This document shows, piece by piece, positions 1 through 44,392 of a DNA stretch of 44,392 nucleotides (the stretch's first letter is position 1; each line of letters opens with the position of its first letter). A program made the translations under genes and the position numbers. This DNA is from an uncultured Bacteroidota bacterium (GTDB lineage Bacteria; Bacteroidota; Bacteroidia; JABEUT01): the NCBI GenBank assembly GCA_903916255.1, contig CAIWVW010000144.1, positions 1 through 44,392 of the forward strand. The letters are read 5' to 3'. Below the pieces are notes generated by a model, which worked only from the letters and a program-made list of their open reading frames with translations, searched no databases and was not told the DNA's origin.

Positions 1-531
1 TATTTCTTCCTCTTTCCAGATAACGCGCATACCCTTGCCACCACCTCCGGCGGTAGCTTTCATCATGACAGGATAGCCCACTTTTTTAGCGGTCTTTTTG
101 GCATCATCCAAATCTTTTATCAACCCATCGGAACCGGGAACAACAGGTACACCTGCTTTTTTCATGGTTTCTTTGGCGGTTGATTTATCACCCATCGCTT
201 CAATCATGTTCGGGCGGGCGCCTATAAACTTAACCTTATGCTCATCGCAGATATGCGAAAACTTGGCATTCTCTGAAAGGAAACCATAACCCGGATGGAT
301 AGCATCGGAATTGGTAATTTCGGCTGCGGCAATAATATTGGGTATATTAAGGTAAGAATCCTTACTGGCAGGTGGGCCAATACAAACCGCTTCATCAGCA
401 AAGCGGACAGGCAGACTATCCTTATCGGCAGTAGAATAAACGGCTACCGTTTTAATTCCCATTTCTTTACAGGTGCGTATAATACGCATGGCAATTTCGC
501 CCCTGTTTGCTATTAAAATCTTTTTAAACAC
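1..531 (-). CDS. accC: Biotin carboxylase subunit of acetyl-CoA carboxylase, N-terminal 177 residues (partial)
   Basis: ATP-dependent carboxylation of the biotin on BCCP, first half-reaction of acetyl-CoA carboxylase (malonyl-CoA for fatty acids), cytoplasmic. The reading frame stays open from a GTG at 531 to the window edge. It begins with the family signature [14 protein letters not shown], followed by [11 protein letters not shown] (biotin carboxylase N-terminal domain). Near residues 158-170 is the ATP-grasp glycine loop [14 protein letters not shown]. The family is about 450-500 residues, so roughly 60% lies beyond the window. The GTG start is chosen because it gives the canonical N-terminus and no ATG lies nearby upstream. 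accB lies upstream on the same strand, but the two are separated by a four-helix-bundle gene that is not part of the usual accB-accC pair. Confidence 0.96.
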
Positions 532-538
532 GTCTTTT

Positions 539-567
539 AGTTATGAGTTATAAGTTATGAGTTATAA
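539..567. repeat. Word repeat TTATGAGTTATAAG, left inverted copy
   Basis: Two runs of AGTTATGAGTTATAA. It includes the stop codon of the four-helix-bundle gene and ends 7 nt before the accC start. Its reverse complement closely matches 936-965, so the pair brackets the gene at 562-933. Confidence 0.85.
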
Positions 568-933
568 TCCTTTGGTCCTTTTTACAGTTATGATTGCACT
601 CCTAATCATTTTCAATAAAGCTATTGCATCTTTATAAATACTATCAAATTCCTTTTTGCTGATAAATTCTGTTGTTTTTAAAAGTTCCAACCAATATATT
701 GTTTCATCACATTCCTTTTGAGCTATAGCCAACTTATGAATGAAATCTGCTTTGCTTTCCGCATTTTGCGCTTCTCTAACCAATGCTCCTATTGCAGTTC
801 CACTTCTTAGTAATTGTTTATTCAGGACATTTTCATGTTTGGTTTCTAATATGTATTTGTATAACCTTGTAACCCGAACGGCAAAATCAAAACTCTTGGT
901 TTTTAAAATAATTTCTTTTCCATCAGGTCTCAT
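562..933 (-). CDS. Four helix bundle protein (23S rRNA-intervening-sequence / S23 family)
   Basis: A 123-residue protein of the S23/IVP four-helix-bundle family. The hallmarks are the opening SFDFAVRVTRLYKYI, the central LLRSGTAIGALVREA and ESKADFIHKLAIAQKE, and an ETIYWLELL segment. Relatives are encoded by intervening sequences in 23S rRNA or stand alone. The related Avd protein assists diversity-generating reverse transcriptases, but no RT is present here. The biochemical role of stand-alone copies is not known. The gene sits between accB and accC in the same orientation and is bracketed by inverted repeats of about 30 bp, one overlapping its own stop codon. It therefore looks like an inserted cassette rather than an acetyl-CoA carboxylase component. 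The ATG at 933 is the only start leaving room for helix 1. Confidence 0.88.
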   Translation of the reverse strand: MRPDGKEIILKTKSFDFAVRVTRLYKYILETKHENVLNKQLLRSGTAIGALVREAQNAESKADFIHKLAIAQKECDETIYWLELLKTTEFISKKEFDSIYKDAIALLKMIRSAIITVKRTKGL

Positions 934-935
934 GG

Positions 936-965
936 GTTATAACTTATAACTCATAACTTATAACT
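936..965. repeat. Word repeat, right inverted copy flanking the four-helix-bundle gene
   Basis: GTTATAACTTATAACTCATA and its continuation. It is the inverted counterpart of 539-567. It lies between the start of the four-helix-bundle gene and the accB stop codon, 1 nt from the latter. Confidence 0.85.
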
Positions 966-966
966 A

Positions 967-1449
967 TCAGGCTGGGTCTACAAGGAAAAGTGGTTGGTCG
1001 TACTCAACAGGCGAAGCATCATTCAGTAAGAACTTAACAATAGTACCCGATACTTCCGCTTCTATTTCATTGAATAGTTTCATGGCTTCAATGATGCAGA
1101 TGACTTTGCCCTTTTCTACTTTATCGCCTACATTCAGGAATGGGGGTTTATCCGGTCCCGGAGAACGGTAAAATGTACCAATCATGGGCGATTTTATGGT
1201 AATATATTTCGAATCGTCTTCTGCTTTTGGCGCCGGTTTAGCAGGTGCTGCCTCAGGTGCAGGTGCGGTTGCCGGTTTAGCAGGTGCAGGTTGGGCAACC
1301 ACAACAGGTGCCTGTTGTATTTCCACCACCCTTTCAGCTGCTTTGTTGGTTTTAATAACCAGTTTCACATCTTTGGTTTCCAGTTCTACCTCGCTAACAT
1401 TGGCTTTAGCCACGAAACGGATGAGTTCTTCTACTTCTTTTATAGTCAT
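967..1449 (-). CDS. accB: Biotin carboxyl carrier protein of acetyl-CoA carboxylase (BCCP)
   Basis: Carries the biotin shuttled between biotin carboxylase and carboxyltransferase. The 160 residues comprise an N-terminal region (1-40), a flexible Ala/Pro-rich linker (about 45-78) and a biotinyl domain (80-160). The domain has the motif [12 protein letters not shown], with biotinylated Lys124. The start is ATG 1449 ([10 protein letters not shown]). The frame extends two codons further to a TTG, but ATG is preferred, and a -7 box lies 29 nt upstream. The gene is downstream of fabH on the same strand, with an inverted-repeat element between them, and upstream of the four-helix-bundle gene and accC. 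Length and domain order are normal for the family. Confidence 0.97.
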
Positions 1450-1478
1450 AATCAATATTGTTTATGCGTTCGTAAGGA

Positions 1479-1486
1479 CAAATATA
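1479..1486 (-). promoter_or_regulatory. Bacteroidota-type -7 box (TATATTTG) for accB
   Basis: TATATTTG on the minus strand, an exact TAnnTTTG match, 29 nt before the accB ATG. No convincing -33 TTG was seen. It suggests accB can be transcribed separately from fabH. Confidence 0.5.
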
Positions 1487-1495
1487 CTTACTTTC

Positions 1496-1603
1496 AGTTA
1501 TGAGTTATAAGTTATGAGTTATTATCCCTATTTTTTTAATGTTGTGCCTATTTTTTAAGATGTTTATGTTACGGTCATAACGTATAACTCATAACGTATA
1601 ACT
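1496..1603. repeat. Word palindrome between accB and fabH, same word as around the four-helix-bundle gene
   Basis: Left arm 1496-1523 (AGTTATGAGTTATAAG runs) and right arm 1574-1603 (CATAACGTATAACTCATAAC) are inverted relative to each other. They enclose about 50 bp of AT-rich sequence with no gene. Orientation and wording match the pair at 539-567/936-965, so this looks like an empty version of that element. It could also act as a hairpin attenuator between fabH and accB. Confidence 0.75.
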
Positions 1604-1606
1604 CCC

Positions 1607-2593
1607 TCAATACGCCCACTTAACATATACGGCTCCCCATGTAAACCCTCCGCCAAAAGCCGATAGAATTATATTGTCGCCTTTTTTTAACCGGTCCTGG
1701 TACTCCCATAAGCATAAGGGCAAAGTGCCTGCGGTGGTATTGCCATACTTATGTATGTTCATCATTATCTTGTCTTCAGACACTTCCATGCGTTCTGCCA
1801 CGGCGTGAATAATACGTTTGTTTGCCTGGTGCGGAACCAACCATGCCAAATTATCTTTGGTAAGGTTATTGCGTTTCATCATCTCCACCGATACATCAGC
1901 CATCTCTTTTACTGCAAACTTAAACACATGCTGGCCTTCCTGGTAAACATAATGCTCTTGCTTCTCAACAGTATCAGCTGTAGGTGGCTTTGCTGAACCG
2001 CCTGCTTTCTGGTACAAGTGTTTTCTTCCCGAACCATCTACTTTGCAAACGTAATCTATAACACCCAACCCATCTTCATTGGGTTCAAGTAAAACGGCTC
2101 CGCAGCCATCTCCAAAAATGATGCAGGTGGTGCGGTCAGCATAATTAATGATAGATGACATTTTATCAACGCCCACCACCACTACTTTTTTATGCCTTCC
2201 TGTCTGAATAAATTGAGAACCTGTTACTAATGCAAAAATGAAGCCGGAACAGGCAGCGTTAATATCATAACTCCAGGCATTTTTAGCGCCTACTTTATCA
2301 CATACTACATTGGCTGTAGCCGGAAAAACATAATCACCGGTAACGGTAGCCAATAAAAGCAGGTCTATTTCTTCCGGGCTTATCCCGCGTTTTTCGCAGA
2401 GGCGTTTTACGGCTTCGGCAGCCATAACGGAAGCGCCCTGGTCCTTTCCTTTTAATATCCTTCTTTCTTTAATGCCTGTGCGCGAAGTAATCCACTCGTC
2501 GTTGGTATCAACCATTTTGGCGAGTTCCTCATTACTAAGGACAAAATCGGGTAAATATCCTTCTACGGCTGTTATTGCTGCGGTTATTGCCAT
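1607..2593 (-). CDS. fabH: 3-oxoacyl-[ACP] synthase III (beta-ketoacyl-ACP synthase III)
   Basis: Condenses an acyl-CoA primer with malonyl-ACP to start fatty-acid synthesis in the cytoplasm. The 328 residues match the usual family size. The catalytic triad is visible: Cys115 in NAACSGF, His255 in PHQAN and Asn285 in GNTTAG. The N-terminal TNDEWITSRTGI and C-terminal SAFGGGFTWGA are typical of KAS III. It starts at ATG 2593, the only sensible start before the catalytic core. Downstream on the same strand are accB and accC. Upstream, plsX, which normally abuts fabH, is separated by a plus-strand secreted-protein gene, so fabH probably needs its own promoter. Confidence 0.97.
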   Translation of the reverse strand: MAITAAITAVEGYLPDFVLSNEELAKMVDTNDEWITSRTGIKERRILKGKDQGASVMAAEAVKRLCEKRGISPEEIDLLLLATVTGDYVFPATANVVCDKVGAKNAWSYDINAACSGFIFALVTGSQFIQTGRHKKVVVVGVDKMSSIINYADRTTCIIFGDGCGAVLLEPNEDGLGVIDYVCKVDGSGRKHLYQKAGGSAKPPTADTVEKQEHYVYQEGQHVFKFAVKEMADVSVEMMKRNNLTKDNLAWLVPHQANKRIIHAVAERMEVSEDKIMMNIHKYGNTTAGTLPLCLWEYQDRLKKGDNIILSAFGGGFTWGAVYVKWAY

Positions 2594-2686
2594 CAGATAA
2601 AGAGGGTTTACTATTGGGTTTGAAGGTGCGAAAATACAACTTTTTCGCCAGTATGCCCTACCGGACTTCTGGGAGTTACATTATTC

Positions 2687-2719
2687 TTGATAGACCTAAA
2701 CAATATTTCGTTACCTTTG
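2687..2719 (+). promoter_or_regulatory. Promoter of the glycine-rich T9SS gene (TTG ... TACCTTTG)
   Basis: An exact TAnnTTTG -7 box at 2712-2719 has a TTG at 2687-2689 at roughly -33 spacing (22 nt between). The box ends 15 nt before the ATG at 2735. It supports the 2735 start over the upstream in-frame codon at 2687, which would lie inside the promoter. Confidence 0.55.
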
Positions 2720-2734
2720 CCTAAATTAGGCCCA

Positions 2735-3844
2735 ATGAGAAAAATAGGCTTTATATTATTTTTCTTTTTCACTATTCTTTTTTCAGTATCCGGGCAAAAT
2801 TCTCCGATTTTAGTAAACTATTCTTTTGAGCCTGCGGTGCAGCACTTTGTTGTTCCGCCCGGCGTTAGCATCATAACAGTAACCATAGCTGGAGCTCAAG
2901 GTGGAGGATATTTAGGCGGAAAAGGAGCATCTTTTACATGTATTTGCAACGTACATTCATGTCATATTATTTCTATAGTAGTTGGGCAACGCGGTGACAC
3001 TAACGCGTTGGGTAGAAATGGTGGTGGAGGTGGTGGTGCGAGTTGGGTATATGATTCTAATATAGTTCTTCATATTCCAACCGGAGTTAATGGACTTGTT
3101 GCTGTGGCAGCAGGGGGAGGAGGTGAATCATGGAGTTGGCCATTTGGTTACCCATATACTGATACAACCTTTGCTGGTAGCGCTGGAGGGATTGACCTTT
3201 CAACCAATTCTACGACGACAGGTTTAATTGATGGCACTGGTGGAACAGATGGCAATGGAGGCGAAAGTGTTGGGCAGATTTTACGGTCTTCAGGTGGTGG
3301 TGGTGGATGGCTAAGTAATGGTACCCGGGCCGCATGGAATGTTTCTGGAATGGACGAAGCCAATCATTTTTCCGGCGCAAACGCTGGTGGAGGATTTGGA
3401 GGAGGAGGAGGGTTTGGAGAAGGTAATAATGGAGAAAACATAGACTTTGGCGGCGGCGGCGGCGGCTATAATGGAGGTGGCGCTGGGGGCGGCGGCGGCG
3501 GCTCATACCTAAATGGCACTTTAGTAGGTGTTGCCGTGGCCTCCAATATAGGGAATGGTTCAGTAACTATTTCATACCAACCAACTACAGGTGTAGAAGA
3601 CTGCCCTCAAGACATATTCATATATCCAAACCCAACATCGGGGGAGTTTCTTGTTGCCGGTGTTATGCCCGGGCAGACATTGGATGTGTATGATTATTTA
3701 GGTCAAAAAATAATGAGTGCACAAGTAAGTAATACCTATTTGGAGCTGAATTTATCTGCCAATGCTAAAGGTGTTTATCTGGTAATAGCTCACAATGGAG
3801 ACCGCACTTTTGCTGGCCAAGCTAAAGTGGTAAAAATTCCATAA
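2735..3844 (+). CDS. Secreted glycine-rich protein with T9SS type A sorting domain
   Basis: A predicted surface or secreted protein of 369 residues. A signal peptide (MRKIGFILFFFFTILFSVSG, cleavage near SGQ) is followed by a domain resembling the Gly-rich domains of ALK-like/PF21722 proteins (FVVPPGVSIITVTIAGAQGG). Long Gly-rich runs cover roughly residues 95-280, encoded partly by GGC/GGA-rich DNA. The last 75 residues form a T9SS type A C-terminal domain (IYPNPTSGEFLV, YDYLGQKI, KGVYLVI). The Cys-rich stretch FTCICNVHSCH is unusual. The molecular role is unknown; relatives are presumed matrix or adhesive proteins. The gene is on the plus strand inside the minus-strand plsX-fabH cluster and has its own promoter, which suggests a later insertion. 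Confidence 0.85.
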   Translation: MRKIGFILFFFFTILFSVSGQNSPILVNYSFEPAVQHFVVPPGVSIITVTIAGAQGGGYLGGKGASFTCICNVHSCHIISIVVGQRGDTNALGRNGGGGGGASWVYDSNIVLHIPTGVNGLVAVAAGGGGESWSWPFGYPYTDTTFAGSAGGIDLSTNSTTTGLIDGTGGTDGNGGESVGQILRSSGGGGGWLSNGTRAAWNVSGMDEANHFSGANAGGGFGGGGGFGEGNNGENIDFGGGGGGYNGGGAGGGGGGSYLNGTLVGVAVASNIGNGSVTISYQPTTGVEDCPQDIFIYPNPTSGEFLVAGVMPGQTLDVYDYLGQKIMSAQVSNTYLELNLSANAKGVYLVIAHNGDRTFAGQAKVVKIP

Positions 3845-3876
3845 AACTGGACTGCACTGCCCTCTTCCCGAGAGGT

Positions 3877-4830
3877 TTATTGCCATGTGTTTCCGCTAAA
3901 AGCAGTTCTAATTTTTTCGGTTACACCGGTATCGACCATATTTTTGGCCAATAAAATCAAGTTCTTGGTGGCTTCTTCATTCGATATTCCATGGCCTACC
4001 AATACATTTCCATTTACGCCCAATATGGGTGAGCCCCCATGTATTTCGTAGTTGAACCTTTCGAAATAAGGGTCATTTATTTTTCTTCTTTTAATCAGTT
4101 TATAAAAAGCTTCGGCTTCTTTCAACACCACGTTACCCACAAAACCTTCACACACTATTACATCGGCATGTCCGTCGAAAAGGTCGCGTCCCTCTACGTT
4201 GCCAATAAAATTAATACTATCGTGGTTTTTCAACAATTGGTGGGTAGCCTGGGCTACAATATTTCCTTTTTCTTCCTCTTCCCCAATATTAAGCAAAGCG
4301 ACTTTGGGGTCGGGGGTTCCACATATATACTTGGTATAAACCTGCCCCAGCAATGCAAACTGGCAAAGCATTTCCGGGCGGCAATCGGCATTACTACCCA
4401 CATCCAACAATATTCCGGTTGACCCGGTTTCCATAGGAACCTGTGTAATAAGGCAAGGGCGCAATACGCCTTCAATGGCTTTTACGCTGTAAAGCGCACC
4501 CACCATCATAGCACCTGTGTTGCCATTGCTGGCAAAAGCATCTATCTTTTTATCTTTCAGGTATTTAAAACCAACTCCGATACTGGAATTTGGCTTTTGG
4601 GAAATGGCCCGCAAAGGCGCGTCGGCCATTTCAATTACTTCAGTGGTGTGGACGATTTCAAAATTATCGGGACTAACTCCATGTCCGCTAAGCAAAGGAA
4701 CAATTTGGTCCTTATCTCCAAACAGCACAAGTTTAACCTCGGCAGGAATTACATGTAAAGCTTTAACAGCTCCTCCTACGGTAGTTTTGGGGGCATAATC
4801 GCCACCCATTATATCTAGTCCTAATCTCAT
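3877..4830 (-). CDS. plsX: Phosphate acyltransferase PlsX
   Basis: Converts acyl-ACP and phosphate to acyl-phosphate, the acyl donor for PlsY in phospholipid synthesis; a peripheral membrane/cytosolic enzyme. The 317-residue length is normal. Family signatures are the N-terminal MRLGLDIMGGDYAP, NGNTGAMM, LLDVGSNADC, NIGEEEEKG and the C-terminal GGSPILGVNGN. It is second after rpmF in the conserved DUF177-rpmF-plsX(-fabH) order. About 107 nt separate it from rpmF, and that gap is almost entirely a word palindrome. The 3' end converges with the glycine-rich gene, where a weak 5-bp hairpin (CCTCT/AGAGG, 3861-3875) is the only terminator-like structure. Confidence 0.97.
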   Translation of the reverse strand: MRLGLDIMGGDYAPKTTVGGAVKALHVIPAEVKLVLFGDKDQIVPLLSGHGVSPDNFEIVHTTEVIEMADAPLRAISQKPNSSIGVGFKYLKDKKIDAFASNGNTGAMMVGALYSVKAIEGVLRPCLITQVPMETGSTGILLDVGSNADCRPEMLCQFALLGQVYTKYICGTPDPKVALLNIGEEEEKGNIVAQATHQLLKNHDSINFIGNVEGRDLFDGHADVIVCEGFVGNVVLKEAEAFYKLIKRRKINDPYFERFNYEIHGGSPILGVNGNVLVGHGISNEEATKNLILLAKNMVDTGVTEKIRTAFSGNTWQ

Positions 4831-4832
4831 AT

Positions 4833-4940
4833 AAAAAATGAATGAAAAGTGAAAAATTATAAATGAAATGTGAACAACGAAAAATCCATATTGCCCTTAT
4901 TTCTATTTTTCATTTTTAGCTTTTCATTTTTCACTTTTTA
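4833..4940. repeat. Word palindrome (TGAAAAGTGAAAAAT word) between rpmF and plsX
   Basis: Left arm 4833-4874 and right arm 4901-4940 are inverted runs of an AATGAAAAGTGAAAAAT-type word. The right arm contains the rpmF stop codon (4938-4940). It fills the whole gap between two genes normally co-transcribed, so it could form a large hairpin in the mRNA. Confidence 0.75.
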
Positions 4941-5123
4941 GGCTGAAACTGTTTTTTCAACTACCTGCTTGCCTCTGTAAAATCCGCATTCAGGGCATAC
5001 ACGGTGACTAAGAACCGGAGCTCCGCAATTGGCACATGTAGTGGTGGTTGCAGCGGTTGCTTTATAATTTGTCCTGCGTTTTCTTCCGCGGCTTTTGGAG
5101 TGTCTTCGTTTAGGATGTGGCAT
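4938..5123 (-). CDS. rpmF: 50S ribosomal protein L32
   Basis: A large-subunit ribosomal protein of 61 residues. The N-terminus MPHPKRRHSKSRGRKRR is canonical. A zinc ribbon is formed by Cys30/Cys33 (CANC) and Cys43/Cys46 (CPEC), i.e. the zinc-binding (C+) form. It lies 14 nt downstream of the DUF177 gene and upstream of plsX, the conserved ribosome/lipid junction. Its stop codon is embedded in the right arm of the word palindrome at 4833-4940. Confidence 0.98.
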   Translation of the reverse strand: MPHPKRRHSKSRGRKRRTNYKATAATTTTCANCGAPVLSHRVCPECGFYRGKQVVEKTVSA

Positions 5124-5137
5124 GGTCTGGGTTTTTA

Positions 5138-5686
5138 TTAATTGTTGAGATGGTCTTCTTTAAAATGAATTATCTTTTTATTTGTATTTATAATGTACTG
5201 TTCTTCATTACTTTCCTTTACTTCCAAATTCTTTAATTTTTTCAAAACTTCCGGATTGCAATGCCTTACACCGTCCTTATCCTCCGGATGAATTCGTTGC
5301 ATGGGCAGCGAAAGTACGATATATTGGTAAATATACGGTGCAATATCGAAATCAACTTCATCTTTTCCTAACGAAATCATGTCATCTTCTTCGCTATGTA
5401 TAATACTATCTGTCTTGACTAACAGCTTCTTATCTAAGTTTATCTCCATGTCAAAATCATCCCCGCAACGGTCGCAGGTTACGTTTACAGTACCGTATAC
5501 ATGAAAGTTGACATTAAGTATGGCTGAGTTCTTCGTAAAGGTAATATGCGCTTTCAGTTGACAATCATGTATTTCATCATAATTATTGTCCTGAAAAAGT
5601 TCTTTTTCAATAGAAAACAAATAAGAATGCTCCCCGTTCTTGAGCAGGGTAAAGGGGATAATATAGCTGTTAACCTTCTTTTTCAC
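5138..5686 (-). CDS. DUF177 / YceD-family protein
   Basis: A 182-residue protein of the DUF177 (YceD) family, which is nearly always encoded immediately upstream of rpmF. In several bacteria and plastids it is linked to 23S rRNA accumulation; here that is inferred. The family signature is the paired-Cys region VTCDRCGDDFDMEINL (about residues 90-105), then the acidic stretch HSEEDDMISLGKDEVDFD and the IVLSLPMQRIHPE segment. The start codon is GTG at 5686 within GGAGTG; no ATG fits upstream before the promoter box. It heads the DUF177-rpmF-plsX transcription unit. Motif order is normal. Confidence 0.9.
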   Translation of the reverse strand: MKKKVNSYIIPFTLLKNGEHSYLFSIEKELFQDNNYDEIHDCQLKAHITFTKNSAILNVNFHVYGTVNVTCDRCGDDFDMEINLDKKLLVKTDSIIHSEEDDMISLGKDEVDFDIAPYIYQYIVLSLPMQRIHPEDKDGVRHCNPEVLKKLKNLEVKESNEEQYIINTNKKIIHFKEDHLNN

Positions 5687-5708
5687 TCCGTTTTTTTGAA
5701 AATGGCTG

Positions 5709-5716
5709 CAAAGATA
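5709..5716 (-). promoter_or_regulatory. -7 box (TATCTTTG) of the DUF177-rpmF-plsX operon
   Basis: An exact TAnnTTTG match on the minus strand, 22 nt upstream of the GTG start at 5686. It favours this GTG as the true start. Confidence 0.55.
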
Positions 5717-5744
5717 GTTTTTTTTGGAAAATTACAATACAAAC

Positions 5745-5841
5745 AGAACGCGGATGACGCGGATTATTATGATAAACGCTGATAATTTCTGAGAAAATCT
5801 TAATAAATCATACAAAATCTGCATCATTCGCGTTCCATTCT
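5745..5841. repeat. Dispersed GCGGATGACGCGGAT hairpin element, copy 1
   Basis: Left arm 5745-5765 (AACGCGGATGACGCGGATT) pairs with right arm 5816-5841. The interior contains ATGATAAACGCTGATA, which recurs in the copy at 16000-16106. A third copy lies at 25811-25868. The element sits between divergent DUF177 and the DUF1697 remnant. Confidence 0.8.
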
Positions 5842-5849
5842 TAAATTTG
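5842..5849 (+). promoter_or_regulatory. -7 box (TAAATTTG) of the DUF1697 remnant
   Basis: An exact TAnnTTTG match ending 5 nt before the ATG at 5855, abutting the end of the dispersed repeat. It would give an almost leaderless transcript. Confidence 0.45.
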
Positions 5850-5854
5850 TCCTC

Positions 5855-6416
5855 ATGGAAACCATTATTTCAATCCTTAGGGGAATTAACGTAGGCGGGA
5901 AAAATAAAATTCCCATGGCGGAGCTAAAGGCTATTTACGAAAAAGCGGGTTTTAAAAATGTGACTACCTACATACAAAGTGGCAATGTTGTTTTTTCTGC
6001 AGATAAAAAAGAGCTTAGCACGTTACCCGAATAAATCAAACAACTGATTTTTAAGAAATATGGGTTTACAGTTCCTGTAATTATCCGGACGGTAGATGAA
6101 ATGGAATCGGTAATCAATAAAAACCCTTTGCTAAAAATAAAAAGGTATTGATGTAGAAAAATTGCACGTCACTTTTTTATCAGATACCCCGCAAAAGAAA
6201 CATCTTGAAAAAATTGCCACCTACCAATATAAGCCAGACGAATATATAATTTTAAAAAGGGAAGTTTTTATTTCCTGCCCCAATGGGTATGGAAATACCA
6301 AACTATCAAATACATTTTTTGAGAATAAATTGAAAGTAACGGCTACTACGAGAAATTGGAAGACGGTGAATGAGTTGGTGAGGTTAGGGTCGGAAGCCCG
6401 ACTGTCGAATAAATAA
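5855..6416 (+). pseudogene. DUF1697 family protein, inactivated by a stop codon and a frameshift
   Basis: Reading from ATG 5855 gives the DUF1697 N-terminus (ISILRGINVGGKNKIPM, TYIQSGNVVFSA). An in-frame TAA at 6032-6034 interrupts codon 60; homologous sequence continues past it (KYGFTVPVIIRTVDEM). A shift then occurs near 6130-6150 in an A-rich run, and the C-terminal third resumes in the +1 frame (DVEKLHVTFLSDTPQKKHLE, CPNGYGNTKLSNTFFENKLK) to the TAA at 6414-6416. Two independent lesions with all family blocks otherwise intact indicate recent decay. The family's function is unknown. Alternatives are sequencing errors, though two in one gene would be needed, or a separate C-terminal ORF from the TTG at 6162, which is unlikely. 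Confidence 0.88.
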
Positions 6417-6469
6417 AGTTATTTTATTTCATTGTCGTTTTGTAATAGCTTTTTGTGGTTCCTTTTCAA

Positions 6470-8104
6470 CTACCTACAATACTTTTTAATATCAGGAATC
6501 GCATAATACTTATCCCCTAATTCACTGCCCTTTTTAAAATCCGAACATGCACCATCTTTATCTCCTGATTTAATTTTTTCTTCTCCACGAAATGTATAAT
6601 TAGATCCATCACTTGGGCTCAACTCAATGGCTTTTGTATAGTCTGCAATTGCGCCATTGTGATCATTAATTTCAGCTTTTGCAAGGCCACGACCAATATA
6701 GTATTGTTCGTGTTTGGGGTTTAATTCAATGGCCTTTGTATAATCAGCAATTGCCTCCGGGTACTTTTTTATGTGATATTCATCGTCAGCACGAGCGTCG
6801 TATGCATCTTCAAACTCTGGATTTAATGCAATAGCTTTAGTATAATCCTTTATAGCCTCTTCGCGCTCTTTATCATTATTTACTAAAATGCCAATACTGG
6901 CCTTTGCATCTCCACGATTGTAATAATAATTAGCATTAGTGGAATCTAACTCAATAGCCTTACTGAAATCTTTTATAGCACTGTGATAGTCTTGGTCCCC
7001 TGATTCTACTAATCCCCTATTGTAATATGGAATTGGATCAGCCGGGGCCAGTTCTATTGCTTTGGTATAGTCTTCTAACGCTCCTTTTCGGTTGTTTTGA
7101 TTTAGCTTAACATTACCACTATTTATATAGGCTTCATCGCCATTCAGGCTATTCTCTTCATGCACAACTTCACCGTTCTTAAATGTTGTTTCATGAATGA
7201 TACGTCCATTTTCGTTATACTCTTTCGCGATTCCATCGGGTTTATTGCTGACATAGGGGGTTAGCCATTCAATCTTACCATCCGGATAATGTTTTTTCAG
7301 CATTCCAATAATCTGGCCATTTGTATATGGGATTTCCTCCAGCAAAGTTCCATTTTCATCATAGTTTTTTGCCACGCCATTCATCATATTATAGCTATAG
7401 GGTGTTTCAAACTTTAGTTTTCCATCCTCGTAATATTCTTTCGATACACCAATGATTTGCCCCTTTGAAAAAGATGTTTCTATGTTTAAAACTCCACTTT
7501 CGAAATAATCTTTTTCTATTCCAATTTGTAGACCATTGTCAAAAGCAAATTCACTTCTTAACTTCCCGCTTTCGTAATAATCTCTTTCCACTCCATTCTT
7601 ATTATTGTCAATAAAAGTGACTTCTGTTTTTAGTACTCCATTTTCATAATACTCTTTTGCAGCCCCATTAATTTTACTGTTCTTATAGGATGTTTCAGCT
7701 CTTAGCTTCCCACTCCCATAGTATTCTTTTTCCACTCCATCTATTAGCCCATTACTATAAGGAACCTCCTTCAAAACCTTTCCTAAAAAGAAGCCTTTTG
7801 ATACGCCATTCAATTTCCCATCTGTATAATGTGCTTCTGCAACAATGTTTCCATTCATAGCATAAAGCCTTACAATGCCTGAGGGCTTATCATCCTTATA
7901 AATGGCAAGAACATAAAAATGAGCATTCTCAGTGGTTGTGGTCCTGTTGCTATCATCCATATATTCCACCCACTTCCCTTCTTTTAAGCCATGCTTTAAT
8001 TTGTTTTTCGCCTCTGCTTTATTCGTAAAACCGCTATCAGGGTATTCTTGTCCAAAAGCACCAAGCGTAATAAAAAGAAATACGATTCCAATCAGAAATT
8101 TCAT
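6470..8104 (-). CDS. Exported MORN-repeat and TPR protein
   Basis: A 544-residue predicted exported protein. A signal peptide (MKFLIGIVFLFITLGAFGQ) is followed by about ten MORN_2/YwqK-type repeats of 23 residues from about residue 69 to 310 (period Y..G...G..KEYYE.GKL..E). Six TPR units follow from about 325 to 540 (core DYTKAIELNP). YwqK-like MORN_2 proteins are sometimes labelled antitoxins, but nothing here supports a toxin-antitoxin pair. Both parts are binding scaffolds, so a periplasmic or surface protein-interaction role is plausible (inference). No T9SS C-terminal domain is seen. It is a monocistronic minus-strand gene, with TATATTTA just upstream (8110-8117) as a weak -7 candidate. 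Confidence 0.85.
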   Translation of the reverse strand: MKFLIGIVFLFITLGAFGQEYPDSGFTNKAEAKNKLKHGLKEGKWVEYMDDSNRTTTTENAHFYVLAIYKDDKPSGIVRLYAMNGNIVAEAHYTDGKLNGVSKGFFLGKVLKEVPYSNGLIDGVEKEYYGSGKLRAETSYKNSKINGAAKEYYENGVLKTEVTFIDNNKNGVERDYYESGKLRSEFAFDNGLQIGIEKDYFESGVLNIETSFSKGQIIGVSKEYYEDGKLKFETPYSYNMMNGVAKNYDENGTLLEEIPYTNGQIIGMLKKHYPDGKIEWLTPYVSNKPDGIAKEYNENGRIIHETTFKNGEVVHEENSLNGDEAYINSGNVKLNQNNRKGALEDYTKAIELAPADPIPYYNRGLVESGDQDYHSAIKDFSKAIELDSTNANYYYNRGDAKASIGILVNNDKEREEAIKDYTKAIALNPEFEDAYDARADDEYHIKKYPEAIADYTKAIELNPKHEQYYIGRGLAKAEINDHNGAIADYTKAIELSPSDGSNYTFRGEEKIKSGDKDGACSDFKKGSELGDKYYAIPDIKKYCR

Positions 8105-8224
8105 AGTGTAAATATAATTGTATTACCTCAAAGGTGTGAATTATGTAATTTTTTTCAAAAGCTATGTAAGGCTATTATAGCGTAAGAGTCTCAATTTAGC
8201 TTCCTCAAATAAACAACAAGTTAT

Positions 8225-8602
8225 ATGGAAACTAAAAGCAACATCACCTATCATTCAGCCCAGATAATTGGACGTGAAGATGAAACCGATCTTCCGGGAT
8301 ATCCATTATATCCTGCCGGAGAGGATATTTATAATAAGCTTGACGAAGAAACGGAAATAGATCCGGAGGATATTTCCCATATTAAATCGCCGAACGAAAA
8401 AGAGGAAGATGGAGAAGGAAATGAAAAGGATTTTCGGGGACAGATGTCTGGAAGTGATTTGGATGTACCCGGAAACGAAGCGGATGAACAAGAAGAAAAC
8501 GCCGGCAGTGAAGATGAGGAGAATAACTTCTACAGCCTGGGTGGGGACGACCACAATGATTTGGATGAGGACAACGATGGGGAACCAAGTGACAAATCTT
8601 AA
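8225..8602 (+). CDS. Highly acidic conserved hypothetical protein
   Basis: 125 residues, strongly acidic (Asp/Glu-rich throughout), with no signal peptide, membrane segment or enzymatic motif. The middle and C-terminal blocks FRGQMSGSDLDVPGNEADEQ and GSEDEENNFYSLGGDDHND look like a conserved pattern I recognise from other Bacteroidota hypothetical proteins, along with LPGYPLYPAGEDIYNK near the N-terminus. It is probably intrinsically disordered. The function is unknown. The gene is single, followed within 8 nt by a dispersed hairpin repeat that may terminate it. No clear TAnnTTTG box was found upstream. Codon use shows nothing odd beyond the acidic composition. Confidence 0.8.
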   Translation: METKSNITYHSAQIIGREDETDLPGYPLYPAGEDIYNKLDEETEIDPEDISHIKSPNEKEEDGEGNEKDFRGQMSGSDLDVPGNEADEQEENAGSEDEENNFYSLGGDDHNDLDEDNDGEPSDKS

Positions 8603-8609
8603 TTAACCT

Positions 8610-8689
8610 ATCGTCATTGCGAAGCAATCTTGCTCAATAGTTGTGTCCGAATTTTAAGAGATTGCTTCGCAAAGCCTCACAATGACGAT
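8610..8689. repeat. Dispersed CGTCATTGCGAAGCAATCT hairpin element, copy 1
   Basis: Left arm 8610-8630 (ATCGTCATTGCGAAGCAATC) pairs with right arm 8659-8689, with a few extra bases in the right arm. It lies in the convergent gap between the acidic protein and the SprT-like gene. Related copies are at 26815-26892 and 31591-31619, and a minimal form is at 24363-24378. Confidence 0.85.
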
Positions 8690-8693
8690 AACG

Positions 8694-9323
8694 CTATATG
8701 CTGCTCTCTAAGGGCTTCACTTGTGCGGTTCCATGAAAAAGATATTCATGCCTGGTATTTACACGGGAGCATAAATAACGGGTGCGTATTTTTTTAATTT
8801 TTAAATACGTATGTTCATCTTCCGCAATAAAATGGGCCTGAAGTGGGAGCTCATCTAAAAACACACGACCGTCATTGTTGGTATCATATTTGCGCATGGT
8901 TTTGAATAGCTTTTTATCACTGCAAACCGTGGCTGCCGGGTTTTCTATATAGCCTTTCAGTGCATGAATTACATCGGCAGGAAAAATTTCTTCGTTCAAA
9001 AACGGGTGCAGCAATAATCGGTATTCCTGCTTCCATTCTTTACCATGCGACTGTATATTATTTCCATATTTTTTCCATGCGCTTAAATGTGCAATTTCAT
9101 GAACCAGCGTATTCAAAAAAGCATATTTGTTCAGGTCGTGGTTAATGGTGATTTGATGGTTCAAGCCCTTTACAGGTGGACGATAATCCCCATATTTAGT
9201 AGCGCGTGCGCGCTTTATTTTCAGTTTAAAATCGTATGTGAAAATCCATTCGGCAATAACAGGCACGGCCTTTTCAGGAATATATTTACCAAGTATGGCT
9301 TTGTTTCTTTCTAACTGTTCCAT
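8694..9323 (-). CDS. SprT-like zinc metalloprotein
   Basis: A 209-residue protein with the SprT-like signature: HEIAH at residues 75-79 (zinc ligands His75 and His79, catalytic Glu76) and a third ligand His93 in SHGKEWK. The C-terminal third (about 160-205, with LCSRVNTRHEYLFHG) resembles the SprT zinc-ribbon region but has only one obvious Cys, so ribbon zinc binding looks degraded. SprT/Spartan-type proteins include DNA-protein-crosslink proteases; activity here is inferred only. It is a single gene. Its -7 box ends 4 nt before the ATG, predicting a leaderless mRNA. Confidence 0.85.
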   Translation of the reverse strand: MEQLERNKAILGKYIPEKAVPVIAEWIFTYDFKLKIKRARATKYGDYRPPVKGLNHQITINHDLNKYAFLNTLVHEIAHLSAWKKYGNNIQSHGKEWKQEYRLLLHPFLNEEIFPADVIHALKGYIENPAATVCSDKKLFKTMRKYDTNNDGRVFLDELPLQAHFIAEDEHTYLKIKKIRTRYLCSRVNTRHEYLFHGTAQVKPLESSI

Positions 9324-9327
9324 GCTG

Positions 9328-9335
9328 CAAAATTA
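9328..9335 (-). promoter_or_regulatory. -7 box (TAATTTTG) 4 nt from the SprT-like start
   Basis: An exact TAnnTTTG match on the minus strand, in TAATTTTGCAGCATGG. With a -7-centred box, transcription should begin at or 1 nt before the ATG. Confidence 0.5.
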
Positions 9336-9349
9336 CGCCATCAGCCAAT

Positions 9350-9366
9350 AGTCCGCGCGGCGGACT
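9350..9366. repeat. Short GC-rich palindrome
   Basis: AGTCCGC/GCGGACT with a 3-nt GCG loop, GC-rich against AT-rich surroundings. It is upstream of the SprT-like gene and downstream of recO. Confidence 0.55.
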
Positions 9367-9404
9367 GGTTAAAGATTTATGAAAAGTTATGAATAGATTT
9401 TCTT

Positions 9405-9485
9405 TTTGCCACTAAGACACAAAAGCACAAAAAAAATGCACACAAATTATTTGTGGGATTTAGTGCTTTAGTGTTTTTGTGGCAA
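9405..9485. repeat. Inverted word repeat (TTGCCACTAAGACAC word) after recO
   Basis: Left arm 9405-9430 (TTTGCCACTAAGACACAAAA) pairs imperfectly with right arm 9462-9485 (AGTGCTTTAGTGTTTTTGTG). It lies just past the recO stop, so it may act as a 3' hairpin for the porZ-recO transcript. A degraded similar stretch lies at about 31638-31685. Confidence 0.7.
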
Positions 9486-9497
9486 TTAAATGGCTGT

Positions 9498-10217
9498 TTA
9501 AAAGACCTCTTCCAGAACCAAATGTGATTTGAGCGGAGTCATACTGGCATGTATTTCAAAATATTTCAGGAGCCCATGCAAAATATTTTTACGTAGTGCC
9601 GTTTGTATCTCTGCTTCTGCAAATGATGAAATAGGCAATGATGATAACTTGCTGATGCATTCGCTTTCGTCGGGATAAAGGAAGGCAGTATGTAAGGGTG
9701 TTTTGGCAAGATATACGCCTTCTTCCAAATTAAGGTATGGGGTTTGTGGAGTAAAACTATTATGGGGTAAAAGGCCTAAATGATTAGAAAGATTCAACAT
9801 GAATACAATATGGAAATTGGCGCAATTTTCTTTCGTATCGTTCAATAAAATAATGGATTCGCGAATAAAATCATAAAGCGAATTATCTGAAGCGGTTTCT
9901 TTAATAGTATGGGAAAGAAGTTCTGCAATGAAAATAGCGAGGGCGCTTTTTTCAATGCGGGTGCTAATATTGGCAGGGAAAAAAGAAATCTGCATTTCTT
10001 TCAGAGAGGCTAATTGTTTTGTTTCCCGTTGGTCGATTACGGAATTAATAAGGGTAAGTGGCTGCAATCCCGATGAACGAATACCGGAAGTTTTGCTCCG
10101 CAATGAACTAATCCAGCAGGAAACCAATCCGGAATTGCGGGTGAATAGTTTTACAATCGCATTGTTATCCTTATGCGGAATTAATTGCAGAACAATAGCC
10201 TCATCCGAGTGAAACAT
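9498..10217 (-). CDS. recO: DNA repair protein RecO
   Basis: A mediator that loads RecA onto SSB-coated single-stranded DNA in the RecFOR pathway; cytoplasmic. The 239-residue length is normal for RecO. It has the N-terminal OB-fold (HSDEAIVLQLIPHKDNNAIV, LFTRNSGLVSCW) and the family segment SLKEMQISFFPANISTRIEK followed by the helical domain (FIAELLSHTIKE). The zinc-finger Cys cluster of some RecO proteins is not apparent, which is common in Bacteroidota. The start lies 6 nt downstream of the porZ stop on the same strand, so the two are probably co-transcribed. Confidence 0.92.
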   Translation of the reverse strand: MFHSDEAIVLQLIPHKDNNAIVKLFTRNSGLVSCWISSLRSKTSGIRSSGLQPLTLINSVIDQRETKQLASLKEMQISFFPANISTRIEKSALAIFIAELLSHTIKETASDNSLYDFIRESIILLNDTKENCANFHIVFMLNLSNHLGLLPHNSFTPQTPYLNLEEGVYLAKTPLHTAFLYPDESECISKLSSLPISSFAEAEIQTALRKNILHGLLKYFEIHASMTPLKSHLVLEEVF

Positions 10218-10223
10218 CGGGCA

Positions 10224-12602
10224 TTAGTTTTCGAGCAGTAATTTAGTTACTACCGATTGTGTTCCATCTGGACTGGTGCAGAAGACAAGATAAACACCTG
10301 TTTGCACCCTTGTACCGTTAAAGTTGGTTCCATACCAAATGGCTTGTCCGCCTAATGCAGTGGTATGGTAAACAATTTCTCCGTTTACAGTAGCAATCTT
10401 AATATCGGAATTGGCGACCAGATTTTTTATGGCAATAGGGCCGGTATAATTGTGTGGAACAGGGTCGGGGTATGCATATACATTACTGAATGCAGAGCCT
10501 CCTTCCGTAGCGGAACCCCTGTACGAAACTACGCCCGCATCGGTTCCAAAAAACACTTCTCCGGTTAACTGGTCGATGGTGATGCACAGAATATTGTTAG
10601 AAAGCAAAGGGCTGTTGGATGTAGTAAAGTTTAATAATTGCTGGGTTCCGTCTGCCGACATTAAAAATACTCCACCACCCAATGTGCCAATCCATTTTCG
10701 GTTGGCTCCGTCAACAGCAATGCATGTGCTAAATTGATTTTGCATCAGGTATTGAGTATACCCGGTTTGCTGCACATATACATTTTGTGCATCCCATCCT
10801 CCGGGTCCGTTAAATACATTATCAGGCGAATAAAATACTACTACTCTCGTATCGCTTCCGACCCAGATGGCGCCATTTTGGTCTTCGGTAAGGCAATAAA
10901 CATTCAGGCTTGGTAAATTTCCATTGCCCGCAGTGCTATTCATAAATACAGAATTGTATGGAGTAGGGGATGCGTAGGTCCCGTTATCCTGATATGCTAA
11001 AATACCATTTCCCGGAAAAATCATCCATTTAGCGCCACTTTTAGTAACCAACAATTTTGTTACATCGGCTGCCAGAGGTATATTAGGTATTTGGTTAAAA
11101 TAGAAAGTCTGCCAGGTATTGTTACTCTTCTTTACAGAAAGATAATTATAATCAACATTAGAATTGCTGGCCCAAAGATTACTATTGGTATCGAATCCGA
11201 CTCCGGCAACACGGACTGTGGTATCCGGCAGCACGTCGTAATAATTTGAAAGTGTGCTATTATAAAGGTTATATACATTGGTAATGGCATGGTTATTATA
11301 TTCAACTACCCCATCATTAAAACTACCGGCGCATACATGCAATGGATTGTTAGGGTCAATGGCAAGGGCGCACAAATCCAATAAAGTATCTTTCGGGCCA
11401 TTATCGAAAAGCCTGTACCAGCTATTATCAGAAAGTTCCGAAACCCCGATATTGCCCCTGTAAAAAGGAGCAACGCCGCCGGTTCCATATCCTCCCGGAG
11501 CAATATATAAATTGGAGCCACTGGCTTGTATATCGAATATATCGTTCGAGTAGGGGCCTGGCGGAACAAAACTTTGGCCGTTCAGGCTGCTCGGAGTGCA
11601 TTTAACAAGCCCGTAATTGCCATCGGCTATCCACATATTTACATTGTTGTCTATGAATGCGTCTCTTGAAATAACATTATTTGTAAAGCCATAGGTATAT
11701 ACTTTGTAAAAAGGATTGCCTGAAGCATCAAAAGAGGATATATTATAGGAGCCGGAATAGACCATGTAGGGGTTATTGTTAATAAATGAGTTTCCTAAAG
11801 AATTAACATTATCACCCGTATGAAATAAGGACCATACGCCTGAATTATAAACGTAAATAGTATCTTCATTATAGGGAAGGGGATTTAAATTAGTATAAAG
11901 ATGATACGCAAAACTTGCATACATTTTATTTCCGCAACTCACTATTCCATTATAAATTCCTGAAGGAAGCCGCTGGGTAACAAGGTACCAATTGGCATAA
12001 TCTTCGGGGTAAGGATTATTGGCAGCAATTTTATAAACTCCGGTTTCAGTGGCGGCAAAAATAGTATCGTTAAATTCCGTTACCGAATAAACGTTAAGTG
12101 CGCCTCCCAACGGGCCTATTTTATATAAATCAATGATAATACCTTGGTTCAAATCAACTACCATTATTCCTTGCCCGCACGACAGATATGCCGTATCATT
12201 CTGGAAGTAAATATTGTTTATGGTTTTAGTGCCAGGTGATAGATTGTTTTTAAGGTCAGGGATATTAATAACTTGATTAGGTGTAACCAAGTCGACATTT
12301 CCGTTAGAATATCCTATTACCAGCGTACTGGTTAGCGTATTATAGCGCGCAACAGTGCAGCCAATATCTGATAGGCCTGTAACTTTATTGTAGCGTGTAA
12401 TAGAATTGTCGGAAGTATTATATGAAAATACCCCGGAAGAGCAACAGCAATAAATAGTATTTCCACCCTGGCAAACGGTGAGCCCGCTTTGGTAAGACAG
12501 ATAATCTTTCCATGACCCCAAAGGCACATCGCTGCTTTGGCCGTTGCCGACGGATGCCGTGAATGAAAAAAGAACAGAAAAGAATGCGAGTTTGATATTC
12601 AT
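10224..12602 (-). CDS. porZ: T9SS component PorZ-like double beta-propeller protein
   Basis: 792 residues with a signal peptide (MNIKLAFFSVLFSF, cleavage near NGQ). The N-terminal region follows the PorZ pattern (PLGSWKDYLSY, NTIYCCCSSGVFSY, LVIGYSNGNVDLV, INNIYFQNDTAYLS). Repeated two-component-regulator-propeller-like blades follow (AIWVGSDTRVVVFY, RKWIGTLGGGVFL, GEVFFGTDAGVVSY). A C-terminal beta-sandwich (from about 705: VYAYPDPVPHNYTGP, TRVQTGVYLVFCTS) resembles the T9SS CTD. In Porphyromonas, PorZ is part of the cell-surface attachment complex and delivers anionic LPS to the sortase PorU; that role is inferred here. Adjacent to recO, 6 nt apart, an arrangement I associate with this gene in Bacteroidota. 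Alternative: a propeller cargo protein. Confidence 0.82.
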   Translation of the reverse strand: MNIKLAFFSVLFSFTASVGNGQSSDVPLGSWKDYLSYQSGLTVCQGGNTIYCCCSSGVFSYNTSDNSITRYNKVTGLSDIGCTVARYNTLTSTLVIGYSNGNVDLVTPNQVINIPDLKNNLSPGTKTINNIYFQNDTAYLSCGQGIMVVDLNQGIIIDLYKIGPLGGALNVYSVTEFNDTIFAATETGVYKIAANNPYPEDYANWYLVTQRLPSGIYNGIVSCGNKMYASFAYHLYTNLNPLPYNEDTIYVYNSGVWSLFHTGDNVNSLGNSFINNNPYMVYSGSYNISSFDASGNPFYKVYTYGFTNNVISRDAFIDNNVNMWIADGNYGLVKCTPSSLNGQSFVPPGPYSNDIFDIQASGSNLYIAPGGYGTGGVAPFYRGNIGVSELSDNSWYRLFDNGPKDTLLDLCALAIDPNNPLHVCAGSFNDGVVEYNNHAITNVYNLYNSTLSNYYDVLPDTTVRVAGVGFDTNSNLWASNSNVDYNYLSVKKSNNTWQTFYFNQIPNIPLAADVTKLLVTKSGAKWMIFPGNGILAYQDNGTYASPTPYNSVFMNSTAGNGNLPSLNVYCLTEDQNGAIWVGSDTRVVVFYSPDNVFNGPGGWDAQNVYVQQTGYTQYLMQNQFSTCIAVDGANRKWIGTLGGGVFLMSADGTQQLLNFTTSNSPLLSNNILCITIDQLTGEVFFGTDAGVVSYRGSATEGGSAFSNVYAYPDPVPHNYTGPIAIKNLVANSDIKIATVNGEIVYHTTALGGQAIWYGTNFNGTRVQTGVYLVFCTSPDGTQSVVTKLLLEN

Positions 12603-12612
12603 AATTGAAATG

Positions 12613-12620
12613 CAAAGATA
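12613..12620 (-). promoter_or_regulatory. -7 box (TATCTTTG) of porZ-recO
   Basis: An exact TAnnTTTG match on the minus strand, 10 nt before the porZ ATG. Confidence 0.55.
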
Positions 12621-12710
12621 GATAACTGATTGAACCCGTAATTATTGCTTTTGCGTAGTTTTGTAAATTATTTACACAGGTGATATACCGCTGATTATGT
12701 CAAGAATCCT

Positions 12711-12718
12711 TACCTTTA
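12711..12718 (+). promoter_or_regulatory. -7-like box (TACCTTTA) of the GlmU-like gene
   Basis: One mismatch to TAnnTTTG in the last base, 20 nt before the ATG at 12739. It is divergent from the porZ promoter, with about 90 nt between the boxes. Confidence 0.35.
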
Positions 12719-12738
12719 CATTCTGATAACTATAGAGA

Positions 12739-13917
12739 ATGAATTATATCCTCTTTGATGAGCCGCTTACCCGGTTGAACTTATTGCCGTTTACCTTTAC
12801 CCGCCCTGTTTCTAAAATAAGGATAGGGATAATGACAATAAATGAAAAATGGGAATTGGTTTCCGGACAAAAAACTTCTGTTGTAACCGAAGAATATCTT
12901 TCAAAAAAATATCCTTTTGTTTTCTCTAAAAAGGAAGATAATATTTGGATTAATGGCAGTGTATTGCCTACCGCATCGCTTTTTAAGGCTATAAAAGCCC
13001 TTAAAAAGCAGGAAGACCTGAAAAGCGGTGATACCCTTATAGCGGTGAATACCGGAAAAGAAAGGATAGAGGATTTTATTGGTAAAACAAAAAGCATTGA
13101 ATGGAAAGGTGTACCGGTTTTAAAAATAAATCATCTGTGGGACATATTTACGTTGAACGGAGCAGCGCTGGAAGAAGATTTTAAAATGCTTACCAAAGGT
13201 AAAAAGTCCGCAAAGATTTCAAAAACAAATACGCTTCTTGGAAAAAATATTTTTGTAGAAAAAGGCGCAAAGCTCGAATGTGCCATTTTAAACTCCACTA
13301 CAGGGCCGATATATATAGGTAAAGATGCTGAGGTAATGGAAGCGTCAGTAATAAGGGGGCCATTTGCTTTATGCGATGGGGCTACTGTTAAAGCAGGGGC
13401 CAAAATATATGGACCTACAACTGTCGGCCCTCACAGCAAAGTGGGGGGGGAGGTGAGCAACTCCGTAATTTTTGGATATTCCAACAAAGGGCACGATGGG
13501 TTTTTAGGTAATTCGGTGCTTGGCGAATGGTGCAATTTAGGTGCAGATACAAATACATCAAATCTTAAAAATAATTATTCCGAAGTAAGTATATATGACC
13601 ATTTTTCAGAAAAAATGGTTACAACGGGGCTGACTTTTTGCGGGCTGATGATGGGCGACCATTCTAAATGCAGCATTAATACTATGTTTAATACCGGAAC
13701 TGTGGTGGGTGTGTGCGCAAATATTTTTGGCGGAGATTTCCCGCCCAAGTTTGTACCATCCTTCAGTTGGGGCGGTTCAGGCGGATTTACTACCTATGAG
13801 TTAGATAAAGCTTTTGAAACTGCAACCCGTGTTTTTGAAAGAAGGCATAAGCAGTTTGATTCGGTGGAGAAATCTATTTTAGAAAAGGTCTTTTCTCAAA
13901 TCAGAAAGAAGGATTAG
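12739..13917 (+). CDS. GlmU-like sugar nucleotidyltransferase (bacteroidete-type, TIGR03991-like)
   Basis: A 392-residue protein of the GlmU-like family common in Bacteroidota, proposed to make UDP-GlcNAc or a related nucleotide sugar. The N-terminus MNYILFDEPLTRLNLLPFTF (with TRPVSKIRIG) is diagnostic. It replaces the classic LxAGxGTRM pyrophosphorylase loop, so the uridylyltransferase chemistry is uncertain. From about residue 165 a left-handed beta-helix of hexapeptide repeats (IYIGKDAEV, ASVIRGPFALCDGATV, AKIYGPTTVGPHSKVGG) forms the acyltransferase-like domain, with NLGADTNTSNLKNNY as in GlmU acetyltransferase sites. It is monocistronic and converges with DUF5522. Would act in the cytoplasm, feeding cell-envelope sugar synthesis. 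Confidence 0.87.
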   Translation: MNYILFDEPLTRLNLLPFTFTRPVSKIRIGIMTINEKWELVSGQKTSVVTEEYLSKKYPFVFSKKEDNIWINGSVLPTASLFKAIKALKKQEDLKSGDTLIAVNTGKERIEDFIGKTKSIEWKGVPVLKINHLWDIFTLNGAALEEDFKMLTKGKKSAKISKTNTLLGKNIFVEKGAKLECAILNSTTGPIYIGKDAEVMEASVIRGPFALCDGATVKAGAKIYGPTTVGPHSKVGGEVSNSVIFGYSNKGHDGFLGNSVLGEWCNLGADTNTSNLKNNYSEVSIYDHFSEKMVTTGLTFCGLMMGDHSKCSINTMFNTGTVVGVCANIFGGDFPPKFVPSFSWGGSGGFTTYELDKAFETATRVFERRHKQFDSVEKSILEKVFSQIRKKD

Positions 13918-13924
13918 TGTTCTA

Positions 13925-14122
13925 TTACCACCACCTTTTCCCCTTTTTCTTTTTATCATGGAAGCCATAGGGGCAATGTTTGCAACCGTTTTCACAACAA
14001 TAGCCTCTTTTTAAATGGAATTTTTCGGTAAAGACACGATAGCCTTCCGCGGTCAGGTAATATTCCCCATCCTGGAATAGTTCGGGTTCTTTTTTATCCG
14101 GATTTTTTTCTTCGGACGACAC
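13925..14122 (-). CDS. DUF5522 small cysteine-rich protein
   Basis: 65 residues. The C-terminal half contains GYCCENGCKHCPYGF, a Cys cluster (four Cys, plus an adjacent His) typical of DUF5522 and suggestive of metal binding. The N-terminal 20 residues are charged and probably disordered. The function is unknown. It starts at GTG 14122, 1 nt after the stop of the START-like gene at 14124, so the two appear translationally coupled and co-transcribed. The GTG start is accepted because no ATG precedes the conserved part. It ends 7 nt from the convergent GlmU-like gene. Confidence 0.85.
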   Translation of the reverse strand: MSSEEKNPDKKEPELFQDGEYYLTAEGYRVFTEKFHLKRGYCCENGCKHCPYGFHDKKKKGKRWW

Positions 14123-14123
14123 G

Positions 14124-14624
14124 TTACGAAGTAATGACTTTCTTAATGTTTACATTTTTATTTCGTAGGTCGAGGCCACCTTCCATAATGGATTTGAGGT
14201 TTGCCAAATAAAAAGTCCAGCCATTGTTGCAACCCAAATGTACCCGTACTTTCGAAATTTCATCAGTCGGGATTTTTTCCTGAACCAATTCCATAATAGT
14301 TCTGCCTTCCTGCAATTTGCAGGTAACTGTTACTTCACAATCTCCTGCAAAAGTGAATTTAAACATATCTTTTCCGTTCAGGTCAAGAATTTTGCCTTTT
14401 TCCTGTGTTTTGTCGTCATAACCATGCCAGCGCCATAAATACGTGTCGCCCGGTTGCACGGGTGCTGTTTCTTCCCTCAATTTGCCATCGGGGGTTGTGA
14501 AGAGCGCTTTCCGTAAGAACCAGCTTTCTAAATTAGATTGTGTGGCCCATGCATTATAAGCCGCAATTGGCGTAGCCCTGATATCTACTTTTAGTGAAAG
14601 TTTTGACCAATCGTAATGGCTCAT
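14124..14624 (-). CDS. START/SRPBCC-like domain protein (AHSA1 type)
   Basis: 166 residues with an SRPBCC/AHSA1-like fold pattern: VDIRATPIAAYNAWATQSNL then ESWFLRKALF near the N-terminus, GDTYLWRWHGYD in the middle, and LGCNNGWTFYLANLKSIMEG near the C-terminus. Such domains bind hydrophobic ligands or co-chaperone partners; nothing identifies the ligand here. The start is set at ATG 14624 (MSHYDWSKLSL). A frame extension to 14660 adds MNYICILVKKNK, which is unlike the family and would run into the promoter box at 14647-14654. It is upstream of and coupled to DUF5522, and divergent from the membrane-protein gene at 14759. Confidence 0.82.
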   Translation of the reverse strand: MSHYDWSKLSLKVDIRATPIAAYNAWATQSNLESWFLRKALFTTPDGKLREETAPVQPGDTYLWRWHGYDDKTQEKGKILDLNGKDMFKFTFAGDCEVTVTCKLQEGRTIMELVQEKIPTDEISKVRVHLGCNNGWTFYLANLKSIMEGGLDLRNKNVNIKKVITS

Positions 14625-14646
14625 TTTATTTTTTTTTACAAGTATA

Positions 14647-14654
14647 CAAATGTA
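14647..14654 (-). promoter_or_regulatory. -7 box (TACATTTG) of the START-like/DUF5522 unit
   Basis: An exact TAnnTTTG match on the minus strand, 22 nt before ATG 14624. It overlaps the alternative upstream start and so argues against it. Confidence 0.5.
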
Positions 14655-14758
14655 ATTCAATTTTGGACAGAGCGATTTTTAATTTTAATTCAGGCATAAT
14701 GAATTGTGAAATTATCAGTTATAAAGAATATATTTCCGGTTCAAAGTCAACTTTACAA

Positions 14759-15466
14759 ATGACGAACAATTTTAAGACAAAACTATTTTGGCTCGTTGCA
14801 TTTAGCATTGCTATGGGTTTTCTGGAGGCTGCCGTAGTTGTTTATCTCCGGAAAATATATTACCCCAATGGTTTTCAATTTCCATTAACTCCTATAGAAT
14901 CATCTATTGGCATGACGGAATTTTTTAGGGAAGCAGCCACCATTATTATGTTACTTGCTATCGGTATTCTCAGCGGGAAAAATACTTCTCAGAAGTTTGG
15001 CATTTTCATTTTTTGTTTTGCTATCTGGGATATTTTCTATTATGTGTTTCTGAAACTGCTTATCGGCTGGCCCGAATCACTGTTTACCTGGGATATTCTG
15101 TTTATTATTCCTGTCCCCTGGGTAGGGCCGGTATTGGCTCCCTGTCTTGTTTCGCTCAGTATGATTGCTCTTACTTCAGCCATATTATATTACCAGGAAA
15201 AAGGAGTCGATGTCCATTTAAAACCAAAAGAGTGGATGCTTCTAATCTCAGGAAGCCTTGTTATAATACTTTCCTTTATTGAAGATTATTTAAAATATTG
15301 CAGCAGCCATAATACAGTCTTAGTGCTTCCCTTGCGCGATAAACTGTTTAATGAAATTAGCGCTTATGTACCCCAAAGTTTTAACTGGTGGGTATTTATT
15401 GCAGGAGAAATATTGGTGCTTGCCGGAATAATTTCCTTTATAAAACGGGCAAGGGCAATGCGATAA
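14759..15466 (+). CDS. Multi-pass membrane protein of unknown function
   Basis: About 235 residues from ATG 14759 (MTNNFKTKLFWLVAFSIAMG). About six or seven hydrophobic segments include FWLVAFSIAMGFLEAAVVVY, AATIIMLLAIGIL, FGIFIFCFAIWDIFYYVFLK, LAPCLVSLSMIALTSAIL, MLLISGSLVIILSFI and FIAGEILVLAGIISFI. Possible functional positions are charged residues next to membrane segments (LEAAVVVYLRK, FWD/IWD, IEDYLKY). I recognise no named family. The frame is open upstream to 14594, with another ATG at 14699 giving a poor hydrophilic extension, so the start is uncertain. No clear promoter box was seen. It converges with gatC across about 190 nt of AT-rich sequence holding partial inverted repeats (e.g. 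GCAACAGT/ACTGTTGC). Confidence 0.72.
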   Translation: MTNNFKTKLFWLVAFSIAMGFLEAAVVVYLRKIYYPNGFQFPLTPIESSIGMTEFFREAATIIMLLAIGILSGKNTSQKFGIFIFCFAIWDIFYYVFLKLLIGWPESLFTWDILFIIPVPWVGPVLAPCLVSLSMIALTSAILYYQEKGVDVHLKPKEWMLLISGSLVIILSFIEDYLKYCSSHNTVLVLPLRDKLFNEISAYVPQSFNWWVFIAGEILVLAGIISFIKRARAMR

Positions 15467-15653
15467 AAATTGCACATTTTTTTAGGGAGGAGAAATTTTA
15501 TTCGCAACAGTTTAAATGGGTTTTTAAAACAGCCCACAAGCATATAATTGCCTGATTAGTAATAAGTAACTATTAATTGCTGATTAAAACAATACTGTTG
15601 CAATTAAGTTGTGTGGCAAATGCAGGCAAATACAATGCAAATGGAGGAAACTC

Positions 15654-15950
15654 CTATCCTTCCTTAGTAATAACCTTTGGAACTTTGATGTAGTCGGAAT
15701 CTTTAACAGGGGCATTTTTCAGGGCCTCTTGTTGTGTTATAACTTGCTTCACAATATCGTTGCGCATTACGTTCCTGTCTTCACCCATATATATAAGTGG
15801 CTCCACATTCGATGTATCGAGTTCGCTTAGTTTTTCAACAAATTCCACAATGCGGTTAAGGTCGCTGATGATTTCCTTTTTGCCTTCTTCATCAAACTCC
15901 AATTTAGCAAGGTCTGCCAGTTTATCTACAGTTTTCGAGTCTATTTTCAT
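15654..15950 (-). CDS. gatC: Asp-tRNA(Asn)/Glu-tRNA(Gln) amidotransferase subunit C
   Basis: The small subunit of GatCAB, which amidates mischarged Glu-tRNA(Gln) or Asp-tRNA(Asn). The 98-residue length is normal. Family pattern: VDKLADLAKLEFDEEGKKE, then LNRIVEFVEKLSELDTSNVE, and the C-terminal RNDIVKQV ... DSDYIKVPKVI. gatA and gatB are not in the window, so the subunits are dispersed, as is common in this phylum. A -7 box ends 4 nt before the ATG, predicting a leaderless mRNA. A small GGAG-GAAA-CTCC hairpin (15643-15654) abuts the stop codon. Confidence 0.95.
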   Translation of the reverse strand: MKIDSKTVDKLADLAKLEFDEEGKKEIISDLNRIVEFVEKLSELDTSNVEPLIYMGEDRNVMRNDIVKQVITQQEALKNAPVKDSDYIKVPKVITKEG

Positions 15951-15954
15951 GGTT

Positions 15955-15962
15955 CAAATATA
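15955..15962 (-). promoter_or_regulatory. -7 box (TATATTTG) 4 nt from the gatC start
   Basis: An exact TAnnTTTG match on the minus strand, in TATATTTGAACCATG. It predicts a leaderless or 1-nt-leader gatC mRNA. Confidence 0.5.
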
Positions 15963-15999
15963 TAAAAATAAGAGGTTAATGGCACACGGATGAAAAAAG

Positions 16000-16106
16000 A
16001 ATGGAACGCAGATGAAGCTGATTGTTTATGATAAACGCTGATATGTGGTTAAATAAAAATCGTAATGAATCTTAAGCAATCCGCGTCATCCGCTTTCCAT
16101 CGTTCT
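16000..16106. repeat. Dispersed GCGGATGACGCGGAT hairpin element, copy 2
   Basis: Left arm 16000-16023 (AATGGAACGCAGATGAAGCT) pairs with right arm 16078-16106 (AATCCGCGTCATCCGCTTTC). The interior ATGATAAACGCTGATA is shared with copy 1 at 5745-5841. The right arm runs into the hflX stop codon. Confidence 0.8.
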
Positions 16107-17268
16107 AAAAATTAGCATACGGATACCGCTTCACATATTCTTCACGGATAATTTTCAACATCACGTCCCTTAATTCTTCAATATTGGTTCTTCCAACCGC
16201 AGAAATGAAAACACAATTCGGGCTCAAGTTGGCAATCCACGATTTTTTCATGTCCTCCAGTGAAACAGGATGCAGATAGCCATCATCATCCGCTACACGG
16301 TATAAATCGGTTTTGTTTAAAACAAGAATAATGGGTTTGTCAATTGCTTTTAGTTGTATTAGTGTTTCATTTACAGAATGAATATGGTCCTCAAACGAAG
16401 GATGAGAAACATCTACCACATGTAATAGTATATCCGCTTCGCGCACTTCATCTAATGTAGATTTAAAAGCTTCTACCAAAAAAGTTGGCAGTTTACGGAT
16501 GAATCCTACCGTATCAGACAATAGAAAAGGAGTAGTTCCAAAAGTTATTTTTCGCACAGTTGTGTCCAGTGTAGCAAATAAGGTATCTTCGGCATATACA
16601 TCCGATTTGCTGATTAAATTCATCAATGTAGATTTCCCTGCATTGGTGTATCCCACCAATGAAACGCGTATAAACTGTCCGCGATTTTTGCGCTGCGAGC
16701 TCATTTGTTTATCAACCTCAACCAGCCTTTCTTTTAAAAGTGCAATGCGTTTTCTGGCACGGCGGCGGTCCGTTTCAATTTCACTTTCTCCGGGCCCCCG
16801 CATACCAATGCCGCCTTGTTGTTTTTCAAGGTGTGTCCACATTCCCGCCAAGCGCGGAAGCAGGTATTCATATTGGGCCAGTTCTACCTGTGTTTTAGCA
16901 TAGGCAGTTTGGGCACGCCCGGCAAAAATATCAAGTATCAATCCGGTTCGGTCCATTATTTTGCGTTTGGTTTCCTTTTCCAAATTACGTTGCTGCGATG
17001 GGCTTAACTCTTCATCGAAAATAACCATATCCACCTCCGGGTGTTCGTCAATGTATTTTTGAATTTCCTGTACTTTCCCTTTTCCAATAAGCGTAGCAGG
17101 GTCAAACGAATGAACATTTTGGGTGAAGATTTTAACAGGAATGGCGCCCGAAGATTTGGTAAGAAGTTTTAACTCCTCCAGGTATTCCAACATCTGCTCT
17201 TTGGTTTGGTCTTTATGGGATATGCCAACCAAAATGGCCTGTTCTTTTTTTAGAATGCGGTCAATCAT
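16105..17268 (-). CDS. hflX: Ribosome-associated GTPase HflX
   Basis: A 50S-binding GTPase implicated in ribosome splitting and rescue under stress. 387 residues: an N-terminal HflX domain (about 1-195) with VDMVIFDEELSPSQQRNLE and the GMRGPGESEIETDRR linker, then a G domain with G1 GYTNAGKST (206-214), G3 DTVGF (252-256) and G4 NKTD (318-321). The C-terminal extension is short. It starts at ATG 17268. It is a single gene with hairpin elements on both sides: the dispersed element at its stop and a GTTCATAAAGTTTATAA-type word palindrome upstream of its start. Confidence 0.96.
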   Translation of the reverse strand: MIDRILKKEQAILVGISHKDQTKEQMLEYLEELKLLTKSSGAIPVKIFTQNVHSFDPATLIGKGKVQEIQKYIDEHPEVDMVIFDEELSPSQQRNLEKETKRKIMDRTGLILDIFAGRAQTAYAKTQVELAQYEYLLPRLAGMWTHLEKQQGGIGMRGPGESEIETDRRRARKRIALLKERLVEVDKQMSSQRKNRGQFIRVSLVGYTNAGKSTLMNLISKSDVYAEDTLFATLDTTVRKITFGTTPFLLSDTVGFIRKLPTFLVEAFKSTLDEVREADILLHVVDVSHPSFEDHIHSVNETLIQLKAIDKPIILVLNKTDLYRVADDDGYLHPVSLEDMKKSWIANLSPNCVFISAVGRTNIEELRDVMLKIIREEYVKRYPYANF

Positions 17269-17275
17269 GAAATGA

Positions 17276-17358
17276 GTTCATAAAGTTTATAAGGTAGAAA
17301 GTTCATAATTTGCAATAAGTAAGATTCATATTTTATGAACTTTACAAACTTTACGAAC
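17276..17358. repeat. Word palindrome (GTTCATAAAGTTTATAA word) upstream of hflX
   Basis: Left arm 17276-17308 (GTTCATAAAGTTTATAAGGT, then GAAAGTTCATAA) is inverted in right arm 17333-17358 (TTATGAACTTTACAAACTTT). It lies between the four-TM gene stop and the hflX start and leaves no room for a separate promoter box, so promoter function may reside in the element. Confidence 0.7.
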
Positions 17359-17372
17359 TTTTAACTGGGTGG

Positions 17373-17807
17373 TTAAAACCATGGACGGGAGATAGGTGAG
17401 AAGGGCCATGGGATAGCCATGAATATTATTAGCAAAGCGATAAGGGAGAAAATGAACAGCCTGCGGAATTTGGCGACGTCGGTTTTGCCTTTTTTGCTGA
17501 GGATTCTTGCCAAGGTCATAAAAACAATGGCTACTATCATCATGGTAGAATGTTCCATGGTGAAAAAACGGACTTCCTTATCGGTAGTATTTCCAAATTG
17601 AACAAAAGGGCTTACAAAGTAGAGTATAATTCCCACTAAAAGCTGGGTATGAGCCGAAATCATCATAAAAAGGCTCATTTTATCATCCGATTTTGAAAAA
17701 CTGCGCTTGGAAATTAAGCCATGGAGTGATTTAAAAATCACGGCAAGCAGCAGTAATAATACCGCCCAGCGGAGAAACGAGTGAATAGGTGTAAGAATTC
17801 CGTACAT
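17373..17807 (-). CDS. Four-TM membrane protein, cytochrome-b-like
   Basis: 144 residues with four hydrophobic helices: FLRWAVLLLLLAVIF, LLVGIILYFVSPF, MMIVAIVFMTLARIL and LFIFSLIALLIIFMAIPW. His residues lie near helix ends in helices 1-3 (IHSFLRW, SAHTQLL, MEHSTMM), and Bacteroidota homologues are often labelled cytochrome b-like. Heme binding is not demonstrated by the sequence alone. An ATG start at 17807 follows a TAnnTTTG box by 19 nt. It is a single minus-strand gene, divergent from the large T9SS gene. Confidence 0.75.
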   Translation of the reverse strand: MYGILTPIHSFLRWAVLLLLLAVIFKSLHGLISKRSFSKSDDKMSLFMMISAHTQLLVGIILYFVSPFVQFGNTTDKEVRFFTMEHSTMMIVAIVFMTLARILSKKGKTDVAKFRRLFIFSLIALLIIFMAIPWPFSPISRPWF

Positions 17808-17826
17808 ACATAAGGATTTAGGGTAA

Positions 17827-17834
17827 CAAACATA
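17827..17834 (-). promoter_or_regulatory. -7 box (TATGTTTG) of the four-TM gene
   Basis: An exact TAnnTTTG match on the minus strand, 19 nt before the ATG at 17807. Confidence 0.45.
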
Positions 17835-17928
17835 AGCAAAATAAGTAAAAGGGGTATGCCTGTGCTGAAATTACCCCGAAATTGAAACAATAAAGGGTTA
17901 GAATCATGTGGTTATTAAAAAAAGTATG

Positions 17929-17936
17929 TATATTTG
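17929..17936 (+). promoter_or_regulatory. -7 box (TATATTTG) of the large T9SS type B gene
   Basis: An exact TAnnTTTG match 66 nt before ATG 18003, giving a leader of about 60 nt. It is longer than most leaders in this window. Confidence 0.45.
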
Positions 17937-18002
17937 AACTCCTTATATAATAAATAAAATTTATCACCGTTAATAAGCTATATAATACCAATTTTTACTT
18001 TG

Positions 18003-21000
18003 ATGAAAATAAATTACCAACTAGTTTCCCTTGCAATTTCAATTTCCTTCCTGACAGGTATAAAAACCGTAAATGGGCAGGGAGCCACTACAGCAAATCC
18101 GGGTGGTTGCAAAAACACAAATTATAAAACAAACTGGACTGTAAAGCCTTTTGATGACCAGGTTTTTATTGAGAATAAAGGTCAGTTTACAGCGGATTTG
18201 CCGCAAGGGGATAAAATCCTTTACGGAGCAAAAGTAGGCGATGTTTATGCTTTTATCACCAATCGGGGGTTGGTGTATAAATTCACCCAAAATTCGTGTA
18301 TGCGTGCGGATGAGGATAATCCAAAACACTATAGCCTGATAGACCCGGATGATTTTGACGCAAGCGTTAAATCAGTTGACCATTATCTAAAGGCAACCTG
18401 GGAAGGAGCCAATAATGATATTTCCAGTATTGCCAGCCAACAGGAAACATATTATTATACCTACCCGAATGGAAAAAAAGGAACCATAATTGCACATGCA
18501 TTCAGGAAAATTACCTGTCAGAATGTGTATCCCGGTATTGATGTGGAATACATGTTTCCTGAAGGAAAGGAAGGAGTTAAATATAACTTCATAGTTCATC
18601 CGGGTGCCGATGCATCTAAAATAAAATTGAAGTATGACGGCGCTAAAAACATGGTGCTTGATAATGCCGGTAATGTGAAAATAGATGCCGGATGGGGTGA
18701 TTTTATGGACCATGCTCCGGCAAGTTTTTATGAGGAAGGCCACAGCACTATGGCTTCCTCCTATCAATTGAACAACACCGAAGAAACATTTTCGGTTAAT
18801 AATACGGATGCCTCCAAAACGTTAGTAATTGACCCGTGGAGTACCAACTGGACTCAAAGCACTTCCTATATGAGCAGTTCAGGTTACGATGGTGCGTATG
18901 ATGTGGATTATGACTATCAGGGTAATGTATATGTATACGGAGGATATAACTATTTTCAATTAGCGCAATACAGTTCTTCGGGTGTGAAAAATTGGGTATA
19001 CGTAACTTCAAATTTCACCTTCCCGTACTATGGCGATTTTTGCGTTGATAAAGCCAGCGGAACCTCATTTGCTTTGGAAGGATTTAACAATACAGGGGCT
19101 TTGGTCGATAAAATCAGTGTTTCCGGAGCTTTACAACTTGCCTATGTAGCCAGTTCAAGTGAAGATGAATTATGGAGAGCTACATATGATTTGTGCGACC
19201 ATATTATACTTGTTGCAGGGGGCGGTTCGGTAGGCTCCACAACCAATCAGGCTGCTACGCTCGATACAAATTTGACAACGTTTACCATGGCCAATGTGAT
19301 GAACACCCCTCCGAATGACCCGTATCACGATATGGCTTTGATTGCAATGGACCCTTTATTACCGGTAGGATATGAAGCCAGTACACATAGTACAAGTTTT
19401 ACAAATCCTAACTATGCCAACAATGTAATTTATCAAATGCCAATGCCTGCAATGGTTCCTACAAACTATGCCTATCAGGATAATTATGCTTTTCAGGAAG
19501 TATTCAGTATATCATACGTAGGCCCCGGCACAGGTACAGCCAATGGTATGAACGGTATGGCAGTTAGCCCCAACTGGTTATATACCTACGATGGTAAAAC
19601 CCTTGAACAGCACGTAAAAGCTACAGGTAACCTTAATGCAAGCACCGTCTTGCCAGGTACCAGTTCTTTTGAATGGGGCGGATTGGATGTGGATTTGTGC
19701 GATAACATTTATGTGGGTAACCAAACCGATGTTTTTACTTATAACTCCAATTTAGCACAAACCGGAACTATAGGCCCATTCTCGGGTAATGTATATGATG
19801 TTGTTTTGGGTAATGGAACACTGGCTTCCTTAGACAGTACATTATATGTTTGCGGTAAAGGATTTCTTTCCAGTGTAAAAATAAGCCCGCCGAACCCACC
19901 TACAATTACCAAGCAACGCACCCATGTTTGTTCTTGTAACTGTACGGCTGCATTAACGCTTAATTTATGCGGGGCGCCGGATACTTCTGTTAATATAACC
20001 TATACATGGAGTAATGGACAAACTACCCATTGGGCCACAGGCTTATGCCCCGGAAATACCTACACTTGTACAATACATTTTGGTTGTGCCCAAACATTCC
20101 AGGACACCATTAATTTCCCATTGACGGGGACACTTAACATTGTAAAATCGCAAACCGATGCTACTTGTATTATGCTGGGTACAGCCGGTGTTACTGTTAG
20201 TGGCGGTATGGCTCCATACACCTACCTATGGTCCCCAAATAACCAGACAACATCTAGCATCACCGGCCTTAGCGCAGGTAATTATTGCGTAACTACTACC
20301 GATAATAAAGGTTGTCAGGATTCAGTTTGTTTCATAATTACGTCGCCACCAATGCCGACAATAACGGTTCCTAATGATACAGTGTGCCTTAATTTCCCGG
20401 CTACCCTTGTATCAACTGTTGCAGGTGGCTTGGCTCCGTATACGTATTTATGGAGCAATGCAGCAACTACTGCCAATATTACTGTTTCACCTGCTACTAC
20501 TACTACGTATACGGCAACTGTTACCGATGCCAATGGTTGTTCAGGAACAACAACGGCTGAAGTGGTGGTAAACCAACCGCCAACCGTTACTATTGCTCCG
20601 CAGAACGATACTGTGTGTGCGGGACTTAATGTTACAATTACTGCCACACCAGTGGGAACAGCTCCATTTACCTATTCATGGTTGCCGGTTACTTCGCAAT
20701 TAAGCAGCCAAACGGTTGCTGCGCCAACAGTTACTCCTACGGTAACCACTACCTATACTGTTACAGTTACAGATGCTCATGGCTGCCAAAATACAGCAAC
20801 TACTACGGTGTATTTAGCTGAACCACCAACCATAGGGGTGTCTGCTACACGTGTATCCATTTGCGAGGGTTCATCTGTAAAACTGATAGCCTCCGCTACA
20901 AATGTTACCAGTCCGTTTACATGGACACCCGGTCCATTAACTGGCCCGGTTGTTAATGTGACGCCTTCAGTTACCACTACCTATACAGTAACAGCCACCA

Positions 21001-21848
21001 GCGGTTGTGGGTTGGCAACGGCTACTATAACAATAAATGTAAACCAACTGCCGGTTACCAGTTTCTCGGTCGATAACCCAAGCGGATGCCTGTCTCCAAC
21101 TTTCTGTGCACAATTCAGAAACCATAGCACAAGCGCTTCAGGCAATATAACACAGTATATATGGTTCTTTGGAAATGGCGATTCTGCTATTGAACAAAAT
21201 CCGATTTTCTGCTACACAAATCCGGGAACTTATCCGATAACACTTACAACTATAACTGACAGCGGTTGCAGTTCAACATTACAGAAGTTGAATTACATCA
21301 CGGTATACAGTAACCCAGTGGCAAGCTTTAGTATGTCTCCTCAGCCTACTACGATGCTTAACCCGACAATTCAATTTACAGACCAGTCGACCGATGCTTA
21401 TGGAATTGTTTATTGGTCGTGGAGTTTTGGTGTATCGGGCAATGATACCTTGAGTTACTTGCAAAATCCTACTTATACATATTGGGATACCGGTAGTTAT
21501 TGCGCTACAGAAACCGTGGTAAACCAATATGGTTGTATCGATAGCGTTACTAACTGCTTAGTAATAAACCCAATTTTCGCATTGTATATTCCTTCAGGCT
21601 TTACTCCTAATGGGGATGGAAAAAATGAAGTGTTTATGGCGAAAGGCAATGACGTAAAGAGTTTTGAGATGTATATATACGACCGTTGGGGTCAGCAATT
21701 GTTCCATAGTACCGATATCAACATTGGATGGGACGGTTCTGTAAAAGGCTCTATTGCGCAGGAAGATACCTATGTGTATATGATTACCGTTTATGATGGT
21801 AAGAATAAGAAACACGCATATATTGGAAACGTGAATCTGATAAAATAA
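18003..21848 (+). CDS. Large cell-surface protein with PKD-like repeats and T9SS type B sorting domain
   Basis: A 1281-residue predicted surface protein exported by Sec then T9SS. Signal peptide (MKINYQLVSLAISISFLTG) to about residue 26. An N-terminal domain of DUF7948 type (about 50-280: VFIENKGQFTADLP, LYGAKVGDVYAFITNRGLVY, CQNVYPGIDVEYMF) is followed by a beta-propeller-like region (about 285-630). Several Ig/PKD and SprB-like repeats (about 650-1190; APYTYLWSP, TTTYTVTVTDAHGC, GTYPITLTTITDSGC) come next. A C-terminal gliding-motility type B domain (YIPSGFTPNGDGKNEVF, YDRWGQQLFHS, DTYVYMI) ends the protein. ATG 18003 is used; a TTG directly precedes it. Its role may be adhesion or an extracellular scaffold (inference). 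It ends 16 nt before a strong terminator. Confidence 0.88.
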   Translation: MKINYQLVSLAISISFLTGIKTVNGQGATTANPGGCKNTNYKTNWTVKPFDDQVFIENKGQFTADLPQGDKILYGAKVGDVYAFITNRGLVYKFTQNSCMRADEDNPKHYSLIDPDDFDASVKSVDHYLKATWEGANNDISSIASQQETYYYTYPNGKKGTIIAHAFRKITCQNVYPGIDVEYMFPEGKEGVKYNFIVHPGADASKIKLKYDGAKNMVLDNAGNVKIDAGWGDFMDHAPASFYEEGHSTMASSYQLNNTEETFSVNNTDASKTLVIDPWSTNWTQSTSYMSSSGYDGAYDVDYDYQGNVYVYGGYNYFQLAQYSSSGVKNWVYVTSNFTFPYYGDFCVDKASGTSFALEGFNNTGALVDKISVSGALQLAYVASSSEDELWRATYDLCDHIILVAGGGSVGSTTNQAATLDTNLTTFTMANVMNTPPNDPYHDMALIAMDPLLPVGYEASTHSTSFTNPNYANNVIYQMPMPAMVPTNYAYQDNYAFQEVFSISYVGPGTGTANGMNGMAVSPNWLYTYDGKTLEQHVKATGNLNASTVLPGTSSFEWGGLDVDLCDNIYVGNQTDVFTYNSNLAQTGTIGPFSGNVYDVVLGNGTLASLDSTLYVCGKGFLSSVKISPPNPPTITKQRTHVCSCNCTAALTLNLCGAPDTSVNITYTWSNGQTTHWATGLCPGNTYTCTIHFGCAQTFQDTINFPLTGTLNIVKSQTDATCIMLGTAGVTVSGGMAPYTYLWSPNNQTTSSITGLSAGNYCVTTTDNKGCQDSVCFIITSPPMPTITVPNDTVCLNFPATLVSTVAGGLAPYTYLWSNAATTANITVSPATTTTYTATVTDANGCSGTTTAEVVVNQPPTVTIAPQNDTVCAGLNVTITATPVGTAPFTYSWLPVTSQLSSQTVAAPTVTPTVTTTYTVTVTDAHGCQNTATTTVYLAEPPTIGVSATRVSICEGSSVKLIASATNVTSPFTWTPGPLTGPVVNVTPSVTTTYTVTATSGCGLATATITINVNQLPVTSFSVDNPSGCLSPTFCAQFRNHSTSASGNITQYIWFFGNGDSAIEQNPIFCYTNPGTYPITLTTITDSGCSSTLQKLNYITVYSNPVASFSMSPQPTTMLNPTIQFTDQSTDAYGIVYWSWSFGVSGNDTLSYLQNPTYTYWDTGSYCATETVVNQYGCIDSVTNCLVINPIFALYIPSGFTPNGDGKNEVFMAKGNDVKSFEMYIYDRWGQQLFHSTDINIGWDGSVKGSIAQEDTYVYMITVYDGKNKKHAYIGNVNLIK

Positions 21849-21864
21849 ACGAGAATAGTTTTTT

Positions 21865-21900
21865 AAAAAAGAGGCTGAATAAAATCAGCCTCTTTTTTTT
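21865..21900. terminator. Bidirectional rho-independent-type terminator
   Basis: Stem GAGGCTGA (21871-21878)/TCAGCCTC (21885-21892), extended by an A6 run on the left and a T8 run on the right. It serves the large T9SS gene on plus. On minus it overlaps the tag stop codon and can also terminate tag. Confidence 0.9.
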
Positions 21901-22457
21901 GCCTTCTTCCAGCAATGTTCCACATGGTCGTCAACCATACCAACCGCCTGCATAAAAGCATAGCAGATAGTGGAGCCGCGGAATTTAAAGCCGCGCTTGC
22001 CCATGTCTTTGCTCATAGCATCGCTGATGTCTGTTTTAGGCGGGATTTCTTTTAAGGATTTCCGTTTATTTACGATGGTTTTTCCACCCACAAAACTCCA
22101 AACATATTTATCGAACGAACCGAATTCTTTTTGGATTTGCAGGTAGCAATTCGCATTATTTATGGCCGCCTCTATTTTCAAACGGTTGCGGATAATACCC
22201 GCATCCTGCATCAGTTCATCGAATTTCTTCCGGTCAAACTTGGATACTTTCTTGGCATCGAAATTGGCAAATGACTTGCGGAAGTTCTCGCGTTTTTTTA
22301 GTACGGTATGCCAACTCAATCCTGCCTGAAAACTTTCCAATACGAGGAATTCAAACAATTTTTGGTCGTCATGTATTGGTGTTCCCCATTCCACATCGTG
22401 ATACTCCTTATACAGGTCATCTTTCAAACTCCATTCGCAGCGCAGTTTTTCTTTCAT
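21885..22457 (-). CDS. tag: DNA-3-methyladenine glycosylase I
   Basis: Excises 3-methyladenine from alkylated DNA, the first step of base excision repair. The 190-residue length is normal. The zinc site is visible: Cys7 and His20 near the N-terminus (RCEWS, EYHD), and His178 and Cys182 near the C-terminus (DDHVEHC). Other family segments are EWGTPIHDDQKLFEFL, ESFQAGLSWHTVLKKRE and FKFRGSTICYAFMQAVG. ATG start at 22457. The stop codon lies inside the shared terminator with the convergent large T9SS gene. Upstream is a word palindrome and then recN, divergent. Confidence 0.96.
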   Translation of the reverse strand: MKEKLRCEWSLKDDLYKEYHDVEWGTPIHDDQKLFEFLVLESFQAGLSWHTVLKKRENFRKSFANFDAKKVSKFDRKKFDELMQDAGIIRNRLKIEAAINNANCYLQIQKEFGSFDKYVWSFVGGKTIVNKRKSLKEIPPKTDISDAMSKDMGKRGFKFRGSTICYAFMQAVGMVDDHVEHCWKKAKKRG

Positions 22458-22515
22458 AAATAAAGGTTATTGGGCCGGCAATATAGTACGTTTATAAATA
22501 TGAAATAAGAATAGG

Positions 22516-22589
22516 CTGCCACAGATTTCACAGATTTAAAGTCAACTTTTTTTTGTATTTCAATATTTAAACTGTGAAATCTGTGGCAA
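22516..22589. repeat. Palindrome (TGCCACAGATTTCACAG word) between tag and recN
   Basis: Left arm 22516-22540 (CTGCCACAGATTTCACAGAT) is almost perfectly inverted in right arm 22566-22589 (TTTAAACTGTGAAATCTGTG). The loop is about 25 bp, T-rich. It lies between divergent promoters. Confidence 0.8.
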
Positions 22590-22634
22590 GTTTTTAAATT
22601 GCATTCCAAAGTGCCTCTTTTTTTCTCATCTTTG

Positions 22635-22666
22635 CCTGTCCGTACCGATGGTAAATCCGGGCGGGC
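22635..22666 (+). repeat. GC-rich repeat upstream of recN (ATCCGGGCGGGC end)
   Basis: A GC-rich 32-nt patch (CCTGTCCGTACCGATGG then ATCCGGGCGGGC) directly before the recN start. The reverse complement of 22970-22998 inside recN shares its ATCCGGGCGGGC end exactly and its GTCCG-ACCGA start approximately. A CATCTTTG -7-like box precedes it at 22627-22634. Confidence 0.65.
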
Positions 22667-22672
22667 TTTTCC

Positions 22673-24358
22673 ATGTTACAGAAACTAAAAATACAGAATT
22701 ACGCACTCTTTGATTCGGTGGAGGTGGAATTCCCTTCCAACTTATCTATTATTACCGGCGAAACAGGTGCGGGAAAGTCTATATTATTAGGTGCTTTATC
22801 ACTTTTGTTGGGCCAACGGGCAGAAGGTGATTTGGTAAATGATAAATCTAAAAAATGTATTGTTGAAGGTATTTTTATAAGTGATTCCGAGGAAGTGAAA
22901 AACTTCTTTTCGCAAAATGACCTTGACTATGAGCATGAAATTACCATTCGCCGCGAGGTTTCCCCGGAAGCCCGCCCGGATGACTCGGTCGGACGGGGTA
23001 AATCGCGCGCATTTATAAACGATACACCAGTAACTTTAAATCAATTAAAATCGCTTACATCAAGGCTTATTGACATCCATTCACAACACGAAAACCTTGC
23101 GCTTAATGAAAGCGAATTTCAATTGTCGGTGCTGGATGCATATGCAGCGCATAAAACTACGTTGGCGGACTATAAACAAAAATTTGTCCGCTATAAAGCG
23201 GTAAGCAAAGAGCTGGAAGAGCTTATCAGCAAGGAAAATGAGGCAGCCAAAGAAAAAGATTACCTCGAGTTTCAGTTGAAGGAAATGCTGGACGCTAACT
23301 TAGTGGAAGGTGAAGAAAAAAAAGTGGAGGAAGAGTTGGAATTTCTTAACCATTCCGAGCAGATAAAAGATGCGCTGGTGAAATCAACAGGCATACTAAA
23401 AGCAGGTGATGATAATGTTTTGCATCTTCTTACAGATGTGAAAAACAGGTTAAATACCATTGCAGCATACAACCCAAAATTAGGCGAACTGCTTGAGCGG
23501 TTAAACGCTTCTATTATCGAACTGAAGGATATTGGCGCTGAAGTGGAGTTTCTGGAAGAGAAAATAAATTATGACCCGGCAAGGGTGGCTGTGCTGATGG
23601 AAAGATTGGAAAGCATTTATCACCTCTCGCATAAGCACAGGGTAAATACTGTTGCTGAATTATTAAAAATTCAGGATGATATTTCAGTAAGGTTGAATAG
23701 CCTTTCATCTTTGGAAACTACTATTGGAAAGTTGAATCTGGAAAAAGAATCGCTCCATAAGCAATTGAAAGCGCTGGCTGCAAAAATTAGCGCCGGAAGG
23801 GATAAGGTTATTCCCGGTTTGCAAAAGGATATTCAGAAAGACTTGATATTATTGGGTATGCCCGATGCCCAATTTAAAATAGAAAGAGTAACCGTTGAGA
23901 ACTTTACCAACAGCGGTACAGATGCTGTGCATTTTCTTTTCTCTGCCAATAAGGGGAAAGATTTGCGCGAGGTGGAGAAGGTAGCATCCGGCGGGGAATT
24001 ATCAAGGGTAATGCTGGTAATTAAATCGCTGATTGCAAAATATACCGAATTGCCAGCCATCATATTTGATGAAATAGATTCAGGCGTATCAGGTAAAGTA
24101 GCGGGGCAGGTTGCTGAATTGGTATTTAAGATAAGTAAATCAATGCAGGTGATGATGATTACCCACTTACCACAGATTGCCAGCAAAGGCGATGCGCACT
24201 TCCTGGTATATAAAAACAACGAGAAGAATAAAACCGTTACGCACATAAAACGGTTAACCTCCGGCGAACGTATTGAAGAAATTGCCCGTATGATAAGCAC
24301 CGACAAGCCCGGAAGTTCGGCTTTGAAAACGGCGAGCGAGCTGTTGGAAGGCAAGTAA
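22673..24358 (+). CDS. recN: DNA repair protein RecN
   Basis: An SMC-like ATPase for double-strand-break repair. 561 residues: N-terminal ATP-binding half with Walker A GETGAGKS (29-36), a central coiled coil (about 165-375), and a C-terminal half with ABC signature SGGELSRVML, Walker B AIIFDEIDSGVSG and MMITHLPQIAS. FINDTPVTLNQLKSL and LIDIHSQHENL are typical. The loop between RREV and KSRAFIND is longer than usual: residues 100-109 (ARPDDSVGRG) are encoded exactly by a GC-rich repeat that also occurs inverted just upstream of the gene. The start at ATG 22673 gives the standard MLQKLKIQNYALF N-terminus. It converges with the first NHL gene. Confidence 0.96.
   Translation: MLQKLKIQNYALFDSVEVEFPSNLSIITGETGAGKSILLGALSLLLGQRAEGDLVNDKSKKCIVEGIFISDSEEVKNFFSQNDLDYEHEITIRREVSPEARPDDSVGRGKSRAFINDTPVTLNQLKSLTSRLIDIHSQHENLALNESEFQLSVLDAYAAHKTTLADYKQKFVRYKAVSKELEELISKENEAAKEKDYLEFQLKEMLDANLVEGEEKKVEEELEFLNHSEQIKDALVKSTGILKAGDDNVLHLLTDVKNRLNTIAAYNPKLGELLERLNASIIELKDIGAEVEFLEEKINYDPARVAVLMERLESIYHLSHKHRVNTVAELLKIQDDISVRLNSLSSLETTIGKLNLEKESLHKQLKALAAKISAGRDKVIPGLQKDIQKDLILLGMPDAQFKIERVTVENFTNSGTDAVHFLFSANKGKDLREVEKVASGGELSRVMLVIKSLIAKYTELPAIIFDEIDSGVSGKVAGQVAELVFKISKSMQVMMITHLPQIASKGDAHFLVYKNNEKNKTVTHIKRLTSGERIEEIARMISTDKPGSSALKTASELLEGK
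22970..22998 (-). repeat. Inverted copy of the GC-rich repeat inserted in-frame in recN
   Basis: 29 nt (GCCCGCCCGGATGACTCGGT and following) read as ARPDDSVGRG in RecN. Its reverse complement matches 22635-22666, including a 12-nt exact block. It can itself fold as an imperfect hairpin (CCCGcCCG/CGGaCGGG). Confidence 0.65.
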
Positions 24359-24362
24359 TGTT

Positions 24363-24378
24363 CGTCATTGCAATGACG
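24363..24378. repeat. Perfect 16-nt palindrome CGTCATTGCAATGACG
   Basis: Joins the two outer ends (CGTCATTG and CAATGACG) of the dispersed CGTCATTGCGAAGCAATCT element with no interior, like a minimal or deleted copy. It sits in the 27-nt convergent gap between recN and the NHL gene. Confidence 0.7.
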
Positions 24379-24385
24379 TTAGGTC

Positions 24386-25732
24386 TTACTCTGTTTTCAC
24401 AATCTTTTTGGTTGAAACAACAGTGCCGTCTTTGTTCATTATTCTGATAAAATAAATTCCATTTGCGGAATTAGAGACATCCATTTGCACAGTTTCATTA
24501 GTAGCAATCGTGCTGCTTAACTTTTCTCCTGTGCAATTATACAATTCTATTGTTTGCCCTTGTGATACGCCAGTAATGATATAGGAACCTGTGGTGGGGA
24601 TAGGGTAGATGGTTATTTGGTTGTAGGTGGATGAGATAGTATTCACTCCGGTAACAGAACCCATCTGTCTTATGCGGTTATTTTTCAAATCTGATATATA
24701 TATGTATCCGAAAGTGTTCACTGCTATACCTGTTGGGCCATTAAGTTCTGCCGCAGTGGCTGCACCACCATCACCTGAAAAACCAAAATAACCATCACCT
24801 GCAATAGTTTTAATAGTATCCGAAGTATTCACAAATCGGATACGTCCATTAGAATAATCAGCTATGTATACATTTCCGGAAGCATCAATTGTAATACCTT
24901 CCGGACCATCTAGTTCAGCAGCCGTAGCTGCTCCACCGTCACCCAAAAAACCAAAGGTGCCATTACCTGCAAAAGTATTAATGATTCCTGAAGTATTAAC
25001 AATTCGGATGCGGCTATTAAGTTGGTCGGAAATATAAACATCTCCAAAAGCATCTGTTGCCACCCCAACGGGGTCATTTAATTCTGCTGATGTTGCTGGT
25101 CCTCCATCACCATAGTACCCAATAGCACTATCACCCGCAAAGGTGTTAATTATGCCAGAACTATTTACAATCCTGATTCGATTATTAAGCCCATCAGCAA
25201 TATAAACATTTCCAGAACCATCCGTTGCCAAACTGCAAGGTCCAATAAGCTCCGCTGCTATTGCAGGGCCGCCATCACCGGAATAACTTCTGATACCATT
25301 GCCTGCAAAGGTATTTATGATTCCTGAAGTATTTATTATACGTATACGGTAATTCCCAAGATCAGCAATGTAAATATTCCCCAAAGCATCCGATTTTGCA
25401 TCGTCTGGGATATTAAGTTCTGCTGCTGTGGCAGGGCCTCCGTCACCAGAGTAACCTAAAACGCCAGTACCTGCAATGGTGCTGATAATGCCAGAAGTGT
25501 TAATTATTCGGATACGATTATTATCATGATCGGCTATGTAGACATTTCCCAAAGCATCTACAGATACATTTAGAGGATAATTAATTTCCGCAGCATTAGC
25601 TGGTCCTGTATCGCCAGAAAATCCCCCTATGCCATTCCCTGCAATAGTATTTATAATTTGAGCCCATGATGCAAACGACAGACCAATAAGAAAAACAACA
25701 AGTATTATTTTAATGTAAAATTTATTCATCAT
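24386..25732 (-). CDS. Secreted NHL-repeat protein with T9SS type A sorting domain (first copy)
   Basis: About 448 residues from ATG 25732 (MMNKFYIKIILVVFLIGLSF, cleavage near SWAQ); the frame reaches 25792 but that extension is unlike a signal peptide. Six near-identical NHL repeats of about 56 residues (GxGxxGFSGDGGPATAAELN, GNVYIADxxNNRIRxVNTSG) predict a six-bladed beta-propeller. The last 75 residues are a T9SS type A domain (ITIYPIPTTGSYIITGV, NGIYFIRI, STKKIVK). The ligand is unknown; it is exported to the surface by T9SS (inference). The high identity between blades suggests recent internal duplication. A TACCTTTA box lies at 25760-25767. A second protein of the same architecture lies at 33268-34641. 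Confidence 0.85.
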   Translation of the reverse strand: MMNKFYIKIILVVFLIGLSFASWAQIINTIAGNGIGGFSGDTGPANAAEINYPLNVSVDALGNVYIADHDNNRIRIINTSGIISTIAGTGVLGYSGDGGPATAAELNIPDDAKSDALGNIYIADLGNYRIRIINTSGIINTFAGNGIRSYSGDGGPAIAAELIGPCSLATDGSGNVYIADGLNNRIRIVNSSGIINTFAGDSAIGYYGDGGPATSAELNDPVGVATDAFGDVYISDQLNSRIRIVNTSGIINTFAGNGTFGFLGDGGAATAAELDGPEGITIDASGNVYIADYSNGRIRFVNTSDTIKTIAGDGYFGFSGDGGAATAAELNGPTGIAVNTFGYIYISDLKNNRIRQMGSVTGVNTISSTYNQITIYPIPTTGSYIITGVSQGQTIELYNCTGEKLSSTIATNETVQMDVSNSANGIYFIRIMNKDGTVVSTKKIVKTE

Positions 25733-25759
25733 GTGATTTTTAAGAGGAAAACCCGAAAA

Positions 25760-25767
25760 TAAAGGTA
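25760..25767 (-). promoter_or_regulatory. -7-like box (TACCTTTA) of the first NHL gene
   Basis: One mismatch to TAnnTTTG, on the minus strand, 27 nt before ATG 25732. It supports that start and lies inside the longer alternative ORF. Confidence 0.35.
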
Positions 25768-25810
25768 AGCAATAAAATGAAATGAAACTCAAATGCCCCG
25801 ATTTAATAAG

Positions 25811-25868
25811 ATTTCCGCTGATTTTATCTTAATTAATCATAAGCAATCTGTGTCATCCGCGTTCTATG
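25811..25868. repeat. Dispersed GCGGATGACGCGGAT element, copy 3 (partial)
   Basis: The right half (AAGCAATCTGTGTCATCCGC then GTTCTATG) matches the right arms of the copies ending at 5841 and 16106. The left arm is reduced to CCGCTGATT. It is followed by a run of CTTATCTCTCATAACTTATC-type words. Confidence 0.65.
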
Positions 25869-25914
25869 TTTCCTCTTATCTCTCATAACTTATCTCTTAT
25901 CTCTGTCCTTGTAT

Positions 25915-25922
25915 TATCTTTG
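25915..25922 (+). promoter_or_regulatory. -7 box (TATCTTTG) of fabI
   Basis: An exact TAnnTTTG match 22 nt before ATG 25945. It overlaps the start of the longer ORF (25909), supporting the shorter fabI. Confidence 0.55.
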
Positions 25923-25944
25923 CCTAAATTTTAACGCCCCAACT

Positions 25945-26760
25945 ATGACACACAATTTACTGAAAGGAAAAAGAGGCATCATTACCGGTGCATTAGATTC
26001 TAATTCTATTGCCTGGAAAGTGGCCCAAAAAGCCCATGCCGAAGGTGCTATCTTTACATTGAGCAATGCGCCTATTGCACTCCGTATGGGTGAAATAAAA
26101 AAACTGGCGGAGGAGACAGGCTCACAGATTATTCCTGCCGATGCTACCAATGTGGAGGAACTTACGGCTCTCTACCAGCAATCTATGGATGTTCTGGGCG
26201 GAAAAATTGATTTTGTATTACATTCTATCGGTATGTCGCCTAATATCCGGAAGAACTTTCCTTACGATGCCCTGAATTACGACTTTATGATGAAAAGCTT
26301 GGATGTGTCGGCTATATCACTCCATAAAATGCTGTCCGTCGCTAAAAAAATGGATGCCATTAATGAAGGAGGAAGTGTCCTGGCCCTTTCTTATATAGCT
26401 GCCCAACGTGCCTACCCGTTCTATAATGATATGGCGGATGCCAAGGCAACGCTCGAATCAATTGTAAGAAGCTTTGGATATCACTATGGTAAAGCAAAAA
26501 AGGTGAGGGTTAATTCTGTTTCCCAATCACCAACACGCACCACAGCAGGTAGCGGCATCAAGGGTTTTGATGAGTTTTACAATTTCGCCGATTCCATTTC
26601 TCCATTGGGCAATGCCAGTGCTGAAGACTGTGCCAACTATTGCATCACGCTTTTCTCTGATTTAACCAAAATGGTTACTATGCAAAACCTTTATCATGAT
26701 GGCGGATACTCCACCACAGGGGTAAGTGCTGAAGTGATGGAAGGTTTTACGGCAAAATAA
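25945..26760 (+). CDS. fabI: Enoyl-[ACP] reductase (FabI-type SDR)
   Basis: Reduces trans-2-enoyl-ACP with NAD(P)H, the last step of each fatty-acid elongation cycle. 271 residues from ATG 25945 (MTHNLLKGKRGIITGALDSN). It has the SDR Rossmann fold with the FabI-type nucleotide loop GALDSNSIAWKVA, the active-site Tyr160-x6-Lys167 (YNDMADAK) with a further Tyr150, and VLHSIGMSP. The substrate-loop equivalent PTRTTAGSGIKGF resembles the FabI xRTLAASGI segment. Differences from the E. coli type are Lys for Gly after SIAW and an altered C-terminus (DGGYSTTGVSAEV). The functional call is therefore strong for the family but less certain for cofactor preference. It is monocistronic. Confidence 0.88.
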   Translation: MTHNLLKGKRGIITGALDSNSIAWKVAQKAHAEGAIFTLSNAPIALRMGEIKKLAEETGSQIIPADATNVEELTALYQQSMDVLGGKIDFVLHSIGMSPNIRKNFPYDALNYDFMMKSLDVSAISLHKMLSVAKKMDAINEGGSVLALSYIAAQRAYPFYNDMADAKATLESIVRSFGYHYGKAKKVRVNSVSQSPTRTTAGSGIKGFDEFYNFADSISPLGNASAEDCANYCITLFSDLTKMVTMQNLYHDGGYSTTGVSAEVMEGFTAK

Positions 26761-26814
26761 ATAAGGCTTTTGAACGTTAGTGATTCAACCATAATAAAGT
26801 GCAGAGTCAAACTT

Positions 26815-26892
26815 CGTAATTGCAAGGAACGAAGCAATCTCTGTAAAATAGGGTACCTGATTGAGATTTCTTTGCAGAGCTTACCAATGACA
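26815..26892. repeat. Dispersed CGTCATTGCGAAGCAATCT element, copy 2 (diverged)
   Basis: Left arm 26815-26841 (CGTAATTGCAAGGAACGAAG then CAATCTC) pairs with right arm 26863-26892 (GAGATTTCTTTGCAGAGCTT). The terminal and internal words match the copy at 8610-8689. It lies between fabI and the outer-membrane barrel gene. Confidence 0.75.
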
Positions 26893-26912
26893 GACCTCAT
26901 ATTATTATAAGC

Positions 26913-27626
26913 ATGGTAAATATTAAAAGGAGTTTCTTATTAGTGGTTGTGGGAGTACTAATCTCCTTTCATTGTTTTTCGCAGCAAGATACAGGAATGC
27001 GGTATCCCGACCATACATTAACTCCTGCGGCACCTGCCACGGAAGAGATATTCTATAAAGGCTCGGTGCAAATTGGGGGAGGGGTTGTATATGCGCTTAC
27101 CAATAAGGCATTACGTCAGTCATTAGGCGGAGATTATGCAGGACATGTTTCGGGTAATTTTGTAGTTGCCCAGCATATTTTTGTAGGGGGTGAAGCGGAG
27201 TGGGCTCAGTTTGGCAATACAGAGATAGGTGCCAGTGTTAACACTATAATGATTGTATATAACGCCGGAATAAAAGTAGGCTATTATACGTATATGCAGA
27301 ACGACTTTCTGTTTTGCTATTCGCTGAGTGCGGGACCTTCACTCATACATTATAATAATGCATATACTCCTGCTCCTAAAGGAGGTTTTAATGAAAAGTC
27401 CTTTTTCTTAACTCCAAATGTATTAGCAGGCTACCGGGTGAACAATGAGCTTCGCATTGGCCTGGAAGTTACGTATGAGTTTTTGGGCTATAAATTTGAC
27501 CCTGCATTAACCGGGCTCGACCAAAAAATATTCGGCTATAACACATCATGGGCCAATGCTCCAACCATGTATATTGAGTGGGGTTTTGGGCTTTACTGGG
27601 CCTTTGATGAAGGCAAAAGAAAATAA
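26913..27626 (+). CDS. Outer-membrane beta-barrel protein
   Basis: 237 residues. A signal peptide (MVNIKRSFLLVVVGVLISFH, cleavage near CFSQQ) is followed from about residue 48 by alternating hydrophobic beta strands typical of small barrels (GSVQIGGGVVYALTN, HIFVGGEAEWAQFG, AGIKVGYYTYMQNDFLFCYS, NELRIGLEVTYEFLGYKF). It ends with aromatic-rich strands (MYIEWGFGLYWAF); the terminal residues GKRK follow the last strand. No specific function can be assigned. It is 17 nt upstream of anmK on the same strand, so the two are probably co-transcribed, although the combination is not a known pathway. Confidence 0.78.
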   Translation: MVNIKRSFLLVVVGVLISFHCFSQQDTGMRYPDHTLTPAAPATEEIFYKGSVQIGGGVVYALTNKALRQSLGGDYAGHVSGNFVVAQHIFVGGEAEWAQFGNTEIGASVNTIMIVYNAGIKVGYYTYMQNDFLFCYSLSAGPSLIHYNNAYTPAPKGGFNEKSFFLTPNVLAGYRVNNELRIGLEVTYEFLGYKFDPALTGLDQKIFGYNTSWANAPTMYIEWGFGLYWAFDEGKRK

Positions 27627-27643
27627 TACTATCCTTAATTAAA

Positions 27644-28717
27644 ATGAAGGAGTATAATGTAGTCGGTTTAATGTCGGGCACTTCGCTCGACGGATTGGAC
27701 ATTGCTTACTGTACGTTCCAATTTAACAAGGGCAAATGGAAGTATGCCATCCATCAGGCGGAAACCATAAAGTACAGCAAAGATTGGTTGGTTAAGCTGA
27801 CAGAGGCCCATAAACTGAACGGAGAAAACCTGATTTATTTGCATAGCGCGTATGGTGAGTTTTTAGGTAAGAAGGTATTGGGTTTTATTAAGAAATACGG
27901 AATAAAAAAGGTTGATTTAGTCTCCTCACACGGGCATACTATTTTTCATCGCCCCGAATTGGGCTTCACTTTTCAATTGGGTAATGGCGCTAATATTGCT
28001 TCCGGTTGCGGAATAACAACAGTATCTGATTTCAGAACATTGGATGTTGCCTTAAAAGGACAGGGTGCACCATTGGTGCCTATCGGCGACAAATTGCTTT
28101 TTCAGGAATATGCCTTTTGCCTTAATTTGGGCGGCTTTTCCAATATATCATTTGAAGAAAAAGACAACAGGATAGCCTTTGATATTTGTCCTGTGAATAC
28201 AGCCCTGAATTATTTGGCAGCCATAAAGGGCAAGATTTTCGATAGGGATGGCACTATGGCTAAATCCGGAAGGGTTAATAAGGAGTTATTACAGAAATTA
28301 AACACGCTCAATTATTATAAAAAGAAAGAGCCTAAATCACTAGGCAGGGAATGGTTTGAGAGCTATTTTTTACCTTTAATTAAAAACAGTACTATTTCAA
28401 CGGGAGATAAGCTGGCAACGGTAAACGAACATATAGCTCAACAAATTGCAGGTGTCATACTGGCCAGCGGTAAAAAAGGTAATTTGCTGATTAGCGGTGG
28501 CGGTGCGAATAATAAATTCCTTATTTCTACGCTCAGGGATAAATTACCGAAGCATAAAATTGTAATTCCAGATGCAATACTGGTAAATTTTAAAGAAGCG
28601 CTGGTTTTTGCTCTCCTTGGAGTTTTGAAAATTGAAAACAAAATAAATACACTGAGTAGCGTTACAGGTGCACAGACTGATAGTTCAGGAGGAGTTGTGT
28701 ATAAATCAGGAAATTAA
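27644..28717 (+). CDS. anmK: Anhydro-N-acetylmuramic acid kinase
   Basis: Phosphorylates and opens 1,6-anhydro-MurNAc to MurNAc-6-phosphate in peptidoglycan recycling. The 357 residues match the family size. Signatures are VVGLMSGTSLDGLD at the N-terminus (nucleotide-binding sugar-kinase fold), SSHGHTIFHRPE, TLQLG-equivalent FTFQLGNGANIA, GQGAPLVPIGD, NLGGFSNIS, DICPVNTALN and LISGGGANNK. Follows the barrel gene by 17 nt. Downstream, a perfect 16-bp terminator hairpin nested in an inverted repeat separates it from the convergent basic/acidic gene. Confidence 0.95.
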   Translation: MKEYNVVGLMSGTSLDGLDIAYCTFQFNKGKWKYAIHQAETIKYSKDWLVKLTEAHKLNGENLIYLHSAYGEFLGKKVLGFIKKYGIKKVDLVSSHGHTIFHRPELGFTFQLGNGANIASGCGITTVSDFRTLDVALKGQGAPLVPIGDKLLFQEYAFCLNLGGFSNISFEEKDNRIAFDICPVNTALNYLAAIKGKIFDRDGTMAKSGRVNKELLQKLNTLNYYKKKEPKSLGREWFESYFLPLIKNSTISTGDKLATVNEHIAQQIAGVILASGKKGNLLISGGGANNKFLISTLRDKLPKHKIVIPDAILVNFKEALVFALLGVLKIENKINTLSSVTGAQTDSSGGVVYKSGN

Positions 28718-28722
28718 ATTAC

Positions 28723-28851
28723 AGATTCGTCACTCCGTTCGGAATAACAATTAAAGGGGTGTGTTTTGAGAATGAAAAGGAGCGGGCAAAGCCCGCTCCT
28801 TTTCATATACTAACAAAAAATAACTCTCATTCCAAACGGAGTGAGGAATCT
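28723..28851. repeat. Outer inverted repeat (GATTCGTCACTCCGTTCGGA word) around a terminator
   Basis: Left arm 28723-28746 (AGATTCGTCACTCCGTTCGG) is inverted in right arm 28829-28851 (ATTCCAAACGGAGTGAGGAA), enclosing the perfect terminator hairpin at 28772-28806. It is a two-level palindrome filling the convergent gap. Confidence 0.8.
28772..28806. terminator. Bidirectional terminator hairpin, perfect 16-bp stem
   Basis: ATGAAAAGGAGCGGGC (28772-28787), loop AAA, GCCCGCTCCTTTTCAT (28791-28806). The U4 run is built into the stem on either strand. It separates anmK (+) from the basic/acidic protein gene (-). Confidence 0.85.
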
Positions 28852-28876
28852 ATACCGAAATGAAGTAAGTCCCGAC

Positions 28877-29299
28877 TTAGTAATCGTCATCTCCGTAGAA
28901 GTCATCCTCATCATCGTCATCGTCAAGGCTGCTCAGGTCTTCAATACCTGAAGCTTCGTCGAATTCGATTTCGGTATCTTCTTCTTCAACTTCTTCCCGT
29001 TTTACAGTTCCTTCTTCTTCCTCTTCATCTTCATCGGTCTCGAAGAAATCTTTTTGGCTTTTGGAAGATTTTCCACCCTTCGCCGCAGGTTTTACCTTCT
29101 TTTTAGGTTTTTCGGCATCTTTTACTGATGAAGATTTTGCCTTTTTTTCAGGTTTTTCCTTGTCCGATTTTTTATCGGTTTTCGAAGCAGGTGATTTTTT
29201 CGTGCCAGCGTCCTTTTTAGCAGGAGCCGCTTTGGCAGCAGGTTTTGAAGGTTTCAGTTTTTCTTTGGTTTTATTCTTTATTTCTTTCTTTTTTTCCAT
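28877..29299 (-). CDS. Lys/Ala/Pro-rich basic protein with acidic tail (histone-H1-like composition)
   Basis: 140 residues of low complexity. Residues 1-80 are very basic (Lys, Ala, Pro, Ser; e.g. KLKPSKPAAKAAPAKKDAG), like eukaryotic H1 tails and bacterial histone-like proteins. Residues 85-140 are very acidic (DEDEEEEEGTV, SSLDDDDDEDDFYGDDDY). A short FFET marks the switch. No folded domain, signal peptide or membrane segment was seen. A nucleoid-, rRNA- or polyphosphate-associated role is possible but unproven. It is a single gene with a TATCTTTG box about 65 nt upstream (29365-29372). It ends at the bidirectional terminator shared with anmK. Confidence 0.8.
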   Translation of the reverse strand: MEKKKEIKNKTKEKLKPSKPAAKAAPAKKDAGTKKSPASKTDKKSDKEKPEKKAKSSSVKDAEKPKKKVKPAAKGGKSSKSQKDFFETDEDEEEEEGTVKREEVEEEDTEIEFDEASGIEDLSSLDDDDDEDDFYGDDDY

Positions 29300-29364
29300 G
29301 GCTTATGATTTTTATTGGAATAAAAAATCAGACACACGCTGCAATAATAATTATTATTTAAATA

Positions 29365-29372
29365 CAAAGATA
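29365..29372 (-). promoter_or_regulatory. -7 box (TATCTTTG) of the basic/acidic protein gene
   Basis: An exact TAnnTTTG match on the minus strand, giving a leader of about 60 nt that contains an AT-rich run. It is divergent from exbB. Confidence 0.5.
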
Positions 29373-29504
29373 AGTAACATTCTTTTTTGTTTAACGTATA
29401 GCAACTAACAGTATTGTGTTCATATATTGCAATCGCTTAACATTTTTCATATAGAAGGGTAAAATACTTTAGCATTTCGAAATCTTAATTTTAAAGTAAC
29501 CCTT

Positions 29505-30248
29505 ATGATTCATCAATTGTTATTACAGGTGCCTGCTACGGCAACCACACTTACAACCACAGTAGTAGATACAGCCAAAGCTGCTGCACAGGCAGTTGCT
29601 GCTGCACCCGATAAAATATCGCTATTAGAGTTGCTTTTGAAAGGCGGCCCCATTATGTATCCGTTGGCATTACTGTTCACAATAAGTGTATTTCTGCTTA
29701 TCGAACGGTATATTTATATAAAAAGAGCATCACGCTCGGGGAAAAATTTCATTAATTCCATGCGCGATGTAATGCAGAATAATAATCTGGAGGCGGCAAA
29801 AGCCTTGTGCAAAAGTGCCGATAATCCGCAGGCGCGTATGATTGCAAAGGGTATAAGTAAAATGGGGATGCCCTATAAGGACATTGAAGATGCCATGGAA
29901 AACGTAGGCAAGATTGAAGTGTATAAACTGGAAAAGAACCTGAATGTACTTGGTATAATTGCCGGTATTGCGCCCATGTTTGGTTTTATAGGAACTATTT
30001 TGGGGGTTATTAAAATCTTCTACAGCATCTCTTTAACGAACAATATAAGCATTGGCGCCATATCGGGCGGACTGTATGAAAAAATGATAACCAGCGCCAC
30101 GGGTTTATCCATTGGCATATTTTCATTCATCGCTTTTCACTGGCTGAACATAATGGTGAATAAAACCATTCAAAGGATGGAAATAGTAGGTATTGAATTT
30201 ATGGATATGGTGCAGGATTCACAAAAAATGCCAAATGCTAAATTGTAA
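29505..30248 (+). CDS. exbB: MotA/TolQ/ExbB proton channel family protein
   Basis: A proton-conducting subunit of the inner-membrane ExbB-ExbD motor that energises TonB-dependent outer-membrane transport. 247 residues: an N-terminal Ala/Thr-rich segment, TM1 (IMYPLALLFTISVFLLIERY), a cytoplasmic part (MRDVMQNNNLEAAKALCKS), then TM2 and TM3 (VLGIIAGIAPMFGFIGTILG; SATGLSIGIFSFIAFHWL). The GFIGTILG/ATG loop is the MotA/TolQ/ExbB signature. First gene of a three-gene operon with exbD and tonB. Its last residues (NAKL) and stop codon are encoded within the left arm of a word palindrome (30233-30301). Confidence 0.93.
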   Translation: MIHQLLLQVPATATTLTTTVVDTAKAAAQAVAAAPDKISLLELLLKGGPIMYPLALLFTISVFLLIERYIYIKRASRSGKNFINSMRDVMQNNNLEAAKALCKSADNPQARMIAKGISKMGMPYKDIEDAMENVGKIEVYKLEKNLNVLGIIAGIAPMFGFIGTILGVIKIFYSISLTNNISIGAISGGLYEKMITSATGLSIGIFSFIAFHWLNIMVNKTIQRMEIVGIEFMDMVQDSQKMPNAKL

Positions 30249-30301
30249 ATGCTAAATGAATTTCATTCACACGTTATAATTCAAAATTTACAATTCATTT
30301 T
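30233..30301. repeat. Word palindrome (AAATTGTAAATGCTAAATG word) between exbB and exbD
   Basis: Left arm 30233-30260 spans the exbB 3' end and its stop (30246-30248). Right arm 30280-30301 (TTCAAAATTTACAATTCATT) ends 3 nt before the exbD ATG. It could modulate the exbB:exbD ratio as an mRNA hairpin (inference). Confidence 0.65.
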
Positions 30302-30304
30302 AAG

Positions 30305-30727
30305 ATGAAGATAAAAAGAGAAAATAAGTTCAGCGCGCATGTGGAGGCATCTGCCATGAACGATATTATGTTCTTCCTGCTGCTGTTCTTCCTGATTGTT
30401 TCGACACTGGTAAATCCCAGTATTGTGAAACTAACCTTGCCGAATTCGAAAAAGGTGCAGGAAATGAATAAGCAGGAAATAACTATATCTGTAACTGCTC
30501 CAACCCAACCGGGCTTGCATGACCAAAAGTATTACTTAAATAACCAGCAAATAGATTTAGTGGCTCTTGAGCCGGCTTTGAAAACTAAAATTATCGGGTT
30601 AACAGAACCAACAGCGGTATTAAGGTTTGACAAATCATTGACTATTGAAGACCTTGTGGATGTTCTTCAAATAGGCGCTGACCTCAAAATTAAAATGGTT
30701 TTGGCTACTCAACCGGCAAACAAATAG
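30305..30727 (+). CDS. exbD: ExbD/TolR family biopolymer transport protein
   Basis: A partner of ExbB with one TM and a periplasmic domain. 140 residues: a short cytoplasmic N-terminus (KIKRENKFSAHVEASAMND), then a single TM (IMFFLLLFFLIVSTLVNPS) with the expected Asp just before it (MNDIMFF). The periplasmic ExbD fold (VKLTLPNSKKVQE, ITISVTA, YYLNNQQIDL, AVLRFDKSLTIEDLVDVLQI) follows. Length is typical. It lies 3 nt before the tonB gene and 56 nt after exbB. Only one exbD is present here; many Bacteroidota operons carry two. Confidence 0.92.
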   Translation: MKIKRENKFSAHVEASAMNDIMFFLLLFFLIVSTLVNPSIVKLTLPNSKKVQEMNKQEITISVTAPTQPGLHDQKYYLNNQQIDLVALEPALKTKIIGLTEPTAVLRFDKSLTIEDLVDVLQIGADLKIKMVLATQPANK

Positions 30728-30730
30728 CAA

Positions 30731-31567
30731 ATGGCAACCGCTGCTCTATATGATAAGAAGGATGACGATACGCTGACCATTGGCGCGTTTTTCATGGGCT
30801 ATAAATTCCGGGCAGCCCTTATTACAATAGCTATTCACGCAGCGATATTGATATTTTTATGGTTGTTTTACATATACACCCCCATTCCGCCGTTTCCTCC
30901 TGCACCTAATACGCCGGAACTGGAACTAGATTTGGTTAGTGGCGGCGGTGGCGGCAGTGCAAGTAATGCAGGTAGTGCAACAAATGCCGTTACACCTGTG
31001 GCAAAAGCCCCTGTGGCAAATGCACCTACCATAAATAACGATGTGGAGGCATCCACACCAATACCAAGTAATACGGCTAAGGTGCAACCGAAACGCGTCG
31101 ATACTGTTCCCAAGCCTCCTCAGCCCAGTGTAGAACTGGCAAGCGCTTTAAGTAAATTTAAAACTGCCAAAGCCAGCAGCAACGGTGGAGGCAACGGCGC
31201 CGGCAGTGGAGATATGGGACTTGGCGGCACCGGCGGAGGAACTGGACATGGAACGGGAACAGGACCCGGAGCTGGCGTTGGAGCAGGCGATGGAAAATTT
31301 GGCTATGACTTGAACGGACGCCAATTGGTAACCCGCCCAAGGTTGGTGACCAATAACCCTGAACAAGGGCAAATTGTGGTGGGCATAACCGTTGACCAGG
31401 ATGGCAATGTAACAGAGGCTACACCCGGTGTAAAAGGGACAACCCTAAATGATGCCTCCTTGTATGAACTGGTGAAAAATGCCGCGTTAAAAACCAAGTT
31501 TAACAGAAGCACAGGCGATACGCCGGAACAATACGGTACTATTACATTTAGGTTTGTTATACAGTAG
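30731..31567 (+). CDS. TonB-family energy transducer
   Basis: Transmits the ExbB/ExbD proton motive force to outer-membrane receptors. 278 residues: cytoplasmic N-terminus, one TM (AALITIAIHAAILIFLWLFY), a Pro-rich periplasmic start (TPIPPFPPAPNTPELELDLV), and a long linker that is Ala/Thr/Pro-rich and then Gly-rich (about 150-195). The TonB C-terminal domain (about 200-278: RPRLVTNNPEQGQIVVGITV, DGNVTEATPG, YGTITFRFVIQ) completes it. The Gly-rich linker is longer than in classical TonB. Start ATG 30731, 3 nt after exbD. Last gene of the operon; a half copy of a dispersed hairpin element lies 24 nt after the stop. Confidence 0.9.
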   Translation: MATAALYDKKDDDTLTIGAFFMGYKFRAALITIAIHAAILIFLWLFYIYTPIPPFPPAPNTPELELDLVSGGGGGSASNAGSATNAVTPVAKAPVANAPTINNDVEASTPIPSNTAKVQPKRVDTVPKPPQPSVELASALSKFKTAKASSNGGGNGAGSGDMGLGGTGGGTGHGTGTGPGAGVGAGDGKFGYDLNGRQLVTRPRLVTNNPEQGQIVVGITVDQDGNVTEATPGVKGTTLNDASLYELVKNAALKTKFNRSTGDTPEQYGTITFRFVIQ

Positions 31568-31590
31568 TTTTTCGTAATTATTATCGCGTC

Positions 31591-31619
31591 CGTCATTGCG
31601 AGGCTTTGCGAAGCAATCT
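31591..31619 (+). repeat. Dispersed CGTCATTGCGAAGCAATCT element, half copy 3
   Basis: CGTCATTGCGAGGCTTTGCG followed by AAGCAATCT. It matches the right arm of the copy at 8610-8689 read in reverse complement. No opposing arm was found nearby. Confidence 0.75.
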
Positions 31620-31718
31620 TACCCAATCGGAAGTTTTTCACCACTAAGTTCACAAAGTAAATACACACAAAGTTTCACTAAGAAAAACATGCATTTTTTC
31701 TGCGATTTAAAAAATTTA

Positions 31719-31757
31719 TATGTCACACTTTTACACGGTTTTCAAAAGTGTGACATA
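31719..31757. repeat. Perfect 14-bp hairpin TATGTCACACTTTT/AAAAGTGTGACATA
   Basis: Arms 31719-31732 and 31744-31757, 11-nt loop ACACGGTTTTC. The arms hold TGTCACA/TGTGACA, reminiscent of Crp/Fnr-type half sites, but the spacing is not operator-like. It could be an operator, an RNA structure or a mobile-element remnant. Confidence 0.6.
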
Positions 31758-31935
31758 AGCACTTTTATTCAGATATTCAGATGATTGCGATATGTCACGG
31801 TTTTTCACCAACTGTGATATAAAACGGTGGGTGGCAAATGCCACACATTTACCACACAATAACCCAAACCTACTATACAATAAGTGAAAGCCGCCGTTTA
31901 ATAAGTGGGGGCTATTCTAGGATGGAGAAATTTCT

Positions 31936-31943
31936 TATCTTTA
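31936..31943 (+). promoter_or_regulatory. -7-like box (TATCTTTA) 4 nt from the GloVer lipoprotein start
   Basis: One mismatch to TAnnTTTG, in TATCTTTATGGAATG, predicting a leaderless mRNA. Confidence 0.4.
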
Positions 31944-31947
31944 TGGA

Positions 31948-33123
31948 ATGAAAAAGCAAATTCTTATTGCCGGTTTGTTACTGCTTATTATCTCCTGCAA
32001 AAAGTCAGCCGAAACCCCACCCTCGAATGTCACAACCGCACCTACGGCAAACGGAGGCACATACACTACTCTTTTTAGTTTTAATGAAAGCAACGGAGCT
32101 TACCCCTATGGCTCATTAGTCGTTTCGGGGAATACGCTATATGGAATGACATCATCAGGAGGCGCTAACGGAGACGGAACTATTTTTAGCATCAGTAACA
32201 GCGGCAGCGCATTTACAATTATGCATAACTTCAGCGGAGGAACCGCGGATGGCAACCAACCTTATGGCGATTTAACACTTTTGAGCGGAAGCTTATTTGG
32301 AATGACTAAACAGGGAGGGGCTAACAATAAAGGTGTATTGTTTTCTATTAATTTGGATGGAAGCGGATTTACGCTGCTTCATACTTTTGGTGGAGGAGAT
32401 GACGGGGCATATCCGCAGGGAGATTTAACCGTAAGCGGAACAACGCTTTATGGAACCACAACGCAGGGAGGAGCTAATGGAAGCGGATGCATTTTTTCAA
32501 TAGATGCCTCTGGCGCAAATTATAATCGCTTTTATGATTTGAATACCGCTAACGGATATACCCCTTTAGCGGGTATAACACTTTCATATGGCGATACGGC
32601 TATCTATGGCACGACCAGTTTAGGCGGGGGAGCTTTTAATGGAGGTGTTGTATTTTCATATAAACCCGGACTTATGGTTTATCAGAACCTGATTGTTTTT
32701 AACTCTGTAATGGGGTTGAAACCGGAAGGTTCTTTGCTTCTTTCGGGAACTAAGTTATACGGGATGGCAAGTGCAGGAGGAAAAAATAATGTTGGAGCTA
32801 TTTTTTCTTACGATGTTCTTTCTAAAACCTATACTGATATGTTCGATTTTGATGGAGGTGACGGTGCTTCCCCTTATGGTGCTTTAATACTAAATGGAAG
32901 TACTATGTATGGAATGACAAATGCCGGCGGTGAGTATTTGGCAGGCAATATTTTCACAATTAATACCAATGACAGCTCCTACGTTAACATTTTCAGTTTC
33001 GGTGCTGGAACTTTTGGCGCCTACCCTCAGGGCTCTTTAGTGCTGTCAAAAAATGTGCTGTATGGTATGACCTCTTCGGGTGGCGTAAATGGATACGGAA
33101 CTATTTTCAGTTGCTCACTATAA
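31948..33123 (+). CDS. Lipoprotein with GloVer-type tandem repeats
   Basis: A 391-residue predicted lipoprotein: MKKQILIAGLLLLIISCKKS with lipobox IISC, Cys17 lipidated. Repeated units of about 40-45 residues carry the GloVer (TIGR03803-like) pattern: LYGMTSSGGANGDGTIFSI, LFGMTKQGGANNKGVLFSI, LYGTTTQGGANGSGCIFSI. Eight or so units, alternating with FNESNGAYPYGSLVVSG-type segments, predict a beta-propeller. The function of such repeats is not established. Lys residues follow the lipid Cys; whether it is surface-exposed is not decided by the sequence. Single gene, converging with the second NHL gene. Confidence 0.85.
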   Translation: MKKQILIAGLLLLIISCKKSAETPPSNVTTAPTANGGTYTTLFSFNESNGAYPYGSLVVSGNTLYGMTSSGGANGDGTIFSISNSGSAFTIMHNFSGGTADGNQPYGDLTLLSGSLFGMTKQGGANNKGVLFSINLDGSGFTLLHTFGGGDDGAYPQGDLTVSGTTLYGTTTQGGANGSGCIFSIDASGANYNRFYDLNTANGYTPLAGITLSYGDTAIYGTTSLGGGAFNGGVVFSYKPGLMVYQNLIVFNSVMGLKPEGSLLLSGTKLYGMASAGGKNNVGAIFSYDVLSKTYTDMFDFDGGDGASPYGALILNGSTMYGMTNAGGEYLAGNIFTINTNDSSYVNIFSFGAGTFGAYPQGSLVLSKNVLYGMTSSGGVNGYGTIFSCSL

Positions 33124-33192
33124 AAGTATAATTCTAACAAGATAGCAGAAATGGGCAAGGTAATTACTAAAAATAATACTTCCATGAAAATC

Positions 33193-33246
33193 TGTAATCT
33201 CCATGCCTCCGTGGTTTGTATTTTTAACACAGAGACATGGATTACA
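33193..33246. repeat. Inverted repeat (TGTAATCTCCATGCCTCCGTG word)
   Basis: Left arm 33193-33213 pairs imperfectly with right arm 33228-33246 (CACAGAGACATGGATTACA). The loop is short and T-rich. It lies in the convergent gap between the GloVer and NHL genes, so it may terminate either. Confidence 0.7.
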
Positions 33247-33267
33247 TTAAAGTAGTGGGATAAGCAA

Positions 33268-34641
33268 CTACTCCTTAATAAACTTCACCACTTCGGAAGA
33301 AGCAGTGTTTGAAATCTTTATAAAGTACATTCCCGCAGAAAGCGTTGAAACATCCACAGAAGCGTTTGAATTTACAATAGATAATGGCGAATTGATAATT
33401 GCTCTGCCTGTAATGTCCATAATTTCAAGGGTGCTTTGAGCAGAATTGTAGGTTGCGGAAAAAGCAATATTCAGGATATTTGAAACAGGGTTAGGATAAA
33501 CAGAGAAGTTGCCCGATGCCGAAATTTCAGGCACTGTAGAAACGTATGCATTCACTTCGCGGATGCGGAAATTTAATAAATCACCAATAAATATATTGGA
33601 AGCTCCGTCTAAAGCCACTGCAAATGGGTAGTTCAATTCTGCGTTAAGCGCTTGTCCGCCGTCACCGTCGAATCCGGGTAGGCCGTTACCAGCCAGCATG
33701 GTTTCATTGCCATTGGAAGGGGTAAGTTCACGAATTACGCCTGTGCCCACATCCGATATATATACATTTCCGTTTACATCGCAGGCTACATCGGTAGGGT
33801 AGCTGATGGGTACGCTGGTGGCTGTGCCATTGGTCAGTTCCGGAGTAAACACGCCATGTATTCCGGCTACGGTGCTTATAATACCCGATGAAATAGTAAC
33901 CTTGCGTACTACCGCATTTTCCCAATCGGCTATATACAGGTTGCCTGAATTATCTAATGAAATACCAAGCGGCTGGTTAAGTTGGGCTGCTGTTGCGGCT
34001 GCTCCGTCTCCACTGAATCCGTGCCTGCCTGTTCCTGCAAAGGCATAAATATTTCCGTTGGCTGCATCAACCACGCGCACGCGGCTGTTTCCGGTGTCGG
34101 CATCGGCAATGTAAACATTGCCTAAATTATCTACTGCTATTCCCGTAGGTGCTTCAAACCTGCAATTAGTAGCAGCGGAATCATCGCCTGAGTTTCCAAA
34201 AATACCTGTTCCGGCAAAGGTGTTTATTACACCGGTCGATTTGGTTATTTTACGCACAACCCCATTCCCGCCATCGGTAAAATAAACATCGCCGCCCGGG
34301 CCTATTGCTATTGCTACAGGGTAGTCGATAGCTGCATTTACGGCCAGTCCGTAATCGCCTGTATAGCCGGGGGTGCCGGTTCCTGCAATGGTAGCTATTA
34401 TGCCTGTTTGTTTGTACACTTTACGGATACGGTTGTTCTGCGCATCGGCAATATATACGTTGTCGGAATCATCGACTGCAATAAACTGTATGGTATCCAA
34501 TTTAGAATTGGTGGCGGAGGTTCCGTCGCCCGCAAATCCGGCAATTCCGTCTCCGGCAATAGTATTAATTATTCCCGATTGGGCATGGATAGTTGCGAGT
34601 GAAGAACTAACAGCTAAGAGTAAAAAAGTAAGTTTTTTCAT
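33268..34641 (-). CDS. Secreted NHL-repeat protein with T9SS type A sorting domain (second copy)
   Basis: 457 residues with a signal peptide (MKKLTFLLLAVSSSLATIHA). Six NHL repeats of about 55-60 residues (INTIAGDGIAGFAGDGT, NVYIADAQNNRIRKV, ATAAQLNQPLGISLDNSGNL) predict a beta-propeller with blades less alike than in the protein at 24386-25732. The C-terminal type A sorting domain begins near 375 (NFSVYPNPVSNILNIAF, MDITGRAIINSPL, SAGMYFIKIS). The same architecture in two non-adjacent genes implies paralogues. A TATTTTTG box lies at 34674-34681. The DUF1624 gene is divergent. Confidence 0.87.
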   Translation of the reverse strand: MKKLTFLLLAVSSSLATIHAQSGIINTIAGDGIAGFAGDGTSATNSKLDTIQFIAVDDSDNVYIADAQNNRIRKVYKQTGIIATIAGTGTPGYTGDYGLAVNAAIDYPVAIAIGPGGDVYFTDGGNGVVRKITKSTGVINTFAGTGIFGNSGDDSAATNCRFEAPTGIAVDNLGNVYIADADTGNSRVRVVDAANGNIYAFAGTGRHGFSGDGAAATAAQLNQPLGISLDNSGNLYIADWENAVVRKVTISSGIISTVAGIHGVFTPELTNGTATSVPISYPTDVACDVNGNVYISDVGTGVIRELTPSNGNETMLAGNGLPGFDGDGGQALNAELNYPFAVALDGASNIFIGDLLNFRIREVNAYVSTVPEISASGNFSVYPNPVSNILNIAFSATYNSAQSTLEIMDITGRAIINSPLSIVNSNASVDVSTLSAGMYFIKISNTASSEVVKFIKE

Positions 34642-34673
34642 GGATGTGAGTTTTATAAAAGGCGTAATAATTG

Positions 34674-34681
34674 CAAAAATA
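34674..34681 (-). promoter_or_regulatory. -7 box (TATTTTTG) of the second NHL gene
   Basis: An exact TAnnTTTG match on the minus strand, 32 nt before the ATG. Confidence 0.4.
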
Positions 34682-34762
34682 ACTATAAATACGAGATAAA
34701 AAGGAACAAATAATCTATAAGCAATAGATAATGTTTACATTTGGTGTTATATACTTCCACCC

Positions 34763-35899
34763 ATGAAGCCTTTGCGCATACAATCTATTGATGCTCTGAG
34801 GGGGCTGATAATGATAATTATGGCCCTCGACCATATCAGGGATTTCTTTCATTTCGACGCATTTTTGCATAATCCGCTCGATCTAAGGTATTCGCCCTAT
34901 CCCTTATTTATGACCCGGTGGATTACCCACTTTTGCGCCCCTACGTTTATATTGCTTACAGGTGTTTCGGCATACCTTTACGGGTTGAAGCATACAAAAG
35001 CCGAATTAAGCCGCTTTTTGTTTACAAGGGGGCTTTGGCTGGTATTTCTTGAAATTACTGTGGTTGCTATCGGTTGGAAATATAATTTCGATTTTCAGCA
35101 TACCATATTAATGGTTATTTGGGCTATCGGTATGGCAATGATTTTCCTTTCCGCTATGGTTTGGCTGCCTTATGCTGCCATATTGGGAATTGGGTTGCTT
35201 ATTGTTTGTACGCACAATCTTTTCGACTCGGTTCATGTTACACCCGGCACGTTTTGGAGTGATGTATGGATGATTCTTCACCAGCAAGGCTACATTGCAT
35301 TTAATGATAAGGCAGGGGTGTTTATATTTTATACGCTGCTTCCCTATTTCGGGCTTATATGTGCCGGTTATGGTTTTGGAAAGGTTTTTGCCCCGCAAGT
35401 GGAGGCGGCAGTCCGCAAAAGGACATTGCTTTTTACCGGGCTGGTATGTATTGTTGCATTTATTGTTTTACGCCTGATTAATAAGTATGGCGACCCACAA
35501 CCCTGGGATTACCAGGTGCCATGGCGCTATACGTTCGCTTCCTTTATAAACTGTACCAAATATCCGGTATCGCTCCAATTTGCGTTAATGATACTGGGTC
35601 CGGCCATATTAATTTTATATGCTCTTGACGGGGTGCAAAACCGGTTAACTAATTTTCTGGTTACAATAGGCAAGGTTCCTATGTTCTATTACATTGTGCA
35701 TATTTACCTTATACATGCAATAGCAATGGTAATGGATGATAAAAGCCCCAATACCCCATTTGGTGTACAGGGTAAATATCACCTGTGGACAGTTTATGTT
35801 ATTTGGGTTTGTGTAGTAGCGGCGCTCTATTTGCCATGTAAATGGTATGGAAAATACAAATCGGCCCATCCGGAAAATTGGTGGCTCAGTTACATATAA
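34763..35899 (+). CDS. DUF1624 / heparan-alpha-glucosaminide N-acetyltransferase-like membrane protein
   Basis: 378 residues with about ten hydrophobic segments. The N-terminus RIQSIDALRGLIMIIMALDH is the signature of the DUF1624/HGSNAT and wider acyltransferase-3-like families. Further family-like segments are FCAPTFILLTGVSAYLYG, FLFTRGLWLVFLEITVV, YIAFNDKAGVFIFYTLLPYF and YYIVHIYLIHAIAMVMDD (conserved His near the C-terminus). Members transfer acetyl groups across membranes, but the substrate is unknown. The start at ATG 34763 places the SIDALRGL motif at residues 8-15, as expected. Single gene, divergent from the second NHL gene, followed by a long non-coding gap. Confidence 0.82.
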   Translation: MKPLRIQSIDALRGLIMIIMALDHIRDFFHFDAFLHNPLDLRYSPYPLFMTRWITHFCAPTFILLTGVSAYLYGLKHTKAELSRFLFTRGLWLVFLEITVVAIGWKYNFDFQHTILMVIWAIGMAMIFLSAMVWLPYAAILGIGLLIVCTHNLFDSVHVTPGTFWSDVWMILHQQGYIAFNDKAGVFIFYTLLPYFGLICAGYGFGKVFAPQVEAAVRKRTLLFTGLVCIVAFIVLRLINKYGDPQPWDYQVPWRYTFASFINCTKYPVSLQFALMILGPAILILYALDGVQNRLTNFLVTIGKVPMFYYIVHIYLIHAIAMVMDDKSPNTPFGVQGKYHLWTVYVIWVCVVAALYLPCKWYGKYKSAHPENWWLSYI

Positions 35900-35940
35900 A
35901 CTTTAATGGTTTTTGGAAAGGAAATATTCTCCGAAGTATT

Positions 35941-36104
35941 AAAAAATGCATTTCGGCAGAGGCGCCTTCCCCTGAACGGCCTCCCCTGCCTACGTGCATA
36001 TACTAATTAACCACACCAAACATTATTAACACTTGCAGCAAGTACCAAAATTACTGCATTATTTAGGCGTATGTATGATTTAGACGATACGATTTCGAAT
36101 AACC
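35941..36104 (-). ncRNA. Candidate small RNA of about 160 nt (promoter box to terminator-like hairpin)
   Basis: An exact TATCTTTG box on the minus strand (36109-36116) faces a gene-free stretch. That stretch ends in a GC-rich stem-loop (GGCAGgGGaGGC ... GCCTCTGCC, extended by outer TGCA/TGCA pairs, 35947-35998) followed by TTTTTT (35946-35941). This is the layout of an independent sRNA gene. A GGAA in the hairpin loop recalls SRP RNA, but the conserved AGCAGC partner is absent, so it is not called ffs. The evidence is structural only. Confidence 0.3.
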
Positions 36105-36108
36105 TTCG

Positions 36109-36116
36109 CAAAGATA
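36109..36116 (-). promoter_or_regulatory. Orphan -7 box (TATCTTTG) without a downstream ORF
   Basis: An exact TAnnTTTG match on the minus strand within TATCTATCTTTGCG. No minus-strand gene lies downstream before 35899; see the candidate sRNA. Confidence 0.4.
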
Positions 36117-36248
36117 GATAAAAAAATACCTATAACTCCTTTTTTTGTGCCGCAAGTTAAAATATAAAGATTAAAAGTATTTTACCGATACTCTCATAAT
36201 GCCTTTATTATTTAACAAACTGGTAAGATTCGAGGAAAGGAATTATGT

Positions 36249-36256
36249 TATCTTTG
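36249..36256 (+). promoter_or_regulatory. -7 box (TATCTTTG) of the VOC gene
   Basis: An exact TAnnTTTG match 34 nt before the ATG at 36291. The leader is very A-rich just before the start. Confidence 0.55.
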
Positions 36257-36290
36257 TGGGTAATTAAAAACAAATTAAATTTCAAATAAA

Positions 36291-36677
36291 ATGGACAAGA
36301 CGACAAACGCATTAAACTGGTTCGAAATACCTGCAACAGATATTTCGAGGGCTGCCAAATTTTATGAAACTATTTTCGGTAATAAAATGGATTCGATGGG
36401 CGAAATGATGGGTATGAAAATGATGAGCTTTCCTGCCGAAATGGGTAATGGAAAGGTTTCAGGCGCTTTAGTTGAAGGCCCTTCGCACAAACCAAGTATG
36501 GATGGCGCGGTTATTTACCTGAATGCAAACCCCAGCATTGATGCAGTTATTGGCAGAATTGAAACCGCCGGAGGAAAAATGATTATGCCTAAAATGCAAA
36601 TAAGCCCGGAGATTGGCTATATGGCCTTCTTTGTGGATACCGAAGGTAACAGAGTGGCTTTGCACGCGCAGAACTAA
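36291..36677 (+). CDS. VOC-superfamily (glyoxalase-like) protein
   Basis: 128 residues, a single VOC module pair: ALNWFEIPATDISRAAKFYE at the N-terminus, GKVSGALVEGPSHKPSMDG in the middle, and the second beta-alpha-beta unit (AVIYLNANPSIDAVIGRIET, GYMAFFVDTEGNRVALHAQ). Members include glyoxalase I, dioxygenases and resistance proteins; nothing in this sequence fixes the reaction. A candidate metal ligand is the Glu of the EIP segment, but the family's usual first-strand His is replaced. A Met-rich stretch (KMDSMGEMMGMKMMSF) is notable. Single gene with its own promoter; it converges with the lpxB-paaI operon. Confidence 0.87.
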   Translation: MDKTTNALNWFEIPATDISRAAKFYETIFGNKMDSMGEMMGMKMMSFPAEMGNGKVSGALVEGPSHKPSMDGAVIYLNANPSIDAVIGRIETAGGKMIMPKMQISPEIGYMAFFVDTEGNRVALHAQN

Positions 36678-36690
36678 GTTTTAAGTAGTA

Positions 36691-36762
36691 TCGTGTATTG
36701 AGTAGTGGGTAGTGTGTCAGTTTTGAATAAATACACAATACTCATTACACAGTACTCAATAC
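36691..36762. repeat. Word palindrome (GTATTGAGTAGTGGGTAGTG word)
   Basis: Left arm 36691-36717 and right arm 36733-36762 (ACACAATACTCATTACACAG) are inverted runs of a GTATTGAGTAnTG-type word. It lies in the convergent gap between the VOC gene and paaI. Confidence 0.75.
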
Positions 36763-36774
36763 TTTTATAGTTCT

Positions 36775-37191
36775 TTAAAGCCATTCTTTCGATGTGCGGT
36801 ACACTGTGCCTTTGAAGAGCGCTACTGTATTACCATCATTGGTAACTGTGATGTAGTATATTCCGACCTTATTAGATAAGCTTTCTTCCTTGGCTGTGGC
36901 TATTATTTCATCTCCTTCCTGAAGTGAAACGGTATGTGAAATGGATGTTTCTATAGATACACTTTTCCGTCCGTGTGAATTGGAAGCAAACGCCAAAGCG
37001 CTATCAGCAAGGGAATAAGCAATTCCGCCATGGGCGATGGTGAAGCCGTTCAGCATTTCTTTTCGGATTTTCATTTTCAAAACACAATGTCCCGGTTCTA
37101 CCGTAACCCGTTCTATACCCAGCCATTGGCTGAAATAGTCGTTTTCAAACATTGTATCTACAACCTTTTTCGCTACTGCATGCTTGTCCAT
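36775..37191 (-). CDS. paaI: Hotdog-fold thioesterase, PaaI-like
   Basis: 138 residues, a single hotdog domain. The family core is LNGFTIAHGGIAYSLADSAL (His-Gly-Gly followed by the hotdog helix), then FASNSHGRKSVSIETSISH, and the C-terminal strands VGIYYITVTNDGNTVALFKG. This closely follows the phenylacetate-pathway thioesterase PaaI pattern, which hydrolyses aryl-CoA intermediates. No other paa gene is in the window, so the physiological substrate is uncertain. ATG 37191 is used; the frame extends to a TTG at 37203. It is 14 nt past the comEC stop, the last gene of the operon. Confidence 0.8.
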   Translation of the reverse strand: MDKHAVAKKVVDTMFENDYFSQWLGIERVTVEPGHCVLKMKIRKEMLNGFTIAHGGIAYSLADSALAFASNSHGRKSVSIETSISHTVSLQEGDEIIATAKEESLSNKVGIYYITVTNDGNTVALFKGTVYRTSKEWL

Positions 37192-37204
37192 ATTTTTGTT
37201 CAAA

Positions 37205-39307
37205 TTAACAGTTTTCTATAAATGCACCCTGTGTTTTAACGCTGTGGTAATGCAGGTTTAATTGCCTGCATTCGGCTTCCCATTTTTTCAATTTGTATTC
37301 CGGTACCGATGAGTCGAATATCAGGGTATCAAAGGTAAACGCATTTTTCAAAGTGGTTATATCCAAATCATATCCGGCCGAAATTACAACAGCATGAAGA
37401 GTTAATTTTTTGGTCGATAAAACCACATCGGAGTTTTTCCTTATAAATGCAATTTTAGAGTTATTGAACCGGACAAATTGCTTTAACAGCATAATTTTTC
37501 CGTTCAGCAAAACCGCGTTTGTATCTGAATTAATTTTCGCGTTGTTTTTTACGCCTAATCTCCACCAGTTGTATTGTATGTGTATGGCAATATCCGCAGA
37601 ATCTGCTTTGCTGAATGGCATCAGGCTTTGTGAACCGGAAATAAAAGTAGCTGCCGATTTTCCGGGGATGTTATAAACGACAAATATTTCCTGGCGGGAA
37701 TGAATAGTCTTTTTAACAGCCTGTATAAAAAGAAATAGTGCGAAAACCGATAGCGCTGATGGTAGTGTATAATATTTCCGGGAAGAGAAATAGAGGATAA
37801 AAAAGACAATGAACAGAAATAAAAGCAAAGCCTCAATATTGGAGATGCTGATTCCTTTTGAAACAGAAAAGGGTAAATGAGCCACGCCCGAAACAATAGC
37901 GTTCATAATCAAAAGGCACTTTTGAAGCAAAAAGGCAGTTGCGTTTGAAATAACCGGTATCCATGAAGTGAGAAAGAAAATTATTCCGATATAAACTACT
38001 GCTGCCAGTAAGGGAACAATTAAAATATTTGCGATGATAAAGTAGTTTGGGAACTGGTGGAAATACAATATAGATAGTGGTAATACAGCCACCTGTGCTG
38101 CAATTGAAACGCAAGCCAGTTCCCATATTTTACGGATTATAATATTCGGCGGGCTAAAGATAGAGCGCAGCGGTTTGTATATAACAATAATGCCAAGTAC
38201 GGATAAATATGAGAGTTGAAATCCTGCATCTGCCAGGGAGAATGGGTCGAAGAGCAGTATAATGAAAGCGGAGGCAGCATGGGTATTTACATTGTTTGTG
38301 TATTTCCGGAAATGATTGCCAATGGTTAAAAAACTGAACATAATGGTGGCCCGTAAAACGGGTGTTGCAAAGCCGGTAAACAGAGCATAGAGCCATAGGA
38401 TAATAAGAATTAAAGCCATACTTAGCAATTTTCCATAGTTGAATTTATTTGGGAAAACAATCAGGTAATTAAGCAGGAGAAATATAATTCCGACATGCAA
38501 ACCGGCTACGCATATTACATGCACAACCCCGCTATCCACAAAGCTCTGTGTAATGCTGCGGGAAAGGTCATCACGATAGCCGAGCAATATGGCTGAAGCA
38601 ACTTCGGCTTCATTGCCGCCAATTTTTTCATGCAAAAGGTTGGCCAGTTTCTTGCGGCTATTGTTTGCAAAGCGAAGTGCCGGGTTAGAATTACTGTTTC
38701 CAATTACCGAATAAGTATAATCAGAAGCGTAGCATTCATAGGTAATTCCATGGTTTTGCAAAAACTGTTTGTAATCGAATTCATCCGGATTAGTTGGCGG
38801 TTCTATTTCATTTAATTGGGAATAGACGAGCAATTCGTCGCCATAATTCAACTTTTTTGAAATGGAATCTTTCTGAAAATAAAATAGGGCTTTGCCGGTA
38901 GTATTACAACTTATTCCGTTTTTTATAATTGAAGTAATTTCCCCTGTGGCTTTAATGGTTTTTTGTTTTTCCTGCGGAATGGAAGTAATGGTAATAACCA
39001 AGCTATCCCTGTTTCCGGTAACAATATACCCGGCATAATTTTTCTTTTCTGATGGGGTGTGCAATAATGCAAGGCAATAACCGGAGGAGTATAAAAAGAT
39101 AGCTGCTAACGAGCCATAAACCCAGCGCAGAGGGTATTGTGCACCTTTCGTTTTCTCGCGCCAATTCCACAGGAAAAGGATGCATAATGAGAGTGCGGCT
39201 GAATAAACAAAAATGGGGTGGAGGGGAAAATAAAGCTCGGTTATAATGCCAGCTATGAAAGGAACCAGTATTCTTACGAATGGTATTTGGCTAAGCTTTA
39301 CGCTCAT
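37205..39307 (-). CDS. comEC: ComEC/Rec2-family competence membrane protein
   Basis: The channel for DNA entry across the inner membrane in natural transformation. 700 residues: N-terminal TM segments, a soluble DUF4131-like region (about 95-215), then the Competence domain with IQAVA-equivalent GVVHVICVAGLHVGIIFLLL (signature SGLH seen as AGLH) and about eight TM helices up to about 515. The last 180 residues are a soluble tail. It lacks the HxHxDH motif of the metallo-beta-lactamase domain present in Bacillus-type ComEC, as in many shorter forms. Transformation ability cannot be inferred from this gene alone. It lies 10 nt downstream of the SpoIID-like gene on the same strand. Confidence 0.9.
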   Translation of the reverse strand: MSVKLSQIPFVRILVPFIAGIITELYFPLHPIFVYSAALSLCILFLWNWREKTKGAQYPLRWVYGSLAAIFLYSSGYCLALLHTPSEKKNYAGYIVTGNRDSLVITITSIPQEKQKTIKATGEITSIIKNGISCNTTGKALFYFQKDSISKKLNYGDELLVYSQLNEIEPPTNPDEFDYKQFLQNHGITYECYASDYTYSVIGNSNSNPALRFANNSRKKLANLLHEKIGGNEAEVASAILLGYRDDLSRSITQSFVDSGVVHVICVAGLHVGIIFLLLNYLIVFPNKFNYGKLLSMALILIILWLYALFTGFATPVLRATIMFSFLTIGNHFRKYTNNVNTHAASAFIILLFDPFSLADAGFQLSYLSVLGIIVIYKPLRSIFSPPNIIIRKIWELACVSIAAQVAVLPLSILYFHQFPNYFIIANILIVPLLAAVVYIGIIFFLTSWIPVISNATAFLLQKCLLIMNAIVSGVAHLPFSVSKGISISNIEALLLFLFIVFFILYFSSRKYYTLPSALSVFALFLFIQAVKKTIHSRQEIFVVYNIPGKSAATFISGSQSLMPFSKADSADIAIHIQYNWWRLGVKNNAKINSDTNAVLLNGKIMLLKQFVRFNNSKIAFIRKNSDVVLSTKKLTLHAVVISAGYDLDITTLKNAFTFDTLIFDSSVPEYKLKKWEAECRQLNLHYHSVKTQGAFIENC

Positions 39308-39317
39308 AACACAATTC

Positions 39318-40472
39318 TTATTTTGTTCCCGTACTCAGTGGTAGTGCCGAAGAATCGATTAACTGTATGCCCTGGTAATAAAAATGCAAAATCTGTAAAT
39401 AGCCGTAACCACGCTGTGCCATGTGTATGGCGCCTTCCTGGCAGAAACCTACACGGTGCCCGTTGCCGCGGCCTCTTAGTATAATTTCATTCGGGTTCTT
39501 TTCCATGCTGAAATAAGTGGAATGCAGCCCAAGCTCAAGGCGCATGTCCTTCAGCGGAATTAAATATCCTTTATCATAAAAGTAAATTTTCTTTTGTTCC
39601 GGTACCGAATCCCAATGGGCTTCACCGCGGGTGTCATTTTTTTTCAGGTACAACTCTTTTTTATCGAGGTAATTTTCCCAATCGTTCAGGCTGAAATGCT
39701 TTTCCCATGTGGCGTGTAATTGATTAAGGCAAAAGGTATCGCGAACAGACCGCAAATAGGGCAGGGGAGTGCTCCAAACATCTTCCGAACTTACTGTATA
39801 TCCTCCGCAATTGGAATGATACGCGGCATTTATAAGGTGCTTTTCATAATCTACTATAACTTGTCCTTTGGTGGCTTCAACGGCCTGCAAAATTTCAGGG
39901 ACGTCGGCAGTGCCTTTATAAACCTGGCAATGCACTATGTCGCACAATTCATAATCTTCCCCAAGGTGGCGTGCAAGATTCATTAACGCGTAGGTGCGGC
40001 AAATGACGGCCTGCGCTTTGTAAAATTCCACCGGCCTCCGCTGCCCTGCTTCGCATTCCACAACGCCAGCAAGGTAATGTTCAAACTGAACAATATTCAG
40101 CATTTTTAAATACCCGCCCGAATTTGTCAGTATCAATTCATCGTTATACGACCTTGCCGATTTTTCGGAAACAGGTTTAATGTTGAAAGTGCAATCGGTT
40201 GTCAGTTCTTTCAAACGAATAGTAGTATACGTTCCCAATTCACGGTTCAGGGTTTTTATCTGGAGCGAATTGCCTACCGCCTTTACTTCATATACGCTGG
40301 AAGCTGTAATGGAGTCGATGGATTTGCCATCACCGAGTAAAAGATATGTGCCATTTTTTGGGGCGAGTATTACCGTTTTAATATAGTCGGCGGCATAAAT
40401 GCGGACGCTGATATTAATGGGCAAAGCATGTATCGGAAACAAAAGGCCGAACAGGAACAGCAATTTTCTCAT
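39318..40472 (-). CDS. SpoIID/LytB-domain protein
   Basis: 384 residues. A signal peptide (MRKLLFLFGLLFPIHALPIN) is followed by a SpoIID/LytB domain: FEHYLAGVVECEAGQRRPVE (catalytic Glu region), KAQAVICRTYALMNL, AYHSNCGGYTVSS and the C-terminal GRGNGHRVGFCQEGA. Bacillus SpoIID is a lytic transglycosylase that cleaves denuded glycan. In a non-sporulating Gram-negative bacterium this is presumably a periplasmic peptidoglycan enzyme (inference). The ATG overlaps the lpxB stop by 1 nt (TAATG), so translation is coupled. It follows lpxB and precedes comEC in the operon. Confidence 0.88.
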   Translation of the reverse strand: MRKLLFLFGLLFPIHALPINISVRIYAADYIKTVILAPKNGTYLLLGDGKSIDSITASSVYEVKAVGNSLQIKTLNRELGTYTTIRLKELTTDCTFNIKPVSEKSARSYNDELILTNSGGYLKMLNIVQFEHYLAGVVECEAGQRRPVEFYKAQAVICRTYALMNLARHLGEDYELCDIVHCQVYKGTADVPEILQAVEATKGQVIVDYEKHLINAAYHSNCGGYTVSSEDVWSTPLPYLRSVRDTFCLNQLHATWEKHFSLNDWENYLDKKELYLKKNDTRGEAHWDSVPEQKKIYFYDKGYLIPLKDMRLELGLHSTYFSMEKNPNEIILRGRGNGHRVGFCQEGAIHMAQRGYGYLQILHFYYQGIQLIDSSALPLSTGTK

Positions 40473-41626
40473 TAAGCAATAGTAGTATTTTTATTGGTAT
40501 TGAGAAAATCTGCGATAACCTTTGCAGCCCTTGCAGAAGCCCCGGGTCCTCCTAATTTCTCATTTATCAGTTTGTATTCGCGTATTATACGTTCGCGGTA
40601 GTCGGCATCGTCGAGGAGTTTTTTCAGTTCATTGGAAAGGTTATCCACTGTAAGTTCATGCTGAATTAATTCCTTCACCACTTCTTTTTCCATTACAAGG
40701 TTTACGATACCTATAAATTTGAGTTTTTTTCCAATCAATCTCTTTGCAAGATGGTAGGAAATGGTTCCCGCCAAACCTTTAGCACGGTAGCAAATGACTT
40801 CCGGTACTCCCCAAAGGGCAGCTTCCATAGTGGCGGTGCCCGATGTAATAAGGCCTGCAACAGCGTGGGAAAGCAACTCGTATGTTTTGCCCGAAACAAT
40901 GCTGATGTTCGGATAATTCAGAAAATCAGCATACCACTCTTTCTGTGCGGAAGGCGCACCGGCAATTACAAATTGATAGGTAGGAAAGCGCAACGCCGTA
41001 TCGCGCATTAGGGGCAGCATATTTTGAATCTCCTGATGACGGCTTCCCGGAAGCAGGGCAACAATGGGTTTATCAGGCAGGTTATTTTCCTTTAAAAAAT
41101 CTTTTAGCGATGAATAGGGCGATTGATTGATGACATCCAATAATGGATGGCCCACAAAATCTACCTCATAATTATATTTCCGGTAGAAAGTCTTTTCGAA
41201 TGGGAATATGACCAGCATTTTATCTACCACTTCTTTTATAAGGTGAACCCTTGACGATTTCCATGCCCACACTTGCGGGGAAACATAGTACACTATTTTA
41301 AAACCGGCCTGTTTGGCAAATTTGGCAATGCGTAAATTAAAGCCGGGATAATCCACTAAAATCAATACATCCGGGTTAAATTCCAAAATATCGCTCTTGC
41401 AGAATTTGATGTTTTTTAAAATTTCCGGCAGATGCTGAATTACTTCGGCAAAGCCCATAAAAGCCAGGTCGCGGTAATGTTTTACTAAGGTAACTCCTTC
41501 TTTTTGCATCAAGTCGCCGCCCCAGCCTCTTATTTCTGCATTGCCGTCATTCAGTCGTATATTTTTAACCAGATTAGAAGCATGTAAGTCTCCCGATGCT
41601 TCACCCGCTATTATGTAGTATTTCAT
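40472..41626 (-). CDS. lpxB: Lipid-A-disaccharide synthase
   Basis: Joins UDP-2,3-diacylglucosamine and lipid X into the lipid A disaccharide at the inner membrane. 384 residues from ATG 41626 (MKYYIIAGEASGDLHASNLV), the canonical start; the frame runs to 41650 but the extra eight residues precede the signature. Other family segments are GWGGDLMQKEGV, MGFAEVIQHLPEILKN, LVDYPGFNLRIAKFAK, YYVSPQVWAWKSSRV, ALLPGSRHQEI and TSGTATMEAALWGVPEV. It lies 2 nt after the small membrane-protein gene; the SpoIID-like gene overlaps its stop. Confidence 0.96.
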   Translation of the reverse strand: MKYYIIAGEASGDLHASNLVKNIRLNDGNAEIRGWGGDLMQKEGVTLVKHYRDLAFMGFAEVIQHLPEILKNIKFCKSDILEFNPDVLILVDYPGFNLRIAKFAKQAGFKIVYYVSPQVWAWKSSRVHLIKEVVDKMLVIFPFEKTFYRKYNYEVDFVGHPLLDVINQSPYSSLKDFLKENNLPDKPIVALLPGSRHQEIQNMLPLMRDTALRFPTYQFVIAGAPSAQKEWYADFLNYPNISIVSGKTYELLSHAVAGLITSGTATMEAALWGVPEVICYRAKGLAGTISYHLAKRLIGKKLKFIGIVNLVMEKEVVKELIQHELTVDNLSNELKKLLDDADYRERIIREYKLINEKLGGPGASARAAKVIADFLNTNKNTTIA

Positions 41627-41628
41627 GC

Positions 41629-41961
41629 TCAAATAAGTTTCATTATACAAACATAAATGGCATATATAAAAGTGGCCTGCAGCACTCCTCTGGCCGATTT
41701 ATCACGGTTGGTCCAGATAAATGCAAAAAATATGGGCAGGTTGGCACAGAAACAACAAAGACTGATTACGGGAATAAATATTTCTCCGTTGGTTAAATAA
41801 TGGAAAAAGGCGCTTATGTTCATGCCGTGATACATAATTAAATAATAGACAACAAAGACCAGCATAGGCGCCAAAATACCAATTATGGTGCCCAATGTAA
41901 CAGAATCATATTTTGTTTTGCCGAGGTATTTCATCTTTCTGACGCGCAGTGGATTTTCCAT
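41629..41961 (-). CDS. Small three-TM membrane protein upstream of lpxB
   Basis: 110 residues with three hydrophobic segments: LGTIIGILAPMLVFVVYYLI, IFIPVISLCCFCANLPIFFA and ATFIYAIYVCIMKLI. A short basic N-terminus (ENPLRVRKMKYLGKTKYDS) suggests a cytoplasmic start. No recognised family. It is the first gene of the lpxB operon, 2 nt before lpxB, so a link to lipid A synthesis or membrane assembly is plausible but only by position. The -7 box ends 4 nt before its ATG, predicting a leaderless operon mRNA. Confidence 0.75.
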   Translation of the reverse strand: MENPLRVRKMKYLGKTKYDSVTLGTIIGILAPMLVFVVYYLIMYHGMNISAFFHYLTNGEIFIPVISLCCFCANLPIFFAFIWTNRDKSARGVLQATFIYAIYVCIMKLI

Positions 41962-41965
41962 CCTG

Positions 41966-41973
41966 CAAAAATA
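41966..41973 (-). promoter_or_regulatory. -7 box (TATTTTTG) 4 nt from the lpxB operon start
   Basis: An exact TAnnTTTG match on the minus strand, in TATTTTTGCAGGATGG. It closely resembles the SprT-like gene's TAATTTTGCAGCATGG. It lies in a divergent 73-nt gap with the metallophosphoesterase gene, which has a weaker GAACTTTG at 42012-42019. Confidence 0.5.
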
Positions 41974-42034
41974 CGAGAAAACTCCGGCTTGGAAAGCATT
42001 AAAGTTTTAACGAACTTTGCACGTCTATACCAAA

Positions 42035-43321
42035 ATGAGTAAAGTGATTGCCTTTGACGGGAGAGCCATACTTGGGTTCTCCATATTTTTTCTGGTTTTA
42101 TTTCTTATCGACTTGTATGTCTTTAAAGGGGTGAAGACTATTTTCTCCACTTCTTCATTTCCCGTGAGAAGGGTTGCAACGTGGGTGTATTGGTCAGTAA
42201 ATGCAGCGTTCATTATTTTAAGTTTGTATGCGGTTTTCTCTTTTTCATATTCTAACAGGCAAGCCACTTCCATGTTTGCCTTTATGGCGGCTTTATTCAT
42301 ACTGCTATACATACCTAAATTAATTTTTGGCGTATTTCTGCTTACCGAAGATATATACCGTTTGGTTCGCGCAATAGGGGTTGGCACCTATAAACTTGTA
42401 GCCAGTTCGCCCGCGCCCGTAGAGCTTTTTGAATCGCGCAGGAAATTTGTGAGCCAGTTTGCGACTATTGTTGCGGGGGTGCCGTTCCTCTCTATATTAT
42501 ATGGCGTTTTCAAAGGAAAATACAATTATAAAATACACAAGGTTGAGGTAGCATTTAAAGATTTGCCGAAAGAGTTTGACGGATTTAAAATAACCCAGCT
42601 TTCCGATATTCACTCCGGAAGTTTTACCGACCCGGAACCCGTGAAACATGCAGTGAAACTTGCTAATTCACAAGGCTCGGATATTATCTTCTTTACAGGG
42701 GATTTGGTGAACAGCATAGCCGATGAAATGGACCCCTGGGTAGATGTATTTAAAGAGTTGAAAGCCCCGATGGGCGTATATTCCATTTTCGGAAACCATG
42801 ATTATGGCGATTATGTTAAATGGTACAGCATGGACCAAAAGAAAGCCAATTTGGATAAACTTATTGGTGTGCACAAGCAAATGGATTTCCGCCTGATGCG
42901 AAATGAAAATCTGAAACTGGAAAAGAACGGAGCCACCATAGAATTAATAGGATTGGAAAACTGGGGTAGGGGCGGTTTCAGTAAATATGGTGATTTGAAG
43001 AAAGCTATGGAAGGTACCGACCCAAAATCTTTTAAAATATTATTGTCGCATGACCCATCGCACTGGGAAGAGCAGGTGATGAATAACAACAAGGACCATA
43101 TTCACCTTACGTTTTCAGGCCACACACACGGAATGCAGTTTGGTATTGAAGTGCCGGGTATCAAATTTTCGCCGGTGCAGTTCCGTTATAAACGCTGGGG
43201 CGGCTTGTATGAAGAAAATAACCGTTACCTGTATGTTAACCGCGGCTTAGGCTTTATTGGTTTTCCCGGCAGGGTAGGTATCTGGCCCGAAATTACGGTG
43301 GTTACCCTTCGGTGCGCGTAA
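42035..43321 (+). CDS. Membrane-anchored calcineurin-like metallophosphoesterase
   Basis: 428 residues from ATG 42035 (MSKVIAFDGRAILGFSIFFL); the frame extends six codons upstream. N-terminal membrane helices (about 1-110: FFLVLFLIDLYVF, AAFIILSLYAVFSF, AALFILLYIPKLIFGVFLL) and a further segment near 150 precede the phosphoesterase domain. Metal-site motifs are visible: LSDIHSG (D-x-H), FTGDLVN (GD), GNHDYGD (GNHD), LSHDP, and HTHG near the C-terminus. Such YkuE-like enzymes act on nucleotides, lipids or UDP-diacylglucosamine; the substrate is not determined. Divergent from the lpxB operon, which makes a lipid-A link tempting but unproven. Single gene, followed by the FkbM gene after 112 nt. 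Confidence 0.87.
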   Translation: MSKVIAFDGRAILGFSIFFLVLFLIDLYVFKGVKTIFSTSSFPVRRVATWVYWSVNAAFIILSLYAVFSFSYSNRQATSMFAFMAALFILLYIPKLIFGVFLLTEDIYRLVRAIGVGTYKLVASSPAPVELFESRRKFVSQFATIVAGVPFLSILYGVFKGKYNYKIHKVEVAFKDLPKEFDGFKITQLSDIHSGSFTDPEPVKHAVKLANSQGSDIIFFTGDLVNSIADEMDPWVDVFKELKAPMGVYSIFGNHDYGDYVKWYSMDQKKANLDKLIGVHKQMDFRLMRNENLKLEKNGATIELIGLENWGRGGFSKYGDLKKAMEGTDPKSFKILLSHDPSHWEEQVMNNNKDHIHLTFSGHTHGMQFGIEVPGIKFSPVQFRYKRWGGLYEENNRYLYVNRGLGFIGFPGRVGIWPEITVVTLRCA

Positions 43322-43401
43322 AACACAATTTATCCTTCAATTTTTTGCCTTTTGTGAAACCGCCTAATTTAGAGGTGGATATGGTTTTGCAAATTAATAT
43401 G

Positions 43402-43409
43402 TACTTTTG
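43402..43409 (+). promoter_or_regulatory. -7 box (TACTTTTG) of the FkbM gene
   Basis: An exact TAnnTTTG match 24 nt before ATG 43434. Confidence 0.45.
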
Positions 43410-43433
43410 GACAATTAAACCTCAGGATAATAG

Positions 43434-44174
43434 ATGAATATTAAGAAGGAATACAAATTTTATAAGTTTGGCGAACTGGCATATAAAAAAGCATTTGGCC
43501 TATATCAACCTATTTACTTTTACTGGAAAAGGAAAAAGGATAAAGAGAAAATCGATTTTTTGAAAGAGTATATAAAGCCCGGTATGTCTGTTGTGGATAT
43601 TGGCGCCAATATTGGTTTCTACTCAACTATATTATTGAAACTGGTGGGCGAAAAAGGCAAGGTTTATTCTTTTGAACCGGATACACTCAACTACAAGCAT
43701 TTGCTTTCGAATACAAAGAAATTCAAAAATTCTGTTGCGAGCAATGTGGCTGTTTCCGACAAATCGGGAAAGATTAAGCTATACAAATATGAATTAAACG
43801 TAGAGTTTAAAACCTACGATATGATGGGCGAAAGCACCGAATTTACGGAAATAGACTGCGTTTCGCTGGATGATTATTTTAAGAATGGCGATACGGTGGA
43901 TGTGGTTAAAACTGACACCGAAGGCTATGATTATTTTGTAATTAACGGAATGAAGGAATTAATAAAACGGTCGAAAAACTTGGTGCTGATAACCGAGTTC
44001 TGGCCTTTTATGCTTACCAAATCAGGCGTTAAGCCGGGCGATTTTATCCAGCAATTAAAGGATATGGGTTTCAAACTCACATTTATGGATGATAATGCAG
44101 ATAAGATATATGATGATATGGTTACCGAGCGGTTTTATTACACCGATATTATAGCTATCAAGTCCTCCGTATAA
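43434..44174 (+). CDS. FkbM-family methyltransferase
   Basis: 246 residues. SAM-binding motif I VVDIGANIGFYST lies at about 53-65, with the acidic motif II residue in YSFEPDTLNYKHL. The FkbM-specific TLDD-equivalent VSLDDYF and DVVKTDTEGYDYFVINGM follow. Members O-methylate sugars or polyketides; in envelope gene contexts they usually modify glycans (inference). The next gene starts 10 nt downstream and looks like a membrane glycosyltransferase, consistent with surface-glycan modification. A TACTTTTG box lies upstream. Confidence 0.9.
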   Translation: MNIKKEYKFYKFGELAYKKAFGLYQPIYFYWKRKKDKEKIDFLKEYIKPGMSVVDIGANIGFYSTILLKLVGEKGKVYSFEPDTLNYKHLLSNTKKFKNSVASNVAVSDKSGKIKLYKYELNVEFKTYDMMGESTEFTEIDCVSLDDYFKNGDTVDVVKTDTEGYDYFVINGMKELIKRSKNLVLITEFWPFMLTKSGVKPGDFIQQLKDMGFKLTFMDDNADKIYDDMVTERFYYTDIIAIKSSV

Positions 44175-44184
44175 GGAATTCAGC

Positions 44185-44392
44185 ATGATTAGAAAAATTG
44201 CCGGCACTCCGCTTTATGTAATAGTGCTTGTAAATTTGGTGCTAAAGCTGGCTATGTTTTGTTACCTTGCTCCCTGGGATAAAAATGTTGAAAGTTCTAA
44301 AATAATTGTAAGCGATTCCAAAGGCTACGAGCAGGTAGCAGAGCGGTTGTTGGTTAATCATACGTATGCCCCCGCTAAAGACACAATCAACA
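44185..44392 (+). CDS. Probable membrane glycosyltransferase (GT39/ArnT-like), N-terminal 69 residues (partial)
   Basis: Open frame from ATG 44185 (MIRKIAGTPLYVIVLVNLVL) to the window end. One TM helix (LYVIVLVNLVLKLAMFCYLA) is followed by an extracytoplasmic stretch with SDSKGYEQVAERLLVNHTYA. That stretch is the acidic-loop pattern (D/S-x-x-Y-xx-xA-xxLL) seen in the first periplasmic loop of dolichyl-phosphate-type glycosyltransferases. Only the first helix and loop are visible, so the family call rests on this one pattern. It lies 10 nt downstream of the FkbM gene, with an AAGGAATT Shine-Dalgarno-like stretch before the start. Confidence 0.55.
   Translation, partial: MIRKIAGTPLYVIVLVNLVLKLAMFCYLAPWDKNVESSKIIVSDSKGYEQVAERLLVNHTYAPAKDTIN

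Follow-up and report, generated by a model that had tools for sequence, protein, structure and literature searches.

An in-frame palindromic insertion in recN from a family of very small, very probably mobile hairpin elements

The recN locus and its two palindromes

The window, that is, the whole stretch of DNA analysed here, is a 44,392-nucleotide contig of an uncultured Bacteroidota bacterium (genome G000, a 3.74 Mb draft of 149 contigs and 97% completeness). It contains on its forward strand an open reading frame of 561 amino acids (22673..24358), whose product matched the Pfam family SMC_N (E=5.3e-20) and had D. radiodurans RecN (4ad8) as its best PDB match (E=4.3e-55). This recN gene hosts, in frame, a 27-nt palindromic element located on the minus strand (22971..22997), which reads 5'-CCCGTCCGACCGAGTCATCCGGGCGGG-3' on its own strand and encodes ARPDDSVGR on the plus strand. 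A divergent copy of 31 nt (22635..22665, plus strand, 5'-CCTGTCCGTACCGATGGTAAATCCGGGCGGG-3') is placed between a putative recN promoter and the start codon. It was inserted directly after CATCTTTG (22627..22634, plus strand), a putative promoter element read from the sequence, which resembles the -7 element of Bacteroidota promoters (TAnnTTTG). With a covariance model based on 46 variants of the element, the recN copy scored 46.1 bits (E=1.8e-8) and the upstream copy 32 bits (E=1.6e-4). Rfam gave no match over the element.

The two copies matched over their whole length except for the variable inner loop (ACCGAGT versus TACCGATGGTAA), and a repeat search found a perfect inverted match of 14 nt between them (22655-22668 and 22968-22981, 100% complementary). 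The inverted GC-rich pair that the first-pass annotation had noticed in and upstream of recN is thus real, with slightly different boundaries: the upstream copy ends at 22665 and not at 22666, and the insertion, originally given as RecN residues 100-109, comprises a net nine residues (A100-R108, 22971-22997), G109 being ancestral. The GC content was indeed far above that of the surroundings, with 78% in the recN copy and 65% in the upstream copy versus 41% in the rest of recN and 40% in the window, where 28 of 44,365 27-mers are as GC-rich as the element. The 12-mer ATCCGGGCGGGC was found twice in the window with at most one mismatch (0.13 expected) and 11 times in the whole genome, compared with one occurrence of the reversed control.

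The recN and upstream copies are two of the 12 in this genome and lie inverted within 305 bp of each other, an arrangement for which 0.011 pairs were expected. Tandem doublets of the element were also present in other genomes (L117, L120, L150), and together with the close inverted pair (22635-22997) they suggest local hopping. The intergenic region preceding recN contains two palindromes that are unrelated to each other; a 23-nt inverted repeat of the GCCACAGATTTCACAGATT type (22517-22588) is located just upstream of the upstream element copy.

Empty sites in related genomes and target preference

The nine residues corresponded to a gap in all 26 other full-length RecN proteins of relatives (a 27th match was a fragment and was not counted), including that of the 82%-identical sister species G002, and the relatives' proteins join SPE|GKSR or an equivalent directly at the insertion point. 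This agrees with the initial proposal that the loop is usually shorter, and no RecN loop of the same length made of unrelated DNA was found. In the DNA alignment with G002 (L052), the recN element appeared as a gapless 27-nt insert, and the upstream 31-nt copy likewise had a gapless empty site, CATCTTTG|CTTCTCCATG. The sites of further G000 inserts at C132, C52 and C121 were also empty in G002, as was that of the insert at C13 according to the coordinates of a match that spans the junction. Two G002 copies, one in a cysteine desulfurase gene (C121) and one at C24, were absent from the orthologous places in G000 (C34 and window positions 4628-5079), both of these alignments being less clean. 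Altogether, none of the eight tested sites (six G000 inserts and two G002 inserts) was shared. Since the sites differ between sister species, the element appears to have moved recently, as far as movement can be deduced from genome comparison. Gapless empty sites and insert-free relatives favour gain over loss, with loss in a single lineage being formally possible for any one site.

Copies were found between genes, inside CGTC-REPs and terminators, in copies of tRNA-Arg and, with the reading frame kept, in conserved proteins. Removal of the copies nested in CGTC-REPs (GCGAAG|CAATCTC) restored the repeat consensus exactly, and removal of those in tRNA-Arg(CCG) D-loops gave an intact tRNA. The target was either not duplicated or duplicated by at most one C. 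At 133 dereplicated sites, position +1 was C in 86% and position -1 was T in 4%, with weaker preferences for A at +2 and for T or C at +4. Hairpin loops were not supported as preferred targets, since the insertion point was no more often enclosed or unpaired than in controls, and local GC skew revealed no replication-strand bias (54 versus 63). The window itself contains CGTC-REP-like sequences at 8613-8686 and 31592-31603 (GTCATTGCGAGG), the known repeat class within which copies of the element are often nested elsewhere in the genus.

Could the palindrome instead be a functional RNA or DNA motif (a terminator, processing site or protein-binding site) that arose in place and was kept for its function? 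It can form a hairpin and frequently lies between genes, the upstream copy being located in the presumed recN leader, and the flanks of the sites were more structured than control sites (mean -9.7 versus -7.1 kcal/mol). However, this explanation is contradicted by gapless pairs of filled and empty sites at positions that the sister species do not share, by the presence of the element in tRNA-gene copies and, in several frames, within conserved proteins, and by its patchy occurrence among Bacteroidia (13 of 295 genomes, one of the 13 probably by chance), and we regard it as very improbable. We conclude that both copies at recN very probably belong to one family of extremely small, non-autonomous, mobile palindromic insertions, a judgement that concerns the elements and not their mover.

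Structure and distribution of the family

The family has the layout CCCGTCCG - variable palindromic loop - CATCCGGGCGGG, with the consensus CCCGTCCG - inner loop - CATC - CGGGCGGG, and its members are mostly 26-34 nt long (27 nt in the host gene). The arms can form a hairpin with an outer stem of 8 bp and a conserved T.G wobble at pair 5. They were nearly invariant among the aligned copies, an invariance that is not independent evidence, since these copies were largely found by patterns requiring the arms; C-to-T changes at outer-stem positions 2 and 3 retain G.T pairs. The loop contains an inner mini-helix, for example GAAC..GTTC or GACC..GGTC, in which an inner pair alternates between A-T and C-G with pairing preserved, both sides being changed in 11 of the 46 variants. 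The covariation score of this pair was higher than in all 500 shuffles and all slid controls, and in a larger variant set its two columns were associated (Fisher p 5.6e-9). Folding of a single copy as DNA gave a simple hairpin of about -5 to -7 kcal/mol, which was unexceptional compared with shuffles, so the structural case rests on the covariation.

The pattern GTCCGN{3,20}ATCCGGGCGG detected 11 copies in G000 and 16 in its genus-mate G002, with no reversed control in either. The covariance model detected 12 and 23, respectively, and none in the genus-mate G006, whose genome is 99% complete. It also found 18 copies at E up to 0.5 in a CPR genome (Peribacteraceae), the weakest few of them being doubtful. 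A tight-pattern scan of 84,980 species genomes returned at least 114 stretches; among the matches listed, most came from Bacteroidota (Chitinophagaceae, Sphingobacteriaceae and some Flavobacteriia), and the other phyla were represented by Ca. Scalindua, Brocadiaceae and several CPR bacteria. Strict-pattern copies numbered 63 in Segetibacter sp. 3557_3, 31 in a Ferruginibacter MAG, 21 in Ca. Scalindua rubra, 17 in a Brocadiaceae MAG and 11 in a Peribacteraceae MAG, and the reversed control gave none in any of these five genomes and zero in nearly every genome overall. Anammox Planctomycetota carry around 20 copies; in a sample of 119 Planctomycetota genomes, a clear set of copies was present solely in the Scalindua genome chosen as its centre. 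Plasmid and phage collections contained no match to the element. Viral contigs gave twenty matches, many of which had loops unlike those of the family and are probably due to chance, and single matches in high-GC genomes (L091, L178) and in G328 and G416 were also regarded as chance.

The host genome is a draft and many carriers are MAGs, which might point to an assembly, adapter or binning artefact. Nevertheless, the element is carried by cultured isolates, among those listed Niabella defluvii, Segetibacter sp. 3557_3 and Pinibacter aurantiacus, and by a complete chromosome (one genome of the isolates is complete), and its loops and lengths vary from genome to genome; the probability of an artefact is therefore negligible. 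Copies were mostly 27 nt long in G000, G002 and G318, 28 nt in G312 and 31 nt in G298 (9 of 9), and of mixed length in the others. The preferences of genomes for loop type and length (eta2 0.37 versus a permutation mean of 0.10) were not equalled in any of 5000 permutations and represent genome-specific amplification. The length preference of individual genomes suggests recognition of the arms and of their spacing rather than of the loop.

It is plausible, although we lean towards doubting it, that a single homologous family of mobile hairpins of about 27 nt is currently active across Bacteroidota, anammox Planctomycetota and CPR bacteria. Its mover would then be a widely shared, unrecognised enzyme reading the GC arms and their roughly fixed spacing instead of the loop sequence, and wherever the element is 27 nt long, it would steadily add nine-residue loops to working proteins. 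If true, these elements would be among the smallest mobile DNAs known.

Protein insertions, known systems and candidate movers

The 27-nt form corresponds to nine codons and has a stop in one of its six frames; with five of six frames open, insertions into genes are survivable. In-frame copies were present in Pfam-recognised proteins of G000 (RecN, a bacterial phospho-glucose isomerase/SIS protein and a 4Fe-4S protein) and G002 (cysteine desulfurase), in TrpE, FAD monooxygenase, radical SAM and DUF2851 proteins of other Bacteroidota, and in the TGT of one Taylorbacteria genome and the S10 of one Nomurabacteria genome. Hence, the element is tolerated in protein-coding DNA, as had been proposed, and both the RecN alignment of relatives and the in-frame copies in other conserved proteins, in the host genome and elsewhere, agree with this. 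Coding DNA is not its sole location: the majority of copies lie between genes, in other repeats or in tRNA-gene copies. Whether copies in genes would always be in frame had been asked as well; their in-frame position follows from the usual length of 27 nt and the five stop-free frames. Copies with lengths divisible by three spanned an ORF in 18 of 66 cases, compared with 1 of 82 for other lengths, a difference that arises in part by definition, since any copy causing a frameshift destroys the ORF it would span, and that we use descriptively; with the same reservation, an ORF was hardly ever spanned by a copy of 28, 29 or 31 nt.

The commonest frame encodes A-R-P-D-(D/E)-x-(F/V)-G-R-G, and the encoded loop is rich in Pro, Gly and Asp, as in RecN. 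The cysteine desulfurase insert aligned with a loop that is a short turn in PDB relatives. In RecN, the insert lies between two conserved segments, the alignment with D. radiodurans RecN being gapped just before it, from which we infer that it probably forms a surface turn. The anticipated location in surface loops was examined by alignment alone and in these few cases. The recurrence of the same frame (ARPDD/ARPDE-PFGRG) across many unrelated proteins could be taken to mean that the nine-residue loop was selected for changing RecN function. Against this, the host proteins are unrelated, the inserts fall at alignment gaps or turns, and the same genome holds non-coding copies, and the bias towards this frame is consistent with tolerance of a soluble peptide that forms a turn; an adaptive role of the peptide is hence extremely doubtful. 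The Taylorbacteria TGT (L110, 2492-3274) contains, besides the element peptide, a second stretch, HSVIPAEAACPARGIQDSD, which has the appearance of a further insertion encoded by a repeat.

Palindromic insertions that code for protein are familiar chiefly from Rickettsia and Wolbachia, and the element had been likened to Rickettsia palindromic elements. RPEs (RPE-1 to RPE-10) are palindromic, mobile by comparison, and located both between genes and, in frame, within unrelated protein genes (PMC3733652, PMC10969869). Intragenic copies have also been reported for CGTC-REPs (RPE-4, RPE-6), which have no known dedicated transposase (PMC3733652, PMC10969869). The element, too, is palindromic and occurs in frame in several unrelated protein genes. 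However, RPEs are about 150 bp long (MITE review), or roughly 100-150 bp for the RPE-1 type, while the empty sites of the element define 27 or 31 nt, and RPEs, which we compared by description, were described from Rickettsia, whereas the element occurs in three phyla. CGTC-REPs are defined by an unpaired CGTC (or TGTC/CCTC) tag and an 8-9 bp stem starting with A-T pairs, as in RPE-4 and RPE-6 with their CGTC tag and A-T stem base. In contrast, the element has no unpaired tag, its CGTC string lies inside the paired outer stem, this stem is nearly all GC with C-G as its first pairs, and the element itself is found inserted inside CGTC-REPs. Because tag, stem base and size all differ, we did not file it under RPEs or CGTC-REPs: the analogy holds functionally, while size and architecture mark a different family.

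By their general description, yeast mitochondrial GC clusters are similar, being short, polymorphic, GC-rich palindromes in AT-rich DNA with one in-frame case in var1, but they are mitochondrial. Nearest in size are the small dispersed repeats (SDRs) of Nostoc and other cyanobacteria, which Elhai and colleagues reportedly described in 2008 as repeats of roughly 20-27 nt with mobility inferred from insertions in other repeats. By this description they resemble the element, which is nested in CGTC-REPs, but have different hosts. Cyanobacterial SDRs are mentioned in PMC3116915. The literature searched, with most subscription papers outside its coverage, yielded no earlier description of the family, which is apparently undescribed.

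REP/REPIN elements of the GTAG families, which are mobilised by RAYT (Y1 tyrosine) transposases, are likewise multi-copy imperfect palindromes of 20-40 nt that are sometimes intragenic. Mobilisation of the element by a host RAYT would fit its short, imperfectly palindromic form with the conserved bulge and wobble, the missing target duplication and the RAYT-like genes of most carriers. Nevertheless, the element consensus has no GTAG tag and no REPIN doublet organisation, and none of the examined Y1/RAYT genes was flanked by it (one lone copy occurred in L217 among the Y1_Tnp loci scanned), many having their own, different hairpins such as CCACGGCTTTTAAGCCGTGG. Furthermore, RAYT numbers did not separate carriers from non-carriers, and no Y1_Tnp match was found in the carriers G300, G306 and G311, all of them possibly incomplete MAGs. 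Because of the unflanked RAYT loci and these three carriers, we did not assign the element to RAYTs and consider such an origin unlikely. The own flanking hairpins of Bacteroidota RAYT-type genes (L199, L205, L206, L207, L210) were of the CCACGGCTTTTAAGCCGTGG and CCCCGACATTTATGTCGGGG types.

MITEs moved by DDE transposases produce target-site duplications of at least 2 bp, compared with 0 or at most 1 nt here, and the lack of a duplication fits HUH-type single-strand transfer better than DDE transposition. Our tentative scheme, in which we have limited confidence, is that an enzyme encoded at another place would act in trans, recognising the element in its hairpin form, probably as single-stranded DNA, and inserting it through a mechanism without target duplication, e.g. 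HUH-type single-strand transfer, and that selection would then remove gene-breaking insertions.

A different mover was suggested by four element-carrying tRNA-Arg loci that encode a small GIY-YIG-like nuclease beside tRNA-Arg: stand-alone homing-type endonucleases of this kind could spread the element via double-strand-break repair. Few other loci have such a gene nearby, however, and none was present at most intragenic and REP-nested copies, which makes this route improbable. Far smaller than the insertions of Rickettsia and Wolbachia, the element has the same effect in free-living Bacteroidota and, with the same arms, in two other phyla. The clean pairs of filled and empty sites between sister species, and the length differences between lineages (27, 28 and 31 nt), a natural experiment in which frame-spanning inserts occur almost only at multiples of three, open a long-standing question to direct testing, namely by what means such tiny palindromes move and with what frequency they remodel proteins. 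The family also provides a well-defined substrate for finding the mobilising enzyme.

The tRNA-Arg loci have a recurring organisation. Extra tRNA-Arg copies or fragments carrying the palindrome were found in L232 (G000 C149, 1-600), L154 (2600-3200), L108 (2420-3150) and L186 (850-1262). An intact tRNA-Arg(CCG), present in L232, L108 and L154, is followed by an ORF for a small GIY-YIG-like nuclease, and this organisation was seen in several genera. The palindrome occupies two recurring places in the tRNA-Arg copies, the D-loop and the 3' side of the anticodon arm/variable region, and the loci look like a tRNA-associated nuclease cassette combined with an insertion hot spot.
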